From: Vicinamibacteraceae bacterium
GTDB lineage: Bacteria; Planctomycetota; Phycisphaerae; Phycisphaerales; UBA5793
Length of the DNA stretch: 64,000 nucleotides
Assembly (NCBI GenBank): GCA_011525805.1
Contig: WYBR01000109.1
Location: 124,001-188,000, forward strand
Direction of reading: 5' to 3'
In this document: positions 1 through 64,000 of the stretch, one piece after another
Layout: each line of letters starts with the position of its first letter
How positions within the stretch are numbered: the stretch's first letter is position 1
Notes under the pieces: generated by a model
Database searches by the model: none
Told to the model about the DNA's origin: nothing
Seen by the model: only the letters and a program-made list of their open reading frames with translations
Made by a program: the position numbers and the translations under genes

Positions 1-103
1 TGAATCGCCTCCGGTCATTGTTCAACGTCTTTGCGGCGGATCAGGGAAATCACCTCGAAGCCTCCCGGTCGCGCCGAAGGAATCTCCCATCCGGGCGGGG
101 GAT

Positions 104-109
104 TATCAT
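104..109 (+). promoter_or_regulatory. -10 hexamer of a leaderless promoter (rluA-type gene)
   Basis: TATCAT ends five bases (CGCGG) before the ATG at 115. There is no Shine-Dalgarno and no recognisable -35. Transcription starting 6-7 bases after the hexamer would begin at or next to the ATG. Confidence 0.55.
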
Positions 110-114
110 CGCGG

Positions 115-735
115 ATGCGGATTCTCTTTGCCGATGCGCATCTCGCCTGCGTGGACAAACCCTCCGGCCTGCTGAGCGTGCCGGGCCGCGGCGAGGCGAA
201 GCGCGACTGCGTGGTGGCCCGCCTGGCGGAGCGCTTCGGCTGGGCCCGCGAAGCGCATCGCCTGGACCTCGACACGAGCGGGCTGATGATCGTCGCCCTC
301 GACCCCGCCGCCCACCGCGACCTCTGCCGCCAGTTCCGCGATCGCACCGTCGAGAAGCGCTACGAGGCCGTCGTCTTCGGCCACCCCGCCGTCGATTGCG
401 GAGTCATTGACCTGCCGATGCGGGCGGACATCGACCGTCGCCCGCGTCAGATCGTCGATCATGTTCGCGGTCGAAGGGCGGTAACGCGCTTTGACGTCAT
501 CGAGCGCCGTCGCGACGGGTGCGCCCGGCTGGCGCTCGTGCCTGAGACGGGCCGATCTCACCAGTTGCGCGTGCACCTGGCCTCGGTGGAGCACCCGATT
601 CTCGGGGACGACCTCTACGCCCCGCCCGAGATCGGCGCTCTCGCCCCGCGCCTGCTGCTGCACGCCACACGACTCGCGTTCGACCATCCCGCCGGCGGCG
701 AGCGCCTGACGCTTGAGTCTTGCTGTCCGTTTTGA
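115..735 (+). CDS. RluA-family RNA pseudouridine synthase
   Basis: A 206-residue pseudouridine synthase that isomerises uridine to pseudouridine in structured RNA (rRNA or tRNA) in the cytoplasm. The catalytic motif HRLDLDTSGL is present, with the second D as the family nucleophile. The opening CVDKPSGLLSVPG and the later TGRSHQLRVHL are typical of the RluA/RluC/RluD group. No S4 domain is visible, so it is a short RluA/TruC-like form; the target site cannot be read from sequence. I chose ATG 115 over an upstream TTG at 31 because the conserved part starts there and a -10 hexamer (104..109) lies inside the longer frame. It ends 107 bases before the MATE gene. Confidence 0.88.
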   Translation: MRILFADAHLACVDKPSGLLSVPGRGEAKRDCVVARLAERFGWAREAHRLDLDTSGLMIVALDPAAHRDLCRQFRDRTVEKRYEAVVFGHPAVDCGVIDLPMRADIDRRPRQIVDHVRGRRAVTRFDVIERRRDGCARLALVPETGRSHQLRVHLASVEHPILGDDLYAPPEIGALAPRLLLHATRLAFDHPAGGERLTLESCCPF

Positions 736-773
736 CTGTCCGCGCCGCGCGGGGCGGCTCGGGGCGGCGGGCG

Positions 774-779
774 TATTCT
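774..779 (+). promoter_or_regulatory. -10 hexamer upstream of the MATE gene
   Basis: TATTCT lies in the short intergenic stretch after the pseudouridine synthase gene and would give a leader of roughly 57 bases to GTG 843. The -35 is not convincing. Confidence 0.3.
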
Positions 780-842
780 TGGGCACTGTTTTTCTGCAAT
801 GCGCCGCGGCGGCGGGAGGCTGGGCGCAAGGAGTATGGCTCC

Positions 843-2414
843 GTGGCCTCACCGGTGGTGGAAGAGTCGGGTCATTCGTCCGCGCTGGCGCCGACGTCCG
901 CCGGTCGCGAGGCGCGGCGGTCGGCGCACGCTCCGGCGGCGCACGTCTCCGATCGGCTCGACGAGGCGGCCGCGATCCCGTCCCCTCCGCGCGGCGACGG
1001 TCGAATCCGCACCGGCCGCCTCGCGGGCCTGTCCCTCGGCGCCGCGATGTGGGTGCTCTCCTGGCCGATCATGGCCCAGTCGTTCCTCGATGCGCTTCTC
1101 GGGACGGTGGACACCGCCGTGGCGGCGCGGCTCGGCGTCGAGGAGACCGATGCCGTCGGCCTCTCGACGTACATCATGTGGTTCACGGGGGTGATCACGA
1201 TGTCGGTGGCGATCGGCGCCACGGCGCTCATCAGCCGCGCCGTCGGCGGCGGCCACCGCAGCCGCGCCAACGACGTGCTCGGCCAGTCGATGACGCTGGC
1301 GGCGATCATCGGCGTGCTCGCCGGCGTCGTCATGGCCCTGGCCGCGCCCTTCCTCGGCCGGCCCGTTGGGCTCGATCCCGTCGCGTCGCGCCTCATGGCC
1401 CAGTATCTCTGGCCCATCGCCGCCTCGATGCCGGCGATGGTCGTGACGAACGTCGGCGTGGCGTGCCTGCGCGGCGCGGGCGAGTCGCGCAGCCCGCTGT
1501 GGATCATGCTCGTCGAAAACGTCATCAACCTGCCGCTCAACATCATCCTCTCCGGCGTCGCGTTTCACTTCACGCTTCTTGGCCGCGAGGTGAACTGGGC
1601 GGGCGTTCCCGGCGTCTCGATGGGCATCGCGGGCATTGGCATCGCGACCTGCGTGGCCCGCTGCGTCGGGGCGGGCATCGTCCTGTGGCTGCTGGCGCGC
1701 GGCGACGACGCGATGCGCCTGCACTGGCACCGCATGCGGCCGCGCTGGGCGTCGATGAAGCGCCTCGTCAACGTCGGCCTGCCCAACCTCTGGGAGTCGC
1801 TTGGGATGTGGTCGGGCAACTTCATCATCATCCTTGTCATCGGGCAGGTGCTCGCCGCGGCCGCGGGGGTGCCGGGCCTTATCGGCGCGCACCAGATCAC
1901 CATCCGCCTCGAGTCGTTCAGTTTCCTTCCCGGCTTTGCCATGGGGACGGCGGCGGCGACGCTCATGGGCCAGTACCTCGGCGCGGGCAACGCGAAGATG
2001 GCGGCGCGCGCGGCGCTGCTCTGCACCGCCGTCGCGGCGATCGTCATGTCGATCTTCAGTTACGTCTTCATCGTTCATCCCGTCGCGATGCTCTCGCTCA
2101 TGTCGGATCAGCCGATGCACCGTGAACTCGTGCCGGACCTGCTGCGCCTGGCGGGATACGTCCAGATTCCCTTCGCCGTGCTGCTCGTTCTTCGCGGCGG
2201 GCTGCGCGGCGCGGGCGACACGCGCATGGCCATGATCCTCACGAGCATCGGCATCTTCGGCCTGCGCGTGCCGGGATGCATCATCGTCGCGCTGCTTTGG
2301 CCGGAGCGAGGGCTCTACGCGCTCTGGCTCGTGATGGTCGTCGAACTCACCATCCGCGCCGCACTCTTCACCGCCCGATTCCTCCACGGCGGATGGATGC
2401 GCGTGAAAGTGTGA
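843..2414 (+). CDS. MATE-family multidrug/organic cation efflux transporter
   Basis: A 523-residue polytopic inner-membrane protein of the multidrug and toxic compound extrusion family, which exports drugs or organic cations using Na+ or H+ gradients. It shows about twelve hydrophobic segments in two similar halves. MATE-like signatures include the first-helix motif WPIMAQSFLDALLGTVDTA and the repeated pattern LRGAGESRSPLW and LRGGLRGAGDTRMA. A polar extension of about 60 residues precedes the first helix. I chose GTG 843 because AAGGAG sits nine bases upstream (828..833); the frame stays open to 720, but that would extend into the preceding gene. The substrate is unknown. Confidence 0.88.
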   Translation: MASPVVEESGHSSALAPTSAGREARRSAHAPAAHVSDRLDEAAAIPSPPRGDGRIRTGRLAGLSLGAAMWVLSWPIMAQSFLDALLGTVDTAVAARLGVEETDAVGLSTYIMWFTGVITMSVAIGATALISRAVGGGHRSRANDVLGQSMTLAAIIGVLAGVVMALAAPFLGRPVGLDPVASRLMAQYLWPIAASMPAMVVTNVGVACLRGAGESRSPLWIMLVENVINLPLNIILSGVAFHFTLLGREVNWAGVPGVSMGIAGIGIATCVARCVGAGIVLWLLARGDDAMRLHWHRMRPRWASMKRLVNVGLPNLWESLGMWSGNFIIILVIGQVLAAAAGVPGLIGAHQITIRLESFSFLPGFAMGTAAATLMGQYLGAGNAKMAARAALLCTAVAAIVMSIFSYVFIVHPVAMLSLMSDQPMHRELVPDLLRLAGYVQIPFAVLLVLRGGLRGAGDTRMAMILTSIGIFGLRVPGCIIVALLWPERGLYALWLVMVVELTIRAALFTARFLHGGWMRVKV

Positions 2415-2541
2415 AAGTAAGAGGCGACCACAGGCGAGCGGCCGCACGCGCGAGCGTGGACAGCCTCTCGTCGCTTCGCTCCTTGCGTCCTCGCCGGCGC
2501 TTCGGCCTGGCTGCCGCGCGTTCTCGGTTGGCGTCGCCGCG

Positions 2542-2570
2542 TTGTCAGGATTGCTACGGTCGACTACCCT
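2542..2570 (+). promoter_or_regulatory. Sigma70-type promoter of tRNA-Cys
   Basis: TTGTCA (2542..2547) and TACCCT (2565..2570) are separated by exactly 17 bases, and the tRNA begins ten bases after the -10. This is one of the few complete -35/-10 pairs in the window. Confidence 0.6.
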
Positions 2571-2580
2571 TGCACACCGC

Positions 2581-2654
2581 GGCCGGATACCCAAGCGGTC
2601 CAAGGGGACGGATTGCAAATCCGTTATTCGCGGGTTCGAATCCCGCTCCGGCCT
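2581..2654 (+). tRNA. tRNA-Cys (GCA anticodon)
   Basis: A full cloverleaf can be drawn. The acceptor stem is GGCCGGA/TCCGGCC. The anticodon stem ACGGA/TCCGT encloses loop TTGCAAA, with anticodon GCA at 2615..2617. The T arm is GCGGG-TTCGAAT-CCCGC. The discriminator base at 2654 is T, as expected for cysteine tRNAs. CCA is not encoded. The gene is single, with a promoter just upstream and no obvious terminator before the DinB-like gene. The rest of the intergenic stretch 2415..2722 holds nothing else I can recognise. Confidence 0.95.
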
Positions 2655-2722
2655 TTGAGGTTGTGATCAACACCGCCGCGGCCGTGGGGGGCGCCGGATC
2701 GCGGCCAGCCACGGAGCGTTGC

Positions 2723-3226
2723 ATGTCGCCGCCTGCGGATCCACGGGCCAGCCACCTTCACCGGCTTCGCTTTTCACGCGGCGCGATGCTCCGGTTGATT
2801 CGCGACCTTCCTCCCGGGCGCGTCTGCGAGCAACCCGGGCCTTGCCGCAATCACGCCATGTGGATCGTGGGGCACATTGCCTGCACAGACGACTTCTTCC
2901 TGCGCGAGTTCGGCGGACGCCCGCTGGCGCTGCCGGAGGCATGGCACACGTTGTTTGGAGGCGGCTCCGTCCCGACGGACGATCCCGCCCGCTACCCCTC
3001 CTTCCCCGATGTCCGGCACGCCTTTCGCGAGCAGCGCGAAGCGCTGACGACATGGCTGGAGGAGATGAACGAGACGCAACTCGACCAGGCCGTGGCCGAG
3101 AAGTGGCAGCCCTATGCGCCCACGATGCGCGACGTCGGGCACTTCGCCGCGTGGCATGAAGGGTATCACGCCGGCCAACTCTCCAACCTCCGCCGGGCCT
3201 TCGGCCTCGATCCGGCATTCGGCTGA
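2723..3226 (+). CDS. DinB-family (DinB_2-like) four-helix protein
   Basis: A 167-residue protein resembling the DinB/YfiT-like putative metalloenzyme superfamily. These are four-helix bundles that bind a divalent metal through three histidines and are often linked to thiol-dependent transferase reactions. Candidate ligands are the H of HAMWIVGHIA and the two H of WHEGYHAGQL near the C-terminus. The typical layout is present: an early arginine-rich helix, a central FREQREAL helix and a C-terminal HxxxHxGQ helix. The frame is open upstream through the tRNA, so ATG 2723 was chosen; GGAGC lies about seven bases before it. The substrate is unknown. Confidence 0.7.
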   Translation: MSPPADPRASHLHRLRFSRGAMLRLIRDLPPGRVCEQPGPCRNHAMWIVGHIACTDDFFLREFGGRPLALPEAWHTLFGGGSVPTDDPARYPSFPDVRHAFREQREALTTWLEEMNETQLDQAVAEKWQPYAPTMRDVGHFAAWHEGYHAGQLSNLRRAFGLDPAFG

Positions 3227-3326
3227 GAAGGCGGATCGCCGCCCCGCGCACCGCTCGGGTAACCGGCGGCGCGGATGGGGCTCATTTCGGGAATCTCGCC
3301 CCGTAGGTGTTCGCGGGCCGCTCCTC

Positions 3327-3332
3327 GATAAT
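3327..3332 (+). promoter_or_regulatory. Possible -10 element of the por operon
   Basis: GATAAT in the 225-base stretch before the oxidoreductase operon would give a leader of about 110 bases. No good -35 lies 17 bases upstream. The rest of 3227..3451 shows no gene. Confidence 0.3.
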
Positions 3333-3451
3333 CAGGGTGAACAAGGGTTGCAAGGCCGGGATGGCTCGGCCGGCGGAGGGCCTGCCGAGTCGCCTCGCGC
3401 CCGCGGTCGGACCGCCCTCGTTCCGCGCGGAAGAGCGCCCGGAGGCTGCCG

Positions 3452-5662
3452 ATGCAGGAAATCCGAATCCACGGCCGGGGCGGGCAGGGGGGCGTCACCC
3501 TCGCCAAGATCATCGCCACCACGCGGTTTCTCAAGGGCGATTCCGTGCAGGCGTTCGGCCTCTACGCCGCCGAGCGCACCGGCGCTCCGCTCCAGGCCTT
3601 CTGCCGCTACGACGGCGAGGCGATCACCAGCCGCAATCTCATTTACGAGCCGGATCACGTCATCGTGCTCGATCCGACGCTCGTCGGGCCCGCGATCACC
3701 GCCGGCCTCAAGCCCAATGGCTGGATTCTCTTCAACACGGAGCGCTTTCCCTACGAGTTCGCCGAGCAGTTCCCCGGCTACCGCGTGGCGACGGTGGACG
3801 CCACGTCGATCGCGCGGCGGCACGAACTGGGGACGCGCAGCGTGCCGATCGTGAACACGGCGCTGGCGGGGGCTTTCGCGCGCCTCCTCGACTTCGATCT
3901 CGAGTCGGTGCGGGCGGCGCTGGAGCATCTCGCCTTCCGCGGGAAGAACTTCGACGCCGCGGCGGAGGCGTATGAGAGGGTCGTGATCGTCGATGACATC
4001 GACCGAGCGGGAGCGGCGCCGCGGCGGGCAGCGCCGCCGACGTCGCGCGTGCGCGGCCTGGTGGATGGAGGCGGCTCGGAGCGACCCGCGATCCTCACCG
4101 GGCAGTGGGCGACGCAGCAGCCCCGCCGACGCGAGTGGACCCCGCCCTGCAATCACGTCTGCCCTGCGGGCAACGACGTGCAGGGGTTCCTCCAGGCGCT
4201 GGCGCTCAAGCAGACGAACGAAGCGCTCGAGATTCTGCTGCGCACGACGCCGTTTCCTGCGATCTGCGGTCGCGTGTGCCCGGCTCCGTGCATGGAGTCG
4301 TGCAACCGCCTCAGTCTCGACGAGGCGGTAAACGTGCGCGAACTGGAGCGCTACGCGGGGGATCACGGCCGGTGCTTCCTGCGGCCGCACACCTTCCGGG
4401 CGCAACAGATCGCGATCATCGGCTCGGGCCCGGCGGGATTGAGCGCGGCGTATCACCTCGCGCTGCTCGGCTATCAGGTGATGATCGTGGAAGGCGGGCC
4501 GGCGCTCGGCGGCCTGCTGCGCACCGGCATTCCGCCGTACCGCCTGCCGCGCGATGTGCTCGATCGCGAGATCGAGCGCATCCTCGACCTGGGAGTGGAG
4601 GTCGTGCTCAACACGCGCATCGACCGGCGGCGTCTCTTCGACTTGGCCAGCGAGTTTGACGCGGTGCTCGTGGCCACGGGACTCCAGGAACTTCGCGGTC
4701 TCGATCTCGGCTCGACGTGCGAAGACGAGATAGTCTTGCAGGGCATCGACTTTCTCGATCGCGCCAATCGCGGCGAAATGCGCGTTGACGGCGAGCGCAT
4801 CGTCGTCGTCGGCGGCGGCAACACGGCCTTCGACGCGGCGCGCTCGGCCCTGCGCCTCGGCGCGCGGAGCGTGCGCATTGTCTACCGCCGCACACGCGAG
4901 GAGATGCCCGCGATCGCCGAGGAGATCGACGAGGCGATCGAGGAGGGGATTGCGTGCGACTATCTCACCCTGCCGGTCCGCATCGAGCGGGGCGGGAGCG
5001 AGGCGCGTCTCGGTCTCATCTGCCGGCGCATGCAACTCGGCGAACCGGATGCCTCGGGCCGCCGGCGGCCTGTCGAGATCGCCGGTTCGGACTTCCGCGT
5101 GGACGCCGACCGCGTGCTGCTGGCGCTGGGGCAGTCGCCCGATCTCTCGGTGTTTCCCGAGGGGACGGAGGTGCGCGACGGCGATGATGTGCTCGGTCTG
5201 CTCCAGACGCCGGTTTACGCGATCGGCGACCTGGCGACCGGCGACGGGACGGTGGCGGCGGCGATCGGCAGCGGCCGGCGCGCCGCGCAGGGCATTCACT
5301 ACGTCTTCAGCGCCGAAGACCTCGCGCCGCTGCCGATGCGCCCCGAGGAAGTCATCCGCAGCGGCGCGATGAAACTCCACCTCTTCGAGTCGAACCCGTC
5401 GCATCACGGCATGTCGCGCCCCGCCGAGGAGCGGCGCTTCGACCAGCAGGAGGTGCACGCGGGGCTGGCCGATCCGTCCGAGGCGGTCCGCTGCCTCAGT
5501 TGCGGCGTGTGCAACGAGTGTGACCGCTGCGTGACCTACTGCCCCGAGGGGGTGCTCAAGCGCGTCGGACACGAGTTCATCTTCGACTACGAGTACTGCA
5601 AGGGCTGCGGCGTGTGCGCCGCGGAGTGTCCGCGAAACGTCATCCTGATGGCGCGCCTTTAG
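3452..5662 (+). CDS. Fused 2-oxoacid:ferredoxin oxidoreductase gamma subunit - GltD-like FAD/NAD(P)H oxidoreductase - 2[4Fe-4S] ferredoxin
   Basis: A 736-residue three-part fusion. Residues 1 to about 185 are the gamma subunit (PorC-like), opening RIHGRGGQGGVTLAK. About 230-290 is a cysteine-rich cap like that of glutamate synthase small subunits (NHVCPAGNDVQGF, CGRVCPAPCMESC). About 318-620 is a flavoprotein with FAD motif GSGPAGLSAA near 321 and NAD(P)H motif GGGNTAFDAAR near 450. From about 681 there are two ferredoxin-type clusters, CLSCGVCNECDRC...CP and CKGCGVCAAEC...P. The gene is followed by the alpha and beta subunits. Inference: the flavoprotein links the ferredoxin clusters to NAD(P)H, making the complex NAD(P)-coupled. 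GGAGG lies six bases before ATG 3452. The frame is continuous, so this is not an annotation artefact. Confidence 0.88.
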   Translation: MQEIRIHGRGGQGGVTLAKIIATTRFLKGDSVQAFGLYAAERTGAPLQAFCRYDGEAITSRNLIYEPDHVIVLDPTLVGPAITAGLKPNGWILFNTERFPYEFAEQFPGYRVATVDATSIARRHELGTRSVPIVNTALAGAFARLLDFDLESVRAALEHLAFRGKNFDAAAEAYERVVIVDDIDRAGAAPRRAAPPTSRVRGLVDGGGSERPAILTGQWATQQPRRREWTPPCNHVCPAGNDVQGFLQALALKQTNEALEILLRTTPFPAICGRVCPAPCMESCNRLSLDEAVNVRELERYAGDHGRCFLRPHTFRAQQIAIIGSGPAGLSAAYHLALLGYQVMIVEGGPALGGLLRTGIPPYRLPRDVLDREIERILDLGVEVVLNTRIDRRRLFDLASEFDAVLVATGLQELRGLDLGSTCEDEIVLQGIDFLDRANRGEMRVDGERIVVVGGGNTAFDAARSALRLGARSVRIVYRRTREEMPAIAEEIDEAIEEGIACDYLTLPVRIERGGSEARLGLICRRMQLGEPDASGRRRPVEIAGSDFRVDADRVLLALGQSPDLSVFPEGTEVRDGDDVLGLLQTPVYAIGDLATGDGTVAAAIGSGRRAAQGIHYVFSAEDLAPLPMRPEEVIRSGAMKLHLFESNPSHHGMSRPAEERRFDQQEVHAGLADPSEAVRCLSCGVCNECDRCVTYCPEGVLKRVGHEFIFDYEYCKGCGVCAAECPRNVILMARL

Positions 5663-5691
5663 GGCCATCGCCGCCGGCGAAGGAGCGAGGC

Positions 5692-6867
5692 ATGACTCTC
5701 GAACTCGTCACGGGCAATCACGCGGCCGGTTACGCGCTGGCCGCGGCGGGTGAGGCGAACCGCTTCGCGCGCGGCGCGGCGTGCGGCATCTACCCCATCA
5801 CGCCCCAGACCGAGATCGTCGAGTACGTCGCGAAGTTCCCCTTCAGCAAGGGGCGCGTCATCGCCGTCGAGAGCGAGCACAGCGCCATGGGCGTTTCGAT
5901 CGGCGCAGCGATGGCGGGCGCTCGCGCCTTCACCGCCAGTTCCTCCAACGGCCTGGCGTACATGACCGAGAACATCATGGTCGCGGGCTTCTATCGTCTG
6001 CCCATCGTCCTGGCCGCGGTGAACCGCACGCTCGGCCCGCCCTGGAACATCTGGGCCGACCAGGGCGACACGCTCTATCTCCGCGACTTCCCCTGCATCC
6101 AGTTGTACTGCGAGACGAATCAGGAAGTGCTCGACTCGACGCTTCTCGCCTTCCGCCTCGCCGAGGATCGGCGCATCCTCCTGCCCGTCATGGTCATCAT
6201 GGATGCGTTCATCCTCTCGCACACGCAGACGGAGACGGACCTTCCCGAGCAGGCGCTCGTTGACGAGTTTCTTCCGCCCCTTTCGCTGCCGCATCGGCTC
6301 AACTTCGATCATCCCGCGACAATCGGCGGCCTGACCTGGCCGCGCGAGACGCTCTCGCAGCGCGTCGAGATCGACGAGGCGTTTGAGCGCGTACCGGCGG
6401 CGTACGAGGAGCACCGCGCGGAGTTTCGGCGGCTCTTGGGCCGCGATCCGGGGGGCGCGATCAGCGCGGAGGCGACCGAGGACGCCGAGACCGTCCTCGT
6501 CGCCTCGGGCACGATCGCCTCGACGGCGCGGGAGGCAGTGCGGCAGCGCCGGCGGCGCGGCGAGCGCATCGGTTTCGTGAAGATGAAGATGTTCCGCCCC
6601 TTCCCGGGCGAGGCGCTGCTCCAAGCGTGCCCCAACGCGCGGAAGTTCGGCGTGCTCGACCGCGACTACGCGGCCGGCCTCGGAGGTGTGTGGTGGCACG
6701 ACCTTCGCGCTGCGCTGCAGGGGCGGCGCGACGGGGCGATCGTCCAGGGCTACCTCACCGGCGTGTGCGGCGGCGACGTCACGCCCGACATGATCGACGA
6801 AGTGATCGACGACCTGCTGGAGCGCCGCAGCGCCGGCAAGCCCGTATGGAAAGGGATCGACAGATGA
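5692..6867 (+). CDS. porA: 2-oxoacid (pyruvate-type) ferredoxin oxidoreductase, alpha subunit
   Basis: A 391-residue alpha subunit of a pyruvate:ferredoxin-type oxidoreductase, which carries the pyrimidine-binding half of the thiamine diphosphate site. Family motifs are YPITPQTEIVEYV, ESEHSAMGVSIGA, ASSSNGLAYM and NIWADQGD; the last two resemble PorA (pyruvate) more than KorA (2-oxoglutarate). The C-terminal region (FVKMKMFRPFPGEAL, LDRDYAAGLGG) matches the transketolase C-terminal-like domain. GAAGGAG (5679..5685) lies six bases before ATG 5692, which argues against an upstream start at 5614 inside the fusion gene. The stop overlaps the next start (ATGA at 6864), so translation is coupled. 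Substrate preference is inferred. Confidence 0.88.
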   Translation: MTLELVTGNHAAGYALAAAGEANRFARGAACGIYPITPQTEIVEYVAKFPFSKGRVIAVESEHSAMGVSIGAAMAGARAFTASSSNGLAYMTENIMVAGFYRLPIVLAAVNRTLGPPWNIWADQGDTLYLRDFPCIQLYCETNQEVLDSTLLAFRLAEDRRILLPVMVIMDAFILSHTQTETDLPEQALVDEFLPPLSLPHRLNFDHPATIGGLTWPRETLSQRVEIDEAFERVPAAYEEHRAEFRRLLGRDPGGAISAEATEDAETVLVASGTIASTAREAVRQRRRRGERIGFVKMKMFRPFPGEALLQACPNARKFGVLDRDYAAGLGGVWWHDLRAALQGRRDGAIVQGYLTGVCGGDVTPDMIDEVIDDLLERRSAGKPVWKGIDR

Positions 6868-7778
6868 GCGCCGCACCGCAACTCGCTCAGGCGCCTCTCG
6901 CGTGCAGCGAAGAGTGCCTGATGCGCCCGGGCAACACGAACTGCGGCGGGTGCGGCATGAGCGTGGGCCTCACCTTCCTCAGCCGCGCCCTCAAGGAGAC
7001 CGGGCAGACCTGCCAACTCGTCATCCCCGCGTGTTGCGGGATCGTAACGGCGGGGGGCTATCCGACGACGGGCTACAGCGTGCCCGTGCTCGCTTCGACC
7101 TTCGCCTCCGCGGCCGCATTCGCCGCGGGCGCGGCGGCGGTGCGCGACCTCAATGGCGAGTCGCACCACGTCATCTGCTGGGCGGGCGACGGCGGGACGT
7201 ATGACATCGGCATGGCGACCATCAGCGCCGCGGCCGAACGCAACGACAACATCCTCTACATCTGCTACGACAACGAGATCTACGGCAACACGGGCGGTCA
7301 GCGCAGCAGCGCCACGCCGATCGGCGCGCGAACGACTACGACTCCCTCGGGCAAGATCGAAGGCAAGAAGGACATCATGGCGATCATGGCGGCGCACCGC
7401 ATCCCCTACGCCGCCACCCTCTCCATCGCCCATCCCGACGACTTCACCCGCAAGATGAAGACCGCACTGGCGATGACGGGCTTCCGCTTCCTGCTCATCC
7501 ACTCGCCCTGCCCGACGGGCTGGAAGTCCGAGCCGGGCGAGTCGATCGAACTCGTGCGCCTCGCGGTCGACGCCGGCCTCTTTCCCGTGTACGAGGTCTT
7601 CGATGGCTGGCGATACCGCATCAACGTCAGGCCCAGGGGCGGGGACGTTCGCGAGTATTACCGCCGACAGAACCGCTTCCCCGCCGACGCGATCGACTTC
7701 GACGCGGTCCGCGCCGAGATCGACCGGCACAACGAGCGCCTCGCCCGCCTGGCGCAGGTCTTCCCCGCCGCGGAATGA
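6864..7778 (+). CDS. porB: 2-oxoacid (pyruvate-type) ferredoxin oxidoreductase, beta subunit
   Basis: A 304-residue beta subunit that binds the thiamine diphosphate pyrophosphate and a [4Fe-4S] cluster. The TPP motif is WAGDGGTYDIGMATISAA followed by DNEIYGNTGGQRS. Cysteines that could ligate the cluster are in NTNCGGCGMS near the N-terminus and in the IPACCGI segment. The start overlaps the alpha stop by four bases. With the upstream fusion gene this supplies all the domains of an alpha-beta-gamma-delta complex that converts pyruvate and CoA to acetyl-CoA and CO2, or the reverse. It ends 57 bases before an unrelated permease gene that has its own -10 element. Confidence 0.9.
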   Translation: MSAAPQLAQAPLACSEECLMRPGNTNCGGCGMSVGLTFLSRALKETGQTCQLVIPACCGIVTAGGYPTTGYSVPVLASTFASAAAFAAGAAAVRDLNGESHHVICWAGDGGTYDIGMATISAAAERNDNILYICYDNEIYGNTGGQRSSATPIGARTTTTPSGKIEGKKDIMAIMAAHRIPYAATLSIAHPDDFTRKMKTALAMTGFRFLLIHSPCPTGWKSEPGESIELVRLAVDAGLFPVYEVFDGWRYRINVRPRGGDVREYYRRQNRFPADAIDFDAVRAEIDRHNERLARLAQVFPAAE

Positions 7779-7822
7779 GCCTGCGCGGCGCGAGCGTCGG
7801 GCGAGCGTTCCCCCGTCCGGGC

Positions 7823-7828
7823 TACACT
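7823..7828 (+). promoter_or_regulatory. -10 hexamer of a leaderless promoter (permease gene)
   Basis: TACACT ends seven bases (TGTCCAC) before ATG 7836. No Shine-Dalgarno and no -35 are visible. Confidence 0.55.
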
Positions 7829-7835
7829 TGTCCAC

Positions 7836-9665
7836 ATGCCGGCCGTGCTGAACTGGCTTCTGCGCCTCATCATCACCAACCCGATCGCGGTGCGCCTGGT
7901 GTCCAACGGCTCGAAGCGCACGCGGCACCTCTTCATCCGTTCGGGCTACCTCGCGGCAATCACCGTCACGCTTCTGGCGGCGCTGCTGGGCCAGCAGGGT
8001 GTGTCTCTGCGGGAGATGGCGGCGGCGGGGGCGTCGGCGTTCCAGTTCGTCGCCTACCTGCAACTGGGCATGATCTGTCTGCTGGCGCCGGTCTTCATGG
8101 CCGGAGCGATCGCGCAGGAGGCCAATCCCCGCACGTGGGACATTCTGCTTACCACGCCGCTCAACTCGCTGCAGATTGTGCTGGGCAATCTCTTCGGCCG
8201 GCTGTTCTTCATCCTCGCGATGCTCGTGAGCAGCCTGCCGCTCTTCGCGGTCACTCAGTACTTCGGCGGAGTGCCGGGTCGGTCGATCTTTCTCTCCTAT
8301 GCGATCGGCGCGGCCTCGGCGCTTCTCGTCGGCGCGGTGGCGATTGCGCTGAGCGTGAGCCGCCAGGCCGGCCGGCGCGCCGTCTTTCTCTTTTACATCA
8401 CCGTGGTCGTCTACATCGGCGTCACGTGGTCGATCGACCAGGCGTTCCGCACGGGGACGGCGACGACGTGGGTCACCCCGCTCAACCCCTTCCTCGCGCA
8501 GCGCGTGCTGCTCGACAGCGAAAACTACCACTCCTGGGCACCGGCGGATCTCATCGGCCACGGCTGGCTCTTCCGCGCGTGGTTCGGCTCGCCGGTCGCG
8601 TCCTTCTGCTGGCTGTGCGGCCTGCTGAGCCTGGGGCTGATCGGGTGGTCCACCGCCTTTCTTCGCCTCATCGGCGCCCGGCAGGGCGGCGCGCCGTGGT
8701 TTCGCAATCTCATCCGCCTCGGCGCGCGGCGCGCCCGCATCTCCGGAAGCCGCGAGGTCTGGCACAACCCGATCGCCTGGCGCGAGGCCTCGGGCAAGCG
8801 CAACACGGTCGGCGCGATCGTGGCGCGCTACGGCTTTATCGCCGTCGGCCTGGTGATCGCACTCGGGGCGATCCTCCTCTACCACTTCGGCAAGATCAGC
8901 CTGCCGGCGCTGCGCCAGGCCGCTCTGACCATCATCTCCACCGAAGTCGCGATCATCACCCTCACTGCGATCAACGTCTCGGCGACGGCGATCAGCCGCG
9001 AGCGCGAGGACGGGACGCTCGACATTCTGCTCACCACGCCCATCACGCCTTCGTACTACGTGAGCGGCAAGTTGCGCGGGATCGTGAGTTTCATGGTCCC
9101 GATGATGTCGGTGCCCATCGCCACGCTGCTCATCTTCGCCATGTACGTCATGTCCGACGGGCTGGGCGTGCGCGGGGGGGTGACGCTGGGCGTGACGGCC
9201 AACACGATGACGCGCAACGTTCCCTTCATCCTTCCTGAAGGCGCGCTGCTGTTGCCCTTCACCCTCGTTCCGTTCATCGCCTTCTGCGTGATGGTCGGGC
9301 TGAGTTGGAGCCTCAAGAGCCGCGGCACGATCGGCTCGGTCATCGCGGCCGTCGGAGTGATCGTCGCGGTGGTCGGCGTGCTGAGCCTGTGCACGCTCCA
9401 GGCGGGCAAGAACGTGAGCGTTATCGGGCCGGTCTTCTCCGCCCTTTCGCCGGCGTCGGCGATCATGGCCATCGTCTATCCCGAGATCGGCATGACCGAC
9501 GCCCTCGCGGACGAGATTGCCAGCGCCCGCGTCTCGCTCGTGATCGGGTCGGTGATGGCGACCGCGGCTTACGCCGCCGTCGTCTACGCGATCCACCGCG
9601 CGATGCTCGGCCCCAACGGCCGCACCTTCGACATGACCGTGCGCCGCCTCGCGGGAACGAACTGA
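7836..9665 (+). CDS. ABC-2-type transporter permease, two fused permease units
   Basis: A 609-residue inner-membrane protein made of two ABC-2 permease-like halves. Each half has the signature region after a long amphipathic helix: EANPRTWDILLTTPLNSL in the first (about residues 95-112) and EREDGTLDILLTTPITPSYY in the second (about 388-407). About twelve hydrophobic segments are visible. ABC-2 permeases normally work as homodimers with a separate ATPase, so this fusion would form the whole membrane part. No ATP-binding subunit is encoded next to it; the downstream neighbour is a convergent arsC-like gene. The cargo is unknown. The start is supported by a -10 hexamer seven bases upstream. Confidence 0.8.
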   Translation: MPAVLNWLLRLIITNPIAVRLVSNGSKRTRHLFIRSGYLAAITVTLLAALLGQQGVSLREMAAAGASAFQFVAYLQLGMICLLAPVFMAGAIAQEANPRTWDILLTTPLNSLQIVLGNLFGRLFFILAMLVSSLPLFAVTQYFGGVPGRSIFLSYAIGAASALLVGAVAIALSVSRQAGRRAVFLFYITVVVYIGVTWSIDQAFRTGTATTWVTPLNPFLAQRVLLDSENYHSWAPADLIGHGWLFRAWFGSPVASFCWLCGLLSLGLIGWSTAFLRLIGARQGGAPWFRNLIRLGARRARISGSREVWHNPIAWREASGKRNTVGAIVARYGFIAVGLVIALGAILLYHFGKISLPALRQAALTIISTEVAIITLTAINVSATAISREREDGTLDILLTTPITPSYYVSGKLRGIVSFMVPMMSVPIATLLIFAMYVMSDGLGVRGGVTLGVTANTMTRNVPFILPEGALLLPFTLVPFIAFCVMVGLSWSLKSRGTIGSVIAAVGVIVAVVGVLSLCTLQAGKNVSVIGPVFSALSPASAIMAIVYPEIGMTDALADEIASARVSLVIGSVMATAAYAAVVYAIHRAMLGPNGRTFDMTVRRLAGTN

Positions 9666-9753
9666 TACGCCGTTCAGCCGCGACCCGGAGGTGTTGCGCA
9701 GGGGAGCGCGGCGCCCGCGAAGGGACTAGCGAATCGTAACCAGCGCGGACGCC

Positions 9754-10167
9754 TCACACCAACGCGTCAATCGCCCGCTGCACCTGCGCGCGAATCTGAT
9801 CGCGCACCTTGCGGAATTCCTCCGGCCCCATGCCGCGCGGATCGGGAATCCGCCAGTCCTCGCGCTTTCGTGCGCGGACGGCGGGGCAGGCATCGCCGCA
9901 CCCCATCGTCGCGACGAAGTCCCATTCGATGTCCGGAACCTCACCCAGCGAGAGGCTGCGATGCGTGGAAAGGTCGTAACCGATCTCGGCCATCGCCTCG
10001 ATCGCCCTTGGATTGACCGAGCCGGACGGCCGCGAGCCGGCGCTCCACGCTTCGACGGCCTCGCCGCCGAGCATCCGCGCAAACGCCTCGGCCATTTGGC
10101 TGCGGTTCGCGTTCTCGATGCAGACGAAGAGCAAGCGCTTTCGGGGGGTCCGGTCGGGGCAGGTCAT
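9754..10167 (-). CDS. ArsC-type arsenate reductase / low-molecular-weight phosphatase family protein
   Basis: A 137-residue cytoplasmic protein of the LMW phosphotyrosine phosphatase fold used by thioredoxin-coupled arsenate reductases. The CX5R loop is CIENANRSQ near the N-terminus, and the general-acid loop is PDPRGM. A further cysteine pair in MGCGDACP fits the relay cysteines of Staphylococcus aureus-type ArsC, which favours arsenate reductase over phosphatase. No arsR, arsB or acr3 lies nearby, so arsenic resistance is inferred from the protein alone. It is convergent with the permease gene and divergent from the pseudopilin gene. Confidence 0.78.
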   Translation of the reverse strand: MTCPDRTPRKRLLFVCIENANRSQMAEAFARMLGGEAVEAWSAGSRPSGSVNPRAIEAMAEIGYDLSTHRSLSLGEVPDIEWDFVATMGCGDACPAVRARKREDWRIPDPRGMGPEEFRKVRDQIRAQVQRAIDALV

Positions 10168-10300
10168 GGGATGGTTCCGGGTCTGGGGCGGTTATCCGCG
10201 CCAACAAGCGTAGCCCCGCCGCGAAAGGCTGAAGTTCCACCGCGGGCCGACCGATGGAGCATGCATCTCCCCACTCCGGGTGGACCAGCGGAGGCGGACG

Positions 10301-10783
10301 ATGCGATCCACAACCGGCCGGCGCGCCTTCACGCTCACCGAGGTGATCATCGTCGTGCTGATCATCGGGATCCTGGCGGCGATTCTCATTCCGAGTTACG
10401 CGAACGCGAGCGGGGCCGCGGCCGTCTCGGCGACGGCCGTGGACCTTCGCGAGTTTCAGCGCGCCACGGGGCTCTACGCGATCGAGGTGAAGGGCGATCT
10501 GCCGACGACCAACGAGGAGTATCGACTGGGGATCGCGCCCTATCTTGAGCCGGACGCGACGCTTCGCAAGCCGCCGATCGGCGGCGCGTTCGGATTCCAC
10601 GTGTGGGGGGCGACGGACATGGCCGCGATCGGCATCTGGGGGCCGGAGCGGGCGGACCTCGGCGCCGAGATCGACGCGCAGGTTGACGACGGCAATCTCT
10701 CCACGGGCGCGATGCGCAGCGCCGCGTCCACTGGGCTGCTCTTCGTCGTCTACGGCGACGCTTCGGCGTTCATCTGGCCGTGA
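10301..10783 (+). CDS. Type II secretion / type IV pilin-like pseudopilin
   Basis: A 160-residue protein with a class III (prepilin) N-terminus: a short basic leader, then RRAFTLTEVIIVVLIIGILAA, where the F-T-L-T-E run gives the processing site and Glu+5, followed by a long hydrophobic helix. The remainder is a small soluble domain without a recognised family. Planctomycetes encode many such single pseudopilins; it may belong to a secretion system or to a surface protein family. GGAGG (10290..10294) lies six bases before ATG 10301, which removes an extra seven residues at 10280. No pilus or secretion genes are adjacent. Confidence 0.82.
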   Translation: MRSTTGRRAFTLTEVIIVVLIIGILAAILIPSYANASGAAAVSATAVDLREFQRATGLYAIEVKGDLPTTNEEYRLGIAPYLEPDATLRKPPIGGAFGFHVWGATDMAAIGIWGPERADLGAEIDAQVDDGNLSTGAMRSAASTGLLFVVYGDASAFIWP

Positions 10784-10829
10784 CGCCGCGGGCGGAGATG
10801 GCCGGCCGCTCGCGCCGCCGAAGCGGGCG

Positions 10830-11780
10830 TCAGGCCGTCGGCCACATGAGCCAGAGATAGAGGCCATAGCCCGCCAGCAGCACCGCCCCTTCCCAGCGCT
10901 TCACGACGAAGCCGCTCCGCGCCAGCGGAAAGAGCAGCACGGCAAAGGCAAGCATCGCGCCGAGGTCGATGCGCGAGAGGTCCGGCGCCGACATCGGCGC
11001 GACCAGCCCCGCGATGCCGAGAATCCCCAGAATGTTGAAGATGTTGGAGCCGACCACGTTGCCGACCGCGATGTCGGGCTGCTTGCGGATGGCCGCGACC
11101 GTTGAGGTCGCCAGTTCCGGCAGGCTCGTGCCCGCGGCGACGATCGTCAGGCCGATGACCGTCTCGCTTACACCCAGCGATTGCGCGATGGAGACCGCTC
11201 CGGTGACGAGCGCGCGCGATCCACCGACGAGCATGAGCAGGCCGCCGACGAACAGGGCCGCATCGAGGGCGAGATGGCGATGCGCCGGCGGATTGCCCTG
11301 CGCAAACTCCTGCTCGACCTCGGGCGGGGGATGGGCGGCGCCGCTGCGGAAGGCGAAGATCGTGTACGCCGCCATGCCGACGAGGAAGATCGCGGCGTCG
11401 AAGCGCGAGACGGCCCCGTCGAGAAGCAGCGCCGCCAGGAGCATCGAGACGCCGATCATGATGGGGATGTCCAGGCGGATGAGTTGGACGTGGACGCGCA
11501 TGGGGTACACGAGCGCGGCCAGGCCGAGGATGGCGGCGACGTTGAAGATGTTGGAGCCAACGACGTTTCCGACGGCGATCCCGCCCTGGTCGTTCCAGGC
11601 GGCGATGGTGGAGACGACCAGTTCCGGCGCGCTCGTGCCCCACGCCACGATCGTCAGCCCGATGATCAGCGCCGGCACGCCCAGACGCGCCGCGATCGAC
11701 GCCGCCGCGCGCACAAACGCCTCCGCTCCGCCGAACGTGAGGACCAGTCCGACCGCCAGCCACCCCATTGCCGCGAGCAT
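10830..11780 (-). CDS. CaCA-family calcium/sodium antiporter (YrbG-like)
   Basis: A 316-residue inner-membrane cation exchanger with ten or eleven hydrophobic segments in two inverted halves. Each half carries the alpha-repeat signature: TIVAWGTSAPELVVS with GNVVGSNIFN in the first, and TIVAAGTSLPELATS with GNVVGSNIFN in the second. These repeats coordinate Ca2+ and Na+ in the family. An acidic loop (PPPEVEQEFAQ) separates the halves. A GGAG lies about six bases before the ATG, and a TATGAT hexamer on the same strand (11826..11831) would give a leader of roughly 40 bases. It is divergent from proS. Confidence 0.9.
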   Translation of the reverse strand: MLAAMGWLAVGLVLTFGGAEAFVRAAASIAARLGVPALIIGLTIVAWGTSAPELVVSTIAAWNDQGGIAVGNVVGSNIFNVAAILGLAALVYPMRVHVQLIRLDIPIMIGVSMLLAALLLDGAVSRFDAAIFLVGMAAYTIFAFRSGAAHPPPEVEQEFAQGNPPAHRHLALDAALFVGGLLMLVGGSRALVTGAVSIAQSLGVSETVIGLTIVAAGTSLPELATSTVAAIRKQPDIAVGNVVGSNIFNILGILGIAGLVAPMSAPDLSRIDLGAMLAFAVLLFPLARSGFVVKRWEGAVLLAGYGLYLWLMWPTA

Positions 11781-11825
11781 CGTGTCTCCGCTTGCCTGAG
11801 CGCGTCGCTTCCCGTGCGCGGTACG

Positions 11826-11831
11826 ATCATA
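11826..11831 (-). promoter_or_regulatory. -10 hexamer of the antiporter gene
   Basis: TATGAT on the minus strand lies 45 bases from the antiporter ATG, which has its own Shine-Dalgarno. TACGAT on the plus strand overlaps it (11822..11827), so the assignment of strand is not certain. Confidence 0.35.
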
Positions 11832-11889
11832 GCGGATGCCGCGGGACAGACCTGTCTCGCGCTCGAGGACGGAGGACAGGCAAAACGCC

Positions 11890-11895
11890 TACGAT
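11890..11895 (+). promoter_or_regulatory. -10 hexamer of a leaderless promoter (proS)
   Basis: TACGAT ends seven bases (GGGGGCT) before ATG 11903. An alternative ATG at 11894 lies inside the hexamer, so this element helps to fix the start of proS. Confidence 0.55.
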
Positions 11896-11902
11896 GGGGG
11901 CT

Positions 11903-13693
11903 ATGAAGTGGTCCCAGACGCTCATTCCGACGTCCCGGCAGGTGCCCGCTGAGGCGGTTGTCCCCTCGCACCAGTTGATGCTCCGCGCCGGGCTGATCCG
12001 CTCGATCGGCGCTGGCCTCTATGACTACCTGCCCCTGGGCCTTCGCGTCCTCCAGCGCGTGATGAACATTGTGCGCGAGGAGATGAACAGCGCCGGCGCG
12101 AGCGAACTGCTCCTGCCCGCCCTCATCCCCATGGAGTTCTACGCGCAGACGAAGCGCGACATCGACTACGGCGACAACCTCTTCAAGTTGACCGACCGCC
12201 ACGGCCGCTCCAGCGCGCTGGGCCCGACGCACGAGGAAGTCATCACCGAACTCATGAAGGCGTACGTGACCTCGTACCGCCAGTTGCCGCTCAACCTCTA
12301 CCAGATCCAGACGAAGTACCGCGACGAGTTCCGGCCGCGCTTCGGCGTGCTGCGCTGCCGCGAGTTCCTCATGAAGGACGCCTACTCCTTCCACGTCGAG
12401 GTCGAGGGGCCGGGCGGGCTCAACGGGACGTACGACCGGATGTACGCTGCCTATTGCCGCATCTTCGATCGCTGCGGGCTGAACTACTCAATCGTCGAGG
12501 CGGAGAGCGGCCCGATCGGCGGCAGCGCCAGCCACGAGTTCATGTGCAACTCGCCGGTGGGTGAGGACACGATCCTCAAGAGCGACAAGGGCAACTACGC
12601 GGCGAATGTTGAGAAGTGCGCCATCGGCGATCGGCCGCACGATCTCAGCGGCCCGCCGACGGGCGAATTGACGAAGGTGCATACGCCGAATCTGCCGGGC
12701 ATCGAGGGGGTGTCGGACTTTCTCAAGGTCAAGCCGAATCGGATGCTCAAGACGATCGTCTGGCCATGGATGGCCGAAACGAGCCGCGCCCGTGAGGAAG
12801 CGGGCTCAGCGCCCGATGCGGGCTGGGTTATTGCCGTCGTCTGCGGGCACCACGATGTGAACGAAGGCAAGGTGCGCGACATTCTGCGCCAGCGGATCGA
12901 TCGATCGCTCACGCTCCAGCGCGAGGACAGTGAGGCGGCGGCGCGCGCCGCGGGCTTCGCGATCGGCTACGTCTCGCCCGCCGCAGCGGTCGGCAAGTCC
13001 GACTGCATCCTCATCGCCGACCCCGACGCCGCCCAGGGAGGCTTCTGGGCCACCGGCGCCGATGAGATGGATCATCACGTCAAACACTTCAACTGGAAGC
13101 GCGATGTGCTCGACAGGGGCGTGCAGGTCCACGTCGCCGACATCCGCAATGCGATGGACGGCGACCCGTCGCCACTCAACGACGGCGGCATCCTTTGCGC
13201 CAGCAAGGGCATCGAGGTCGGCCACGTCTTCAAACTCGGCGCGAAATACTCCGACGCCATGGGCTTCGCCGTCCTCGACGAGAAGCAGCAGAAGAGATCG
13301 GTGATCATGGGCTGCTACGGAATCGGCATCGGCCGCATCATCGCCTCGGCCATCGAGATGAACCACGATGAGAACGGCATCGTCTGGCCCGCGTCGATCG
13401 CCCCCTTTGACGCGCTCATCACGCCGATCAAGTATGAAGGTGAAGCGCGCGAAGTCACCGACCGCCTTGAAGCGCAACTCACCGCCGCCGGCCTCGACGT
13501 CCTCGTCGATGACCGCGACGAGCGGCCGGGCCCGAAGTTCAAAGACGCCGACCTCATCGGCATCCCCATCCGCCTCACCATCGGCGACAAGGCCCTGGCG
13601 CAGGGATGCGTCGAGATGGTGAAGCGCGACGGCTCGCTGGGCAAGGGCGAGATGGTGAAGATCGAAGAGGTCGTCGCGCGCTGCACGCGTTAG
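11903..13693 (+). CDS. proS: Prolyl-tRNA synthetase (bacterial type with INS editing domain)
   Basis: A 596-residue class II aminoacyl-tRNA synthetase that attaches proline to tRNA-Pro. Motif 1 is in RAGLIRSIGAGLYDYLPLG, motif 2 in KYRDEFRPRFGVLRCREFLMKDAYSF and motif 3 in GCYGIGIGRIIAS. About 200 residues between motifs 2 and 3 form the INS domain that deacylates Ala-tRNA-Pro, placing the enzyme in the long bacterial class. The C-terminal anticodon-binding domain contains DDRDERPGPKFKDADLIG. The N-terminus MKWSQTLIPT is the usual one. A hairpin lies about 100 bases downstream (13797..13816). Confidence 0.96.
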   Translation: MKWSQTLIPTSRQVPAEAVVPSHQLMLRAGLIRSIGAGLYDYLPLGLRVLQRVMNIVREEMNSAGASELLLPALIPMEFYAQTKRDIDYGDNLFKLTDRHGRSSALGPTHEEVITELMKAYVTSYRQLPLNLYQIQTKYRDEFRPRFGVLRCREFLMKDAYSFHVEVEGPGGLNGTYDRMYAAYCRIFDRCGLNYSIVEAESGPIGGSASHEFMCNSPVGEDTILKSDKGNYAANVEKCAIGDRPHDLSGPPTGELTKVHTPNLPGIEGVSDFLKVKPNRMLKTIVWPWMAETSRAREEAGSAPDAGWVIAVVCGHHDVNEGKVRDILRQRIDRSLTLQREDSEAAARAAGFAIGYVSPAAAVGKSDCILIADPDAAQGGFWATGADEMDHHVKHFNWKRDVLDRGVQVHVADIRNAMDGDPSPLNDGGILCASKGIEVGHVFKLGAKYSDAMGFAVLDEKQQKRSVIMGCYGIGIGRIIASAIEMNHDENGIVWPASIAPFDALITPIKYEGEAREVTDRLEAQLTAAGLDVLVDDRDERPGPKFKDADLIGIPIRLTIGDKALAQGCVEMVKRDGSLGKGEMVKIEEVVARCTR

Positions 13694-13796
13694 CGAGTGG
13701 CGCACACTCATTCGCGCGCTGCCCGCAATAGCCTGGCGGCGCAAGCCGCAGGTCGCACCGCGCACGACGACAGCGCCGCATTCGCATACGTCGAAA

Positions 13797-13816
13797 CCCT
13801 CGGCTTCCGCCGAGGG
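13797..13816. other. Hairpin downstream of proS
   Basis: CCCTCGGC-TTCC-GCCGAGGG is a perfect 8-bp stem. GCAATAGCC (13725..13733) and GGCTATTGC (13815..13823) form a wider 9-bp inverted repeat around it. No T-tract follows, so it is not a classical intrinsic terminator. Confidence 0.45.
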
Positions 13817-13870
13817 CTATTGCTGCAGAGCCATCCTTGATTGCGCCGAAGAGACTGTGGAGGAATCGCC

Positions 13871-14788
13871 ATGACCGACATCACCGACCTGCTGTCCGCC
13901 TGGCGCGAGCGTACCGACCGTGTCGAGCGCCTGGGCCAACTCTTTGTCATCGGCTGCGGCAAGTCGGGGACGACCTGGCTGCGCTACATGCTGAGCGGCC
14001 ACCCGCAGATCGTCGTCGAAGGGGAGGGGAGTTTCGCGTGGCGCCTCCTGCCACACTTCTTCCAGGCGATCGAAGCCTTCAACAAGCATCAGCAGAAGGG
14101 CCAGCCGCCGGTGACGCACTTCGCGGCCGACGATGCGCTGGTCATGGCCCGCCGACTGATCGACACGCAGTTCGCCCGCTACGTCGAGCACGCGCGGCAG
14201 TCGGGGCGCGACATCAGCAACCTGCGCTGGGTCGGCGACAAGACGCCCCAGCACACGATCGCGATTCCCCTGCTCAGCACGCTCTATCCGGAGAGCCGGT
14301 TTGTTCACATCATGCGCGATCCGCGCGATGTGGCGGTGAGCGGGTGGTTCCACGACGGCAAGGGCTCCGGCCGCACGTTTGAGCAGTTCATCCATCACTA
14401 CATGAACGAGGTCTGGCCGCTTCAGGTCGGCTCGGCGCGGCGCGACGGCCCGACGCTGGGCGCGAAGCGCTACTTCGAGTTGCGCTACGAGGATCTGCTC
14501 GAGGCTGAAGCGGCGATCGTGGCGCGAATCCTCGAGTTCCTCGAAGTCGACGCCTCGCCCGCCGCCGTGGAGCAGTGTCGCGCCGCCGGCTCCTTCAAGC
14601 GCCTCTCCGGCGGGCGGGAGCGCGGCGACGAGGATGCGACGAACTTCTACCGAAAGGGCGTCGCGGGCGACTGGCGCCGCCACATCCCGATTGACCTCGC
14701 CCAGCAGTGCTGCGACCGGATCGCGGGCTTGATGCGCGATGCAGGGTACGACCCGGATTGCGCCGAAGTCGCGGCCGCTGCGTCATGA
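13871..14788 (+). CDS. Sulfotransferase family protein
   Basis: A 305-residue cytosolic-type sulfotransferase that would transfer sulfate from PAPS to a hydroxyl or amine acceptor. The 5'-phosphosulfate loop is GCGKSGTTWLRYML near residue 30, and the 3'-phosphate-binding segment is RFVHIMRDPRDVAVSGW. The C-terminal FYRKGVAGDWRRH matches the conserved KG..GDW motif that contacts PAPS. GGAGG (13859..13863) lies seven bases before ATG 13871. The acceptor is unknown. Planctomycetes carry many sulfotransferases and sulfatases for polysaccharides, but no such genes are adjacent here. Confidence 0.88.
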   Translation: MTDITDLLSAWRERTDRVERLGQLFVIGCGKSGTTWLRYMLSGHPQIVVEGEGSFAWRLLPHFFQAIEAFNKHQQKGQPPVTHFAADDALVMARRLIDTQFARYVEHARQSGRDISNLRWVGDKTPQHTIAIPLLSTLYPESRFVHIMRDPRDVAVSGWFHDGKGSGRTFEQFIHHYMNEVWPLQVGSARRDGPTLGAKRYFELRYEDLLEAEAAIVARILEFLEVDASPAAVEQCRAAGSFKRLSGGRERGDEDATNFYRKGVAGDWRRHIPIDLAQQCCDRIAGLMRDAGYDPDCAEVAAAAS

Positions 14789-14821
14789 GCGAATCGGGGA
14801 AACGATCCTGATCGCGCGGAG

Positions 14822-14850
14822 TTGACATCGCCGCGCGCGGGCGGTTTGAT
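14822..14850 (+). promoter_or_regulatory. Sigma70-type promoter of nrfHA
   Basis: TTGACA (14822..14827) and TTTGAT (14845..14850) are exactly 17 bases apart, with the expected start about 38 bases before ATG 14895. I see no clear FNR or NarL site. Confidence 0.6.
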
Positions 14851-14894
14851 GAGTTGTCGAGGTTGGTTTGCACGGGACGGGTGGAACACGCAGC

Positions 14895-15398
14895 ATGTCG
14901 GCCACGATGAACAGCCGGATTCGCGCCTTTCTCGCCGGCAGCGGGGCGGCGCTGATGCTGTCGTGGATGCTCGGTGTGCTCATCGGCCTGGGCGGATACA
15001 CCTTCTCCTACGCCGAGGGAACGTCCTACCTCTCCGACGATCCGAAAGCCTGCGTCAACTGCCACATCATGCGCGACTACTACGACGGCTGGCAGAAGGC
15101 CAGCCACCACGCCCACGCCACGTGCAACGACTGCCACCTGCCGCATGACTCGTTCATCGGCAAGTACCTGACGAAGGCGGAGAGCGGCTATCTGCACTCC
15201 AAGGGCTTCACCCTCCAGGACTTCCATGAGCCGATCCGCATGCGCGACAAGAGCAGCCGCGTCCTGAACAACAACTGTCTGCACTGCCACAATGATTTCG
15301 TGAGTCATCTGACCATTCACGCCGCCGATCCGCGCGATACCGATCCACGGATGTGCGTGCGCTGCCACGAGGGCGTCGGGCACGGTCCGGCGCGTTGA
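14895..15398 (+). CDS. nrfH: Cytochrome c nitrite reductase small subunit NrfH (tetraheme quinol dehydrogenase)
   Basis: A 167-residue membrane-anchored tetraheme cytochrome c of the NapC/NirT/NrfH family, which takes electrons from menaquinol and passes them to NrfA. One N-terminal transmembrane helix spans about residues 10-36. Four CxxCH sites bind haem covalently: CVNCH 53-57, CNDCH 77-81, CLHCH 128-132 and CVRCH 154-158. It acts on the periplasmic side. An alternative ATG lies four codons in (14907). The Shine-Dalgarno of nrfA overlaps the nrfH stop codon, so the two are translated together. No Ccm cytochrome maturation genes are in the window. Confidence 0.93.
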
Positions 15399-15410
15399 GG
15401 AGGAATCACC

Positions 15411-16871
15411 GTGAACCCGACCCAGCCCAGGCGTCCCCATGCCGCGTTCCGTTGGACCGTCTATGTCACGACGGTGGTGATTGTCGCGGTCTCGACGGCG
15501 CTGGTCATGTCGCTCTTTCAGAACATCGCGCAGCGCAAGCGCGAGGCGGAGCAGGTGGTCTTCTCGCTGGTGGACATCACCGAGGCGACGGTGGACCCGG
15601 CGCTGTGGGGCAAGAACTTCCCGCGCCAGTACGACAGTTACATGCGCACCGTCGACGTCGAGCGCACGACGCACGGCGGGAGCGAGGCGTTCCAGAAACT
15701 CGACGAGGAGCCGGTCTGGCGCACCATCTTCGCCGGCTACGGCTTTGCGCTCGATTACCGCGAGGAGCGCGGCCACGCCTACATGCTCACCGACCAGCGC
15801 GAGACGCAGCGCGTCACGATGCTCAAGCAGCCCGGCGCCTGCCTCCACTGTCACGCCTCGGTCGTCGCCGCCTACCGCGAGGCGGGCCTCGAGAAGGGGG
15901 CGGGAGGAAGCCTCACCGACCCGCTGCTCTCCGAGACGGGGCTGGCGCAACTGCGCCAGGGATTCGAGGCGATGTGCGCCATGCCCTACGAGGAGGCGAC
16001 CCAGCGCGTCGATCATCCCGTGACGTGTCTGGATTGCCACGATCCGGAGACGAACCAGTTGCGCATCACGCGACCGGCGTTCATGGCCGGAATCGCGCGA
16101 CTCGCCGAGTCCGACGATCCCGTGCCGCATCTGCCCAGCGTCGAGCGATGGCGCCGCGGCGACCGGGCGGCGGAGTACGACCCCAACGCGCTGGCGACGC
16201 GGCAGGAGATGCGCTCGCTCACCTGCGCTCAGTGCCACGTCGAGTACTACTTCAAGGGCGAGGGGAAACTGCTGACCTACCCCTGGCACAACGGCCTCAA
16301 GGCGGAGCACCTCGAGAAGTACTACGACGACGTGGGATTCTCCGACTGGACGCACAAGGAGAGCGGGGCGAAGGTCCTCAAGGCGCAGCATCCCGAGTTC
16401 GAGTTGTGGAGCCAGGGCATCCACGCCCGCAGCGGCGTCTCCTGCGCCGACTGCCACATGCCCTACAAGCGCGAGGGGGCGATCAAGGTGAGCGACCACC
16501 ACATCCGCAGCCCGCTGCTCAACATCGCCCGCGCCTGCCAGACGTGCCACCGCTACCCGGAGGAAGAAATCCTCGCGCGGGCCGAGGGGATTCAGAACCG
16601 CAATCGGGCGCTGCTGACGCGCGCGTCGGACGCGGTGGTCGATCTGATCACGGCCATCCACGGAGCAAAGGAGGCGGGCGCTTCGGATGAGCAACTCGCC
16701 GAGGCGCGGGCACTCCAGCGCAAGGCGCAGTGGCGGCTGGACTTCGTCGCCGCGGAGAACTCGATGGGGTTCCACGCGGGGCAGGAAGCGGCGCGTCTGC
16801 TCGGAGAGGCGATCGACTACGCCCGGCAGGGCGAGGTTGAAATCGCTCGGCCGCGCGCCGGCGCACCCTGA
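15411..16871 (+). CDS. nrfA: Ammonia-forming cytochrome c nitrite reductase NrfA (five CxxCH haems)
   Basis: A 486-residue periplasmic pentahaem cytochrome c that reduces nitrite to ammonium with six electrons (DNRA). An N-terminal hydrophobic segment (about residues 15-35) is a signal or anchor. Five haem sites are visible: CLHCH 144-148, CLDCH 206-210, CAQCH 272-276 (followed by VEYYF), CADCH 345-349 and CQTCH 376-380. The conserved KAQHPEFELW and ITRPAF segments are present. The first site is CxxCH, not the CxxCK of Escherichia coli NrfA, where lysine ligates the catalytic haem. GTG 15411 has GAGGAGG seven bases upstream and lies 12 bases after nrfH. Confidence 0.93.
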   Translation: MNPTQPRRPHAAFRWTVYVTTVVIVAVSTALVMSLFQNIAQRKREAEQVVFSLVDITEATVDPALWGKNFPRQYDSYMRTVDVERTTHGGSEAFQKLDEEPVWRTIFAGYGFALDYREERGHAYMLTDQRETQRVTMLKQPGACLHCHASVVAAYREAGLEKGAGGSLTDPLLSETGLAQLRQGFEAMCAMPYEEATQRVDHPVTCLDCHDPETNQLRITRPAFMAGIARLAESDDPVPHLPSVERWRRGDRAAEYDPNALATRQEMRSLTCAQCHVEYYFKGEGKLLTYPWHNGLKAEHLEKYYDDVGFSDWTHKESGAKVLKAQHPEFELWSQGIHARSGVSCADCHMPYKREGAIKVSDHHIRSPLLNIARACQTCHRYPEEEILARAEGIQNRNRALLTRASDAVVDLITAIHGAKEAGASDEQLAEARALQRKAQWRLDFVAAENSMGFHAGQEAARLLGEAIDYARQGEVEIARPRAGAP

Positions 16872-16975
16872 CCCCTCGCGGCGCTCGTTCAGGTATCGAC
16901 CCCACTCTCGGGCCGGGCGGGTCGTCCGCGTCGTTCTCAGACGGCCGATTCCGCAACGCGGGGGCGAGCGGCGAG

Positions 16976-16981
16976 TACACT
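16976..16981 (+). promoter_or_regulatory. -10 hexamer of a leaderless promoter (TolC-like gene)
   Basis: TACACT ends eight bases (AGGCAACC) before ATG 16990. There is no clear Shine-Dalgarno in the gap. Confidence 0.5.
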
Positions 16982-16989
16982 AGGCAACC

Positions 16990-18906
16990 ATGCTCCACGC
17001 CCAGCGCCGCATCCGCCTTGTTTGCCTGCCGCTCCTCGTCTCGCTCGGCGGGGCCGCTCTTTCGGCGCTTTGGGGATGTTCGCCCGGCCTCGCGGGCATC
17101 GACCGGAAGGCGTCGCGGCTGATCGCCCAGCGGACGGAGGCGATGGGAGGCGACTCGATCGCCCCGGACTTTGAGCATCTCGATTCGGTGCGCACTGAAG
17201 CGGACCTCATCCGCCACACGGCCGACAACACGAACCTCGCCCCCGCGACGCGCAACCCGCCGGCGTCGGACCTGAGCATCCCGCGCGGCGATGCGCAGGG
17301 CGAAGTGGATGCGCTGCTCGCCCGCTACGGCGACGCCTCCGCGGACGTCGAGCGCTTCACCCTCCAGGAAACGCTCAAGTACACCGTCTCCCACGCCCGC
17401 GAATATAAGACGGCCAAGGAGGAACTCCTGCTCGCGGCGCTGCGCCTGCTCATTCAGCGCCACCAGTTCGGCCCCCGCTTCTTCAACGAGATGAGCGCCT
17501 CGTTCGACGGCGACGCGGAGGACGGCGACTACGAGATCGCGACCCGCCTCATCAACGAGTTCCGCGTCACGCAGCGCCTGCAGACCGGCGGCGAGATCTC
17601 CGCCCGCGCGCTGGTCAGCGCGACCGAGCAGTTGCGCCGCCGAGTCGGGCAGGGCGACAGCGAGTCGCAGTCCGCGAGCATCATCCTCTCGGCCAATCTC
17701 CCGCTTCTTCGCGGGGCCGGGGATGTCGCCCGCGAGTCGCTCATCAGCGCCGAGCGCGACATGGTCTACGCCACGCGCACGTTCGAGCGATTCCGTCAGC
17801 AGTTCCTCTTCAACATCGCCAGCGACTACTTCGACCTCGTCCGCGCCCAGGCGCAGATTGAGAACGCCAAGCGCGTGCTCGCCAGCCGGCAGAAACTCTA
17901 CGAGGAGACGCAGGCGCTCTACACGGCGGGGCGCAAGCCGCAGTTCGAGTTGAGCGAGACGCGGGCTCGCGTGCTCAGCAGCGAGAACAGCCTCGCGAAC
18001 CAGCGCGACAGTTACACGGTGCAACTGGAGCGGTTCCGTATTCGCCTCGGCCTGCCGCCGGACAATCCCTACCTGCTCGACACGGTCGCGTCCTTCGACC
18101 TGCCCGTGCCGGCGCTGGACATGACCGAGAGCGTGCGGCGCGGCCTGCTCTACCGCCTCGATCTCCAGACGTCGCGGGATCGAGTCGAGGACGCCCGGCG
18201 CGGCGTCGCCAACGCCCGCAATGACCTCCTGCCCGATCTCGACCTCAGCGCCTCGATGACGCTGATTACCGATCCTGACCTGAAGCGCGGCGGCCTGCAG
18301 TTCGACGAGGAGGAGATCGACTACACCGCCGGCATCACCTTTGGCCTGCCCCTCGACCGCGAGATCGAGCGCATCGGCCTGCGACAGGCGACCATCAGCC
18401 TCGAACGGTCGCATCGCGACCTGCGAGAGGACGAGGACAACGTCGAATTGAGCATTCGCTCGGCGGTGCGCGACATTCAACTCGCCCTCTTCAGCCTTCA
18501 GATTCAGAACGAGAGCGTTCGGATCATCGAGCGGCGGCTCGTCGGACTCGAATTGCGGCGTCAGGACGTGACGACGCGCACGATCATCGATGCGCAGGAC
18601 GAACTCGCCGCAGCCCTCGACGCCCGCGACGCCGCCATCCGCAACCTGCGCGTCGCGATCATGCGCTACCTGCTCGAGACGGGCCAGTTCCGGGTGGACG
18701 TGGACGGCCAGTTCATCGCGCCGCCGGGCATGGAACTGCTTACTCCTGATGAGGCCAAGGCGCTCTACGAAGTGGGCACCCGCGGCGAGGAGTTGTACGA
18801 ACGGACCGAGGAGTCCCGCCCCGGTGCCGGACCCGCGGCCGGAGAGGGCGGCGAGCCTCCAGCCGGAAAGCCGGCCGGGGAACCACCTTCTCGGGAATCT
18901 CCCTGA
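16990..18906 (+). CDS. TolC-family outer membrane efflux protein
   Basis: A 638-residue outer-membrane-channel-like protein with the long coiled-coil repeats of the OEP family. Two similar halves alternate polar helices rich in E, R, Q and L (for example YVFDLVRAQAQIENAK-like and LRREQDVTT-like segments) with predicted beta strands. A signal peptide ends near Cys30 (ALWGC), a weak lipobox, so it may be lipid-anchored. The C-terminal 60 residues are Pro/Glu/Gly-rich and probably disordered. It lies 42 bases upstream of a HlyD-like adaptor gene, suggesting a joint export system. Length is larger than the roughly 450-500 usual for the family. Confidence 0.82.
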   Translation: MLHAQRRIRLVCLPLLVSLGGAALSALWGCSPGLAGIDRKASRLIAQRTEAMGGDSIAPDFEHLDSVRTEADLIRHTADNTNLAPATRNPPASDLSIPRGDAQGEVDALLARYGDASADVERFTLQETLKYTVSHAREYKTAKEELLLAALRLLIQRHQFGPRFFNEMSASFDGDAEDGDYEIATRLINEFRVTQRLQTGGEISARALVSATEQLRRRVGQGDSESQSASIILSANLPLLRGAGDVARESLISAERDMVYATRTFERFRQQFLFNIASDYFDLVRAQAQIENAKRVLASRQKLYEETQALYTAGRKPQFELSETRARVLSSENSLANQRDSYTVQLERFRIRLGLPPDNPYLLDTVASFDLPVPALDMTESVRRGLLYRLDLQTSRDRVEDARRGVANARNDLLPDLDLSASMTLITDPDLKRGGLQFDEEEIDYTAGITFGLPLDREIERIGLRQATISLERSHRDLREDEDNVELSIRSAVRDIQLALFSLQIQNESVRIIERRLVGLELRRQDVTTRTIIDAQDELAAALDARDAAIRNLRVAIMRYLLETGQFRVDVDGQFIAPPGMELLTPDEAKALYEVGTRGEELYERTEESRPGAGPAAGEGGEPPAGKPAGEPPSRESP

Positions 18907-18934
18907 GAAGCGGATCGAAATCGCAGCTGGCCGA

Positions 18935-18940
18935 TATGAT
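18935..18940 (+). promoter_or_regulatory. -10 hexamer of a leaderless promoter (HlyD-like gene)
   Basis: TATGAT ends eight bases before ATG 18949, in the 42-base gap after the TolC-like gene. A TTG at 18940 overlaps the hexamer, which supports the ATG as the start. Confidence 0.5.
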
Positions 18941-18948
18941 TGGATGAA

Positions 18949-20457
18949 ATGAGCACTTCCGCATCCGAAACGCACACACGCTCCCGTCGCCGCCGCGCCC
19001 TGATGCTCAAGGTTCTGCTGGGCATGATCGTGATCGGCGGCCTGGGCGGCACGGCGATCGTCTTCACCATGAACCGTCCCTCGGGCGGCGACACGGCCGA
19101 CGACGACCGCTACCGCGTCAAAGTGACGAGTTTCGACATGACCATCCCCGCGACCGGGGAACTCGAAGCCCTCAACTCGGTCGAGATTCGCAATCAGGTC
19201 GAGGGCCGCACGCTCATCAAGTGGATCATTGAGGAGGGATCCCGCGTCGCCAAGGGCGATCTGCTCGTCGAGATCACCAGCGACGAGATCGTGAACCGCA
19301 TCGAGGAAGAGACGCTGCGCGTCGAATCGGCGCGGAGCGAACTCGTGGCCGCCCAGGAGGCCGTCGCCCTCCAGGAGAGCCAGAATCTGTCCACGCAGAG
19401 CCGGGCCGAACTGGCCGTGCGCCTCGCCGACCTGGAACTCAAGCGCTGGCAGGAGGGAGAGGTCGCCACGCGCAAGAAGGACATTGAGGTGCGCCTCAAC
19501 CTCGCCGTTCGCAACGCCGATCAGCGGGCCAAGGACTTCGAGAACTCGAAGATGCTCTTCAAAGAGGGCTTCATCAGCGAGAGCGAACTGGTGGACGACC
19601 AGAATCGCCTCGACGAGGCCACCGCCGAACTCGAGAAGGCTCAACTCGCCAGGCAGATCTACCTCGACTACGAGTACCCGAAGGACTTCGAGGCCAAGAC
19701 GAGCGACCTCAACGAGGCCAGAGCCGAACTCGACCGCGTGATTTCCTCCAACTCCCGCACCCTCGAGCAGAAGAAGGCGGATCTGATCAACAAGGAGCGC
19801 CAACTGGCGATTCGCGCCTCGCGCCTCGCCAACCTCGAGCAGCAACTGGCGGCGTGCACGATCCGCGCGCCCGGCGACGGGCTGGTGGTCTACGGCACGA
19901 GCGTCGGCCGCAATCCGTGGCGGCGCGAGGAGCCGCTCCAGATCGGCCAGGAGATCCACACGAACCAGTTGCTCATCATTCTGCCGGACACGAGCCAGAT
20001 CGTCGCGTCCGTGCGCGTCCACGAGACGCAGTCCAGCCGCATCCAGATCGGCATGCCGTCGAGCGTCAAGATTGACGCCCTGCCGAAACTGCAACTCGGC
20101 GCCAAGGTCCGCGGCGTCGGCGTCATGGCCGAGCAGAACGGCTTCGGCAGCCAGGTGCGCGAGTACACGGTGCGGTTGCTGCTCGAAGGGCCCAATGAGT
20201 GGGACCTCAAGCCTTCGATGCGCTGCAAGGCGGACATTCTCCTCGGCCGCGTCGAGGAGGTCATCGCCGTGCCCATCCAGGCGGTCTTCGTCGAGCGCGG
20301 CAAGTCCTACGTCTGGACTCCCAGCGGGTCGCAATGGATCAAGACGTCGATCACGACCGGCCGCAACAGCGAGACGATGATCGAGATCAAGTCCGGGCTG
20401 AACGCGGGCGAGACCGTCCTGCTCCGCGCGCCTACGCCGGGCGAGATCGCCGGCTGA
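18949..20457 (+). CDS. HlyD/MacA-like periplasmic adaptor (membrane fusion protein)
   Basis: A 502-residue adaptor with one N-terminal transmembrane helix (about residues 17-40), then a split lipoyl/barrel-sandwich domain (VEIRNQVEGRTLIKWIIEEGSRVAKGDLL and, after the hairpin, IRAPGDGLVVYG). Between them lies a long coiled-coil hairpin of about 200 residues. The C-terminal beta-barrel and membrane-proximal regions follow. Such proteins join an inner-membrane pump to a TolC channel. No ABC or RND pump gene is adjacent; the next gene on either side is unrelated, so the partner must be encoded elsewhere. Confidence 0.85.
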   Translation: MSTSASETHTRSRRRRALMLKVLLGMIVIGGLGGTAIVFTMNRPSGGDTADDDRYRVKVTSFDMTIPATGELEALNSVEIRNQVEGRTLIKWIIEEGSRVAKGDLLVEITSDEIVNRIEEETLRVESARSELVAAQEAVALQESQNLSTQSRAELAVRLADLELKRWQEGEVATRKKDIEVRLNLAVRNADQRAKDFENSKMLFKEGFISESELVDDQNRLDEATAELEKAQLARQIYLDYEYPKDFEAKTSDLNEARAELDRVISSNSRTLEQKKADLINKERQLAIRASRLANLEQQLAACTIRAPGDGLVVYGTSVGRNPWRREEPLQIGQEIHTNQLLIILPDTSQIVASVRVHETQSSRIQIGMPSSVKIDALPKLQLGAKVRGVGVMAEQNGFGSQVREYTVRLLLEGPNEWDLKPSMRCKADILLGRVEEVIAVPIQAVFVERGKSYVWTPSGSQWIKTSITTGRNSETMIEIKSGLNAGETVLLRAPTPGEIAG

Positions 20458-20625
20458 TCGGCCGCGATCGCCTCGATCAGGCACAGGCGGCGCCGAAGGT
20501 CGATCTCACCAGGCCGAAGCGCCCAGCGAGGACGAGCCGCAAAGAGACACAGAAGGCAACAAGGGGCCATCGCCATCGAAGCGGCGACCGCGCCGTGACG
20601 CCCGCTTCGCCTGGAACGGCCCGCG

Positions 20626-20657
20626 AAAAATGAAGTGCGCCGCGCAAGGCGGCGCAC
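20626..20657 (-). terminator. Rho-independent terminator of the PEP-CTERM-like gene
   Basis: On the minus strand a perfect 9-bp stem (GTGCGCCGC with GCGGCGCAC, 5-base loop, 20635..20657) is followed by TTCATTTTT. It lies about 33 bases after the stop of the minus-strand gene ending at 20690. Confidence 0.75.
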
Positions 20658-20689
20658 CGAGTGTTGTCGACTCGATCAGACGCTCGGGA

Positions 20690-21400
20690 TCAGCGCGTCA
20701 CTTCAGTGCGGCGGCGCCGGCCTGCGACGACGACGGTGCCGAGCGTCAGCAGCGCGAGACTGCCGGGGCCAGGCACGCCGAAGACGCGGCTGAGGCGGAA
20801 GTCCACCGCCACGCCCGGATCAAGGAAGACGCTGATGCTCTGGAGGCTGCTCACGTCAAGCAGGCCGATGCCGCCGAAGTCCGCCAGCGCGAAGAAGAGG
20901 TTCTGGGCGCCGGAGGTCGTGAGCGATCGCGTCAGGCTCGCCTGGTTCTGGCCGTCCGACAGCGTCACGAGGACGGGCAGCGGCTGGCCGTTGGCGAAGT
21001 CGAAGCGGCCGAAGTCGAGAATGATGTCGGTGATGCCGGTGAAGTCGGCGTTCAGCCCGGCCCCATTCGCGTCATAGAGCAGGTTCCAGTCGCCGCGCGC
21101 GCCGGCCGTCGAGGAGTAGTCGAGGATCATGCCGAAGTTGGGCACGATCGCGGCCTGAACGAAGTCAAGCCCGGGCTCCTCAAGAAAGGTGGCGCGCACC
21201 GTCGAGTGGCGCGTGCCGCCGATCACGTTGCTCAGCCCGCTCTCGAAGACGTCCACCGAGTCGATCGTCAAGATGACCACCGGCCACTGGTTCGGGTCGC
21301 CGACGGACGAGAAGTCATCGATGATGACGTCGGCCGAAGCCGGGGCCGTGCCAAGTCCCGCGACGATCGCGAGGCAGACCGCTGTGCGCATGCAGTTCAT
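20690..21400 (-). CDS. Exported PEP-CTERM-like sorting-signal protein
   Basis: A 236-residue secreted protein. It has a cleavable N-terminal signal (MRTAVCLAIVAGLGTAPASA) and a C-terminal tripartite tail: VPGPGSLALL, a short hydrophobic stretch and RRRR. That tail fits the PEP-CTERM class processed by exosortase/archaeosortase enzymes. The central part is beta-rich with FDFANGQPLPV and LSDGQNQASL segments and has no recognised family. The start at 21400 has GGGAGAG about five bases upstream; a second ATG is three codons in. No exosortase is encoded in the window. The function of the mature domain is unknown. Confidence 0.75.
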   Translation of the reverse strand: MNCMRTAVCLAIVAGLGTAPASADVIIDDFSSVGDPNQWPVVILTIDSVDVFESGLSNVIGGTRHSTVRATFLEEPGLDFVQAAIVPNFGMILDYSSTAGARGDWNLLYDANGAGLNADFTGITDIILDFGRFDFANGQPLPVLVTLSDGQNQASLTRSLTTSGAQNLFFALADFGGIGLLDVSSLQSISVFLDPGVAVDFRLSRVFGVPGPGSLALLTLGTVVVAGRRRRTEVTR

Positions 21401-21596
21401 TTCTCTCTCCCTTTCAGTCGTTCGTCCCGCCCCGCAACGGTCGACCGAACGCGCCGCGATGCGAGGCGTCGCAGGATAAGTTTGCCGGATGATCGGACGC
21501 TTGTCAAGCGAAAGCGGGGGGATTGGGGAAAAGTACTATTGTCCGATAACAATGCCCGCTGCGCTCGGGCAGCGGCCCGTTCCCTTGAACCGCAGG

Positions 21597-21602
21597 TATG
21601 AT
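21597..21602 (+). promoter_or_regulatory. -10 hexamer of a leaderless promoter (zinc-ribbon array)
   Basis: TATGAT ends six bases (GCACAA) before ATG 21609, the first gene of the three-paralog array. A palindrome ATTGT...ACAAT at 21538..21553 lies upstream in the divergent intergenic stretch and could be an operator, but nothing supports this beyond symmetry. Confidence 0.5.
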
Positions 21603-21608
21603 GCACAA

Positions 21609-22496
21609 ATGAACGATGCCGCACCCGAGCCTCCGGGTCCCCGCGCCGCCGGCAGAGCAGCCGGCGCCGCGCCACTCTGCATCGTCTGCGGCTACGACCT
21701 CCGCGCTTCGCCGCCCGAGGGCCGCTGCCCAGAGTGCGGCGCCGCCGTCGAGCGCTCGCTGCACGGCGACTGGCTGCGCTACGCCGATCAGCGCTGGGTG
21801 GCGACGGTGCAGCGCGGGTTGAACTGGATGTGGACGAGTCTGGGAGTGCTTCTGGGCGTCTTCGCCGTCTTCGTGCTCACTGTTCCCATCGTGCTGCTGA
21901 CCGACCCCGACGGCTTCCATCCGCTGGTCGACTGGAGCCTCTACGTTGTGGTGGTCGGCATCGTCGTCGCTCTGGCGTTCGCCGGCGTCGGTCTCATTGT
22001 GGGGCTTTGGCTCGTCACGACACTCGAGCCGCGGATGGCGACCAGCGAACCGCTTCGCCCCTGGATCCTGCGCACGCTGATCATCGCACTCGTTCCCTCG
22101 CTCGCGTCAATCGTCGTGAACACCGGTGGATCGGCGGCGCTGGTCATTCTGACCGGCTGGGGCGGACGGGTCGTCGCGGTGGGCGCGCCTCTGGTGATCG
22201 GCGCCCAGGCCTACCTGCTGCTGCGCCACACCCAGTCTCTCGAACAGCGCTGCGGCGGTTTCGATGAGGATCGGACCAGGGTGCTGGGCAAGTACCTGCG
22301 CGGTGTGAGAGGGTTCACGATTGCGATCGTGGGCCTGACGGTCCTGTTCTACTCGTCGATCCGCACCAGCGAGACGGGCACGTCAATCATGGCCATCGTC
22401 TGGCTGGCGGCGATGAGCCAGGTCGGCGAGACGCGACGGCGCATCCGCGCCGAGTTGGACATGCACACACAACGATCCGAGGAGAATGCGGGATGA
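21609..22496 (+). CDS. Zinc-ribbon membrane protein, first of three tandem paralogs
   Basis: A 295-residue protein with an N-terminal zinc ribbon (C24, C27, C40, C43 in CIVCGYDLRAS...RCPECG) followed by ERSLHGDWLRYAD and about six to seven hydrophobic segments. The CxxCGYDLR...CPECG ribbon recurs in many uncharacterised planctomycete membrane proteins; no function is known to me. The last four bases overlap the start of the next paralog (ATGA at 22493), so the three form one operon. DNA encoding residues 24 to about 61 (21678..21791) is almost identical in all three copies, while the membrane parts have diverged. An earlier in-frame start at 21489 lies upstream of the promoter and was rejected. 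Confidence 0.75.
   Translation: MNDAAPEPPGPRAAGRAAGAAPLCIVCGYDLRASPPEGRCPECGAAVERSLHGDWLRYADQRWVATVQRGLNWMWTSLGVLLGVFAVFVLTVPIVLLTDPDGFHPLVDWSLYVVVVGIVVALAFAGVGLIVGLWLVTTLEPRMATSEPLRPWILRTLIIALVPSLASIVVNTGGSAALVILTGWGGRVVAVGAPLVIGAQAYLLLRHTQSLEQRCGGFDEDRTRVLGKYLRGVRGFTIAIVGLTVLFYSSIRTSETGTSIMAIVWLAAMSQVGETRRRIRAELDMHTQRSEENAG
21678..21791 (+). repeat. Near-identical 114-bp segment, copy 1 of 3
   Basis: The segment encodes the zinc ribbon and the ERSLHGDWLRYADQ stretch. It differs from copies 2 (22529..22642) and 3 (23380..23493) at only a handful of positions, and synonymous sites are conserved too. Confidence 0.8.
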
Positions 22497-23344
22497 GCGC
22501 GACGACCGAAGCAGCACCCCCGCCCACCTGCATCGTTTGCGGCTACGACCTCCGCGCTTCGCCGCCGGAGGGCCGCTGCCCCGAGTGCGGTGCCGCCGTC
22601 GAGCGCTCCCTGCACGGCGACTGGCTGCGCTATGCCGATCAGGATTGGCTGCGAGCCGTGCATCTCGGTCTGGAGTGGATGTGGACAAGCCTCGCGATCG
22701 CACTCAGTGCTGCGGCGGCGGTTCTCGTGTCCGTTACCCTTGATCTCTTCACCGACCCTCTGAGCCGTCCAGCGCCGCTTAACTGGCTTATCGGATTCCT
22801 TGTGATGTTGGTGCTTGTCGGGGCTTTAGTGGCGGCCAGTGGCTTTCCTATCGGGTTGATTCTGCTCACCTCACAGGAGCCTCGCCTCGCTCCCCAGGAA
22901 TCGCGCCGAGCTCTCATCCTCCGTGCCGTCTCGATCGGTCTGCTGCCTGCGCTCGTTTCGCCGGCGGTTGGCGCGGGTTGGGCTTCGGTGCTGATCGCAT
23001 TGCCCCCGTGGGGCGGGCTGCTGCTCGCTGTGGTCGCATCGCTCCTGATCGGCACGCATGCCTGCCTGCTCCTTGACCACGCCCGCTTCATCGAACGGCG
23101 GTGCGCCGGCTTCGATGAGGAGCGAATGCGCTTGCTGGGCAAGTACCGGCGCGGTGTGATCGGCTTTACAATCGTTATCATCGTGCTGCTTCTGTTGATG
23201 CATCTGAGCACCGGTAGCAGTGCGGGCTCTGCCCCGATGATCATCGTCTGGATCGCCGCCGTCAGTCAGATCGGCAAGACCCGCCTGTGCGTTCGCGCCG
23301 AGATGGACATGCACATTGCCGCCGGCCCAAGGGGGGCTGGATGA
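22493..23344 (+). CDS. Zinc-ribbon membrane protein, second of three tandem paralogs
   Basis: A 283-residue protein with the same layout as its neighbours: a zinc ribbon at CIVCGYDLRAS...RCPECG, the ERSLHGDWLRYADQ linker, then about six hydrophobic segments. Shared landmarks in the membrane part include L(I)xxQEPRLAPQE, ERRCxGFDEERxRLLGKYRRG and the C-terminal QIGKTRLCVRAEMDMH. It starts inside the stop of copy 1 and ends inside the start of copy 3, both as ATGA overlaps. The local sequence is slightly less GC-rich than that of its neighbours. Function unknown; a membrane-bound regulatory or scaffolding role is only a guess. Confidence 0.72.
   Translation: MSATTEAAPPPTCIVCGYDLRASPPEGRCPECGAAVERSLHGDWLRYADQDWLRAVHLGLEWMWTSLAIALSAAAAVLVSVTLDLFTDPLSRPAPLNWLIGFLVMLVLVGALVAASGFPIGLILLTSQEPRLAPQESRRALILRAVSIGLLPALVSPAVGAGWASVLIALPPWGGLLLAVVASLLIGTHACLLLDHARFIERRCAGFDEERMRLLGKYRRGVIGFTIVIIVLLLLMHLSTGSSAGSAPMIIVWIAAVSQIGKTRLCVRAEMDMHIAAGPRGAG
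22529..22642 (+). repeat. Near-identical 114-bp segment, copy 2 of 3
   Basis: Second copy of the zinc-ribbon-encoding segment in the tandem array. Confidence 0.8.
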
Positions 23345-24204
23345 AGTCCGTGACAGTCTCACCGCGTTCGCTCCCCACCTGCATCGTCTGCGGCTACGAC
23401 CTCCGCGCTTCGCCGCCGGAGGGCCGCTGCCCGGAGTGCGGCGCCGCCGTCGAGCGCTCCCTGCACGGCGACTGGCTGCGCTACGCCGACCAGCATTGGG
23501 TGCGGGCGGTGCATCGCGGGCTAAGTTGGACGTGGCGCGGCGTGGCGGCGGTGCTCATCAGCATGATCGCCCTGCTCGCATTCGTCATTGGACTCGCGCT
23601 CATTGACGCCGTCTCATCCGCGCCCATCCCGGGTTGGTTCGAAGGGACGTTCATCCTGATCGTGACGATCCTCTGGCTGGCCGGTGGGGCGAGTCTCGCG
23701 CTCGGTCTGTGGCTGCTGAGCACTCCCGAGCCGCGCACCGCCGACGCTGAGCCGCTGCGCCCGGTCATGCTGCGCACGCTCAGCCTCGCCATCCTCCCGG
23801 TGATCGTCCTCTGGCTCGGGCTGGACACGGCCTTCGGCGCGTCGCTCGGTCTGCCGCCATGGACGCAGCCGATCATCACGTCGCTCAGCGTGCTCATCAT
23901 CGGATCGCAGACCTGGCTGCTGGTGATGCACCTGTCTTCGCTCGAGCGGCGCTGTTTCGGCATGGACGCCTCGCGCGACCGGCTGCTGGGCAAGTACCGC
24001 CGCCAGGTTCTGGGCGTTTCGATCTCCGTGGTCGTGCTCACCTTCGGGACGTACCTGCTCATGGGCCGCTCGATCGGCGCCGGCATCGTCATCATCGCCT
24101 GGATCGCGGTCCTCGGCCTGACGCGCGAGACGCACCGGCGGGTGCGCTTCGAGATGGCGATCCTGCCGGAGGAGAGCGTAGAGGCATCGGGTGATGCAGG
24201 CTGA
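23341..24204 (+). CDS. Zinc-ribbon membrane protein, third of three tandem paralogs
   Basis: A 287-residue protein, last of the operon. It has the zinc ribbon (CIVCGYDLRAS...RCPECG), the common linker, then about six or seven hydrophobic segments. The second half keeps the family landmarks STPEPRTADAEPLRP, LERRCFGMDASRDRLLGKYRR and the C-terminal TRETHRRVRFEMAI. The start ATG overlaps the stop of the second copy. The membrane portion has diverged from both other copies although the ribbon DNA has not. Downstream, 24205..24364 holds only a candidate promoter for icd. Function unknown. Confidence 0.72.
   Translation: MKSVTVSPRSLPTCIVCGYDLRASPPEGRCPECGAAVERSLHGDWLRYADQHWVRAVHRGLSWTWRGVAAVLISMIALLAFVIGLALIDAVSSAPIPGWFEGTFILIVTILWLAGGASLALGLWLLSTPEPRTADAEPLRPVMLRTLSLAILPVIVLWLGLDTAFGASLGLPPWTQPIITSLSVLIIGSQTWLLVMHLSSLERRCFGMDASRDRLLGKYRRQVLGVSISVVVLTFGTYLLMGRSIGAGIVIIAWIAVLGLTRETHRRVRFEMAILPEESVEASGDAG
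23380..23493 (+). repeat. Near-identical 114-bp segment, copy 3 of 3
   Basis: Third copy of the zinc-ribbon-encoding segment in the tandem array. Confidence 0.8.
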
Positions 24205-24302
24205 TCCCGGGCGCCGGATGCGGTAAGGATTCTTTGGCGATCAAGTCGTTTCGTCTTCATATCAGGCATTTCACCCGTCTCGCGAAGCGCCGTCGCCCTC
24301 CA

Positions 24303-24308
24303 TATACT
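24303..24308 (+). promoter_or_regulatory. -10 hexamer of icd
   Basis: TATACT lies 56 bases before ATG 24365. No good -35 is visible at the proper distance. Confidence 0.4.
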
Positions 24309-24364
24309 GGCCCGCTCTGACTCGTTTCGTTCACCCGCCACCATGAGATACTGCGGAGAAAACC

Positions 24365-25825
24365 ATGCCGACCGCCATCGCCATGACCCCCAAGGGTCTC
24401 AACGTTCCTGACCAGCCCATCCTCCCCTTCATCGAAGGCGACGGCACCGGGCCGGATATCTGGCGCTCCAGCGTTCGCGTCTTCGACGCCGCGGTGGCCA
24501 AAGCCTACGGCGGAAAGCGGAAGATCACCTGGCGGGAAGTGCTGGCGGGCGAGAAGGCCTTCAACAAGACGGGCGACTGGCTGCCCCAGGCCACGCTCGA
24601 CGCCTTCAAGCAGTACCTCGTCGGCATCAAGGGGCCGCTCACCACGCCGATTGGCGGCGGCATCCGCTCGCTCAACGTCGCGCTGCGGCAGATGCTCGAT
24701 CTCTACGTCTGCCTGCGGCCGGTGCGGTGGTTCACGGGCGTGCCCTCGCCGGTGAAGAAGCCGCAAGACGTGGACATGGTCATCTTCCGCGAGAACACCG
24801 AGGACATCTACGCGGGCATCGAGTACGCCGGCGGCTCGCCGGAGGCGAAAAAGGTCCTCGACTTCATGGCCGAGCACTTCCCAAAGGAGTTCGGCAAGAT
24901 TCGCTTCGGCAGCGCCGAGAAGTCGATCGCCTGGCAGAAGGTGCTCGAAGGGATCGGCGCGCCGAAGCGCGACATCACCGCCGGGCCCTGCGGCGGCGTG
25001 ATGGTCGGCATCGGCTTCAAGCCCGTCTCCTACCTCGGCACCGAGCGCCTCGTGCACAGCGCCATCGGCTACGCGCTCAAGAACAAGCGCCGCAGCGTGA
25101 CGCTGGTCCACAAGGGCAACATCATGAAGTTTACGGAGGGCGCCTTCCGTGAGTGGGGTTACCACGTCGCCCGCGAGTTCTACCGCGCCCAGACCGTCAC
25201 CGAGCGCGAGTCGTGGATCTTCGGCAACAAGGAGGCCGACCCGAACCTCAGCAGCGAAGCCAACGCGAAGATGATCGAGCCGGGCTACGAGATGATGACG
25301 GCCGAACAGAAGAAGAAGATCGTCGCCGAAGTCGAGGCGGCGCTGAAACTCTGGCCCACGCACGGCGACGGCAAGTGGAAGAAGATGCTGCTCATCCGGG
25401 ACACCATCGCCGACATCACCCTCCAGCAGGTGCTCACGCGCGCGAAGGACTTCGACGTGATTGCGACGATGAACCTCAACGGCGACTACCTGAGCGACGC
25501 CCTCGCGGCCCAGGTCGGCGGCATCGGCATCGCCCCGGGCGCCAACATCAACTATATCACCGGCCACGCCATCTTCGAAGCCACCCACGGAACCGCGCCC
25601 AAGTACGCCAACCTCGACCAGGTGAACCCCGGCTCGGTCATCCTCAGCGGTGAGATGATGCTCCGCTACATGGGCTGGATCGAGGCGGCCGATCTCATCA
25701 TCAAGGGCATCGAAGGCGCCATCGCCGCCAAGACCGTCACCTACGACTTCCACCGCATGATGGAGGGAGCGACGAAACTCAAGTGCTCCGAGTTCGGTGA
25801 GGCGATCGTCAGGCACATGGGCTGA
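24365..25825 (+). CDS. icd: NADP-dependent isocitrate dehydrogenase
   Basis: A 486-residue TCA-cycle enzyme that oxidatively decarboxylates isocitrate to 2-oxoglutarate. It closely follows the Escherichia coli Icd type: [13 protein letters not shown] with the phosphorylatable serine, [33 protein letters not shown] and the C-terminal HGTAPKYA...[13 protein letters not shown]. Lys and Tyr in GTAPKY are the known NADP+ determinants, so NADP is predicted. It is about 70 residues longer than the E. coli enzyme, mainly between the EDIYAG motif and the middle of the protein ([20 protein letters not shown] and similar). GGAG lies just upstream of the ATG. A GC hairpin follows the stop. Confidence 0.95.
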
Positions 25826-25830
25826 CGCCC

Positions 25831-25851
25831 CGCGCCGCGCCCGGCGGCGCG
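25831..25851. other. GC hairpin after icd
   Basis: CGCGCCGC-GCCCG-GCGGCGCG is an 8-bp perfect stem beginning six bases after the icd stop. No T-tract follows, so it may be a stability element or a non-classical terminator. Confidence 0.4.
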
Positions 25852-25957
25852 AGATCACGCGATACGGTCGAAACGACCAAGCCTCCGCGCCGGCACCGCC
25901 TGCTTGATTCTGCGCGCTGCGGGGGCCGGCGCCCTCGCGGCGCCGTCGGCGAGGACG

Positions 25958-25963
25958 TATGAT
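25958..25963 (+). promoter_or_regulatory. -10 hexamer of the TerC-like gene
   Basis: TATGAT includes an in-frame ATG (25959) that is therefore unlikely to be the start. The leader to GTG 26001 would be about 31 bases and contains AAGGAG. Confidence 0.45.
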
Positions 25964-26000
25964 CGGCGGCCATTCGCCCGTTTCCCGGAAGGAGCGTGCC

Positions 26001-26774
26001 GTGGAAGTGCTGCTGGCTCATGCCGCCCAGGCGAGCGCCGCCGCGGGGAGCCCCGAGACCCTTGCGTCCGCCCTGCTCGCCCTGCTCACGCTCACCGCAA
26101 TGGAGGTCGTGCTCGGCATCGACAATGTTGTCTTCATTTCCATCGTCGTGGAGCGTCTGGAGGAGTCGAAGCAGGCGGCGGCGCGGCGGCTGGGCCTGAT
26201 CCTCGCCATGGTCCTGCGCATCGCGCTGCTGCTGAGCATCAACTGGATCATGGGACTCGAATCCGCGCTCTTCACGCTTCTGGGCGAGGAGTTTTCGGGA
26301 CGCGATCTGATCCTGATCGCGGGCGGCCTCTTTCTCGTCGCCAAGGCGACGTACGAGATTCACGAACGGATCGAGGGACCGGACTACGAGGCCGGCGCTC
26401 ACCGCAAGGCCACGGCCTCCTTCACGCGCGTCATCGCACAGATTCTCATGCTCGATCTCGTCTTCTCGCTCGATTCGGTCATTACTGCGGTGGGCATGGC
26501 GGACGATCTCTGGGTGATGATCACGGCGGTGGTGATCGCCGTCGCGGTAATGCTCATCTTCGCCGGATACATCTCGACGTTCATCAAGCGGCATCCGACG
26601 TTCAAGATGCTGGCGCTGGCGTTTCTGCTGCTCATCGGCGTAATGCTGCTGGTGGACGGGATCGGGCATCATGTGAGCAAGGGGTACATTTACTTCGCGA
26701 TGGCGTTCTCGCTCGTCGTGGAGATTCTCAACATGAAGGCCGGCAGGGCGGCGCAGGCCGCCGCGGCGCATTGA
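26001..26774 (+). CDS. TerC-family integral membrane protein (YkoY/Alx-like)
   Basis: A 257-residue inner-membrane protein with seven or eight helices. Family motifs are AMEVVLGIDNVVFISIV in the first helix and DLVFSLDSVITAVGM in the middle; their acidic residues are conserved in TerC proteins, some of which export Mn2+ or Ca2+. A basic loop EIHERIEGPDYEAG separates the halves. GTG 26001 has AAGGAG (25989..25994) six bases upstream; ATG 25959 lies in the -10 element and was rejected. A separate SD-led gene begins 32 bases downstream. Confidence 0.85.
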   Translation: MEVLLAHAAQASAAAGSPETLASALLALLTLTAMEVVLGIDNVVFISIVVERLEESKQAAARRLGLILAMVLRIALLLSINWIMGLESALFTLLGEEFSGRDLILIAGGLFLVAKATYEIHERIEGPDYEAGAHRKATASFTRVIAQILMLDLVFSLDSVITAVGMADDLWVMITAVVIAVAVMLIFAGYISTFIKRHPTFKMLALAFLLLIGVMLLVDGIGHHVSKGYIYFAMAFSLVVEILNMKAGRAAQAAAAH

Positions 26775-26806
26775 TTGCGCCCGCCGGATTTCGGGAGACG
26801 AGCACA

Positions 26807-27559
26807 ATGAGTCACTCATGTTGCCGTACCTGGTTCGCATCCGCTCTGGCGTCGCTGACGCTGCTAATGGCGGCCTCGGGAGCGCTTCGGCCGCAGGAAC
26901 CGGCAGTGCCGCCGAAGCAGGCGGAGCCGGAGCGCAGCGTCAAGCCGGGAATCAACGAGAAGTGGAAGAGCGATGACATTGATCCGCTCGTCGCGCTGCT
27001 GGAGGCCGAAGGCCGGGCGATCTACGAGCAGCGCGAGCAACTCGCAGCGCTCGCCGGGCCGCGCAAGGGAAGCGTCGTCGCCGACGTCGGTGCCGGAAGC
27101 GGATTCATGGCGGAAATCTTCGCGCGCCTCGTCGCCACTGAGGGCAAGGTCTACGCCGTGGACATCAACGCCCTGCTCCTGAAGCGCCTCGCGCAGGACG
27201 CCGCCGCCAAGGGAATCACCAATCTCGAGGTCGTCGTGTGCGGCGAGCGCGAGGTCAACCTCCCGCCGAACTCGATCGACCTCATGTTCATCTGCGACAC
27301 TTACCACCACTTCGAGTATCCGGTGAGCACGATGAAGTCGATCCACGAGGCGCTCAAGCCCGGCGGGCAGATTGTCCTCGTGGATTTCTACCGCATCGAG
27401 GGCGTCACGCCGCAGTGGCTCATGGACCACGTCCGCGCCGGCGAAGAGGTCTTCACGCAGGAGATCATCGACGCGGGGTTCGAACTCATCAACGCCCACT
27501 ACCCGCCGTTTCTCACGCAGAACTACGTGCTGCGGTTCCGCAAGACTGAGAAGGACTGA
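26807..27559 (+). CDS. Exported class I SAM-dependent methyltransferase
   Basis: A 250-residue protein whose C-terminal 190 residues form a Rossmann-fold methyltransferase. Motif I is VADVGAGSGFMAEIFA, the motif II acid is VYAVDIN, motif IV is FICDTYHHFEYP, and the post-motif is ALKPGGQIVLVDF. The N-terminus (MSHSCCRTWFASALASLTLLMAASGA) looks like a Sec signal peptide, followed by a Pro/Glu-rich linker. Export would place a SAM-dependent enzyme outside the cytoplasm, where SAM is not expected; similar signal-bearing proteins are known in planctomycetes, but I do not know their function. GGGAG lies about nine bases before the ATG. The substrate is unknown. Confidence 0.78.
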   Translation: MSHSCCRTWFASALASLTLLMAASGALRPQEPAVPPKQAEPERSVKPGINEKWKSDDIDPLVALLEAEGRAIYEQREQLAALAGPRKGSVVADVGAGSGFMAEIFARLVATEGKVYAVDINALLLKRLAQDAAAKGITNLEVVVCGEREVNLPPNSIDLMFICDTYHHFEYPVSTMKSIHEALKPGGQIVLVDFYRIEGVTPQWLMDHVRAGEEVFTQEIIDAGFELINAHYPPFLTQNYVLRFRKTEKD

Positions 27560-27681
27560 TGGGCCACTTCACCCCGGAACCCATCCGTGCTCGGCCCGTG
27601 GTCCATAGACTTGCAGACCAACGCACGCCACGATTCGCTTGAAGAACCGCTCATCATGGGCGTGACCGCCTCTGAAACCTG

Positions 27682-29076
27682 ATGCCCCGCCGCAAGCGTC
27701 CCATCCCGACCTGGCTCAAGAGGATTCTGCTCACGCCCACCGTCGAGTTGAACCGCTGGCAGTACTTCGTGCGCTTCGTCGCCGAACTCATTCGGACCGG
27801 AATGAAGCAGTTGCAGGAGGACCGGGCCGGGCAGATGGCTGCGGCCCTGGCGTTCCGGACGATCTTCGGCCTGGTGCCGGTGAGCGTGATCGGGCTGCTC
27901 ATCTTCCGCCTGCTCGGGGGCATCGATCGCTTTGAGTCGTTCATCACCGACCTGCTCTCCGCCGCGCAACTTGATGATCTGAAGATTCCCCAAGCCGCCG
28001 CGACGGAAGGGGCGGAAGCCGACGCCGTTTCCGTCGTCGAATGGCTTACGGGTCTCATCCGCCAGATCAACGAAACGGTCAACTTCGAGTCGATCGGCAT
28101 CATCGGCCTGCTGGTGCTCATCTGGGCGGCCATCGGGCTGATGACCACGATCGAGCGCTCCTTCAACACGATCTGCCGGGCGTCGGAGAACCGGCCGCTG
28201 TCGCGCCGCGTGCCGCTCTACGGGTTCACGGTGATCATCGGCCCCGGTCTGCTCTACCTCAGTTTCTTCCTCGACCGGCGCTTCGAGGAGATCGTGACGC
28301 GCTTCGCCGACAACCTTGGCCCGCTGGCGGCTTCGAGCATCGTCGCGGCTGGCATCGTCACCTCGCTCGGCTCGGCGTGGCTCTTCATCATGCTCCTGTA
28401 CACCTCGGTGCCGAACACGAAGGTCAAGTGGTCCGCCGCGGCGATCGGCTCGCTCATCACTGCCATCTGCTGGTCGCTGGGCGCCCGCGCGCTGGGGGCG
28501 TATATCACGACGATCTTCGGGATGAGTTCCAACTATTCGGTGCTTTACGGCACGCTGGGGCTGATCCCCGTCTTTCTCTTCTGGGTCTACGTCATGTGGC
28601 TGCTCGTCCTCTTCGGCCTCGAACTGACTTCGGCCCTCCAGGCCGTTGGAGTGCGGATGGTGCAGTCGATCCCCGACCGGCCGCGGATTCCGCCCGTGAT
28701 GGATCCGGCGCTGGTGGTGCCGATGCTGCGTGTGGTCGGGCAGCGCTTTGAGCAGGGCCAGTCGACCGACGCACGGCACATCATGCAGGCGACGCACATC
28801 AACGAGCGGGCCGTCGAACTGGTCCTCGCCGCATTGGCCAAGAGGGGGCTGCTGCATCGCGTCGAGCCGAGCGACCGGCCGACGTTCACCCTCGCCCGCC
28901 CGCCGGCCGGCGTCGCGCTGCGGGAGGCGATTGAATGCACGCAAGACCTTCTGGGGTCGGAGGATGCGATCGGAGCCGATTGGCCTCTGGTGGCGAGCCT
29001 GCGGGAGGCACAAGTGAGGGCGCTTGGGGCCCGGACGCTGGCGGATGTTCTTCCGGGCGGGGCAAAAACGGCGTAG
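27682..29076 (+). CDS. YihY/virulence factor BrkB family membrane protein
   Basis: A 464-residue protein with an N-terminal cytoplasmic stretch, about six transmembrane helices between residues 50 and 325, and a 130-residue C-terminal cytoplasmic part. Family features include AAALAFRTIFGLVPVSVIG in the first helix and YSVLYGTLGLIPVFLFWVYVMWLLVLFG near the end of the membrane domain. The C-terminal part (HINERAVELVLAALAKRGLLHRV) resembles a winged-helix DNA-binding segment, as in some BrkB proteins annotated as RNase BN-like in the past; that enzyme activity is now assigned to a different gene. Function uncertain. Confidence 0.85.
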   Translation: MPRRKRPIPTWLKRILLTPTVELNRWQYFVRFVAELIRTGMKQLQEDRAGQMAAALAFRTIFGLVPVSVIGLLIFRLLGGIDRFESFITDLLSAAQLDDLKIPQAAATEGAEADAVSVVEWLTGLIRQINETVNFESIGIIGLLVLIWAAIGLMTTIERSFNTICRASENRPLSRRVPLYGFTVIIGPGLLYLSFFLDRRFEEIVTRFADNLGPLAASSIVAAGIVTSLGSAWLFIMLLYTSVPNTKVKWSAAAIGSLITAICWSLGARALGAYITTIFGMSSNYSVLYGTLGLIPVFLFWVYVMWLLVLFGLELTSALQAVGVRMVQSIPDRPRIPPVMDPALVVPMLRVVGQRFEQGQSTDARHIMQATHINERAVELVLAALAKRGLLHRVEPSDRPTFTLARPPAGVALREAIECTQDLLGSEDAIGADWPLVASLREAQVRALGARTLADVLPGGAKTA

Positions 29077-29096
29077 GTTTTCCCCATCTTCTCACT

Positions 29097-29124
29097 TTGA
29101 CCCTGCGGGCAGGCCGACTATCCT
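29097..29124 (+). promoter_or_regulatory. Sigma70-type promoter of the nusA leader RNA
   Basis: TTGACC (29097..29102) and TATCCT (29119..29124) are separated by 16 bases. The predicted start is about 29131, 330 bases before nusA. Confidence 0.55.
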
Positions 29125-29130
29125 TGGGTC

Positions 29131-29380
29131 TGGACTGTAGTGGCGTTTTTCGGACTGCCAGCGCGGGAGTACGCGGATGCACGGTTGGGAAGAACCCAGT
29201 GCGTGGTGAGCAGCGAGTCAACTCGCACGCGGCCCGCACGCCCGGACTCGGGTATTGCGAAGGGCGCGTCATGACCTGAGGCACTGCCACAGGTTGGGTT
29301 GACCGGTTGCGAGGCGCGGCGTCGCCCCGCGATCGACTACAGGCCACAGGCGCTGCGGATGCGCCGGTGGTTTTTTGTTT
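29131..29380 (+). ncRNA. Candidate structured leader RNA or small RNA upstream of nusA-infB
   Basis: The 384-base stretch 29077..29460 has no credible gene but contains a promoter, several nested hairpins and an intrinsic terminator. Visible stems are GCAC..TGGG-AAGAA-CCCA-GTGC (29179..29202), GCGT..GCGAG-TCAA-CTCGC-ACGC (29201..29230), CCCG-GACT-CGGG (29241..29252) and GCGAGGCG/CGCCCCGC (29309..29330). The first two share two bases and could be alternatives. It would be about 250 nt. It could be a separate sRNA or an attenuated leader controlling nusA-infB-rbfA. I could not match it to tmRNA, SRP RNA, RNase P RNA or a tRNA. Confidence 0.4.
29344..29380 (+). terminator. Rho-independent terminator in the nusA leader
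   Basis: CCACAGGCGC and GCGCCGGTGG pair over 10 bp with one mismatch around a 7-base loop, followed directly by TTTTTTGTTT. It lies 80 bases before the nusA ATG, so transcripts from upstream must pass it to reach nusA. Confidence 0.75.
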
Positions 29381-29460
29381 GACCGGATGGATGGGCCGGG
29401 CCGCGAAGCACGGCGCAACTCACAACTGAATAACAACTCGGCGAAAGGACAATCAGCATC

Positions 29461-30879
29461 ATGAACCAGGAAACCCTCCGCATCATCGACTCGATCGCGC
29501 GCGACCGCAAGATCGATCGCGAAGCCCTCTTCCGCGACATCGAGACGGCGATGATCTCAGCCGCACGCAAGCACTTCGGCTCACTCGACACCGACGAGTT
29601 CCGCTGCGCCATGGACCGCTTCAATGGCGAGATCCGCCTCTGGAGACGCTTCCCTCCCGCCGAAACCGATCCCGAGACCGGCGAACCAGTGGGCGAGTGG
29701 ACGGAAATCGAGATCGACCTGCGCGAACTCGGCCGCATTCCCGCCCAGACCGCCAAGCAGGTGATGATTCAGCGCTTCCGCGAGGACGAGCGCGAGGCGC
29801 TCTTCGAGGAGTTCTCCAAGCGCGTCGGCGAGATGATCACGGGCACCGCCCAGCGCTACGAAGGCGGGGCGCTGGTGATCCAGATCGACCGGGCCGAGGG
29901 CTTCATGCCCCGAAGCGAGCAGATTCCCGGCGAGAACTTCCAGCCTGGCGACCGCGTGCGCTGCCTCATCCTCGACGTGCGCGACATGGGCAACCAGGTG
30001 AAGATCGTGCTCAGCCGGGCGCATCCCGACTTCATCCGCCGCCTCTTCGAGGTGGAGGTTCCGGAGGTCAGCGAGCGGATCATCGAGATCAAGGCGATGG
30101 CGCGCGAGCCGGGGTTCCGCACCAAACTCGCCGTGTCGTCGATCGACTCGAAGGTGGACGCGGTGGGCGCCTGCGTCGGTGTGCGCGGCAGCCGCATCAA
30201 GAACATCGTCGATGAACTCGGCGGCGAGAAGATCGACATCGTCCGCTGGAACGACTCGAGCCAGATTCTCATTCAGAACGCGCTCAAGCCGGCGGAGGTC
30301 AAGGACGTCTCGCTGTGCTTCGAACTCGGCCGGGCGACGGTCGTGGTCGAGGAAGACCAGTTGAGCCTGGCGATCGGCAAGCGCGGGCAGAACGTGCGCC
30401 TTGCAGCGCGGCTGACGGGCTGGGACGTGGACATTCTCACCCCCACGGAGTACGCCAAGGGTCTCGAGATTCTCGTCGAGACGCTGCGGCAGGTGGAGGG
30501 CGTGACGGAAGAGCAGTTGGACCGCCTCGCGGCACTGGGCATGGTGAGCGTCTTCGACGTCGAGGAAGTTGGGGCCGAGGTTCTGACCGAGGAACTCGAA
30601 GTGACGCCCGAGCAGGCGGAGAAGATGGTCGAACTCGCCGCCGTCCGCGCCAAGGTCGTCGCCGAGGAGCAGCAGCGTGAGAAGGAAGAAGAAGCCAAGC
30701 GGCGCGAGCAGGAGCAGCGGCTGGCCGCGTCCGTGCTGGAAGGGCCCCTTGGCGAGGCGGGCGAGGCCCCGCCGCAGCCCATCGGCGACGAGGAGCATGG
30801 GGCCGCCCAGGCCGCGACGATTCTCGGCCTCGGCCAGCGCTCGCCCGCGCCATCCGGCGCCAATGAAGGGGGAGCCTGA
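29461..30879 (+). CDS. nusA: Transcription termination/antitermination factor NusA
   Basis: A 472-residue RNA polymerase-associated factor that modulates pausing, termination and antitermination. The N-terminal domain binds the polymerase; an S1 domain spans about residues 135-200 ([20 protein letters not shown]). KH1 and KH2 follow, with [22 protein letters not shown] and [20 protein letters not shown] helix-hairpin-helix segment lies near 345-400. The C-terminal 70 residues are charged and low in complexity and replace the AR domains of E. coli NusA. AAAGGA is upstream of the ATG. rimP, which normally precedes nusA, is absent; the leader RNA occupies that place. Confidence 0.96.
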
Positions 30880-30957
30880 TCGCCGCGTCGGCGGAGAGTC
30901 GCGGCATTGAGGTCCGGCGCCGGCGGCCGGACCGCGAAATGACCTGAGGAGCAGCCT

Positions 30958-33774
30958 TTGGCTAAGAAGATTCACCAGATCGCAAAAGAACTCGGCCTCA
31001 AGAGCAAGGAACTCGTGGCTCGCTGCGAGGCCGAGGGCATTCCCAACATCGTCAACCACATGTCCACGGTTTCCGCGGGCCTTGAGCAGACGATTCAATC
31101 GTGGTACGCCGGCGGAGCCGTGGAGACGGAGACCGAATCCTCCGACGAAGCCGGGGCGCTCACCGCGGTGGTGGCGCGCAAGACCGCCAAGAAAGTCCGC
31201 GCCACCGCGAAGAAGAAGTCGGCGACGCAGCAGACGGAGACGGTTGACGAAACGGCCTCGATGCAGAAGGCGCTCGAAGAGACGAGGAAGATTGCCAAGA
31301 AGGGGGCGGCGGAATCCTCGGAGGAGGTCATCCGCCGAGTCGAGGCGCAGACCGCCGCGAACGAGGCCGCCGCCGCGCCGCCGACCGTCGAACCCGAGCA
31401 GGCGCAACCGAGAATCCCCGTCGAGTCGGCCGCGCTGGCGCCGGCCGCTTCGGCGGCGCCGCCTCCGGCGATGGCCCCCGAGGAAGAGCAAGTCGCCGCC
31501 CAGGCCCCGGCCCGCCCGGCGCCCGCCCGGCGCCGCGCCGTTGCGGTCCCCAATGTTCCCAAGCGACCCGAAGAAGTGGCGCCTGCGGGACCGAAACTCG
31601 AAAACGTCCAGTCGCCCGCCCGCCTCTCCGGACCGAAGGTCGTGCGCATCGAAGAGGCCGAGGTCGTTGATCGCCCGCGGCGCCGCACGCTCGGAGAAGG
31701 CGGCCCGGGAGGGCGAGGCGGACCGGGCGTGTCGAGCCCTGCCGAAGCGCCTGCGGGCGGAGACGTCTCGCGTCGCAACACGCGGCGCAAGAACCGAAGC
31801 GGCCGCGAAGGCCGCAGTGCCTCCGCCGAGGGGCCGGGCGAGCGGCCGGGCCGCCTGCGCAACTGGGGTCAGCAGGATCTGCTCGAGCGCGAGGAGCGCC
31901 TTCGCGGCGCGCACGGCTACATCAAGACCGTTCGACGGGACGCGACGCGGCCCGACCACGGGGGCGAGCGGGCCAAGTCCGCCGTCGAGACCGGCGGCGT
32001 CGTTCGCATTCAGGAGCCTTTCTCCATCCGCGACCTCAGCGCCGCCACCGGCGTTCAGGTGAATCAGATCGTTCGCGCCATGATGAAGAAGGGGATCATG
32101 CAGGCCAATCCGAACGCCGGCATGCCCGTCGATCTCGCCGTCGATCTGATGCTCGAGCACAACATTGAACTCGAGGTCGAGGAGAAGAAGTCCGCCGTTG
32201 ACGTCGTCACGGAGGAGTTTGAGAAGCGCGAGGCGGTGGATGTCCAGCCTCGCGCCCCCGTGGTGGCGATCCTCGGCCACGTGGACCACGGCAAAACTTC
32301 CCTCCTCGACGCGATCCGCCAGACGAACGTCGCGGCGGGCGAAGCGGGGGGCATCACGCAGCACACTTCGGCCTTCCGCATCAACGTCCGCGCCGGCGAC
32401 GACGAGAAGACCATCGTCTTCCTCGACACGCCCGGCCACGAGGCCTTCACCGCCATGCGCGCCCGCGGCGCGCAGATCACCGACATCGTCGTGCTCGTCG
32501 TGGCCGCGGACGACGGCCTGATGCCGCAGACCATCGAGTCGATCAACCACGCCCGCGCCGCCGGCGTGCCCATCGTCGTCGCTCTCAACAAGATCGACAA
32601 GCCCGAGGCGACGGACTCCAACATTCAGCGGATCTACGGCCAACTCGCCGAGTACGAACTCTCCCCCATCGAGTGGGGCGGCAAGACGGAAGTCGTCAAG
32701 ACCTCGGCCACGAAGCGCATCGGCATTCAGGATCTGCTCGACACGCTCGACTTCCAGGCCCAGACGATGGAACTTCAGGCCGACGCCCGCGGCCCGGCGC
32801 GCGGCACGGTCATCGAGGCGCGGATGGTCGAGGGCCGCGGACCCGTCGCCAACGTGCTCATCCAGGACGGCCGCATCAAGGTCGGCGACTGCCTCGTCAT
32901 CGGCCGGGCGTACGGCCGGGTGCGCGACATGGTGGACGATCGCGGCAACCGGCTCAAGGAGGCCGGACCCTCCACCCCGCTGGAGATTTCCGGCATCAGC
33001 CTCGTGCCCGATGCGGGCGACCGGTGCTACGTCGTGTCGAGCCTGCGCAAGGCGGAAGAGGCGGCCGAGCAGCGCGTGGCGCAGGAGCGCGAGCGCGCTC
33101 TCGCCGCTCCGAAGGTCACCCTCGACAACATCTTCACTCAGTTGAAGGGAGCCGACCGCAAGGAACTCAACCTCGTCGTCAAGGCCGACGTGCAGGGATC
33201 CGTCGAGACGCTCAAGCGCTCGCTCGAGGACATCTCGACGGAAGAACTCCAGATCCGCGTGCTTCACGCGGCCGTCGGCGGGATCAACGAGTCGGACGTT
33301 CTGCTGGCGGAGACCTCGGGCGCGATCGTGCTCGGGTTCCACGTCATCGCCTCGGCGCGGGCCCGCGAACTGGCCGAGGCGCGCGACGTCGAGATGCGGA
33401 CCTACCAGGTCATCTACGAACTGCTCGACGAGGTGCGGCAGGCGGCGTCGGGTCTGCTGGCGCCCGAGATCCGCGAAGAGGTGCTCGGTCACGCCACGGT
33501 GCGCGAGGTCTTCAAGATCTCGAAGGTCGGCATGGTGGCGGGCTGCTACGTCACCGACGGCACGATCGAGCGCAACGCCCGCATCCGCGTGACGCGCAAC
33601 GACATCGTGGTCGAGAACAACCGCGTCCTCGAGCAACTCAAGCGTTTCAAGGACGACGCGCGCGAGGTGCGCAGCGGCCAGGAGTGCGGCATGAAGATCG
33701 AGGGCTACGACGACATCAAACCCGGCGACATCCTCGAATGCTACCGAATGGTCGAGATCAGTCGGAAGATCTAG
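30958..33774 (+). CDS. infB: Translation initiation factor IF-2
   Basis: A 938-residue GTPase that places initiator fMet-tRNA on the 30S subunit and promotes subunit joining. The N-terminal IF2N module ([21 protein letters not shown]) is followed by a 300-residue Ala/Pro/Glu/Arg-rich linker. A second IF2N-like segment lies near 350-400. The G domain has G1 GHVDHGKT at 440, G3 DTPGHEAF, G4 NKID and G5 SATK. Domains II, III and IV follow, with [17 protein letters not shown] and [19 protein letters not shown]. The start is TTG 30958 with GAGGAGC upstream. The order nusA-infB-rbfA is the classical one. Confidence 0.96.
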
Positions 33775-33814
33775 GGAATCGGCGGCCTCCGCCGCAGGCT
33801 ATCGCCCCAGGCCC

Positions 33815-34255
33815 ATGAGCCACCGTCGCGAACAACTCGCCTCCGTGCTCCGCCGCGCCGTGCAGGGCGTCCTCACGCGCGGGCTGAGCGATCCGCGAAT
33901 CCGAGGCCTGATCACCGTCACCGAGGTCGAGGTCTCGGGCGACCGGCGCGACGCCATGGTGCGCGTCTCGATCCTGCCCGCGGAGCAGCAGTCGGCGACG
34001 TTTCAGGGTCTTTGCGCCGCGACGCTGCGCGTCCAGAAACTCGTCAACGAGCAACTCGACGTGCGTCGGCCGCCTCACATCCGGTTCCAACTCGACGAGC
34101 GCCTCAAGAAGGAGGCGGCGGTGCTTTCGGCGATCCGTCAGGCCGTCGCCGACCTGCCCCCGGGCGGGGCAGAGGACGATCCTCGAGGGGAGTTTGAGAC
34201 TCTCGCCGACGCGGATGCGGCAGCGCCGCGGCCGCAGAAAGAGGCGTCCGACTGA
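33815..34255 (+). CDS. rbfA: Ribosome-binding factor A
   Basis: A 146-residue KH-fold protein needed for 30S subunit maturation and 16S rRNA 5'-end processing. Motifs are LRRAVQGVLTRGLSDPRIRG, TEVEVSGDRRDAMVRVSIL and RRPPHIRFQLDERLKKEAAV. The last 40 residues are acidic and variable. It lies 40 bases after infB; a short stem (CGGCGG-CCT-CCGCCG, 33780..33794) is in the gap. A TATCGC nine bases before the ATG is a poor match to the -10 pattern seen elsewhere, and the gene is probably co-transcribed with infB. Confidence 0.9.
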   Translation: MSHRREQLASVLRRAVQGVLTRGLSDPRIRGLITVTEVEVSGDRRDAMVRVSILPAEQQSATFQGLCAATLRVQKLVNEQLDVRRPPHIRFQLDERLKKEAAVLSAIRQAVADLPPGGAEDDPRGEFETLADADAAAPRPQKEASD

Positions 34256-34288
34256 CGTCCGCCTCGGGCTCTTGACCGGGAGACCGCG

Positions 34289-34912
34289 TTGAACAACGCC
34301 CGCGCCCATTCCGCCCGGCTCTCTTCGCTCCTGCAATCGCTTCGCGCGCAGGGTGAGCCGCCCGTCTGGCCGGAGGCCCCCGCGTCGCACGAACTCGTCC
34401 GCGGCTTCCTCCTCTGGGAAGCCTCCCTCGATCGGGCGCAGCAGGCGTACGAGCGGCTCATGCGCCGCCTCGTCGATCTGAACGAACTTCGCGTCTGTCT
34501 CGTCGATGAGATCGTCGCGATCATCGGCGAGCGGTACCCGAAGGCGAGGCAGCGAGCCTCGAGGCTGCGGCGCGCGCTCGGCGACCTCTTCAGCCGCGAC
34601 GCCCAGGCGTCGATCGACCACCTGCGCGAGACGCCGGCCCTGGACGCGGCCGAGTACCTCGCTTCGCTTGACGGCATGGTGCCGTGCGTTGCGGCGCATG
34701 TGCGCCTCCACGCGCTGGGCCATCCCGTGCTGCCGATCGACCGGCCGATGCTTCAGTGCCTCGCGCGGCACGACGTTGTCGATCCGCTTGCGTCCCCCGA
34801 GGAGGCCGCTGAGTGGATTGTCGACCAGATTGAGCCGGACGAGTGCGCCGAGATGCACCTGCGGCTTTGCCGGTGGGCGAGCGCGGTCCTATCGGTCGGC
34901 GACGAACCCTGA
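34289..34912 (+). CDS. Uncharacterised protein with an endonuclease III-like (HhH-GPD-like) region
   Basis: A 207-residue protein in the nusA-infB-rbfA cluster. The second half (LASLDGMVPCVAAHVRLHALGHPVLPIDRPM and following) resembles the helix-hairpin-helix-Gly/Pro-Asp region of endonuclease III-type DNA glycosylases. The Asp of PIDRPM aligns with the catalytic Asp, but the position of the catalytic Lys is occupied by a Cys or nearby residue, and the C-terminal [4Fe-4S] cysteine loop is missing. Glycosylase activity is therefore doubtful; a DNA- or RNA-binding role is possible. The start is TTG 34289 with GGGAG upstream. The family assignment is from pattern only. Confidence 0.5.
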   Translation: MNNARAHSARLSSLLQSLRAQGEPPVWPEAPASHELVRGFLLWEASLDRAQQAYERLMRRLVDLNELRVCLVDEIVAIIGERYPKARQRASRLRRALGDLFSRDAQASIDHLRETPALDAAEYLASLDGMVPCVAAHVRLHALGHPVLPIDRPMLQCLARHDVVDPLASPEEAAEWIVDQIEPDECAEMHLRLCRWASAVLSVGDEP

Positions 34913-35053
34913 CGGAACCCGATCGCGCGGCGGACGAATCGTGCGTCGAAGCAAGCGCCGCCGCTCGACGCCCCGTACCATTGAAGCGTCGCGAGGTCGG
35001 ATGCGCCGAGGAATGCCGCCGAACCGCGCGCCGAGACCGGGAGTACGCCTTTC

Positions 35054-38000
35054 ATGCCGCCACGCCTTCCCGCCCGCAAGGGCCTGTCGCTTCTGCTGGC
35101 CTTGTTGCCCGTGTGCCTGAGCGCGTGCGCTTCGGCGCAGGTCGAGTCGGATGATCTCGGCGCCGACACCGCGCGCCTCACAGAGCAGTTGCCGCTCTCC
35201 GAGCAGGTGCTGCGCGAGGCGCCCGGCCGGCCGCTGGCGCTGGCGGTCCCGCCCGGGATCGAGCCGGAGCGATTGGCGCCGCACGACGCCGAGGACGCGC
35301 GGGCGCGGCTGGGGCTGGATGAGGCGCTGGCGATCCTCTCGCCGGCCAACGTCTTTCCGCCGGCGCGATCCGCCATTCCTCCCACCGAGCAGGTGCTGCG
35401 CGACACCACACGCCTCTATCTCGAAGCGCGCGAAATGGCGATCGACGGGCGCTACTTCGACTCGATCCGCACCCTCGAACAGGCGCTGAAGCTCGATCCG
35501 GGGTCGGTGGCGTGCATGCGCCTCATGGCAGAGAATTACCTCTCGACGACCGGCCCGGCGCAGGCGCTGCGGCTGTACGAGGGCATCCTCGCCATTGAGC
35601 CGGAGGATGTTGATGCGCTCTGGCGCCTCGGATCGGCGGCGTGGCAGCGCCGCGACGTTCCCCGTGCCGCGGCGATGCTCGGACGGGCGCACCAGATCCT
35701 CTCCGCCGCAGAGCGGCGCACGACCGACCGCGACGTGTGGTGTCTCTCGGCGCACGGGCTGGGTCAGATCCTCCTCGCGGAAGGCTGCGACGAGGCCGGG
35801 GTGGCGGTCTGGCACGAACTCGTGCAGCGCCTGCTCGCCCCGCCTCCCCAGTCGCCGCGCTACCAGCGAGACATCGACCGCCTGTACCGCGCCTCGCCGG
35901 AGATGTGGCGCGACCTCGGCGACGCCTTCTCCCGCCTCGAACGCTTCGACGACGCCATCGAGGCCTACGCGCTCGCGGCCGACGTCTCCCCGCACGACGA
36001 TCATGATCTCATTGCCCGGCTTGTCTGGGCCCTGGCCCGGTCCGGGCGCAGCGATACGGCCATGAATCTGCTCCTGGCGCAGGTGGAGGATCCGAGCGGC
36101 TCTCAGGCGGGCGAACTGCTGGCGCTCTTTCGCGGCACGCCCTTGGGCGACCGCCTGATCGCGTCTCTTCGCGGCCGCCTGGACCGCCGGCCCGCGGAAC
36201 TGAAGTACGTTAAGGCCCTTGCCGCGCTTCTCGATCCCGAGCGCAGCGACGCGATCATCCTCGAGTACCTCGCCGAGCACGGCTCCGACATGGAGGTCGC
36301 GCGTGATCTGCTCCCGTGGACGATCGAGCGCCTGGCGCCCTCGCAGCCGCTTCGCCTGATACTGGGCGTGGCGAACTCCTCCGGCCGCGTGCCGGACGAG
36401 TTGCTCGATGAACTGGTGGCGCGCACCAACGACCCGGATCGCTTCCTCGCGTCGTGGAGCGACCTGCCCGAGTCGGCTCGAACCGGCCCGATGGCCGAAC
36501 TCGTTCGCGTCGGCCTGCTGGCGCGTGCATTCCGGTACGAGGAGGCCGCCGCGGCGCTCGATGCGCTGATCGACGCCGAGCCGCGATTGATCGAGCCTCG
36601 CCTCCGCCGCGCGGCGCTGCTGCTGACGCTCAGCCAGGTCGACGCGGCGACAGAACTGCTCGATCGGACCGAGCCCGGGGCCGATGACTCCGTCGAAGCG
36701 GTGTACGACAAAGCGCTGCTGCTGGCGCAGGTGGGGCGGGCGGAGGAGGCGCTGGCTTCGCTGGACCGCCTCTCGGAAGCGCGCAGCGATGACGTGGACC
36801 TCGTCGAGCACCGGCGCCGCCGCGCCGGGCTGCTCACGAGCGTGGGCCGGCACGAGGAGGCCGCGGCCGAACTCGACCGCGCGATCGAACTCGATCCGGA
36901 GAGCGATGCGGCGTACGCGGCGCTGCTGCGGCTCTACGGCTTCACCGGCCCGCTGCGCGACACGGAGCGGTTTGGGGGGATCATCCGCGCCATCATGACG
37001 CACGCGCCTCAGGGGCGCACCGCCCGCTTCCTTCGGGCCGAGCAGGATGCGCTGCGCGGGCGGTTCGATGATGCGCTCGCGGCGTACCAGTCGCTCATCG
37101 AGGACGACGGGCCGGACGGCGCCGCGCTCGATGGGCTGGTGAAGACGTGGCTGGCAGCGGGGCGCGCCGGCGAAGCGGTCGCCTGGCTCGGCGCGCGGCG
37201 AGCCGCGAGACCTGGCGACCGGCGGCTCCGCGACGCCTGGCTCAAGGCGCTCGTCGCCGATCATCGCGGCGCTGAAGCCGTCGACGTCCTCGAGCGCGCC
37301 GTGGCATCGCGCCCCCTTGACGTCGATTCCAGCCGCCGCCTCGAAGAAGTGCTCAAGGCCCTCGGGCGCGAGGAAGCAGCGAGGCAAGAAGTGCGCGAGC
37401 GGTGGAATCGCATGCCGCCCTCCGTCGCGCGCAGCCTGGCGCTCGTTGAAATCGACGTGCAGTCCGAGCGCGGCGCGGAAGCACTCGACCACCTGCGCGA
37501 GGCGCTGCGCCTCGCGGACGACCACCTCGACCGGCACCTCGACTCGATCATGCTCATGGCGACGCGCGTCGCCTCCGCCGGCCCGCGCCGGGAAGCGATG
37601 GAACTCGTGCGCGACGCGGGCGAGCGCATCATGGACCGGGGCCTTCGGGCGCCTTCGAGCGTCTTTCTCGCCTACCTCACCGCGCTCGCGGAACTGGACC
37701 GCCCCCTCGATGAACTGCTCGCGGCCATCGAGCGAATCGCGGCGATCGATTCCTCGATCAAGCACGAGATGTTCGCCGTGGCGACGGTGGCGCTGGCGCG
37801 CCAGGACCGGATCGACGACGCCTGCTCGCTGGCTGACCGCTGGCTCGGCGAAGAGCGGCCGCTCGAGCCGCGCGAGGCGGGCCTGATCGAATGGCGGCTG
37901 ATTCAAAGCGTCGTTCGAAACGAGCCGCAGCGGGCCGTCAACCTCGCCACCCGCGCCTACGCGGGCGAGACCCATCGCTCGATGCGGCTCTTTTCGGCGC

Positions 38001-38671
38001 GGTTGCCCGGCTCGCGCCGGGAGGAGAATTCGCTCGCCGACTCACTCTACCTGCTCAGCGGCGAGTTCTCGACGCGCGACTTCGACGAGAGCCACGAGAT
38101 GCTCCTCGTCGAGGCGCTCAAAGTCGATCCCGATCACCCTTCCGCGAACAACGACTTGGGCTACCTCTTCGCTGACCGCAACGAGCGCCTCGACGAGGCG
38201 GAGCGCATGCTCGTGAAGGCGGTCCGCGCGGAACCATCGAACTCGGCCTACCTCGACTCGCTCGGGTGGGTGCGGTACAAACTGGGCCGGCTGGAGGACG
38301 CCGGAAGTGAGACCCACGAGCAGGGCGCGGTCTCGCTCCTCGAAGAGGCGGCGCTGCTGCGTCGCGGTCAGCAGCGCCTGTCGCTCAATGACGATCCCAT
38401 CATCCTCGACCACCTCGGCGACGCCTACTGGCGCGCCGGGCGAAACCGGGACGCTGTAAGCGCCTGGCAGCGCGCCTCCCGCGCCTATGACGAACAACTC
38501 AAAGCCACGGCGGAGGCGAACGAGGGGATGGAGGAGACCATTCCGCTGGACGTGCTCAAAGAGTATTACGGCCCGGTGGCGGAGGCGGCGCGCGCCAAGG
38601 CCCGGGCCGCGGAGTCCGGAGGCTCGCCCGCCGTCGCCCCCGCTCCGGCTCTCGATGGGCCGGACCGCTGA
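35054..38671 (+). CDS. Large TPR-repeat lipoprotein
   Basis: A 1205-residue exported protein with a lipoprotein signal peptide (lipobox LSAC, Cys25). The remainder is almost entirely helical with many TPR-like units, recognisable by alternating W/L/G/Y and A/P positions, for example GRYFDSIRTLEQALKLDPGS (about 131-150), AAELDRAIELDPESDAAYAALLRLYGF and, near the end, DPDHPSANNDLGYLFADRNE with LDSLGWVRYKLGRLEDA. The last two match the consensus of Gram-negative TPR lipoproteins involved in outer-membrane assembly or polysaccharide export. The C-terminus is Ala/Pro-rich. It probably sits in the periplasm as a scaffold. It lies 141 bases after the HhH-like gene, where TACCAT (34976..34981) is a weak -10 candidate. 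Confidence 0.78.
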   Translation: MPPRLPARKGLSLLLALLPVCLSACASAQVESDDLGADTARLTEQLPLSEQVLREAPGRPLALAVPPGIEPERLAPHDAEDARARLGLDEALAILSPANVFPPARSAIPPTEQVLRDTTRLYLEAREMAIDGRYFDSIRTLEQALKLDPGSVACMRLMAENYLSTTGPAQALRLYEGILAIEPEDVDALWRLGSAAWQRRDVPRAAAMLGRAHQILSAAERRTTDRDVWCLSAHGLGQILLAEGCDEAGVAVWHELVQRLLAPPPQSPRYQRDIDRLYRASPEMWRDLGDAFSRLERFDDAIEAYALAADVSPHDDHDLIARLVWALARSGRSDTAMNLLLAQVEDPSGSQAGELLALFRGTPLGDRLIASLRGRLDRRPAELKYVKALAALLDPERSDAIILEYLAEHGSDMEVARDLLPWTIERLAPSQPLRLILGVANSSGRVPDELLDELVARTNDPDRFLASWSDLPESARTGPMAELVRVGLLARAFRYEEAAAALDALIDAEPRLIEPRLRRAALLLTLSQVDAATELLDRTEPGADDSVEAVYDKALLLAQVGRAEEALASLDRLSEARSDDVDLVEHRRRRAGLLTSVGRHEEAAAELDRAIELDPESDAAYAALLRLYGFTGPLRDTERFGGIIRAIMTHAPQGRTARFLRAEQDALRGRFDDALAAYQSLIEDDGPDGAALDGLVKTWLAAGRAGEAVAWLGARRAARPGDRRLRDAWLKALVADHRGAEAVDVLERAVASRPLDVDSSRRLEEVLKALGREEAARQEVRERWNRMPPSVARSLALVEIDVQSERGAEALDHLREALRLADDHLDRHLDSIMLMATRVASAGPRREAMELVRDAGERIMDRGLRAPSSVFLAYLTALAELDRPLDELLAAIERIAAIDSSIKHEMFAVATVALARQDRIDDACSLADRWLGEERPLEPREAGLIEWRLIQSVVRNEPQRAVNLATRAYAGETHRSMRLFSARLPGSRREENSLADSLYLLSGEFSTRDFDESHEMLLVEALKVDPDHPSANNDLGYLFADRNERLDEAERMLVKAVRAEPSNSAYLDSLGWVRYKLGRLEDAGSETHEQGAVSLLEEAALLRRGQQRLSLNDDPIILDHLGDAYWRAGRNRDAVSAWQRASRAYDEQLKATAEANEGMEETIPLDVLKEYYGPVAEAARAKARAAESGGSPAVAPAPALDGPDR

Positions 38672-38684
38672 GCCGCCGCCGGCG

Positions 38685-39749
38685 TCAGTCGCCGGCGCTG
38701 CCCCCCGATTCCGCCTTACGGCGCTTGCGGGGCGTTCGGTCCTCGAAGATGGCGCTGGATGTCCGCTCGTCGCCGACGAGATGCACCGGGCCGCCGCGGA
38801 TGCGCTCGAAGGCCGACACGGCGTTGCCCTTGCCGAACTCGATGCCGATGCTGCGTCGCTTGAGCGCCCGCGCGACGGTGCACGTCGTGCCGCTGCCGAG
38901 GAACGGGTCGAGCACGAGGTCGCCCTCGTTGGAGCAGGCGCGGATGACGCGCTCGAGATACACCTCGGGGATCTGGTTGTGATGCAGCGGGCGGCGCTCC
39001 TTGTTGTTGCCCTGGATGCGCCCCCAGTTCTTGCCGTACCAGACGTCCATCGGCACGCGCAGGCCCTGGTTCGAGTCCTTCGCATGAGTGCGCGGATCGT
39101 TGTAGATGGCGGCGCGGTCGGACTGCTCAAACACGGCATTGGGGTTCCAGGTGCGTGCTTCGGGGTTGATCGCGAAGTAGAGCGCGTGTACCTTGCTCAT
39201 GATGAACGACGTGTGCCGGTGCTGGCCGAAGCGGAAGTGCCAGATGCACCAGTTGATCATCGTCAGGCCTCGCCGCTTGAGGTGCAGGACGATCTCCGCC
39301 GCGGTGTCGTCGGGGATGTTCACCCACAGGCTGCCGTGCGGCGCCAGGGCCGCGATGCAGCCGTCGAGCCAGTCGAAGGTGAAGCGCTCGTACTCGGGGC
39401 GGGGCATGCCGTCGCTCCACTCGTCGTAGGGCACGTCCCAGTTGAAGGGCGGGTCGGCGAAGATGAGATCGACCTGCCCTTTGTCCGGCAGATTCGCCAG
39501 TACATCGCGGCAGTCTCCGAGATAGACGCGCGTGTCGGGATCGCTCAGCGCATGCGCTGGTGCGAGCGGCGGCACGGGCGCGGGTTCGTGAGCCGGGACG
39601 CGATCACCGTAGAGGCGGATCTCGCCGGCGTCGGCGGCCGCTCTGATCTCGACCGCGGCGCGGCGCTGCCCCTGGGTGGCGCCCGAGGGCATGGCGTAGC
39701 CGCCGGGGCGAACTTCGACGAAGTGGTCGATCACCTTCTTCTCTGCCAT
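38685..39749 (-). CDS. Solitary beta-class DNA methyltransferase (N6-adenine or N4-cytosine)
   Basis: A 354-residue site-specific DNA methyltransferase. The catalytic motif IV is DPPF (99-102), followed by a target-recognition region (about 165-270), and the SAM-binding motif I is DPFLGSGTT (281-289). That order defines the beta class. The C-terminus is basic (PRKRRK). No restriction endonuclease lies next to it, so it may be a regulatory orphan methylase. ATG 39749 was chosen because TACACT (39758..39763) ends eight bases before it; a GTG at 39773 lies upstream of that element. It is divergent from the MTAP gene, 79 bases away. The target sequence cannot be predicted. Confidence 0.85.
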   Translation of the reverse strand: MAEKKVIDHFVEVRPGGYAMPSGATQGQRRAAVEIRAAADAGEIRLYGDRVPAHEPAPVPPLAPAHALSDPDTRVYLGDCRDVLANLPDKGQVDLIFADPPFNWDVPYDEWSDGMPRPEYERFTFDWLDGCIAALAPHGSLWVNIPDDTAAEIVLHLKRRGLTMINWCIWHFRFGQHRHTSFIMSKVHALYFAINPEARTWNPNAVFEQSDRAAIYNDPRTHAKDSNQGLRVPMDVWYGKNWGRIQGNNKERRPLHHNQIPEVYLERVIRACSNEGDLVLDPFLGSGTTCTVARALKRRSIGIEFGKGNAVSAFERIRGGPVHLVGDERTSSAIFEDRTPRKRRKAESGGSAGD

Positions 39750-39757
39750 GGTCGAGC

Positions 39758-39763
39758 AGTGTA
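39758..39763 (-). promoter_or_regulatory. -10 hexamer of a leaderless promoter (DNA methyltransferase)
   Basis: On the minus strand TACACT ends eight bases (GCTCGACC) before ATG 39749. Confidence 0.5.
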
Positions 39764-39816
39764 CGCCGTCCACCGGAGCCGCGCGCGATCCGCGCGCACC
39801 ATTCCGCGGCCGGACG

Positions 39817-39822
39817 TATCAT
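39817..39822 (+). promoter_or_regulatory. -10 hexamer of a leaderless promoter (MTAP)
   Basis: TATCAT ends six bases (GCCGCC) before ATG 39829. It is divergent from the methyltransferase promoter 54 bases away. Confidence 0.55.
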
Positions 39823-39828
39823 GCCGCC

Positions 39829-40722
39829 ATGAGCGGCAACCTCTTTCTGGGGATCATCGGCGGAAGTGGGCTGGGCGAGCGTCTCGCGGGCGAGTTCGGC
39901 GCCGAGATGAAGCCTGTTCACGCTGAGACGCCGTTCGGCCGTCCCAGCGGGCCGATCCTTGTCGGCGCATTGCTGGGGACGCGCGTGGCCTTCCTGGCCC
40001 GGCACGGTGAGGGGCATCTCCTGAATCCATCCGAGGTCCCTTACCGCGCCAACGTCTTCGCCCTCAAGGCCCTCGGCGTCACGCACCTCATCGCCAGCGG
40101 CGCGACAGGCTCGCTGCGGGAGAACATCCATCCCGGCGAGATCGTCCTCGTCGATCAGTTCATTGACAGGACGGTCGGCCGGCCGCGCACGTTCTACGAG
40201 AAAGCGGCGGTTCACGTCGAGTTCGCCGAGCCGGTCTGCCCGGTGATGCGGCGCTGGCTCGCGCGGGCGGCGGCGGCGGAGGGGTTGGCCATTCACGACG
40301 GCGGAACGTACATCTGCATGGAAGGCCCGGCGTTTTCCACGCGCGCCGAGAGTGAAATGCACCGGGCGTGGGGGGGCGATCTCATCGGCATGACCGCTCT
40401 GCCCGAAGCCCGATTGGCGCGCGAGGCGGAGATCGCCTATGCACTCATCGGCCTGCCGACGGACTACGACTGCTGGCGGCCGGCGTCGCACACGTCGCCG
40501 ACGGAATCGCTCCTCCGCGAGATCATCGGCAACCTCAACCGCGCCAGCGACGCGTCCGTGCGACTCATCCGAGCCGCGCTGCGCGACGTCTCGCCCCTGC
40601 GCGATCACCCCAGTCCAGCGCATGAGGCGCTTTCGCTGGCGATCTGGTCCGACCGGGGCCGCATCGACGATGCCGAGATCCAGCGGCTGCGCCCCCTCTG
40701 GGGTCGTCTGTTCCCCAAGTAG
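39829..40722 (+). CDS. mtnP: S-methyl-5'-thioadenosine phosphorylase
   Basis: A 297-residue enzyme that cleaves methylthioadenosine with phosphate to adenine and 5-methylthioribose-1-phosphate, in methionine salvage. Motifs are LGIIGGSGLG at the phosphate site, RHGEGHLLNPSEVPYRANVFALK, YICMEGPAFSTRAESEMHR, and TDYDCW, whose two Asp are the MTAP-type base-recognising residues. This favours MTAP over purine nucleoside phosphorylase. The N-terminus MSGNLFLGIIGGSG starts at ATG 39829, directly after a -10 hexamer, so an earlier in-frame start at 39748 was rejected. No other methionine salvage gene is in the window. Confidence 0.92.
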   Translation: MSGNLFLGIIGGSGLGERLAGEFGAEMKPVHAETPFGRPSGPILVGALLGTRVAFLARHGEGHLLNPSEVPYRANVFALKALGVTHLIASGATGSLRENIHPGEIVLVDQFIDRTVGRPRTFYEKAAVHVEFAEPVCPVMRRWLARAAAAEGLAIHDGGTYICMEGPAFSTRAESEMHRAWGGDLIGMTALPEARLAREAEIAYALIGLPTDYDCWRPASHTSPTESLLREIIGNLNRASDASVRLIRAALRDVSPLRDHPSPAHEALSLAIWSDRGRIDDAEIQRLRPLWGRLFPK

Positions 40723-40915
40723 GGCGCTGGGCGCGGCGGGCCCGCAAGCGCGAATCACGTGGAAGCGTCGCGGAAATCAGGGAAACCACCCCGGTCACCG
40801 CAGGCCCCTCGCGGTCGATATCGTCTTAGGGCAGGCACCTCAAGTCGGGGGTTCTGGAGTCAATCTGGGCAAACCCGGCGGCCGCCTTGTTCGTATAGCG
40901 ATCTGGAGGTGGGTG

Positions 40916-41308
40916 ATGGCCACAAGGGCGAGTCAGACCCGCGCCGGCAGGCCGCGCCCGACCGCCGGCCGCAAGCGGCTGGTTGCCGGCGCATCGGCCG
41001 GCCCCGCTCTGAGCCGCGCTCCAGCGCGCGGGCGCGAGGTGGAATCGACCCTTGCCGCCCGACTCCCGCGACGCCGCGCGGTCACGCACGAGATGATCGC
41101 CGCCCTGGCGCATCGCCTGTGGGAGATGCACGGCGGCAACGCGGTCCTCAACTGGCTCGAAGCCGAGCGGTTGCTCACGCAGTCGCTCGATTCGCCGACC
41201 TCCGCACTCGCGCGGGATGCGAGTTTCTGTGAACTGTCTGCGCTCCGCCCCGAAGAGAAGGGCCCAGCGCGCAACCACATGCCTCTTGTGAAAGGAGAAT
41301 CACCATGA
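40916..41308 (+). CDS. DUF2934-domain protein
   Basis: A 130-residue protein. The N-terminal 60 residues are Arg/Ala-rich and probably disordered. About residues 63-90 (THEMIAALAHRLWEMHGGNAVLNWLEAERLL) form the short helical DUF2934 module, found in many bacterial small proteins near stress genes. The end (VKGESP) overlaps the start of the Hsp20 gene by four bases, so the two are translationally coupled. GGAGG (40905..40909) lies six bases before ATG 40916. The 190 bases upstream hold no gene or convincing promoter. Function unknown. Confidence 0.65.
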   Translation: MATRASQTRAGRPRPTAGRKRLVAGASAGPALSRAPARGREVESTLAARLPRRRAVTHEMIAALAHRLWEMHGGNAVLNWLEAERLLTQSLDSPTSALARDASFCELSALRPEEKGPARNHMPLVKGESP

Positions 41309-41838
41309 ACCTCATCCCATGGAGAAGGTCGAGAGAGTCCACGTCGCTCGTCGAACCGACGGCGCCGGCCGCGACGCTGCAGCGCTTCCGCGAGGAGATG
41401 GACCGGATGTTCGATGATCTCTTCAACGGCCGCTGGGGTCTGGCGGAGCCGTTCTCGGGGATGCGCGAGTATCTCCCCGCGCTCGACATCGAGGATGCCG
41501 AGGACCGCGTCATCGTGCGGGCCGAGGTGCCTGGCGTGGCGCCCGACGACGTCAACGTGACGATCTCGGGCAACCGGCTCACCATCTCGGGTGAGAAGCA
41601 GGAGACGAGCGAGCACCGGGAAGGCAACTGCTGGCACAGCGAGCGCCGCTTCGGCTCGTTCAAGCGCGTCGTCGAACTGCCCGCGGACGTCGATCCGCAG
41701 AGCGTCAACGCCGAGCACGACAACGGCGTGGTGACCGTCACGGTGAACCGCAAGGCGGCGGCGCGGGCCAAGCCCGTTCCCGTCAAGGCGGTGAATCGCA
41801 ACTCCGGTAAGACCCGCGCGGCGGCGGCCGTCGGATGA
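41305..41838 (+). CDS. Hsp20/alpha-crystallin family small heat-shock protein
   Basis: A 177-residue ATP-independent chaperone that holds unfolding proteins. The N-terminal region has REEMDRMFDDLFNGRWG, typical of bacterial class A sHsps. The alpha-crystallin domain (about residues 55-145) contains PALDIEDAEDRVIVRAEVPGV, NRLTISGEKQ and ending HDNGVVTVTV. The C-terminal tail lacks a clear I-X-I motif (KPVPVKAV is the nearest). It forms a unit with the upstream DUF2934 gene and probably with the downstream HPF-like gene; the intervening 150 bases contain two strong hairpins. Confidence 0.92.
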   Translation: MNLIPWRRSRESTSLVEPTAPAATLQRFREEMDRMFDDLFNGRWGLAEPFSGMREYLPALDIEDAEDRVIVRAEVPGVAPDDVNVTISGNRLTISGEKQETSEHREGNCWHSERRFGSFKRVVELPADVDPQSVNAEHDNGVVTVTVNRKAAARAKPVPVKAVNRNSGKTRAAAAVG

Positions 41839-41875
41839 GCGCCTCACGCTCAGACGCCGGATGAGATTGCATCGA

Positions 41876-41908
41876 GCCGCTCCGCGCCGCCGGGGCGCGC
41901 GGAGCGGC
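41876..41908. other. Strong GC hairpin 1 between hsp20 and the HPF-like gene
   Basis: GCCGCTCCGCGC and GCGCGGAGCGGC form a perfect 12-bp stem around a 9-base loop, 38 bases after the hsp20 stop. No T-tract follows. Confidence 0.6.
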
Positions 41909-41916
41909 CGCGCGGC

Positions 41917-41954
41917 GGGGCGCCGGGGGCTCAAGCGGCCGCGCCCGGCGCCCC
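41917..41954. other. Strong GC hairpin 2 between hsp20 and the HPF-like gene
   Basis: GGGGCGCCGGG and CCCGGCGCCCC form a perfect 11-bp stem around a 16-base loop, ending about 37 bases before the next start. The two hairpins lie back to back. Confidence 0.6.
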
Positions 41955-41990
41955 GCGCCCGCCAGGGGGCCGCGAGAAAGCGAGGTGAGC

Positions 41991-42437
41991 ATGCCTCTGA
42001 TGATTGAAGTCACGTGCCGCGACGCCGAAGTGAACGACGAGATGCGCTGCGCGGCCCTGCTGCACAGCGGCAGCATTGACGCGTTTCACGACCTCGTGCG
42101 CGTTTGCCACGTCATCATCCGCGCGCGGCCGGGGAGCGCACATGGCGCGCGAGAGTGGTCGATCCGCATCAACCTCGTGCTGGCGGAAGGGCTGGCCGTG
42201 GCCGCGAACCTGCTCGACCGTCACCGCTGGTTCGATGATCTCGACGAGGCTCTCCACGAGGCCTTTCGCGAACTCCGCGCGTGGCTGCGCGAAGCCGCTC
42301 CGGCGTGGCGGGCCCGCCTGGCGGATCGTTCGGCCGAAGATGAGTCTGCTCGAGCTGCAGCCGAGCAGGGCGGCGTCGAAGACCTCATTCGACTGGATCC
42401 CCTGATCCTCCAGGGCACGCACCACTACGTCGGTTGA
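41991..42437 (+). CDS. HPF/RaiA-like ribosome-associated protein (tentative)
   Basis: A 148-residue protein with a beta-alpha-beta-beta-beta-alpha pattern resembling hibernation promoting factors: MIEVTCRDAEVN, VCHVIIRARPGS, EWSIRINLVLAEGLAVAA, then an acidic DLDEALHEAFRELRAWLREA helix that matches the second helix of HPF/RaiA. The first helix is less clear. HPF-like proteins bind 30S subunits and inactivate ribosomes in stress, which fits the location after hsp20. The start is ATG 41991 with GAGGTGA upstream; a GTG two codons earlier is possible. The assignment is by pattern only. Confidence 0.5.
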   Translation: MPLMIEVTCRDAEVNDEMRCAALLHSGSIDAFHDLVRVCHVIIRARPGSAHGAREWSIRINLVLAEGLAVAANLLDRHRWFDDLDEALHEAFRELRAWLREAAPAWRARLADRSAEDESARAAAEQGGVEDLIRLDPLILQGTHHYVG

Positions 42438-42464
42438 GCGATCCTCCCGCCGCCGCGCGCGGGC

Positions 42465-42470
42465 TACGAT
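42465..42470 (+). promoter_or_regulatory. -10 hexamer of a leaderless promoter (beta-helix gene)
   Basis: TACGAT ends five bases (CCCGC) before ATG 42476. No Shine-Dalgarno fits in the gap. Confidence 0.55.
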
Positions 42471-42475
42471 CCCGC

Positions 42476-44746
42476 ATGAACGCCACTCTTCGTCTTGCGT
42501 GCGTCGCGGCGGCGCTTGGGGCGTCGGAAGCGATCGCCTTCACCGCGCCGCCGACCGTCGTTGTCGATCGCGACAACGTCGAGATCACCCAGTCGTGCAT
42601 CATCGAGGTCGGCGCGGCCGTGATCTCCGACGCGGACGGCAACGGAGTAATTCACATCAAAGCGGATGGGATCACGGTCGAGTTCTCCGCCGATCGCGCC
42701 AGGCGCGAACTCTACGGCGCGCCGGAAGGCACGCCCTGGGATGAGATCACCGGCATCGGAATCGTCATCGACGGCCATCGAGACGTGACGATCCGCGGCG
42801 CGCACTGCCACCGCTACAAGGTCGGCATCCTTGCACGCGATGCCGACGGGTTGACGATCGAGAACTGCGACGTGGCCGGCGGCTTTTCGCAGCGCCTTCG
42901 TTCGACGCCCGCGGCAGAGGACGGCGCCGACTGGCTCTTCCCGCACCACAACGACAACCGCGAATGGGTCAACCAGTTCGGCGCGGGCGTCTGCGTCGAG
43001 CGATCGAGCCGCGTCACCGTCAGGGGGACGTTCGCGCGCCAGCGGCAGAACGGCATCATCCTCGACCGCGTGACCGACTCGCGCCTCTTCGACAACGACT
43101 GCTCTTTCCTCTCCGGCTGGGGGCTGGCGATGTGGCGCTCCAGCGACAACGTCATCACCCGCAACGCCTTCGACTTCTGCGTGCGCGGCTACAGCCACAT
43201 GATCTACAACCGCGGACAGGACTCCGCGGGCATCCTCATGTTTGAGCAGTGCAGCGGCAACGTGATCGCGGAGAACTCGGCGACGCACGGCGGGGACGGG
43301 TTTTTCGGATTCGCCGGCCGCGAAGCGCTCGGCGACGCCCCCCCGCGCGAAGGCATGTCGGAGGAGGAACTGGTCGCCTTCTGCGCCGGGAAGGGCAACA
43401 ACGAGAACCTCCTCGTCGGCAACGACTTCTCCTACGCGCCAGCGCACGGCATCGAGATGACTTTCTCCTTCTCCAACCGGTTCATCGACAACCGGCTCGT
43501 CGAAAACGCCATCTGCGGGATCTGGGGCGGGTACTCGCGGCACACCACCATCGCCCACAACACGATCATCGGCAACGGCGAGATGGCCTACGGCCTCGAG
43601 CGCGGCGGCATCAACATCGAGCATGGCGCCTTCAACCACATCGCCCACAATACCTTCGAGCGCAACAAGTGCGGGGTCCACCTCTGGTGGGACAACGACG
43701 AGCAATTGCTCAAGTCGCCCTGGGCGATGGCGAACTACTCCGCCTTCGGATCGCAGAGGAACTCCGTCATGTTCAACACGTTCAACGGCGATGCGCTGGC
43801 CATCCACCTCCGCGCGGCCAAGCCCAACTACATCGGCGAGAACACGTTCCGGAACGTGCAGAAGGAGATCGAGGCGGATGAGGAGAGCCTGCCCGTCGAG
43901 GAGCCCTTGATGGCGATCCACGTCGAGCGGCCGAACTACCCCGTCTACGGCGAGACGCGGCCGGTGGGCGCGCGAGCCCACCTGCGCGGCCGGGACAAGA
44001 TCATCATGCACGAGTGGGGGCCCTGGGATCACGAGTCCCCCCTCGTGCGGCTGAGCAGAGCAACGGGCCGCTGGCATCAGTATGACGTGCTCGGCGCCGC
44101 CGCCCCGGTGCGCGTCGGCGCCGCGCCGCCGGGAGTCGCGGTCGAGATCGATGAGCCGGCAGAGGGGCGACACGCCCTGCTCGTCAAGGCCGAGCGCGAC
44201 GGCGTCTGCGCCTACTCCATCCCCGTCGCCATCGGCGAGGAGTACCGCACGACCATCACCGGCACGATCATCCGTGCGACGTGGGATGTTACCTTCTTCA
44301 AGTGGGAGCGTGAGAAGACCGACCCGCGCGACAATCTCGATGCCTGGCGGGCGCTGGCGACGGGACCGACGGCGGTGAAACTCTCGACCGACTCGCTCAG
44401 TTTCCCCTTCGCCATGGGCGGGCCGAAGGATGTGCCCGGTCTGCCGCAGCGCCAGGGGCTCGCGCCGCTGGGCGGCGATCTCTTCGGGACCATTGCCCGC
44501 ACCCGCCTGCCCCTCACCGCCGGCCGCTGGCGCCTCACGACGCGCAGCGACGACGGCGTGCGCATTACGCTCAACGCCCCGGGCCACATCGACACGCGCG
44601 TGATCGACAACTGGACGTGGCACGGCCCGACGGTGGACCGCGCCGAATTCACCCTCGCCGCCGACGCCGAAGTGGACCTCCTCATCGAGCATTTCGAGAT
44701 CGACGGCTACGCGGTGCTCGAGTTCTCGATCGAGCGAGTGGAGTGA
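42476..44746 (+). CDS. Secreted right-handed parallel beta-helix protein with a C-terminal PA14-like domain
   Basis: A 756-residue exported protein. A signal peptide ends near SEAIA. Residues about 40-470 form a NosD/pectate-lyase-like parallel beta-helix, visible as repeating N-x-I/F and G-x-V units, for example NGIILDRVTDSRLFDNDC, SNRFIDNRLVENAICGIW, HTTIAHNTIIGNGEMAYG and NHIAHNTFERNKCGVHLWW. About residues 470-620 form a linker and beta-sandwich. The last 70 (GRWRLTTRSDDGVRITL and EVDLLIEHFEIDGYAVLEFSIE) match the PA14 carbohydrate-binding fold. It may act on or bind polysaccharide, but catalytic residues are not recognisable. ATG 42476 is supported by a -10 hexamer five bases upstream. 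Confidence 0.8.
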   Translation: MNATLRLACVAAALGASEAIAFTAPPTVVVDRDNVEITQSCIIEVGAAVISDADGNGVIHIKADGITVEFSADRARRELYGAPEGTPWDEITGIGIVIDGHRDVTIRGAHCHRYKVGILARDADGLTIENCDVAGGFSQRLRSTPAAEDGADWLFPHHNDNREWVNQFGAGVCVERSSRVTVRGTFARQRQNGIILDRVTDSRLFDNDCSFLSGWGLAMWRSSDNVITRNAFDFCVRGYSHMIYNRGQDSAGILMFEQCSGNVIAENSATHGGDGFFGFAGREALGDAPPREGMSEEELVAFCAGKGNNENLLVGNDFSYAPAHGIEMTFSFSNRFIDNRLVENAICGIWGGYSRHTTIAHNTIIGNGEMAYGLERGGINIEHGAFNHIAHNTFERNKCGVHLWWDNDEQLLKSPWAMANYSAFGSQRNSVMFNTFNGDALAIHLRAAKPNYIGENTFRNVQKEIEADEESLPVEEPLMAIHVERPNYPVYGETRPVGARAHLRGRDKIIMHEWGPWDHESPLVRLSRATGRWHQYDVLGAAAPVRVGAAPPGVAVEIDEPAEGRHALLVKAERDGVCAYSIPVAIGEEYRTTITGTIIRATWDVTFFKWEREKTDPRDNLDAWRALATGPTAVKLSTDSLSFPFAMGGPKDVPGLPQRQGLAPLGGDLFGTIARTRLPLTAGRWRLTTRSDDGVRITLNAPGHIDTRVIDNWTWHGPTVDRAEFTLAADAEVDLLIEHFEIDGYAVLEFSIERVE

Positions 44747-44761
44747 GAGCCGCGAATCGCG

Positions 44762-44798
44762 AGCCGAAGCCCAAGTTCGTTGAACGTGGGCTTCGGCT
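44762..44798. other. Perfect 12-bp hairpin abutting a promoter
   Basis: AGCCGAAGCCCA and TGGGCTTCGGCT pair perfectly, and the loop adds a GTTC/GAAC stem. The right arm ends on the first base of the -10 hexamer TACCAT (44798..44803). It could terminate the upstream gene or act as an operator. Confidence 0.5.
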
Positions 44799-44803
44799 AC
44801 CAT
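44798..44803 (+). promoter_or_regulatory. -10 hexamer of a leaderless promoter (rsuA-type gene)
   Basis: TACCAT ends seven bases (TGCCCCC) before ATG 44811. Confidence 0.5.
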
Positions 44804-44810
44804 TGCCCCC

Positions 44811-45632
44811 ATGCCGCGACGCCGTCCAGATCGTCCCTTTGCCGACAAGTCACGGGGCGTCCGCATTCAGAAGGCGCTCGCCGAGGCGGGAGTCGACTCG
44901 CGCCGCCACTGCGAGGAACTCATCCACGAGGGGCGCGTCCGGGTGAACGGGGAGGTGGTGAAGGACCTTCCCGCCTGGGTGAATCCCGAAGTGGACCGGA
45001 TCGAGGTCGACGGCCGGCCGATCCGGCGGCGCAAGGCGTCGCGCCCCGCCGACCGCTACTACATCATGCTCAACAAGCCGGCCGGCGTCGTCTCGACAAA
45101 CCGCGACCCCTACGGCCGCACGCGGGCCATCGACCTGGTCTCGCTTCCGGACCATCCCCGGCTTTTTTGCGTGGGGCGGCTCGACGCCGACGCGAGCGGC
45201 CTGCTCCTGCTCACGAATGACGGCGAACTGGCGAACCGCCTCACGCACCCGCGCTATGAGGTGCCACGGACCTACGAAATCGCCGTGAAGGGCGGCCTCG
45301 ACGAGGCGGGGGTGGAGTCGCTCCAGCGGGCCGTCGGGCAGCGCGACCGCACGCGGCCCAAGGCGCGGCGCGCGGAGGGCGTGCGCCTCAAACTGCTCAA
45401 GCGCGACCGGGGACGGACGCATCTGCTGCTCGAACTGCGCGAGGGACGGAACCGGCGGTTCGAGCCGATCATGGCCGCGCTTGAGCATCCCGTGCGCAAA
45501 GTGCGGTGCGTGGCGCTGGGGCCGGTGAAACTCAGCGGCGTGGCCGTCGGGCAGTGGCGGCCGCTGCGCGCTGCCGAGGTCGGCGCCTTGCGCCGCGCCG
45601 CCGGCATCCAGCGCGCGGGCTCGGCGAACTGA
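44811..45632 (+). CDS. RsuA/RluB-family rRNA pseudouridine synthase
   Basis: A 273-residue pseudouridine synthase. The N-terminal S4 RNA-binding domain is RIQKALAEAGVDSRRHCEELI and GRVRVNGEVV. The catalytic core includes YIMLNKPAGVVST and GRLDADASGLLLLTNDGELAN, where the second D is the nucleophile. A later RNRRFEPIMAALEHPVRKVRC matches the conserved R-rich RluB/RsuA segment. RluB-type enzymes modify 23S rRNA at U2605 and RsuA 16S rRNA at U516; the sequence does not separate them, though the length and Arg-rich body favour RluB. Convergent with the LysM gene. Confidence 0.9.
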   Translation: MPRRRPDRPFADKSRGVRIQKALAEAGVDSRRHCEELIHEGRVRVNGEVVKDLPAWVNPEVDRIEVDGRPIRRRKASRPADRYYIMLNKPAGVVSTNRDPYGRTRAIDLVSLPDHPRLFCVGRLDADASGLLLLTNDGELANRLTHPRYEVPRTYEIAVKGGLDEAGVESLQRAVGQRDRTRPKARRAEGVRLKLLKRDRGRTHLLLELREGRNRRFEPIMAALEHPVRKVRCVALGPVKLSGVAVGQWRPLRAAEVGALRRAAGIQRAGSAN

Positions 45633-45675
45633 CTTCGCGGCCGGCCCCGCCGGCGCGCCGCGCGACGCCGTGAAT

Positions 45676-46383
45676 TCAATCCGCCGGCTTCTGGTAGGGA
45701 GGGATGACCAGTTCCCATCCGATCTGCAATTCCGTGCCGTTCTTGAGCAGGTCGCGGTTCGCTTCGGTGATGAGCGTGTGCAGCGACCCGTTGCCGTACA
45801 CGCGGGCGGCGATCTTCCAGAGGCTGTCGCCGTCGGCGACGACGTACTTGGTGCTGCGCGTCAACCGGCGGAGTTCCTCGGTCGGGATGCCCTCGACCCG
45901 CGCGCCGCGCGGCGGGAGGCGAAGCGTCACTCCGGCCTTGAGTTTGAGCGGATCGACGAGCGGATTCTCGTAGGCGATGAGCACCCACTTCGCCTTGGAG
46001 CCGAACCACTCCACCGCGATCGACTCCATCGTGTCGCCGCGCTCGACGACGTAGGGAGTCGTGGGAGGCGGCGGGGGAATGGGATCGCCGCCCTCGTCGA
46101 CACCGGCCTGGTCCGCGCCGGCGCCCTGCGGGGCGGAATTGCCCTCCGCGGGCGCGCCGTTCGTCTTGTCCTCGGAGAGGACGGTTGGCGGATCCGTCCC
46201 GTTGCCGATGCTCCCGGCTGAGTCATCCGGGCTGCGGCCGATTGAGTCGGTTTCGAGGATGGTCAGGCCGCCGTCCGGCGCAGCGTCTTCGCGGGCGATC
46301 GGGGCGAAGAGCAGGTAGTAGAGCACGACCCAGCCCGCGAGCAGGAGGAGGAGGAGAATGCCGATGCGGCTTGTTCCGGTCAT
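45676..46383 (-). CDS. Membrane-anchored protein with two LysM domains
   Basis: A 235-residue protein with one N-terminal transmembrane helix (about residues 6-26), an acidic/Pro-rich linker (about 30-108) and two LysM modules that bind peptidoglycan or chitin-type N-acetylglucosamine polymers. The first is YVVERGDTMESIAVEWFGSK (from about 111) ending TLRLPP; the second is YVVADGDSLWKIAARVYGNG (from about 183) ending ELVIPP. It lies 81 bases downstream of secDF on the same strand and could be co-transcribed. It may tether the envelope to peptidoglycan. Confidence 0.82.
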   Translation of the reverse strand: MTGTSRIGILLLLLLAGWVVLYYLLFAPIAREDAAPDGGLTILETDSIGRSPDDSAGSIGNGTDPPTVLSEDKTNGAPAEGNSAPQGAGADQAGVDEGGDPIPPPPPTTPYVVERGDTMESIAVEWFGSKAKWVLIAYENPLVDPLKLKAGVTLRLPPRGARVEGIPTEELRRLTRSTKYVVADGDSLWKIAARVYGNGSLHTLITEANRDLLKNGTELQIGWELVIPPYQKPAD

Positions 46384-46464
46384 GCGCGCGTCTCCGCACC
46401 GGGTCTGGTCCCGCGCGTGGCGGGCGCCCGTCCCGGCTTCATCTTATCGGCGCCGCCGGTCAGA

Positions 46465-49400
46465 TCACGCCTTGCTCGCCGCAGCCGGGCTCTTCTTGCC
46501 CGTGCGGTGCGTGAGGACCATCGGCGACGCCACGCCGATCGAACTGTACGTGCCGACCATGATGCCGCAGAGCATGGCGAACGCGAAGGGCCGGATGCCG
46601 GTGCCTCCCTCGAAGTACATGATCACCAGCGCCAGCAGCGTCGTGCCCGAAGTGAGCAGCGTGCGGCTGATCGTCGAGTTGATCGAGCGGTTGACGACGT
46701 CGGCGGTGGCGAGGGCGAGTTTGCCGCGGTTCTCGCGGATGCGGTCCATGACGATGATCGTGTCGTTGAGCGAGTAGCCGATGATCGTCAGCAGCGCCGC
46801 GATGACGCCCATGTCGATCTTGAAAGGCTCGATGAGCAGCACGCGCCCGAAGACCGTGTTGTAGACGTAGTGCGTGAGGCTCAGCAGGCCGAGCGTGACG
46901 CACACGTCGTGGACGAGCGCCACCACCGCGGCCGCCGAGTACCGGAACGAGCCGAACCGCACCCAGATGTAGGCGAGAATGCCCAGCAGGCTCAGGCCGA
47001 TCGAGACCAGCGCTGTGGCGCGGAACTGCTCCGCCACCGTGGGCGAGATGGTCGTGATCTGGTCGAGCGTGGGCGGCTCCGTGAGCGCGCTGCGAATCAG
47101 GTTCCATTCGCGGTCGGCGACAAGCGCCTTCCAGCGGTCGGGGTCGTCGTAATAACTGACGCCTCCGACCGAGCCGTCCACGACGACCGCGACTTCTGAG
47201 TACAGCGCCGAGCCCTGTGCAGGCGCTTCCGCGGCGCGCGTGATGCCGACGATGGTGGAGGTGCGGCCGAGCAGCGCCTCGAACTCGGGGCTGCGGCGCT
47301 TGATGTCCAGCCGCCGGCGGATGTCGTCGACCGACATCGGCGGGTCGATGTTGTTCAGCACGACCGCCACTCCGCCGCGGTAGCGCCGGACGTTCGTGCG
47401 CACCGTGGGTCGGTTGATGTCCTCGCCGAGCGCATCGCTGAGCACGGGATAGACCGGAGGCGCCTCGTCGGCGGAGAGGTCGGAGCCGTCAAACCGGACG
47501 ACGGGCGGAATGTCGAGGAGGTCGTCGAATGACTCGACGATCGCGCGCTCGACGACGTCCTGCTCATAGACCGTGGTCTTGATGACGAACGCCGAGCCGG
47601 CGAAGCCCTCGCCTTCAATCTCGTCGGCGTTGAGGTTGAAGACGTTGACGGCGAGCAGGGCGCGGTACTGCGTCTCGGTCAGGTCGCCGGCGGCGAAGGC
47701 CTCGGCCGCATGGTCCTTGACGCGTTTCTCGACCTCGGCGCGGGGGAGTTTGATGGGTTGTCCGCTCTCGTCGCTGCGGAAAGAGAAGGTGACGGTCGTG
47801 CCGCCGAGAAACTCGGTGTCGAGCATTTCGCGCCAGGTCGCCCAGGTCAGGCTCAGGCCCGCCACGACGGCGACGGTGCTGAAGACGTACCAGAACTTGC
47901 GCATCGCGACCCAGTTGATGTCCGGGTGCAGCGCTCGGCCGAGGGCGGACCAGACCATCGGGAGCATGCTCAGGCGGTGGACCGTGCCGGTGGCGATGCC
48001 GACCTCGAAGATGGCCCGCGTGATGAACAGGGCGGTGAAGAGCGTCGAGACGACGCCGATGCCCAGCGTGATGGCGAAGCCCTTGACGTCCGCCGTCGCC
48101 GTGAAGCCGAGGACGAAGCAGACGATGAGGTTCGTCACGTTGCCGTCCACGATGCTGCTCATCGCCTTCTCGTAGCCGAGGCGCACCGCGGTCTTGACGT
48201 CGGCGCCCTTCTCGAGCTCCTCACGCATGCGCTCGTAGATGAGCACGTTGGCGTCGACCGCCATGCCGAAGGTCAGCACGACGCCAGCGATGCCGGGCAT
48301 GGTGAACGCGGCCTGGTTGAACGCCATGGCCCCGAGGATGAACAGGCCGTTGAACGCCAGCGCCACATCCGCGATCGCGCCGCAGCGGAAGTAGTAGAGG
48401 ATCATGAAGGCGGCGACGACGACAAAGGAGAGGATGCCCGCCTCAAGGCCGCGCTTCAGATTGTCCAGGCCCAGTTTCGGGCCGACCGTGTTCTGCGCGA
48501 TCGGCGTCTCAGTGAGTTGCGCCTGGAGCGAGCCGGAGTTGAGCACCTTGAGGAGGTACTCGATGTCCTTGTCGCTGAAGTTGCCGGTGATCTGCCCCTC
48601 GCTGCTGATGCGCGACTGGATCGTCGGCGCGGAGTAGACGCGGTCGTCGAGGACGATGGCCATGGCGCGGTCGATGTTGTTGCCGGTGAGTTGGGCAAAG
48701 AGCCGAGCGCCGCCTACGTCGAGGCTGAAGGAGACCGCGGGCTGCCCCGTGCGCGGATCCTGCGTCCGCCGCGCGCCGGTCAGTTTCCACTCGCCGCTGG
48801 TCTCGTCGAGCGAGCGCTGCGGCGTGCGGTAGAGGAGGATGTAGATCTTGCCGTCGAACTCCTCGACGATGAATCCCCGCGCGCTGAAGAACCCGACGGG
48901 TTCCTGGCGGAGGTAGGCGAGCGATCGATCGTCATCCGCCCAACTCTCGGGGTTGTCCACGGAGAACCAGCGGACTTCCTGCGACGATCCGGCCCCGGTG
49001 GGCCCGCGCTCGCGCAGTTCCTCGCGCAGGGCCTCGAAAGGCAGCGGGTCGGAGGAGCGGGCCGCAATGCGGAAGGACAGCACGCCCGCGCCGCGCAACA
49101 GCGCGATCAGGTCCTTCGGATCGTCGTAGCCCCGCGCCCGGCTGCGGTAGGCGTCGTACAGCGACACCGCCTGGTCGATCTCCGACGCCAGGGCCGGATA
49201 GGCGATGCGGAGGCGTGCGAGCGCCTCCTCGCGGATGCTCGGCCCCTCGATCGGCCGGCCCGTCGCCGCGTCGCGCTGCGAGCGCGGCTTGGCGTCGAGC
49301 GCGAGGACGCGCCGAATCTCCTCGATGTTCATGCTCGTGCGGAGGATCTCCTCGCGGACGGCCTCGAGTTCGGCGTTCGCTTCGGTCGCGGCCCGTTCGA

Positions 49401-50244
49401 GCGGCTCCTGGCGCAGGCGCCAGAGGGCCTCGACGCGCGGCAGTTCGTCGCGGGCGGCCTGGTGCGCGCGGCGGGCCGAGAGGTAAGCGTCGATCGCGGC
49501 TCGGGCGGCGGCCGCGTCCGCTTCCGGTTTGGCGGCCGTCAGCGCCGTGACGAGTTCCTCGATCGATGTGCGGAGGGTCTCCTCCGGCACGCTGATGTCG
49601 AGCGCGGAGAGTTTCAGGCCGTCGATGCCTGTCTGCTCGACGGCGTTGAGCGCTTCGTTCATGGCCTTGAGTGCGGCGTCTTCCGCGTCCCGGGCCGCCT
49701 CGATGGCCGCCTCGGCCTGCCGGTAGAGCGGCTCGTACTGGGCCTCGAGGCGCTGCACGCGGTCAAAGGCCTGGATCGCACTCTCGAGCAGCGGACGGCG
49801 CGCCGGGACCGCGGCACAGAGCGCCTCGATGCGCGCGGCCCGCTCGGCGGGGGCGAGGCGGAAGACCTCATCCAGTTCGTAGTCCTCGATCGCGTTCGCC
49901 ACCATCGAGTCGAGATGGGCGTCGAGCGCCTGGCGCGCCGCCTTGACCTCGGGCGAGGGCAGCGGCATCGAAATCTCGATCTGGTTCGTGCCCAGCGTCT
50001 CGATGGCGATGTCGTAGACGCCCGCCGGATCGACGCGCTCGCGCAGCACCGTCACCATCTGCGTGATCTCGGCGCTGGAGGGCTGTCGGCCGGTCTGCTC
50101 GTCGGGCTTGATGCCGTAGAGGATCGTCACGCCGCCGGCGAGGTCCTTGCCGAGTTTGAGTTTCTCGCGCGGCGGGTAGACCGCGTTGGCGCAGAGAATC
50201 GCGATCAGCAGGATGAGGACAAACTTCCACAGGTGGGTTCGCAT
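46465..50244 (-). CDS. secDF: Fused protein translocase subunit SecDF with a large insertion
   Basis: A 1259-residue fusion of SecD and SecF, the membrane components that use the proton gradient to pull exported proteins through SecYEG. The SecD part has RERVDPAGVYDIAIETLG and the later PxFSLDVGGARLFAQLT; the membrane motif is LTFGMAVDANVLIYERMREE. The SecF part begins with LDTEFLGGTTVTF and contains YSLNDTIIVMDRIRENRG. Between GTNQIEISMP and GAGVLSFRI, about 280 residues (about 98-375) form a charged coiled-coil-like insertion in the first periplasmic domain; other bacteria have only about 20 residues there. ATG 50244 was preferred to an upstream start at 50283. No Shine-Dalgarno is visible. 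It follows yajC. Confidence 0.93.
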   Translation of the reverse strand: MRTHLWKFVLILLIAILCANAVYPPREKLKLGKDLAGGVTILYGIKPDEQTGRQPSSAEITQMVTVLRERVDPAGVYDIAIETLGTNQIEISMPLPSPEVKAARQALDAHLDSMVANAIEDYELDEVFRLAPAERAARIEALCAAVPARRPLLESAIQAFDRVQRLEAQYEPLYRQAEAAIEAARDAEDAALKAMNEALNAVEQTGIDGLKLSALDISVPEETLRTSIEELVTALTAAKPEADAAAARAAIDAYLSARRAHQAARDELPRVEALWRLRQEPLERAATEANAELEAVREEILRTSMNIEEIRRVLALDAKPRSQRDAATGRPIEGPSIREEALARLRIAYPALASEIDQAVSLYDAYRSRARGYDDPKDLIALLRGAGVLSFRIAARSSDPLPFEALREELRERGPTGAGSSQEVRWFSVDNPESWADDDRSLAYLRQEPVGFFSARGFIVEEFDGKIYILLYRTPQRSLDETSGEWKLTGARRTQDPRTGQPAVSFSLDVGGARLFAQLTGNNIDRAMAIVLDDRVYSAPTIQSRISSEGQITGNFSDKDIEYLLKVLNSGSLQAQLTETPIAQNTVGPKLGLDNLKRGLEAGILSFVVVAAFMILYYFRCGAIADVALAFNGLFILGAMAFNQAAFTMPGIAGVVLTFGMAVDANVLIYERMREELEKGADVKTAVRLGYEKAMSSIVDGNVTNLIVCFVLGFTATADVKGFAITLGIGVVSTLFTALFITRAIFEVGIATGTVHRLSMLPMVWSALGRALHPDINWVAMRKFWYVFSTVAVVAGLSLTWATWREMLDTEFLGGTTVTFSFRSDESGQPIKLPRAEVEKRVKDHAAEAFAAGDLTETQYRALLAVNVFNLNADEIEGEGFAGSAFVIKTTVYEQDVVERAIVESFDDLLDIPPVVRFDGSDLSADEAPPVYPVLSDALGEDINRPTVRTNVRRYRGGVAVVLNNIDPPMSVDDIRRRLDIKRRSPEFEALLGRTSTIVGITRAAEAPAQGSALYSEVAVVVDGSVGGVSYYDDPDRWKALVADREWNLIRSALTEPPTLDQITTISPTVAEQFRATALVSIGLSLLGILAYIWVRFGSFRYSAAAVVALVHDVCVTLGLLSLTHYVYNTVFGRVLLIEPFKIDMGVIAALLTIIGYSLNDTIIVMDRIRENRGKLALATADVVNRSINSTISRTLLTSGTTLLALVIMYFEGGTGIRPFAFAMLCGIMVGTYSSIGVASPMVLTHRTGKKSPAAASKA

Positions 50245-50381
50245 GGGGCGTGGTTCCGAAACAAACGGCCGACCGTCTGGCATCCGGGGCGGTCGACCTG
50301 AGAAGAGCGGCCTGCCTCAGGCCGCTGAAGGACCGTAATGTCGCGCGGCCGCGGCGCCCGCGCCGCTGCCGCGCTCCGGGA

Positions 50382-50834
50382 TCATGACTTGCCGGACGCG
50401 TCGTCGCCCGCGCCCTCCGTGAGCACCTGCTGCACCGCCGACTTGGCGAAGCGCATCTTGACGTTGTTCGCCTCGTCCACCTTGAGGACGACTTCATTGT
50501 CCTTGATCTCCACCACCGAGCCAATCAGCCCGCCGATCGTCTGCACCCGGTCGTGGCGCTTGAGGGCGGCGAGCATGGCGTCGCGCTTCTTGCGCTCCTT
50601 GCGCTGGGCGGAACTGCTCGTCCAGATCATGAAGACCATGATGAGCAGGAGGGGGATGAGGATGATCCACTGCCCGCCGAAGGGGGAGGTGGACGTCGGC
50701 CTGGCCGCGCCGCCCGGCTGGGCGCCGGTCGCTTCGCCGCCGTCGCCGCCGGGAGTGAGCGGCCCGCCGCCGGGGTTGTCCGCCTGTCCGAGGAGCAGGC
50801 CCGTGAAATCTGGTTGCATGTTGTTCCAGTCCAT
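50382..50834 (-). CDS. yajC: Preprotein translocase subunit YajC
   Basis: A 150-residue single-pass membrane protein of the SecDF-YajC complex. The transmembrane helix is QWIILIPLLLIMVFMIW (about residues 54-71), followed by the conserved basic KERKKRDAMLAALKRHDRVQTIGGLIGSVVEI, which is the family signature. The preceding 50 residues are Gly/Pro-rich and longer than usual. It lies between tgt and secDF, the standard tgt-yajC-secD-secF order. Confidence 0.92.
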   Translation of the reverse strand: MDWNNMQPDFTGLLLGQADNPGGGPLTPGGDGGEATGAQPGGAARPTSTSPFGGQWIILIPLLLIMVFMIWTSSSAQRKERKKRDAMLAALKRHDRVQTIGGLIGSVVEIKDNEVVLKVDEANNVKMRFAKSAVQQVLTEGAGDDASGKS

Positions 50835-50900
50835 CCGGCGAATCGACGCCTTTTCTGCCTGCGGGTTCCACGCTCATTCACCGGGCCGCCGCGAGGCCGC

Positions 50901-52061
50901 TCAGGGCTCGGCGGCACCGCGATCGCGGCAGCGCAGAACCGGCCAATCGGCCTCGATGCGGCCCCAGTCATCATCCACCACGGCCCGGCGCAGGTCCGCC
51001 ATCAGCCGTTGAAAGTGGGCTATGTTATGCAGGCTGACGAGGATGGGACCAAGCATCTCCTCCGCCAGGAACAGGTGCCGCAGGTAGCCCCGGCTGAACC
51101 CGCCCCCGCACGCGGGGCAGCCGCACCCCTCCTCAATGGGACTCGCCTCGCGCGAATTGCAGGCGTTTCGCAGCCGCAATGGTCCGGAGCGCGTAAAGGC
51201 GTTGGCGTTTCGTCCGTTGCGCGTTGGCAGGACGCAGTCGAACATGTCCACCCCCGCCCGGACCGCCGCGACGATGTCCCACTCGTAGCCCACCCCCATG
51301 AGATAGCGGGGCCGATCGTCGGGAAGGAGGGCAGCGGTGTGCTCGACGACCCGCCGGATCTCCTCCGTGCCCTCGCCCACCGCGACGCCGCCGATCGCAT
51401 AGCCCGGCAGGTCGATTGAGCAGACCTGTCGAGCGCTTCTTGTTCGGCGATCAAGGTCGGTCCCGCCTTGCACGATGCCGAAGAGCGCCTGCTCGTCCGG
51501 CCGGCGGTGTGCGGCGGCGCACCTCTCGAGCCAGCGGATCGTGCGCTCCATCGCGATGTCGAGGCGCGCCGCGTGTGCCCCGCTTGCGTCTTCATCTCCC
51601 CCGCTCGGCGGGCAGTCGTCAAACGCCATGATGATGTCCGCGCCGAGTTCGTTCTGCACCTGCATCGAGCGCTGAGGCGTGAGTTCGACGAGCGAGCCGT
51701 CGATGATCGAGCGGAGCACCACGCCGTCGTCGCTGATGCGGCTGATGTCGGACATGGAAAAGACCTGGTATCCGCCGCTGTCGGTGAGGATGGGTCCATC
51801 CCAGCGCATGAAGCGATGCAGGCCCCCGAAGGACGCGACGACGTCGGAACCGGGTCGGAGCATGAGGTGGTAGGTGTTGCCGAGGATGACCTGCGAGCCG
51901 GTGCGGCGCACGAGTTCGGGCAGGAGGCCCTTGACGCTCGCCTTCGTCCCCACGGGCATGAAGGCGGGGGTGTCGAAGGAGCCGTGCGGCGTGTGGACGA
52001 CGCCGACGCGCGCCGCGCAGGACGGGGAGCGCCCCGTAATGTCGAATCGCAGCGCCGCCAT
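50901..52061 (-). CDS. tgt: tRNA-guanine(34) transglycosylase (queuine/preQ1)
   Basis: A 386-residue enzyme that exchanges guanine at tRNA position 34 for preQ1 on the way to queuosine. The first catalytic Asp is in ILTDSGGYQVFS, and the nucleophile is in FDCVLPTRNGRN. The substrate motif QVILGNTYHLMLRPG and the zinc site CGCPACGGGFSRGYLRHLF with a later His (LHNIAHFQRLM) are intact. It starts at ATG 52061, five bases after the stop of the rhomboid gene, so the two are co-transcribed. An open frame upstream to 52292 is antisense to nothing useful and was rejected. Confidence 0.95.
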   Translation of the reverse strand: MAALRFDITGRSPSCAARVGVVHTPHGSFDTPAFMPVGTKASVKGLLPELVRRTGSQVILGNTYHLMLRPGSDVVASFGGLHRFMRWDGPILTDSGGYQVFSMSDISRISDDGVVLRSIIDGSLVELTPQRSMQVQNELGADIIMAFDDCPPSGGDEDASGAHAARLDIAMERTIRWLERCAAAHRRPDEQALFGIVQGGTDLDRRTRSARQVCSIDLPGYAIGGVAVGEGTEEIRRVVEHTAALLPDDRPRYLMGVGYEWDIVAAVRAGVDMFDCVLPTRNGRNANAFTRSGPLRLRNACNSREASPIEEGCGCPACGGGFSRGYLRHLFLAEEMLGPILVSLHNIAHFQRLMADLRRAVVDDDWGRIEADWPVLRCRDRGAAEP

Positions 52062-52065
52062 AGCG

Positions 52066-53133
52066 TCAGCGGCCTCGCTTGCGCTCGGTGTCGCGCTGGA
52101 GGATGCCTCGCTCGCGGTCGGTGAGGCTGCCCATGCCCTGGGTGGCGATCTTGGCGAGAATGCGATCGACTTCGTCGAGATCCGACTGCTCGCGCTGCGT
52201 TCGCCGGCGCTCGAAGAAGCCGGGGCGACGGCCGGGTTGTCCGGTGAAGTATTCGCGCGCCTCATCGGGGCTGGCGTAGCGCCCGAACGCATGGTGCCCC
52301 TTGCGTTTTAGGCCGTCGAGCGGCAGCCAGAGCGCCCAGTTGAGCCAGGTGGCGCGGCGGATAAGCAGCCAGCCGATGAGCGCGCCGCCGACGTGCCCGG
52401 CCTCGCCGCCCGCGTTCTGCCCCCCGGTGAACATGACGAAGACCGCGATCACGAAGAGGCTGATCACCAGCGTGCGGATCCTCATGCTGATCGGCAGCAC
52501 GAAAAAGAGCAGGAGCGTGATGACCTGGTTGGGGCGCAGGTACGCGGCGGCGGCCAGGACGCCGAAGATCCCCGCCGAAGCGCCCACCAGCGGCATCGCC
52601 GGGTCGTTCACGAGGAGGAACGGCAGCCCGTGCTGGCCCGTGGACTTGTAGTACACGATCCCGCCGACGTTCAGAATCAGGTAGAGCATCGCCCCGCCGC
52701 ACCCGCTCAGAAGATAGAACGCGAGGTAGCGCCGGCTTCCAAGGTAGTGCTCCACCATCGGCCCGAACCAGTACAGGGCCAGCATGTTGAAGAAGATGTG
52801 CAGCAGGTTGGCGTGGAGGAACTGGAACGTGAGGAAACGCCAGATCTGGAACTCCTGGAGCGCCGTCGAGGTCGAGAAGTGGCCGAAGTACTGCAGGACG
52901 CCCATGGAGATCTGCACGGGGCCCTTCGCTTCAAGGCTGTAGACGGTGATCACGCCCTGCACGACGGGCTTGAGGAGCACGTCGAGGACGAATACCGCGA
53001 CGTTGATCACGATGAGCCAGGTGTTGAACGACCATCCGGACATCCCGGCCAGGCCGGTCGGGAAGGGATTGCCGCCCAGGCCGCCCGATGCGCCGTGGGG
53101 GTTGCGCACATAATGCCGGTCGTCGAGTCCCAT
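52066..53133 (-). CDS. Rhomboid-family intramembrane serine protease
   Basis: A 355-residue membrane protein with six or seven helices. The catalytic Ser is in VGASAGIFG (Ser186) and the His in GEAGHVGGALIGW (His247). The first-helix motif HANLLHIFFNM (His107, His112, Asn116) is typical of rhomboids. The C-terminal 36 residues (DEVDRILAKIATQGMGSLT and ERGILQ) form a helical motif resembling DUF6576, shared with the S2P-like protein encoded next to it. The gene is followed directly by tgt and lies 13 bases after the S2P-like gene. Confidence 0.85.
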   Translation of the reverse strand: MGLDDRHYVRNPHGASGGLGGNPFPTGLAGMSGWSFNTWLIVINVAVFVLDVLLKPVVQGVITVYSLEAKGPVQISMGVLQYFGHFSTSTALQEFQIWRFLTFQFLHANLLHIFFNMLALYWFGPMVEHYLGSRRYLAFYLLSGCGGAMLYLILNVGGIVYYKSTGQHGLPFLLVNDPAMPLVGASAGIFGVLAAAAYLRPNQVITLLLFFVLPISMRIRTLVISLFVIAVFVMFTGGQNAGGEAGHVGGALIGWLLIRRATWLNWALWLPLDGLKRKGHHAFGRYASPDEAREYFTGQPGRRPGFFERRRTQREQSDLDEVDRILAKIATQGMGSLTDRERGILQRDTERKRGR

Positions 53134-53146
53134 GGAGAAGAGGAGT

Positions 53147-54301
53147 CTAGCCCCGGCGGCGACGGGCCGTAACCGATTCGAGAATCTTCCGCTCCTGTTC
53201 GGTCAGCCCCCCCAACCCTTCCGCGCTGATCTTCGCGAGAATGCGGTCGAGCACTTCCTCTTCGGAGGGCAGGCGGTCCGATGCCGCGGGCCGCGAGGGC
53301 GCCACCCGCTTCCTGGTTTCAGGCGACGCTTCGAGGCGCACCGGAAACGCCGTCGTCTCCAGGCTCGAAACGGATCGCGGCGCCGGCGTGATGAAGTCGT
53401 CGACGTCCTCGGGCAGAAGGTCGGGAGCCGAGCGCTCGATGACGCGGCTCTGCTCGACGGCCTGCTCGGCGAGGAAGGCGTGGCGCCGCGCCGCCGAAAT
53501 GCAGCACAGCAGCGCGAAGCCGCCGAGGAACACACCCATGATCTGCTGCGCGAAGAGAGCCACAAAGACGATGACGCTCGCGAGGAGCAGCGCCAGCGCG
53601 ATCGACGCCGTCCGGGCGCGACGCGGGCCGATCATTCCGGACATCGCGCTTTCGAGCGCGCCGGCGCCGTCGAGCGGATGAACGGGCAGCAGATTCGCCG
53701 CGAAAACGATCAGGTTGGCGTATCCGATCCACCACAGGAGCGAAAGCCACCATGCCGGCCGGCCGCGCAGCAGCACCCACTCGCCGTAGGAGCGGCCGGG
53801 GTTGAAGGGATCGGTCACGGCGTTGTACCAGTTGGGCGTCTGCTCGAGGAGAACCGGCCAGATGGCGAAAGCGAGGACGAAACTCAGCAGAAGACCGCCG
53901 CACGAGGCGAGCAGTCGACGGCGCCACGCCGCGGGTTGCTGGTGCTCCGACAGTCCGCCCAGCGGCCAGAGGACGATCGTCTCGGCCGCGCCGCCCATCC
54001 ACCGCGTCATCAGCGCCCGGCCGATCTCGTGCGCCAGCGTCGCCAGCAGCAGCGCCACCAGCGCCGTGGCCGTGATGGACAGCCCGCTGGCCGTCTCCCG
54101 GTCGGACAGCAGCGTTGAACGCAGCAACTCCGCGGCCGCGAGCATGAGAAGCAGCGCGTGAATGCGGATGCGCACGCCGAGCAGCCGCCCGACGGGAATC
54201 GACCAGGCGGCGGTGTCGTCGAGCAGGCGGCGCAGCGCCCACCCGTCGGCCCGACCCCCGCCTCCCCGCCTCGTGCGAGATGTCCTTCGGAAGAATCTCA
54301 T
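53147..54301 (-). CDS. S2P/M50-like membrane protein with a degraded HExxH motif
   Basis: A 384-residue membrane protein of the site-2 protease (M50) family. The metal motif region reads LAHEIGRALMTRWMGG (91-95: HEIGR), so the second histidine of HExxH is an arginine. The distal NxxPxxxxDG motif is kept as NLLPVHPLDG (203-212). Five or six hydrophobic segments span residues 45-265. The C-terminus (EEEVLDRILAKISAEG and LTEQERKIL) carries the same helical motif as the rhomboid. The start overlaps the stop of the Nudix gene (54298..54301). Probably a proteolytically inactive relative that may bind substrates. Confidence 0.75.
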   Translation of the reverse strand: MRFFRRTSRTRRGGGGRADGWALRRLLDDTAAWSIPVGRLLGVRIRIHALLLMLAAAELLRSTLLSDRETASGLSITATALVALLLATLAHEIGRALMTRWMGGAAETIVLWPLGGLSEHQQPAAWRRRLLASCGGLLLSFVLAFAIWPVLLEQTPNWYNAVTDPFNPGRSYGEWVLLRGRPAWWLSLLWWIGYANLIVFAANLLPVHPLDGAGALESAMSGMIGPRRARTASIALALLLASVIVFVALFAQQIMGVFLGGFALLCCISAARRHAFLAEQAVEQSRVIERSAPDLLPEDVDDFITPAPRSVSSLETTAFPVRLEASPETRKRVAPSRPAASDRLPSEEEVLDRILAKISAEGLGGLTEQERKILESVTARRRRG

Positions 54302-54816
54302 GCTCTTCGCTCGTGCAGCGTGAGTGCGACGATGCTCTTGGCATCGACCAGTTCGCCGCGATCGATCATCTCCCAGACCTCTTCAGGCGTTCGAGTCAGC
54401 ACTTCGATCTCCTCACTCGCTTCGAGGCGCTGACCGACGTGCCGCAGGCCCACCGCCCGGAACGCGTGCATCTGCTCGTCGCAGAAGCCCGGCGAGGTGT
54501 AAAAGGTCCCGAGATGCTCGAGCGCCGCGGCCTCATAGCCCGTCTCTTCGGCGAGTTCGCGGTGCGCGGCATGGTGCGGCGCTTCGCCCGCCTCCAAGCC
54601 GCCGGCACAGAACTCCCAGAGAGTTTTATCGACGACGGCCCGATGGTTGCGGATGAGCACCAGCCGGCCGTCATTTTGCACCGGAACCACCACCACCGCG
54701 CCCGGGCCGCGGATCGCGTCCAGCGCTGCCACGCGCCCGTTGCGCCTCACCCGCAGTTCCTCGAAGCGGAAGCGGTGGCCGGCGTGGATAAGCCGCGATT
54801 CCGCCTGTGGCGCCAT
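54298..54816 (-). CDS. Nudix hydrolase, ADP-ribose pyrophosphatase-like
   Basis: A 172-residue Nudix protein. The Nudix box is GLEAGEAPHHAAHRELAEETGYEA, matching GX5EX7REUXEEXGU. The preceding LWEFCAGGLE and following FYTSPGFCDEQMHAF fit the ADP-ribose/sugar-nucleotide diphosphatase subgroup. ATG 54816 has GGAGGAA nine bases upstream, and TAAACT at 54845..54850 is a likely -10 on the same strand. The gene leads a minus-strand unit with the S2P-like, rhomboid and tgt genes. Substrate inferred. Confidence 0.85.
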   Translation of the reverse strand: MAPQAESRLIHAGHRFRFEELRVRRNGRVAALDAIRGPGAVVVVPVQNDGRLVLIRNHRAVVDKTLWEFCAGGLEAGEAPHHAAHRELAEETGYEAAALEHLGTFYTSPGFCDEQMHAFRAVGLRHVGQRLEASEEIEVLTRTPEEVWEMIDRGELVDAKSIVALTLHERRA

Positions 54817-54844
54817 GACCTGCTTCCTCCGCGGTCCCGGATGG

Positions 54845-54850
54845 AGTTTA
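54845..54850 (-). promoter_or_regulatory. -10 hexamer of the Nudix operon
   Basis: TAAACT on the minus strand lies 28 bases before ATG 54816, which has a Shine-Dalgarno. Confidence 0.4.
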
Positions 54851-54910
54851 GGCGTCGCGGCCCGGCGGACCCTCTCCCCGCGCCCGCTGGGACCGGGGCG
54901 GCGCCTCCCG

Positions 54911-54916
54911 TACAAT
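54911..54916 (+). promoter_or_regulatory. -10 hexamer of the thioredoxin-like gene
   Basis: TACAAT lies 36 bases before ATG 54953; the leader contains GGAAGGAGG. It is divergent from the Nudix promoter. Confidence 0.5.
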
Positions 54917-54952
54917 CTCCGGTTCTTACCCGAACTCGGAAGGAGGGTCTTC

Positions 54953-55939
54953 ATGTTCCTCACCCGTGCAGCCGCCTGTGTCGCGGCCGTTTTCGTGTCG
55001 ACATGGGGCGTATCAGCCGCTCACGCCGCGCGCGCCGCGCAGGATCCCGCTCCAGCCACCCTGCCTGCGGCCGCCCAGCCGACCCGGCCGCCCATCTACG
55101 ACGAGGCCGCGGACGGCAAGGAGCAGATTGCCGCCGCGCTCGCCCGCGCGCAGAAGGAGAATCGGCGCGTGCTGATCCAGTGGGGAGCGAACTGGTGCTC
55201 GTGGTGCCATCTCCTCCACGAGACGTTTGAGAAGAGCCGCTCCGTCAGCCGCACGCTGCGATACGAATACGACGTTGTGCTCGTGGACATCGGCCGGTGG
55301 GACAAGCACCTCGATCTCGCCGAGAAGTACGGCGCTGACTTCAAGAGCGCGGGGGTGCCCTACCTCACCATCCTCGACGCCGAGGGCAACGTCCTCGCCA
55401 ATCAGGAGACCGCGTCGCTCGAGGCGAAAATCGAAGGGCGGGACGGCCACGATCCCGAGAAGGTCAACGCATTCCTCCAGAAGCACCAGGCGCCGTACCT
55501 CAAGGCCGGCGCGGTGCTCGAGAGCGCGATGAGCGAAGCGGCCCGCAGCGGCCGGCGCATCTTCATTCACTTCGGCGCGCCATGGTGCGGGTGGTGCCAC
55601 CGCCTCGAAGGCTGGCTGGCGCGCCCGGAGATCGCCCGCCTCATCGAGAAGGACTTCGTCGAGGTCAAGATCGACACCGATCGCATGATCGGCGGCGCGG
55701 AACTGCTCACCGGTTATCGCGAGTCGAACAGCGGCGGCATCCCCTGGTTCGCCTTCCTCAGCCCAGAGGGCAGGAAGATCGCGACCAGCGAAGGCCCCAA
55801 GGGCAACATCGGCTGCCCTTTCACCGACGAGGAGATCGACGCCTTCGGCGAGATCCTCCGCCAAGCCCGGCAGTCGCTCACCGATGAGGAGATCGGCGAG
55901 TTGCTCACGTCGCTGCGACAGAGTCGAGAGGCGAAGTAG
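54953..55939 (+). CDS. Secreted protein with two thioredoxin-like domains
   Basis: A 328-residue exported protein. The signal peptide ends near VSAAHA. Two thioredoxin-fold domains follow, each with a redox-active pair: WCSWC (Cys82, Cys85) and WCGWC (Cys212, Cys215), preceded by LIQWGAN and FIHFGAP. Both domains have the cis-Pro loop (VPYLTILDAEG and IPWFAFLSPEG). Such proteins act in periplasmic disulfide exchange or cytochrome maturation; two WCxWC domains could relay electrons. GGAAGGAGG gives a strong ribosome site. Convergent with fmt. Confidence 0.85.
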   Translation: MFLTRAAACVAAVFVSTWGVSAAHAARAAQDPAPATLPAAAQPTRPPIYDEAADGKEQIAAALARAQKENRRVLIQWGANWCSWCHLLHETFEKSRSVSRTLRYEYDVVLVDIGRWDKHLDLAEKYGADFKSAGVPYLTILDAEGNVLANQETASLEAKIEGRDGHDPEKVNAFLQKHQAPYLKAGAVLESAMSEAARSGRRIFIHFGAPWCGWCHRLEGWLARPEIARLIEKDFVEVKIDTDRMIGGAELLTGYRESNSGGIPWFAFLSPEGRKIATSEGPKGNIGCPFTDEEIDAFGEILRQARQSLTDEEIGELLTSLRQSREAK

Positions 55940-55947
55940 CAGCCAGC

Positions 55948-56904
55948 CTATGCGAGTGAGAGCGGGCGCAAGCGCATGCCCGGCTCGAACGGGCGGCCGT
56001 TGCGGAAGGCGTCCAGCGTCATTGCCCGTCCGCCTTCGGGCTGGATCTCAATCACCTCGATCGTCCCCGACGCGCACGCTATGCGCCGATCGGCGAGTAC
56101 CGTGCCAGGCGGCTCGGCGGCAGTTTGCTCGCCGTAGTCGTGCACCCGGAGCAAGCGCACCGCAGCGCCGTCGAGCGCCACGCGGCAGCCCGGCCAGGGC
56201 GTGAGGCCGTGGATGCGCGCCCGCACCATCGCCGCGGGCAGGTTGAAGTCCGTCGTCCCTTCCTCCTTGCGGAGTTTCGGCGCCCGCGTCGCGAGGGATT
56301 CATCCTGCGCGACGGGCCGCAACTCGCCGCCACGGTGGGTTTCAAGGACCCGCGCCACGAGTCCGCCGCCGAGGCGCGCCAGTCGATCGTGCAGTTCACC
56401 CGCGGTCTCCTTCGGATCAATCGGCGTGGACTCGGCGGCGAGAATGTCGCCCGCGTCCATGCGCTGGGCCAGCGTGATGACGCTTACGCCCGTGGTCGTG
56501 CAGCCGTCCATCATCGCCCGCTGAATCGGCGCGGCGCCGCGGTACGCCGGCAGGAGAGAACCGTGCAGGTTGATGGCGAAGCGGCCGTCGATCAGGGCCG
56601 GGCCGATCTTCTGCCCGAAGGCGATGACGACCAGCGCGTCGGCACGCTGCGCCGCGATCTCCGCGACGATCGCGGGTGCGTTCACGTCGGACGTCGTGAT
56701 GCGCGCCACCGCGTGTTCGGCGGCCCACTGCGAGACCGGCGTCGGCGTGAGGCGCTGCCGGCGCCCCGCCGGCCGGTTGGGCTGGGAAACGATGAGATCG
56801 ATGGTGAAGCGATCGCTCTGCCGCGCAAGATGATCAAGCGTCGGCAGGCCGAAGGCCCCGCTGCCGAAGAAGACGATCTGCGTTGGTCCATGGACGTCCG
56901 CCAC
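55948..56904 (-). CDS. fmt: Methionyl-tRNA formyltransferase
   Basis: A 318-residue enzyme that formylates Met-tRNAfMet with 10-formyl-THF. The N-terminal formyltransferase domain has FFGSGAFGLPTLDHL, INLHGSLLPAYRGAAPIQRAM (the His, and the Asn just before it, are catalytic) and MDAGDIL. The C-terminal domain includes RARIHGLTPWPGC. The start is GTG 56904, with GGAG five bases upstream. def lies 195 bases upstream on the same strand, separated by a dispersed repeat and an 8-base tandem repeat. The two genes together process initiator tRNA and nascent N-termini. Confidence 0.95.
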   Translation of the reverse strand: MADVHGPTQIVFFGSGAFGLPTLDHLARQSDRFTIDLIVSQPNRPAGRRQRLTPTPVSQWAAEHAVARITTSDVNAPAIVAEIAAQRADALVVIAFGQKIGPALIDGRFAINLHGSLLPAYRGAAPIQRAMMDGCTTTGVSVITLAQRMDAGDILAAESTPIDPKETAGELHDRLARLGGGLVARVLETHRGGELRPVAQDESLATRAPKLRKEEGTTDFNLPAAMVRARIHGLTPWPGCRVALDGAAVRLLRVHDYGEQTAAEPPGTVLADRRIACASGTIEVIEIQPEGGRAMTLDAFRNGRPFEPGMRLRPLSLA

Positions 56905-56997
56905 ACATGCTCCGCGTTCACTTCAATGCTGGTGAGGGAGTTGGTCTGCACTGGCCCGTCGTCGCGCTCCCCTGCGCCGAGCCTCCGGGTCGTCGTT

Positions 56998-57060
56998 CGA
57001 CCCTGCCCTCGGCTCTGATGCTCAGGCTTGAAGAGAGGCTCACGACCGAAGGGCGGCGAA
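56998..57060 (+). repeat. Dispersed 63-bp repeat, copy A
   Basis: The segment matches the reverse complement of 63938..64000 with about five differences over 63 bases, and copy B continues past the window end. It contains pairing arms (CCcTCGG...CCGAAGG in this copy, CCTTCGG...CCGAAGG in the other), so the transcript could fold. Copy A lies in the fmt-def gap; copy B follows a DUF4159 gene. Both are intergenic. Confidence 0.75.
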
Positions 57061-57071
57061 ACGGTTCCCCG

Positions 57072-57101
57072 ATGCCTCGATGCCTCGATGTCTCGATGTC
57101 T
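57072..57101. repeat. 8-base tandem repeat ending on the def stop codon
   Basis: About 3.75 units of ATGCCTCG/ATGTCTCG run from 57072 to 57101, next to copy A of the dispersed repeat, and reach the def stop codon (57100..57102, minus strand). Its role is unknown. Confidence 0.7.
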
Positions 57102-57621
57102 ACTTCTTCCCCGCCCGTTCCAATTCCTTGAGGATCCTGCGATTTGCGAGTTTGGCCATCTGGCCAAAACGGTGGATAATGAGTCGCCCGTCGAGGTGAT
57201 CGCACTCGTGCTGCCAGACGCGGGCGAGGAGTTCGCCGCTGCGGAGGGTGAAGCGCCGGCCGTCGAGGTCGGTGGCTTCGATGGTGATGATCGGCGGCCG
57301 CCACACGTCGCCAAGCACCTCCGGCAAACTGAGGCAGCCTTCCTCCGCGGCCTCGAGTCCGCCTTCCGGCTCGCGGAGGACGGGATTGACGTACACGCGG
57401 TCGGACTCGCCCTCCTGGCCGCTGTTGGCCACGAAGAGGCGCCACGAAAGGCCGACCTGCGGCGCCGCCAGTCCCACACCCCGCGCCTCGCGCATCAGTT
57501 CGAGCATCCGCGCCGCGACGCTCCGCACTTCCGAGGTGACTTCCTCGACCGGGCGCGCCGTCTTGAGGAGCATGGGGTGCGGGTAGCGCAGGATGGCGAG
57601 GGAGGCGGGATCGACGGTCAT
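57100..57621 (-). CDS. def: Peptide deformylase
   Basis: A 173-residue metalloenzyme that removes the formyl group from nascent proteins. All three motifs are intact: GVGLAAPQVG (motif 1), EGCLSLP (motif 2, with the metal Cys) and QHECDHLDG (motif 3, HExxH). The C-terminus is basic. ATG 57621 was chosen because motif spacing fits and TACCAT (57628..57633) ends six bases upstream; the frame is open further upstream to 57807 but that would be unusual. fmt lies downstream on the same strand. Confidence 0.95.
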   Translation of the reverse strand: MTVDPASLAILRYPHPMLLKTARPVEEVTSEVRSVAARMLELMREARGVGLAAPQVGLSWRLFVANSGQEGESDRVYVNPVLREPEGGLEAAEEGCLSLPEVLGDVWRPPIITIEATDLDGRRFTLRSGELLARVWQHECDHLDGRLIIHRFGQMAKLANRRILKELERAGKK

Positions 57622-57627
57622 CGGCCG

Positions 57628-57633
57628 ATGGTA
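57628..57633 (-). promoter_or_regulatory. -10 hexamer of a leaderless promoter (def)
   Basis: On the minus strand TACCAT ends six bases (CGGCCG) before ATG 57621. Confidence 0.55.
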
Positions 57634-57690
57634 GGCCAGAGGCGTTCGATCGTTATCGAACCCGCGGCCCAGTGCGTTCGTACTGTCGGG

Positions 57691-57719
57691 TTGACGCTCC
57701 GCTCGGGAATCTCTATTGT
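57691..57719 (+). promoter_or_regulatory. Sigma70-type promoter of the TPR-kdsB unit
   Basis: TTGACG (57691..57696) and TATTGT (57714..57719) are exactly 17 bases apart. The leader to TTG 57832 would be about 106 bases and contains GAGGAA. Confidence 0.6.
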
Positions 57720-57831
57720 GTGCGCCGCATTGCCGCACACGGCAGACAGGCCCGAAACCTGAATCCATCCAGTCATCTGGACGATCGGCCGCGAGTGCGA
57801 CAGGCAAGACCCGGCAGCAGAGGAATGTTCA

Positions 57832-59322
57832 TTGGCCTGGTTCAAGCGTAAAGACGGCGGCAACGGCTCTGCAGGCGCCGACGACGGTGGCGGACTCAAC
57901 ATCCAGCCCGACAAGGCCCGCGCCTGGTTCAACCAGGCGCGGACCGCGGCCGACACCCGCAACTACGCCTACTCGATCACCTGCTACCTCAACGGCCTCA
58001 AGTTCGATCCGACGAACATCGACGCGCACAAGAGCCTCTACGAAATCGCCAGCCTCTACGTCCGCGCCGGCGGCAAGCCCGCCGCCGGCAAGGAAATCCG
58101 CAGCATGCTGGGGGACAAGCGCCCCGTCGATCGCCTCGCCGCCGCCGAACTCGCCTGGATCACCGACATCCTCAACAGCAACCTCAACCTCCGCTTCGTC
58201 TCCGAAGCCGCTGATCTCGGCCTCACCGAAGTCGCCTACTGGGCGGGCGAGATCGGCGTCAAGGTCCTGGCGCGCAACAAAAAGCCCGCCAAGAACGCCT
58301 TCGTCCAGTACGTGGACATCTTCGAGCAGATCGGAGCGTACGAGATCGCGGTGCAGGTCGGCGAGATCGCCCTCAACATGGATCGAACTGACGCGGCCCT
58401 CCAGGCCCGCATCCGCAACCTCTCCGCCCAGGCGACAATGGACAAGGGCCGCTACGAGGCCAACGTCGGGCAGGAAGGCTCCTTCCGCGGCAGCATCCGC
58501 GACGCCGAGGCCCAGAAGCAACTGATCGAGGAGGACACCTTCGCCGCCGGCACCGAGGCGATGGCCCGCCGGATCCAGCGAGCCCGCACTGAGTGGGAGG
58601 CCAACACCCTCGACACCGCCGCGATCCAGCGCCTCGGTGACCTTCTCGGCAAGTCGGGCGATGAGAAACTCGAGAGCGAGGCGATCGAGGTCTTCCGCAA
58701 GGGCTACGCCGACACCTCCGAGTACCGCTTTCGCATGCAGGCGGGAGACATCCGCCTGCTCCAGAAGCGCCGCCGCATCCGCGCCATGCGCGACAGGGCC
58801 GAGCAGTCCGGCGACCCGGCCGACGCCGCGCGGGTTGCGACGGCCGAGCGCGAATTGCTCGAAACCGAAGTGGTCGAGTTTCGCGACCGATGCGAAAAAT
58901 ACCCGACCGACCTCGGGCTGCGCTTCGAACTCGGCCGGCGCCTCTACGACCTCGGCCGCTACGACGACGCCATTCCCGTCCTGCAGGAAGCCCAGAACGA
59001 CGCCCGCCACCGCGCCAAGGCGCAGCACCTCATCGGCCTGTGCTTCCTCAACCACGAGTGGTTCGAGGAGGCGACGGAGTCGCTGCGCCTCGCCGTGGAC
59101 ACCTACGAGTTCAAGGACGACGACCAGCACCTTGCGATGCGCTACGACCTGATGTGCGCCCTCGAAGCCCACGCGCGCGAAGACGGCGACTTGGCCGCGG
59201 CCGAGGAGGCGGGCGAGCACGCCAAGACCATCGCCCTCAAGCAACTCGCTTTCCGGGACATCCGCCAGAAGCGCGACGCGATCCGCCAACTCATCAAAGA
59301 TCTCAAAGCGAAGCAGACGTGA
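57832..59322 (+). CDS. TPR-repeat protein of unknown function
   Basis: A 496-residue soluble helical protein without a signal peptide. TPR-like units are visible near the N-terminus (ARAWFNQARTAADTRNYAYS and ITCYLNGLKFDPTNIDAHKS) and C-terminus (LGLRFELGRRLYDLGRYDDA and IPVLQEAQNDARHRAKAQHL). A charged middle region (KQLIEEDTFAAGTEAMARRI and similar) is coiled-coil-like. The start is TTG 57832; the in-frame N-terminus MAWFKRKDGGNGS fits, and AGAGGAA lies about nine bases upstream. kdsB begins five bases after its stop, so the two form a unit. Function unknown. Confidence 0.75.
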   Translation: MAWFKRKDGGNGSAGADDGGGLNIQPDKARAWFNQARTAADTRNYAYSITCYLNGLKFDPTNIDAHKSLYEIASLYVRAGGKPAAGKEIRSMLGDKRPVDRLAAAELAWITDILNSNLNLRFVSEAADLGLTEVAYWAGEIGVKVLARNKKPAKNAFVQYVDIFEQIGAYEIAVQVGEIALNMDRTDAALQARIRNLSAQATMDKGRYEANVGQEGSFRGSIRDAEAQKQLIEEDTFAAGTEAMARRIQRARTEWEANTLDTAAIQRLGDLLGKSGDEKLESEAIEVFRKGYADTSEYRFRMQAGDIRLLQKRRRIRAMRDRAEQSGDPADAARVATAERELLETEVVEFRDRCEKYPTDLGLRFELGRRLYDLGRYDDAIPVLQEAQNDARHRAKAQHLIGLCFLNHEWFEEATESLRLAVDTYEFKDDDQHLAMRYDLMCALEAHAREDGDLAAAEEAGEHAKTIALKQLAFRDIRQKRDAIRQLIKDLKAKQT

Positions 59323-59326
59323 CGGC

Positions 59327-60064
59327 ATGAGCGACGTGGTCGTGGTCATTCCCGCCCGTTTCGCCTCGACTCGCTTCCCCGGCAAGCCGCTCGCCTCCCG
59401 CACGGGGCGGCCGCTCATTCAGCATGTGTGCGAACGCGCGGCGCAGGCGCGCACGCCTTCGCGCATCCTCGTCGCCACCGACGACTCGCGCATCGCGCGG
59501 GCCGTCGAGTCCTTCGGCGGGCAGGTCGCCATGACCCGCGCCGATCATCCCAACGGCACCAGCCGCCTCGCCGAAGTCGCGCGCGACCTGGCGGCCGGCA
59601 CGGTCGTCGTCAACGTGCAGGGCGACGAGCCGGAGATCGACCCCGCCCTCATCGACAAGGCTGTCGAAGCCCTCGGCGACGCGGACATGTGCACCGTCGC
59701 CTCCCCCTTCGCCGCCGATGAAGATCCGGGCGACCCCAACATCGTGAAGGTCGTCGTCGATCGCCTCGGCCGGGCGCTGTACTTCTCGCGCGCGCTGATC
59801 CCGTTTCGGCGCGACACGATCGGGCCGGGCCAGCCGCTCAAGCACGTGGGGCTGTATGTTTACCGCCGCGAGTTCCTGCTCGAATATGTCGGCCTCACCC
59901 CCACGCCGCTGGAGCGCACCGAGCACCTCGAGCAGTTGCGCGTCCTCGAGCACGGCCGGCGCATCCAGGTCGTCATCGCCGAAACGAAACACCACGGCAT
60001 CGACACGCCCGAGCAGTACAACGACTTCGTCCGTCGCTGGCAGGCGGGGCGGCAAGGCGCCTGA
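59327..60064 (+). CDS. kdsB: 3-deoxy-manno-octulosonate cytidylyltransferase (CMP-KDO synthetase)
   Basis: A 245-residue enzyme that activates KDO with CTP for attachment to lipid A, so the cell makes LPS-type outer membrane. Motifs are VIPARFASTRFPGKPLA (nucleotide-binding P-loop-like), VNVQGDEPEIDP with the metal Asp, VKVVVDRLGRALYFSRA, HVGLYVYRREFL and TPLERTEHLEQLRVLEHG. Length is normal. ATG 59327 follows the TPR gene by four bases. Convergent with a lipoprotein gene. Confidence 0.95.
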   Translation: MSDVVVVIPARFASTRFPGKPLASRTGRPLIQHVCERAAQARTPSRILVATDDSRIARAVESFGGQVAMTRADHPNGTSRLAEVARDLAAGTVVVNVQGDEPEIDPALIDKAVEALGDADMCTVASPFAADEDPGDPNIVKVVVDRLGRALYFSRALIPFRRDTIGPGQPLKHVGLYVYRREFLLEYVGLTPTPLERTEHLEQLRVLEHGRRIQVVIAETKHHGIDTPEQYNDFVRRWQAGRQGA

Positions 60065-60145
60065 GCGACATGTGCCACGGCGTCGCGCCTCGCGCCGCGA
60101 TTCATCGAGGCTCCACGCCCGTCGACTCGGGCAGGCGCCGCTGAG

Positions 60146-60889
60146 TCATGGCACGCGCAGCATCAGCCGATTCTTCGTCCAACTCAGGAACCCCAGCGCC
60201 TTGACCTTCTCTTCGCTCTCCTCGACGGTGAGGCCGAGCGCGGGGACGTACCACGTCGTCGTCGTCTCTTCCACGTCCGCCCGGCCGAGGTCGAGAATGA
60301 GCACGCGTCGGAAGCGCGCGGCGCGGTGAACGCCTCCGTCGGGCAGCAGCACGTCCTGGTCGTCGAGGCGCGTGAGCGTCTGCGTCGCCGTGCCTCGATC
60401 GACGAGGCGCGAGACGTTGTGCAGCGAGCGGACGACGACGCTGTGGCTGGTCGGCAGTTCGGCCCCGCTCGCCAGCGCGCTGCTGAGCAGCGGCAGGGGC
60501 GGCTCAAAGGTCGTTACGGCGCGGTTCGGAAAGTCCGTCGTCTCGATGAGCAGCGTCTCGGCGTCGCTCACGCTGAAGACCGAAGCGCGGTCGCCGCCGA
60601 TCTCGCTTCGCCAGAGGTCGTGGCCGCTCGGCGCCGTCGTCATTGTGATGAGCGAGGCGACAGCGCCCCTTTCAACGACGGCGAAGGTGCGCGAGCCGGC
60701 GGTCGCGGCCGCGAGGGTTCGATCGACGGCAATCTCGGCTGGCCACTGTGCGGCGAAGAGGTCGGCGGGGTCGTATCCCGGCAGGAGGCCGTCGGGCCCC
60801 GGCCGCGCGCACCCTGCCGCGAGCAGCAGTGCCGACGCGGCCGCGAGGACGGCGGCGCGATGGCGGGCGGACGGGAGGGCGGCGGGCAT
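60146..60889 (-). CDS. Uncharacterised lipoprotein
   Basis: A 247-residue protein with a lipoprotein signal peptide (ALLLAAGC, Cys about 27), then a beta-rich domain. The middle reads LDDQDVLLPDGGVHRAARFRRV and the end has TTTTWYVPALGLTVEESEEKVKALG, reminiscent of small outer-membrane lipoproteins that share a lipid-binding fold, but I cannot name a family. ATG 60889 was preferred to a TTG two codons upstream, and TAACCT (60896..60901, minus strand) ends six bases before it. Divergent from the DUF4175-like gene. Confidence 0.7.
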   Translation of the reverse strand: MPAALPSARHRAAVLAAASALLLAAGCARPGPDGLLPGYDPADLFAAQWPAEIAVDRTLAAATAGSRTFAVVERGAVASLITMTTAPSGHDLWRSEIGGDRASVFSVSDAETLLIETTDFPNRAVTTFEPPLPLLSSALASGAELPTSHSVVVRSLHNVSRLVDRGTATQTLTRLDDQDVLLPDGGVHRAARFRRVLILDLGRADVEETTTTWYVPALGLTVEESEEKVKALGFLSWTKNRLMLRVP

Positions 60890-60895
60890 GATCAA

Positions 60896-60901
60896 AGGTT
60901 A
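60896..60901 (-). promoter_or_regulatory. Weak -10 hexamer, possible leaderless promoter (lipoprotein)
   Basis: On the minus strand TAACCT ends six bases (TTGATC) before ATG 60889. It is a weaker match than the other leaderless cases. Confidence 0.35.
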
Positions 60902-60999
60902 TGGACGGGGGGCAGTCGCGTCGATGAGCGAGGCGGATTCCGCGGCGTCGATCACTCCGGCCGCCGTAGGATTGGTCGGCTGAGCAGGACCGCATCCGG

Positions 61000-63225
61000 A
61001 TGTCCGCACGCGACCCCATCCCGACGACGCGTCAGCGTCTTGACGGCGCCCGGCGCGAGCTGGCGCTGTGTGCCGTCGCCCGTCGCGTCGCGGCCGCGCT
61101 GTGGCAGTGGCTCGCGCTTGCCGGCGCGATTGTCTCGATCGACGTTTTGTGGCCGCTGCCCGCGGGCGTGCGATTCGTCGCGGCCGGATTGCTCGTCGTC
61201 GGCCTCGTGCGGATCGCGTGGTCCTGCGTTCCTCCGCGGATCGTGCGCAGCGCTTCGCACTCGCGCCTGGCGCGCGAGATCGAGCGCCGCTGCCGCCTGC
61301 CGCATAACCCGCTCATCAACGCCGTGCAGTTGCAGACAGCGCCGGTGCACGGAGCGGCCCCGGATCTTCAGGCGCTGCTGCTCGACCGCTCCGCGCAGCG
61401 AGGCGAGGAGGCGGCGCGAGCCACCGGCGAGTCCCGACTCGTTGATGCTCCAGCGCGCAACCGCTCGCGCATCCTGCTGCTTGGCGGCGCTGCATTCGCG
61501 GCGGCGGTGATGCTCCTGGCGCCGCGCCAAATTGACGCCGTCGCGCTGCGCCTTGTCGATCCCTGGGGCGATCATCCGCCCTACACGCCGCTGACCTTCG
61601 AGGTCAACACTGAACCCGAGGCATCGGACCTGATCTACGGCGACTCGGCGAGGGTGAGCGTGCAGATCGCCGGCGGCGCCGTGCCGCACGCCGACTTCGT
61701 CTGGCGGGCGCGCGGCGATCGCGGCGCGGCGCCGCAGCGGCAGCCGATGAGCGCGAGGGCGGGTCTCACGGCCCAAGAACTGCCGCAGTATTTGACGCTC
61801 CTGCGCGACTGCCGCGAGGCGATCGAGTTCATGATCGACACGCCCCGCGGCCGTAGCCGATGGTTCATCCTCGAACCGCGCCTCGAGCCGCGCTGGGCTT
61901 CGCGCACGCTGACGATCTCCGGTCCCGACTACGCCGCAGCACAGGGGCAGCGCCGCCTGCCCCTTGCCGATGAGCCCGAGCCGCTGCGCGTGCTGGAGGG
62001 CAGCCGACTCGAACTCAATGCGACCTCGACGCTGCCGTTGCGAGCCATGAAGGTTACGGCCTCGCCAGACGCCGTCGCGCTCTCCGCGGATCGGCGCGAA
62101 GCGGAATGGACGTGGAAGGCCACGCCTGCGGGTCGGCGCGAGATCGACTTCTCGCTCATCGGCCCGACGGGACTTGCGTCCTCTCGGATGCGAGTCGTGG
62201 TGGAGGTCGTCGCCGATGCGCCGCCGGTGGTGAAGATCGAGCGCCCGCCTGCCCGCGCCGCGGCCCTGCCCGATCAGCAGTTTACCTCGCGCGTGACGGC
62301 GAGCGACGATCTCAGCCTCGCCGATCTCACGCTCACGACGCAGGTCGAGCGAAACGGGGAGATCATCGAGGAGCACGAGCAGCGCCTCGGGCCGGCTGAA
62401 GGCGAAGGCGTGAGCCGCGCCGGCGCCCGCCTTGACGTCGATCTCATGGCCTTCGACGTGCAGCCTGGCGACATCGTGCGCATGCAGGCACGCGCTTCCG
62501 ACCGCCGCGGTGAGGAGTTCGGCGGATCGCAGACCGCCGAGTCAACCCCCGCCGACATCCTCATCATCGATCAGGCCGCCTACAACGCGATGTGTCAGGG
62601 CGCCAGCCCGGGGGCCGAAGGCGAGTGCGAAGGTGAGGGGCAAGGGCAGGGTCAGGGGCAAGGGCAGGGCGAAGGCCAGGGGCGCGGCGCCGGCGGAGGA
62701 GGCGGGCAAGGTTCATCCGCCGGCGACCTGCCCGGCGCCGCCTCCGGATTCTCCATCGGCGGGCAGAATGGAAACGGCGAGCAGCCAGGACGCGGCGCGT
62801 CAGACGATGCCGACTCGTCAGACTCCGCCGCTTCGTCGGGCGCCGGCTCATCTCCCGGCGGCGCGCCGGGCGGTCGCACTCCCATCGACTCCAGCGGGCA
62901 ACCGACGAGTGAACAACTCCTCGCCCGCGCGCAGGCCGAGTCGCGCTCGCTTATCGAGCAGGAGAGCGAGGACCAGCCGGTGCAGGGGGAGAGCAACCCG
63001 GACGCGCCGCGCCGCCACCTGGACTCTCCGGAAGATGCGGGCGAAGCGCCGCTGCCGGCCGCCAGCCGGGCGACGCAGCGCCTCGGCGAGGCTCAGGCGC
63101 CGGACGAAGCCGGGCCGACCCTTGGCGTCCCCGCGCGCTACCGCGATCTCGTCGCGCGGTACTTCAAGCGGCTCGCGGAAGCATCATCCGCGGAGCCGGA
63201 AAGGAGCACGACCCGTGATGAGTAG
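61000..63225 (+). CDS. DUF4175-like membrane protein
   Basis: A 741-residue protein with two N-terminal transmembrane helices (about residues 35-72), a third near 155-170, then a large periplasmic beta-rich part including VDPWGDHPPYTPLTFEV and a DDLSLADLTL segment. A Gly/Gln-rich run (GEGQGQGQGQGQGEGQGRG, about 544-575) and an acidic, Ser/Asp-rich stretch precede the C-terminal helix VPARYRDLVARYFKRLAEA. It resembles DUF4175-type proteins found near MoxR/Bat-like gene clusters, but no MoxR ATPase is in the window. Its stop overlaps the following DUF4159 gene by eight bases. Confidence 0.6.
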   Translation: MSARDPIPTTRQRLDGARRELALCAVARRVAAALWQWLALAGAIVSIDVLWPLPAGVRFVAAGLLVVGLVRIAWSCVPPRIVRSASHSRLAREIERRCRLPHNPLINAVQLQTAPVHGAAPDLQALLLDRSAQRGEEAARATGESRLVDAPARNRSRILLLGGAAFAAAVMLLAPRQIDAVALRLVDPWGDHPPYTPLTFEVNTEPEASDLIYGDSARVSVQIAGGAVPHADFVWRARGDRGAAPQRQPMSARAGLTAQELPQYLTLLRDCREAIEFMIDTPRGRSRWFILEPRLEPRWASRTLTISGPDYAAAQGQRRLPLADEPEPLRVLEGSRLELNATSTLPLRAMKVTASPDAVALSADRREAEWTWKATPAGRREIDFSLIGPTGLASSRMRVVVEVVADAPPVVKIERPPARAAALPDQQFTSRVTASDDLSLADLTLTTQVERNGEIIEEHEQRLGPAEGEGVSRAGARLDVDLMAFDVQPGDIVRMQARASDRRGEEFGGSQTAESTPADILIIDQAAYNAMCQGASPGAEGECEGEGQGQGQGQGQGEGQGRGAGGGGGQGSSAGDLPGAASGFSIGGQNGNGEQPGRGASDDADSSDSAASSGAGSSPGGAPGGRTPIDSSGQPTSEQLLARAQAESRSLIEQESEDQPVQGESNPDAPRRHLDSPEDAGEAPLPAASRATQRLGEAQAPDEAGPTLGVPARYRDLVARYFKRLAEASSAEPERSTTRDE
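62629..62724 (+). repeat. Low-complexity Gly/Gln-coding repeat
   Basis: A run of GGGCAAGGGCAGGG-like units inside the DUF4175-like gene. It codes for alternating Gly and Gln and is likely a flexible linker. Confidence 0.6.
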
Positions 63226-63922
63226 CCTCGCCGCCAGCGCCGCCGTTGTCGCCGGCGCTCTTCTCGCCGCAGCGACTCAACCGCTCTCATCGCCGACGGA
63301 CGCGGCGCAGCCGCCAGGCGAATCGGCGCCGGCCGAGACGCTCGTGCGCGTCGCCCACCTCGTCTACTCGACGAACAAGACGAGTCAGTGCTTCGCCACG
63401 GGATACCTCGACCTGCTGGCGCGCGAGACGGAGATCAAGGTCGATCGCCAGGCGGTCCGAGTCGATCTCGATTCCGAGGATCTTTACCAGTATCCCTTCG
63501 CGGTGCTCAGCGGCGAAGGGGGTTTCCGCTTCACCGACGCCCAGTTCATGGCCCTGCGCGAGTACATCGAACGCGGTGGGTTCATCCTCGCCTCCGCCGG
63601 CTGCTCCAACGCCGAGTGGAACCGGTCGTTCCGCGACGAGATGCGGCGGCTCTTTCCGGAAGGGGCGCTCGAACCGCTCGAACTCTCCGAGGACATGTTC
63701 CAGACCGTCTTCCGCATCTCCCAGTTGAGAACCAAGTCGCACAACACCGAGGTGAAACTCTTCGGCATGCGCGTCAACGGTCGCCTCGCGCTGGTCTACT
63801 CCCCCGAGGGGCTCAACGACACCGGCAACGCCGGCGGCGGATGCTGCTGCTGCGGGGGCGACGAGATCCGCGACGCCAAGTACATCAACGCGAACATCCT
63901 GGCGTGGGTGTTGATGCACTGA
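63218..63922 (+). CDS. Exported DUF4159-domain protein
   Basis: A 234-residue protein with an N-terminal signal (MSSLAASAAVVAGALLAAATQ) and a DUF4159 domain: VRVAHLVYSTN, DLDSEDLYQYPFAVLSGEGGFRFTD and LREYIERGGFILASAGCSN, with a later FPEGALEPLELSEDMF. The C-terminal GGGCCCCGGDE has a run of four cysteines that could bind metal. The start is ATG 63218; a GTG three bases upstream has better spacing to AAGGAG (63201..63206). Such proteins occur next to DUF4175/MoxR-type genes and may be involved in envelope or stress functions; the precise role is unknown. Confidence 0.72.
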   Translation: MSSLAASAAVVAGALLAAATQPLSSPTDAAQPPGESAPAETLVRVAHLVYSTNKTSQCFATGYLDLLARETEIKVDRQAVRVDLDSEDLYQYPFAVLSGEGGFRFTDAQFMALREYIERGGFILASAGCSNAEWNRSFRDEMRRLFPEGALEPLELSEDMFQTVFRISQLRTKSHNTEVKLFGMRVNGRLALVYSPEGLNDTGNAGGGCCCCGGDEIRDAKYINANILAWVLMH

Positions 63923-63937
63923 CATCGAGGCAATTGG

Positions 63938-64000
63938 CTCGCCGCCCTTCGGTCGTGAGCCTCTCTTCGAGCCTGAGCCTCAGAGCCGAAGGCAAGGTCG
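63938..64000 (-). repeat. Dispersed 63-bp repeat, copy B (truncated by window end)
   Basis: Reverse-complement copy of 56998..57060 with about five differences. It follows the DUF4159 stop by 16 bases and reaches the last base of the window, so its true length is not known. Confidence 0.75.

Follow-up and report, generated by a model that had tools for sequence, protein, structure and literature searches.

The genes for NusA and translation initiation factor IF2 are preceded in this genome by a short region with a promoter and a terminator of its own, which raises the question of what such a region does immediately upstream of nusA. The initial annotation had described a promoter, several hairpins, two of them mutually exclusive, and a T-tract terminator in front of nusA-infB-rbfA, had noted that rimP is absent, had matched the RNA to no known family, and had proposed either an attenuator sensing NusA or the state of translation or an independent small RNA (sRNA). 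We analyzed this region in the window (the whole stretch of 64,000 nucleotides) and in related genomes. The locus is framed by the following features.

29097 to 29124, plus strand: sigma-70 type promoter TTGACC-16-TATCCT, exact; its hexamers are invariant in the genus and it is present in most leaders of the order
29343 to 29380, plus strand: intrinsic terminator, a hairpin GCCACAGGCGC...GCGCCGGTGGT followed by a T-tract
29461 to 30879, plus strand: nusA (TIGR01953, E 4.3e-105; Pfam)
30958 to 33774, plus strand: infB, encoding IF2 (TIGR00487, E 3.4e-208)
33815 to 34255, plus strand: rbfA (TIGR00082; PF02033)

Between 28000 and 31000 this promoter is the sole site of its kind (0.2 expected from shuffles), and it would place the transcript start near 29131. 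Upstream of it, a gene for a YihY/BrkB-family membrane protein, recognized by profile matches, ends at 29076. The terminator ends 80 nt before the nusA start, and no promoter-like site was found between the two; thus, nusA and infB seem to rely on read-through of the terminator for their expression. The gene identities were confirmed by the TIGR and Pfam profiles, and the absence of rimP also held, since a search of the whole genome for RimP (PF02576) was negative, with the same search positive in 10 of 14 control genomes. Named homologues place the genome in the order Phycisphaerales. We take the region to be the 5' leader of nusA-infB-rbfA, a structured RNA predicted at about 250 nt.

No known RNA family accounts for this leader. 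Rfam searches of the window and of the leaders of 40 relatives returned nothing usable at gathering or at permissive thresholds, and the 6S RNA model (RF00013) gave no match in the genome at E 10 (positive in 8 of 14 controls). The plus strand from 29130 to 29380 folds at -119.9 kcal/mol (z -2.5; 4 of 200 shuffles were equally good), but a similar score was obtained for the minus strand, so fold energy alone is no evidence, and we dropped it as a stand-alone proof of a structured RNA. Evidence for structure and function was sought in relatives. The leader is present before nusA at 83–87% identity in four other genomes of the genus, and the promoter hexamers and the terminator are nearly letter-identical among them. 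Beyond the genus, nucleotide similarity searches returned chance fragments only, and a covariance model built from the five genus members matched the regions before nusA in relatives only in part; therefore, the NusA protein was used to locate the gene in 59 genomes of the order, whose upstream DNA was then read directly. Throughout Phycisphaerales the sequence drifts but the architecture of the leader stays.

The most unusual element of this architecture is a very short open reading frame (ORF). The initial annotation had overlooked two ORFs in the leader, each preceded by a Shine-Dalgarno (SD) sequence.

29164 to 29176, plus strand: SD region of ORF1 (CGGGAGTACGCGG), with the SD GGGAG
29177 to 29209, plus strand: ORF1, 10 codons, MHGWEEPSAW-stop
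29259 to 29268, plus strand: SD region of ORF2 (GAAGGG)
29271 to 29279, plus strand: ORF2, a two-codon ORF ATG-ACC-TGA (ATGACCTGA), that is, a start, one sense codon, and a stop

An SD-preceded two-codon ORF beginning with ATG was found in 39 of the 59 genomes, compared with 1.0 in shuffles (maximum 4 in 100 shuffles), and the count rose to 46 when GTG and TTG starts were admitted; every other ORF length occurred in at most 7 genomes, being far rarer save for peaks that resemble ORF1. These 59 genomes had suggested ORF2 in the first place, so a second set of 50 genomes, with mostly a single genome per genus, was used to test it. In this independent set the two-codon ORF was observed in 30 leaders with ATG only (0.67 in shuffles) and in 41 with ATG, GTG, or TTG (2.6 in shuffles, maximum 6), compared with 3.0% of equally sized real windows at genomic loci within the order. 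The order of promoter, ORF2, and terminator is fixed across the leaders of Phycisphaerales. Over 100 leaders, the start of ORF2 is ATG in 80, GTG in 10, and TTG in 10, the stop is TGA in 73, TAG in 16, and TAA in 11, and the second codon takes 27 forms. The start, the second codon, and the stop vary but the frame stays, so it is the frame that is kept and not the letters; judged from these upstream regions, ORF2 is conserved as a reading frame, and such variation is the mark of translation. Thus, a reading frame of two codons, far under annotation thresholds, is nevertheless conserved across an order. The anti-SD sequence CCTCC is intact in 16S rRNA genes of the same genus, family, and order, and no 16S gene was found in the assembly itself.

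Families f8, f11, f12, f17, f19, f20, f21, f23, and f24, which belong to other orders of the class, have mini-ORFs of one to three codons at this place; in the f9 and f22 leaders that were read there was none, save for one far-upstream match in f9. A start-stop ATGTAG in f7 and f16 was not counted, as it falls within the end of an upstream coding frame. Two leaders of genus g24 (L081 and L088) do not contain the two-codon ORF, and a longer frame appears to end at its place. Read-through of the ORF2 stop codon into the terminator was considered and rejected, as frame 0 is not open more often than the other two (48, 61, and 56 of 84).

The stop of ORF1 is TGA in this genome and TAG in the four other genus members, with no indels inside, and elsewhere in the order ORF1 mostly spans 8–10 or 14–16 codons. 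The ORF1 peptides of family f2 (e.g., L084, L095, L237, and L242) share a C-terminal pattern, x-His/Asn-x-Arg/Trp-stop; an AW-stop ending is also seen in the genus of this genome, and a GAL-like ending in family f6. These C-terminal patterns could reflect a constraint on the peptide or on the RNA.

We then asked how these ORFs are connected with the terminator by the fold of the leader, in which the following elements were identified.

29132 to 29142, plus strand: 5' strand of helix P1 (GGACTGTAGTG); the pair 9-213 changes from A-U to U-G in one genome
29335 to 29345, plus strand: 3' strand of helix P1 (GACTACAGGCC), adjacent to the terminator foot and overlapping it
29268 to 29303, plus strand: hairpin P2, with ORF2 in its 5' arm
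29304 to 29335, plus strand: hairpin P3, with two pairs changed on both sides within the genus

Within the genus, RNAalifold reported one pair in P1 and two in P3 in which both partners have changed. Across the order, pairing by construction had to be avoided; thus, we compared the duplex energies of cognate strand pairs with those of pairs swapped between genomes, after removal of row and column means. The terminator, which served as the positive control, gave a z of -12.9; P2, in which ORF2 pairs with the strand downstream of it, gave -6.7; and P1, in which the leader upstream of ORF2 pairs with the strand at the terminator foot, gave -10.0 overall, with p <=0.0002 in families f3, f5, and f6, 0.004 in f2, and 0.05 in f1. 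The initial annotation had named a lack of conservation or covariation in relatives as grounds for rejecting its reading, but both were present, in the identity within the genus and in these three helices. In a sliding scan the 3' strand of P1 was located at -9 to +1 of the terminator core, with adjoining windows near 0. A separate test of P1 against shuffles gave z below -1.64 in 20 of 60 leaders of the first set and 8 of 36 of the independent set, where 5% is expected, and in 4 of 40 for a control strand.

P1 and the terminator share bases at the terminator foot and would compete for them. Of 67 leaders, 62 pair the first terminator-core C in P1 and 40 pair the second, counts that duplex optimization may exaggerate, and the terminator stem uses both of these Cs in 65. 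The mutually exclusive hairpins of the initial annotation thus find a partial counterpart at the terminator foot, although the exclusion is not strict, for in the minimum-energy fold of this genome P1 and the terminator coexist side by side. A deeper pairing of the leader with the 5' arm of the terminator was weak on the whole (mean z -0.4; no difference from shuffles; z -2.7) and was therefore replaced by P1. In several f6 genomes the 5' strand of P1 is the SD sequence of ORF1, for example GGCUUGAGGU with ACCUCAAGCC in L108, and in f2 and f5 it lies inside ORF1 (L084, L092, L242, and L246), so a ribosome there should block P1. Over the order, the position of this strand with respect to ORF1 varies.

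The effect of a ribosome was modeled by equilibrium folding, in which a ribosome was placed on either ORF and the cost of freeing the terminator arm was computed. A ribosome at the ORF1 start shifted this cost by -4.8 to -9.5 kcal/mol in seven f6 genomes (L089–L091, L100, L101, L108, and L110) but not overall, and in the genome studied here a ribosome on ORF1 or ORF2 had no effect in the model. On ORF2 the median shift was -0.02 kcal/mol, less than in control windows, and a simple steric switch operated by the ORF2 ribosome is thus unsupported at equilibrium. The step from ORF2 to the terminator, which equilibrium folding leaves unexplained, is the weakest in the scheme; the effect of ORF2 may be kinetic, through polymerase pausing or ribosome-polymerase contact.

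We propose that the leader attenuates transcription of nusA-infB in cis in response to the engagement of ribosomes, plausibly to their initiation, and we put the probability of this reading at about 0.58. A short ORF with a ribosome-binding site upstream of an intrinsic terminator, as predicted here, is a feature of leader-peptide attenuators, and ORF2 has the form of a two-codon minigene (SD, start, one sense codon, stop). Of the functions that had been suggested initially, the sensing of the translation state fits best with two ribosome-binding ORFs across the order. RNA polymerase would start near 29131, transcribe the leader with its two short ORFs, and then either stop at the terminator at 29343–29380 or continue into nusA and infB, the terminator presumably being leaky and regulated. 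Complete P1, for which covariation was observed, would deny the terminator its lowest pairs and so act as an antiterminator, and ribosomes on ORF1 and ORF2 would tip the balance between the two. A ribosome on ORF2 would perform initiation, one elongation step, and termination, and nothing else; its occupancy, with that of ORF1, should report the efficiency of initiation, which depends on IF2, the infB product. Under good initiation the P1 domain would be disturbed, the terminator favored, and NusA and IF2 lowered; under poor initiation P1 would stay intact and polymerase would pass.

Initiation is named as the measured quantity solely because ORF2 is so short and IF2 is encoded downstream. Leader-peptide attenuators known so far sense elongation trouble, such as a missing aminoacyl-tRNA, antibiotics, or specific peptides. 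We extend the proposal only tentatively to a class-wide initiation sensor, in which a start-NNN-stop ORF and read-through into infB would report IF2-dependent initiation and close a homeostatic loop on IF2 and NusA; this extension is possible but less probable than the attenuator itself. If true, the conserved two-codon ORF in front of infB would be a naturally occurring sensor of little else than initiation, and would offer an account of how bacteria without RimP adjust IF2 and NusA to translation.

The most serious alternative is autoregulation by NusA, in which NusA sets termination here, as has been proposed for the widespread rimP leader (Rfam RF01770; Naville and Gautheret 2010), and the role of the short ORFs would be confined to holding ribosomes close to polymerase or hindering Rho. 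In E. coli the nusA-infB operon is repressed by NusA, and among predicted attenuators the rimP leader is the most common (PMC2965389). Conservation of the terminator, GGCCACG/CGTGGCC, moreover goes beyond what base pairing demands, and a second conserved element lies between the terminator and nusA.

29422 to 29432, plus strand: ACAACTGAATA box, conserved in part of the class

With one base left open, this form occurs in 11 of 59 leaders of the order and 10 of 42 of other orders, in no shuffles, and in none of 63 nusA upstream regions from outside Phycisphaerae. The box is often repeated and is kept in families without ORF2. The sole other exact ACAACTGAATA in the genome (L314; G000:C117:43597-43607, minus strand) lies just upstream of a trpE-like gene. 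The box is somewhat like NusA boxC RNA, but rRNA leaders do not support a boxC reading, as six of them from five relatives contain no such box. The absence of the box from rRNA leaders also counts against NusA autoregulation, as does the lack of any RF01770 match at gathering score in the window, in the genome, or in the leaders of 40 relatives, although this model is narrow, a single one of 14 control genomes scoring over its cut-off. Autoregulation by NusA would also leave the two-codon length of ORF2 unexplained, and we consider it doubtful, if still the strongest competitor of ribosome sensing.

An independent sRNA, acting in trans and located before nusA by chance, was the other function proposed initially, and the RNA has what it would need: its own promoter, a strong terminator, and a defined product predicted at about 250 nt. 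However, the element always stands before nusA in the examined genomes, which favors a role in cis; no second similar copy was found elsewhere in the genome; nusA would be left without a promoter-like site; and beyond the genus the architecture of the leader outlasts its sequence. It is improbable that an independent sRNA is the whole story, and we give it little credence, although an additional role as an sRNA is possible. About as improbable is that ORF2 acts as a minigene through peptidyl-tRNA drop-off or mRNA protection and not through attenuation. ORF2 has the same SD-ATG-NNN-stop form as a two-codon ORF that raises txe expression in cis (PMC8708949), but it lies 33–125 nt upstream of the terminator in the leaders of the order and not beside the start of the next gene, and the diversity of its second codon (27 forms) also disagrees. 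The faintest possibility is that a conserved RNA motif, such as a protein-binding hairpin, happens to read ATGNNNTGA and thereby gives rise to the two-codon ORF: ATGACCTGA and its hairpin are invariant within the genus and ACC is the commonest second codon, but start, second codon, and stop vary yet remain a start and a stop, the SD-to-start spacing peaks at 5–8 nt over 100 leaders, and ORF2 lies in a stem in some leaders and in a loop in others.

Attenuation by ribosome sensing thus remains our preferred reading, and it can be set against known systems. The rimP leader resembles the present one in being a predicted attenuator with a terminator in the leader of an operon that carries nusA and infB (PMC2965389). 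However, rimP leaders precede rimP-nusA-infB, their terminator is GGGc/gCCC, and most of them show no antiterminator, whereas here rimP is absent from the genome, the terminator is GGCCACG/CGTGGCC, and two short ORFs and a covarying P1 are present; membership in that family also fails the Rfam covariance-model test. Outside Phycisphaerales (families f8–f24; e.g., L289, L302, and L312), the terminator reads GTGGG...CCCAC-T7, like the published rimP-leader hairpin by eye, which suggests from sequence likeness that the Phycisphaerales terminator is perhaps a rewritten rimP leader. The E. coli metY-rimP-nusA-infB leader likewise carries terminators (t1 and t2) before a NusA/IF2 operon and is subject to NusA autoregulation, but it contains the metY tRNA gene and rimP, and a two-codon ORF is not described there (PMC6511841). 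Salmonella mgtCBR (PMC3641672) and the trp and his leader peptides share short ORFs upstream of a terminator and alternative pairing. In contrast to these, the second ORF here has two codons with no bias to one amino acid, and the genes behind the leader encode general transcription and translation factors. The lambda bar minigenes are two-codon ORFs of the same SD-start-codon-stop form as ORF2. The axe-txe minigene mg2 also consists of an SD, a start, one codon, and a stop (PMC8708949). Both act on the translation of the next ORF or on tRNA, whereas the present ORF keeps this form across an order and precedes a transcription terminator. The open-access literature yielded no description of this leader, and a prior description is possible in subscription papers, which lay mostly outside the search. 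As far as we found, two-codon ORFs had been known as minigenes and not as a conserved part of an attenuator, and it is this ORF that constitutes the new part of the nusA-infB leader.

Follow-up and report, generated by a model that had tools for sequence, protein, structure and literature searches.

Two window copies of a planctomycete repeat are probably RAYT-associated REPs that carry two nested palindromic elements of about 30 bp

Cyanobacterial SDRs (small dispersed repeats) were reportedly described by Elhai et al. in 2008 as palindromic units of 21–30 bp that reside within tandem repeats, within repeats of other kinds and inside copies of themselves, and the REP/RAYT (TnpAREP) system was reportedly treated by Ton-Hoang in 2012. 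For one cyanobacterial repeat, SDR5, precise insertion is described in PMC4390886. REPINs are REP doublets, mostly inverted, and form REP-based non-autonomous mobile units tied to RAYTs, as stated in PMC3116915. Two further sources report GTAG and CGTC repeats, some of them in Planctomycetes (PMC3733652), and several classes of TnpAY1, of which class 3 occurs in Planctomycetes and has a CnGA foot and the Y motif YV[VI].EQ (PMC6006769).

The window, i.e., the whole stretch of 64,000 nucleotides that was analyzed, belongs to a genome of 4.54 Mb in 138 contigs (G000) and is about 86% coding according to a crude gene caller. An Rfam scan of the window yielded no match besides one tRNA gene (2581–2654). 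The first-pass annotation had claimed that about 58 of 63 bases are shared between positions 56998..57060 and 63938..64000, the latter read as the reverse complement, and that the second copy runs beyond the window. A direct comparison verified the number, and the second copy was found to extend 35 bp past the window end at 64000. The complete element comprises 100 bp in each copy, with 89 of 100 positions identical. When the window was compared with itself using BLAST, the copy pair had an E value of 3e-22, and the next-best matches reached at most 23.3 bits for copy 1 and 25.1 bits for copy 2. The likeness is confined to the element, apart from a short tandem repeat of the CATCGAGG type on the foot side of both copies; the similarity scores of the flanks were 24 and 16, compared with 19 for the 95th percentile of random pairs. 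Inspection of the termini of both window copies by eye revealed no target duplication. Copy 1 lies between def (peptide deformylase, 57100..57807, minus strand) and fmt (methionyl-tRNA formyltransferase, 55948..56904, minus strand), both named by reading of their translations, and copy 2 occupies the gap between two converging genes, one ending at 63922 on the plus strand and the other called from about 64058 on the minus strand.

A search of the genome with the 63-bp sequence retrieved only the two long copies and partial matches. From the partial matches a shorter core of about 39 bp was derived (pattern GCGCTCCCYTGCGCSGAGCCTTCGGG, up to three mismatches), which is present in 60 copies, 30 on each strand, while the reversed-pattern control gave none. 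At 58 of the 60 distinct loci it has a short form that is nearly invariant in its stems (consensus of the canonical strand GTTTAGCCGCGACCCGAAGGCTCTGCGCAGGGGAGCGCG). The 63-bp query finds only two copies because both are rare enlarged forms of this repeat. The first-pass annotation had held that a genome with only these two copies would point to a local duplication; two were literally all that the 63-bp query found, but the dispersed family is still upheld by the 60 core copies. Of its two suggested affiliations, REP- or MITE-like, the former agrees with the core copies and with the RAYT genes described below, and the latter is not supported, given that the partner gene is of the Y1/HUH type and that target duplications were not observed.

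Most REPs are clear of the crude gene calls (44 of 59). The remaining 15 overlap with calls and, by reading of the list, lie near their 5′ ends, and therefore these overlaps are probably due to wrong start choices. Closely spaced inverted doublets are absent among the 60 copies, the nearest neighbours being 455 bp apart; six neighbouring pairs lie within 2 kb, and one of them brackets a RAYT gene. The core was found 2, 31, 9, 12, and 0 times in the relatives G001 to G005, respectively, and the REP was present in all four genus-mates that were searched. In the def-fmt gap that holds copy 1 the element is missing from all five relatives (G001–G005), as judged by eye and by the lack of a core match there. 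For copy 2, three of the five relatives could be compared (G002 is alignable on one side only and G005 is not collinear), and by eye the element is missing from all three (G001, G003, G004). The def-fmt gap of G004 contains another dispersed-looking repeat, GTCATTCCTGCGCAGGCAGGAATCCA (L317).

On their foot side, 14 of 59 REPs are accompanied by tandem repeats of about 7–9 bases (GATGCCTC, TAGTGCC); on the opposite side the number is 0 of 59, and among random windows it is 1 of 600. One of them is the octamer-type array (GATGCCTC and further units) at 57063..57100 on the foot side of copy 1, without strand assignment; the others lie at the G000 loci L136, L149, L153, L154, L156, L172, L173, L179, L182, L184, L191, L192, and L032. 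At a locus in G004 (L110, C49 near 3155) a REP is followed by tandemly repeated GGGTCGCGGCTAAACG units, which correspond to its foot half.

The comparison of the long copies with the short ones revealed a composite structure, a REP with two nested inserts of about 30 bp, which the earlier reading had missed. Copy 1 (56963..57062, minus strand) begins with the foot GTTTCG (57057..57062; GTTTAG in the consensus, from column counts of the 58 short copies), followed by the REP bases CCG (57054..57056). Then comes the left part, CCCTTCGGTCGTGAGCCT (57036..57053), of a 31-bp insert termed SDR-B, which is missing from the 58 short REPs and is present unsplit at G000 C6, C20, C33, and C15. The nested SDR-like insert of 30 bp (57006..57035), the right part of SDR-B, CAGGGTCGAACGA (56993..57005), and the remaining REP hairpin, CGACCCGGAGGCTCGGCGCAGGGGAGCGCG (56963..56992), complete the copy, all of them on the minus strand; the nested insert agrees at 27 of 30 positions with a widespread 30-mer. 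Copy 2 lies on the plus strand at 63936..64000 and continues to 64035 (contig position C95:188035). Its foot is decayed to GGCTCG, and it contains the left part of SDR-B (63945..63962), an exact copy of the 30-mer, CTCTTCGAGCCTGAGCCTCAGAGCCGAAGG (63963..63992), the right part of SDR-B (63993..64005, the window ending at 64000), and the remaining REP outside of the window (64006..64035). When both inserts were removed, the leftover REP matched the short-copy consensus at 36 of 39 positions for copy 1 and at 33 of 39 for copy 2.

SDR-B and the 30-mer are both palindromic. Compared with a short REP, the C6 copy is cleanly interrupted by 31 bp between CCG and CGA, and the same kind of insert was found in a sister REP on C20, C33, and C15; SDR-B copies are also present in G002, G003, and G004. 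In the window copies SDR-B is itself split after GAGCCT by 30 additional bases. All SDR-B inserts in REPs occupy a single position, and thus a single ancestral insertion followed by spread of the REP would explain them equally well as repeated insertion. This suggests that the nested arrangement in the window copies arose once rather than several times. The SDR-B form was also seen in seven contigs of the viral collection (L454, L455, L456, L457, L458, L459, L460), in some cases inside another palindrome.

The Pfam domain Y1_Tnp was detected in six of six genomes, with eight matches in G000. Outward-facing REPs flank a RAYT gene of about 195 codons in G000 (C6:24452-25036), G002 (C152), and G004 (C6); the neighbours at these three loci are of the enoyl-CoA hydratase type by reading, and the loci are orthologous. 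A second RAYT gene of G000 is located together with REPs on C30. Relative to the first protein, the remaining three show 57, 74, and 87% identity, and the HUH motif HVH and the motif YV[QE]ENP are common to the four. The family models were compared with the in-frame translations of three of them, which matched Y1_Tnp with E values of about 1e-5 and the NCBIfam model REP_Tyr_transpos with 9e-12 to 2e-13, which is under the cut-off of that model. A RAYT profile gave only weak matches to PDB sequences, namely to entries named transposase, with E values from 0.001. The genomes richest in REPs (G000, G002, G004) carry close RAYTs, G003 with its nine REPs has only a remote one, and G001 and G005, in which this REP type has 2 and 0 copies, have more distant RAYTs (E values 2e-73 and 1e-69). 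It is suggestive only that the presence of a close RAYT tracks the number of REPs across these six genomes. The anatomy makes membership in the REP/RAYT system well supported, and, by analogy, a small transposase-like enzyme probably assists the dispersal of the hairpin REP.

The foot was followed further in a RAYT scan of named genomes, which returned 211 relatives, of which 80 were kept, nearly all of them from planctomycetes. The foot count was based on 69 of the 80 loci, the other 11 having short flanks and being left out, and two of the 69 were judged to be the G002 and G004 genes themselves. Of 138 flanks, 72 contain GCTAAAC, the reverse complement of GTTTAGC, within 200 bp, as against 0 of 364 far segments. 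Both flanks carry TAAAC or GTTTA at 49 of the 69 loci, and at least one flank does so at 54. The foot is constant across the RAYT loci although the flanking repeats vary. A conserved unpaired foot beside the REP hairpin is seen as GTTTAG in the consensus and also at the flanks of planctomycete RAYT genes.

With up to three mismatches the 30-mer was found in 17 of 298 genomes of the class (16 of 297 when G000 is left out), and the control gave none; in genomes with at least 90% completeness and at most 5% contamination the number was 8 of 231. It is exact in 14 of the 17, and these belong to the families f1, f11, f15, and f17, counted from the listed places. Most places, 14, are in G214, and at the same threshold the 30-mer was not found in G001 or G004. 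The exact 30-mer was not found in the contigs of the viral collection, and none of 72,556 plasmid records matched 80% of a 34-base query. With a wider pattern, CTTCGNNNNTGAGCNTCANNNNCGAA, and up to two mismatches, 13 matches were obtained in G000 and 59 in G214, counted over both strands, so that one palindrome was often counted twice; the control gave 0 in nine of ten genomes and 2 in G004, and several of the two-mismatch matches look like chance.

After removal of duplicates and contig edges, the 63 occurrences of the 30-mer were reduced to 57 unique sites. At 14 of them it is nested in a relative of its own, and 43 lie elsewhere, a few of the latter having three mismatches and being possibly due to chance (e.g., L362). 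At these 43 sites the same 30-mer is found in many unrelated flanks with exact joins, and the sequences that it occupies comprise, among others, short tandem repeats and the loops of hairpins. The first base after the join is C at 42 of 43 and the third is G at 39 of 43; where SDR-B enters the REP, the third base is A, not G. For each length from 3 to 8 bp, exact direct repeats were seen at 0 or 1 of the 43 joins. When the ends were shifted by up to three bases, the best four-base direct repeat was present in 10 of 43, and thus a very short target duplication may exist under other definitions of the ends. The flanks were also rejoined (9 + 9 bases, one mismatch allowed), and for 11 sites the rejoined sequence was found elsewhere in the DNA searched; the exact join gave 22 matches compared with 6 for six shifted joins combined. 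When G173, a member of the same genus, was searched for empty orthologous counterparts of two 30-mer sites of G134, a single 74-bp match to the query start was obtained, and the region is missing there. Two related 30-mers of G000 (L370, C95:25749, and L371, C8:574) are part of one larger repeat that both places have in common, and their flanks are similar.

Taken together, it is proposed, with a probability of roughly three in four, that the window copies are RAYT-associated REPs into which two palindromic mobile elements of about 30 bp were successively inserted. In view of the anatomy and by comparison with REPs elsewhere, the Y1/HUH nuclease RAYT would recognize the REP hairpin in single-stranded form, together with the GTTTAG foot, and would move copies around the genome. 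SDR-B would then have inserted between the CCG and CGA of a REP, and the 30-bp relative would subsequently have entered SDR-B at GAGCCT|CAG. The composite would afterwards have been dispersed as a single unit, because the nesting is identical in both copies and little is shared past their ends. For the movement of the 30-mer, our preferred guess is that a short hairpin enters exposed single-stranded loops. The 30-bp element appears to behave like a cyanobacterial SDR in its clean insertion, its Y|CNG preference, and its occurrence within tandem repeats, palindromes, and copies of itself. The odds seem even that this geneless sequence is a live planctomycete mobile element, which would enter hairpin loops and tandem repeats precisely at Y|CNG without duplicating the target, would nest in itself, would be carried along in RAYT-associated REPs, and would pass intact between families.

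Several other explanations were weighed. The inserts could be immobile, a single hairpin family being resized by slippage or template switching and the 30-mer being a conserved structural module, e.g., a hairpin that binds a protein or has a role in transcription. Long palindromes readily undergo template switching, the 30-mer is palindromic, and several G000 inserts reside inside REPs; slippage would, however, not yield an exact 30-mer with exact joins in many unrelated flanks and genomes, which renders this explanation unlikely. The 30-mer could also have originated in an IS3-type insertion sequence, as part of its leader, and been captured by REPs later; this would fit two G005 sites (L339, L035) at which the 30-mer, changed in one copy, lies in a small hairpin upstream of an IS3 orfA-like start; the downstream sequence MK.K.HSPEQIITKLREADAML is what we take to resemble the start of IS3 orfA. 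Yet the other sites that were inspected have differing flanks without a common leader, and in G005 the 30-mer resides in the loop of GACCTC..GAGGTC or a near-copy, which makes the IS-like sequence appear to be a further target. An origin in such a leader is thus regarded as highly improbable.

A little less credible still is a local duplication, which would have produced an inverted segmental pair 7 kb apart and no dispersed family. The presence of just two full-length copies in the genome, inverted on the same contig, would be expected from it, but the two copies are enlarged forms of a REP of about 39 bp, and the 60 core copies contradict a purely local origin; moreover, the likeness stops near the element ends, and the element is missing at both places in the comparable relatives (5 of 5 and 3 of 3). 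The lowest probability is given to the view that the 30-mer is a laboratory or assembly contaminant of metagenome assemblies. The exact identity across 14 genomes of four families, many of them fragmented, and the fact that 0 of 72,556 plasmid records hold most of the 30-mer could be read in this way. A contaminant is at odds with the mutated copies (copy 1 of the window has three changes), with the nesting in mutated relatives, with the Y|CNG preference, and with the related SDR-B form in the seven viral-collection contigs.

If the proposal of successive insertions into REPs is true, very small mobile repeats extend beyond cyanobacteria, two kinds of tiny mobile DNA parasitize each other, and the search for the enzyme can start from a concrete element of 30 bp whose target is defined. 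GTTTAG would be a further foot type, for a large group of planctomycete RAYTs, and would permit a direct test of how RAYTs read a guide sequence. Literature searches for planctomycete RAYT/REP systems and for small dispersed repeats retrieved no description of these elements, and none of five repeat sequences was found there either. The REP/RAYT system as such is established; as far as these searches show, what appears to be new is its GTTTAG foot and the presence of an SDR-like planctomycete element within REPs.

As in the REP/RAYT systems (REPtrons; Nunvar 2010, PMC2817692; Bertels and Rainey 2011, PMC3116915), a short intergenic palindrome is present in many copies on both strands and has an unpaired foot at one end, and copies flank a Y1/HUH gene for a protein of about 195 aa with a Y..NP-type motif. 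The feet given in PMC3733652 and PMC6006769 are GT[AG]G, CGTC, or CnGA, whereas the foot found here is GTTTAG; together with the motif YV[QE]ENP it also sets the present genes apart from class 3 TnpAY1 as outlined in PMC6006769. Known systems contain inverted doublets, but the REPs described here are mostly single. REPINs, as presented in PMC3116915, are similar in being REP-based units tied to RAYTs and differ in their spacing, the nearest REPs here being 455 bp apart. The 30-mer resembles cyanobacterial SDRs in being a small palindrome with precise insertion, residence in tandem repeats and in other repeats, and nesting in itself. It differs from them in its length of 30 bp, its planctomycete hosts, its sequence, its preference for Y|CNG instead of HIP1, and the sharing of one and the same 30-mer by genomes of four families.
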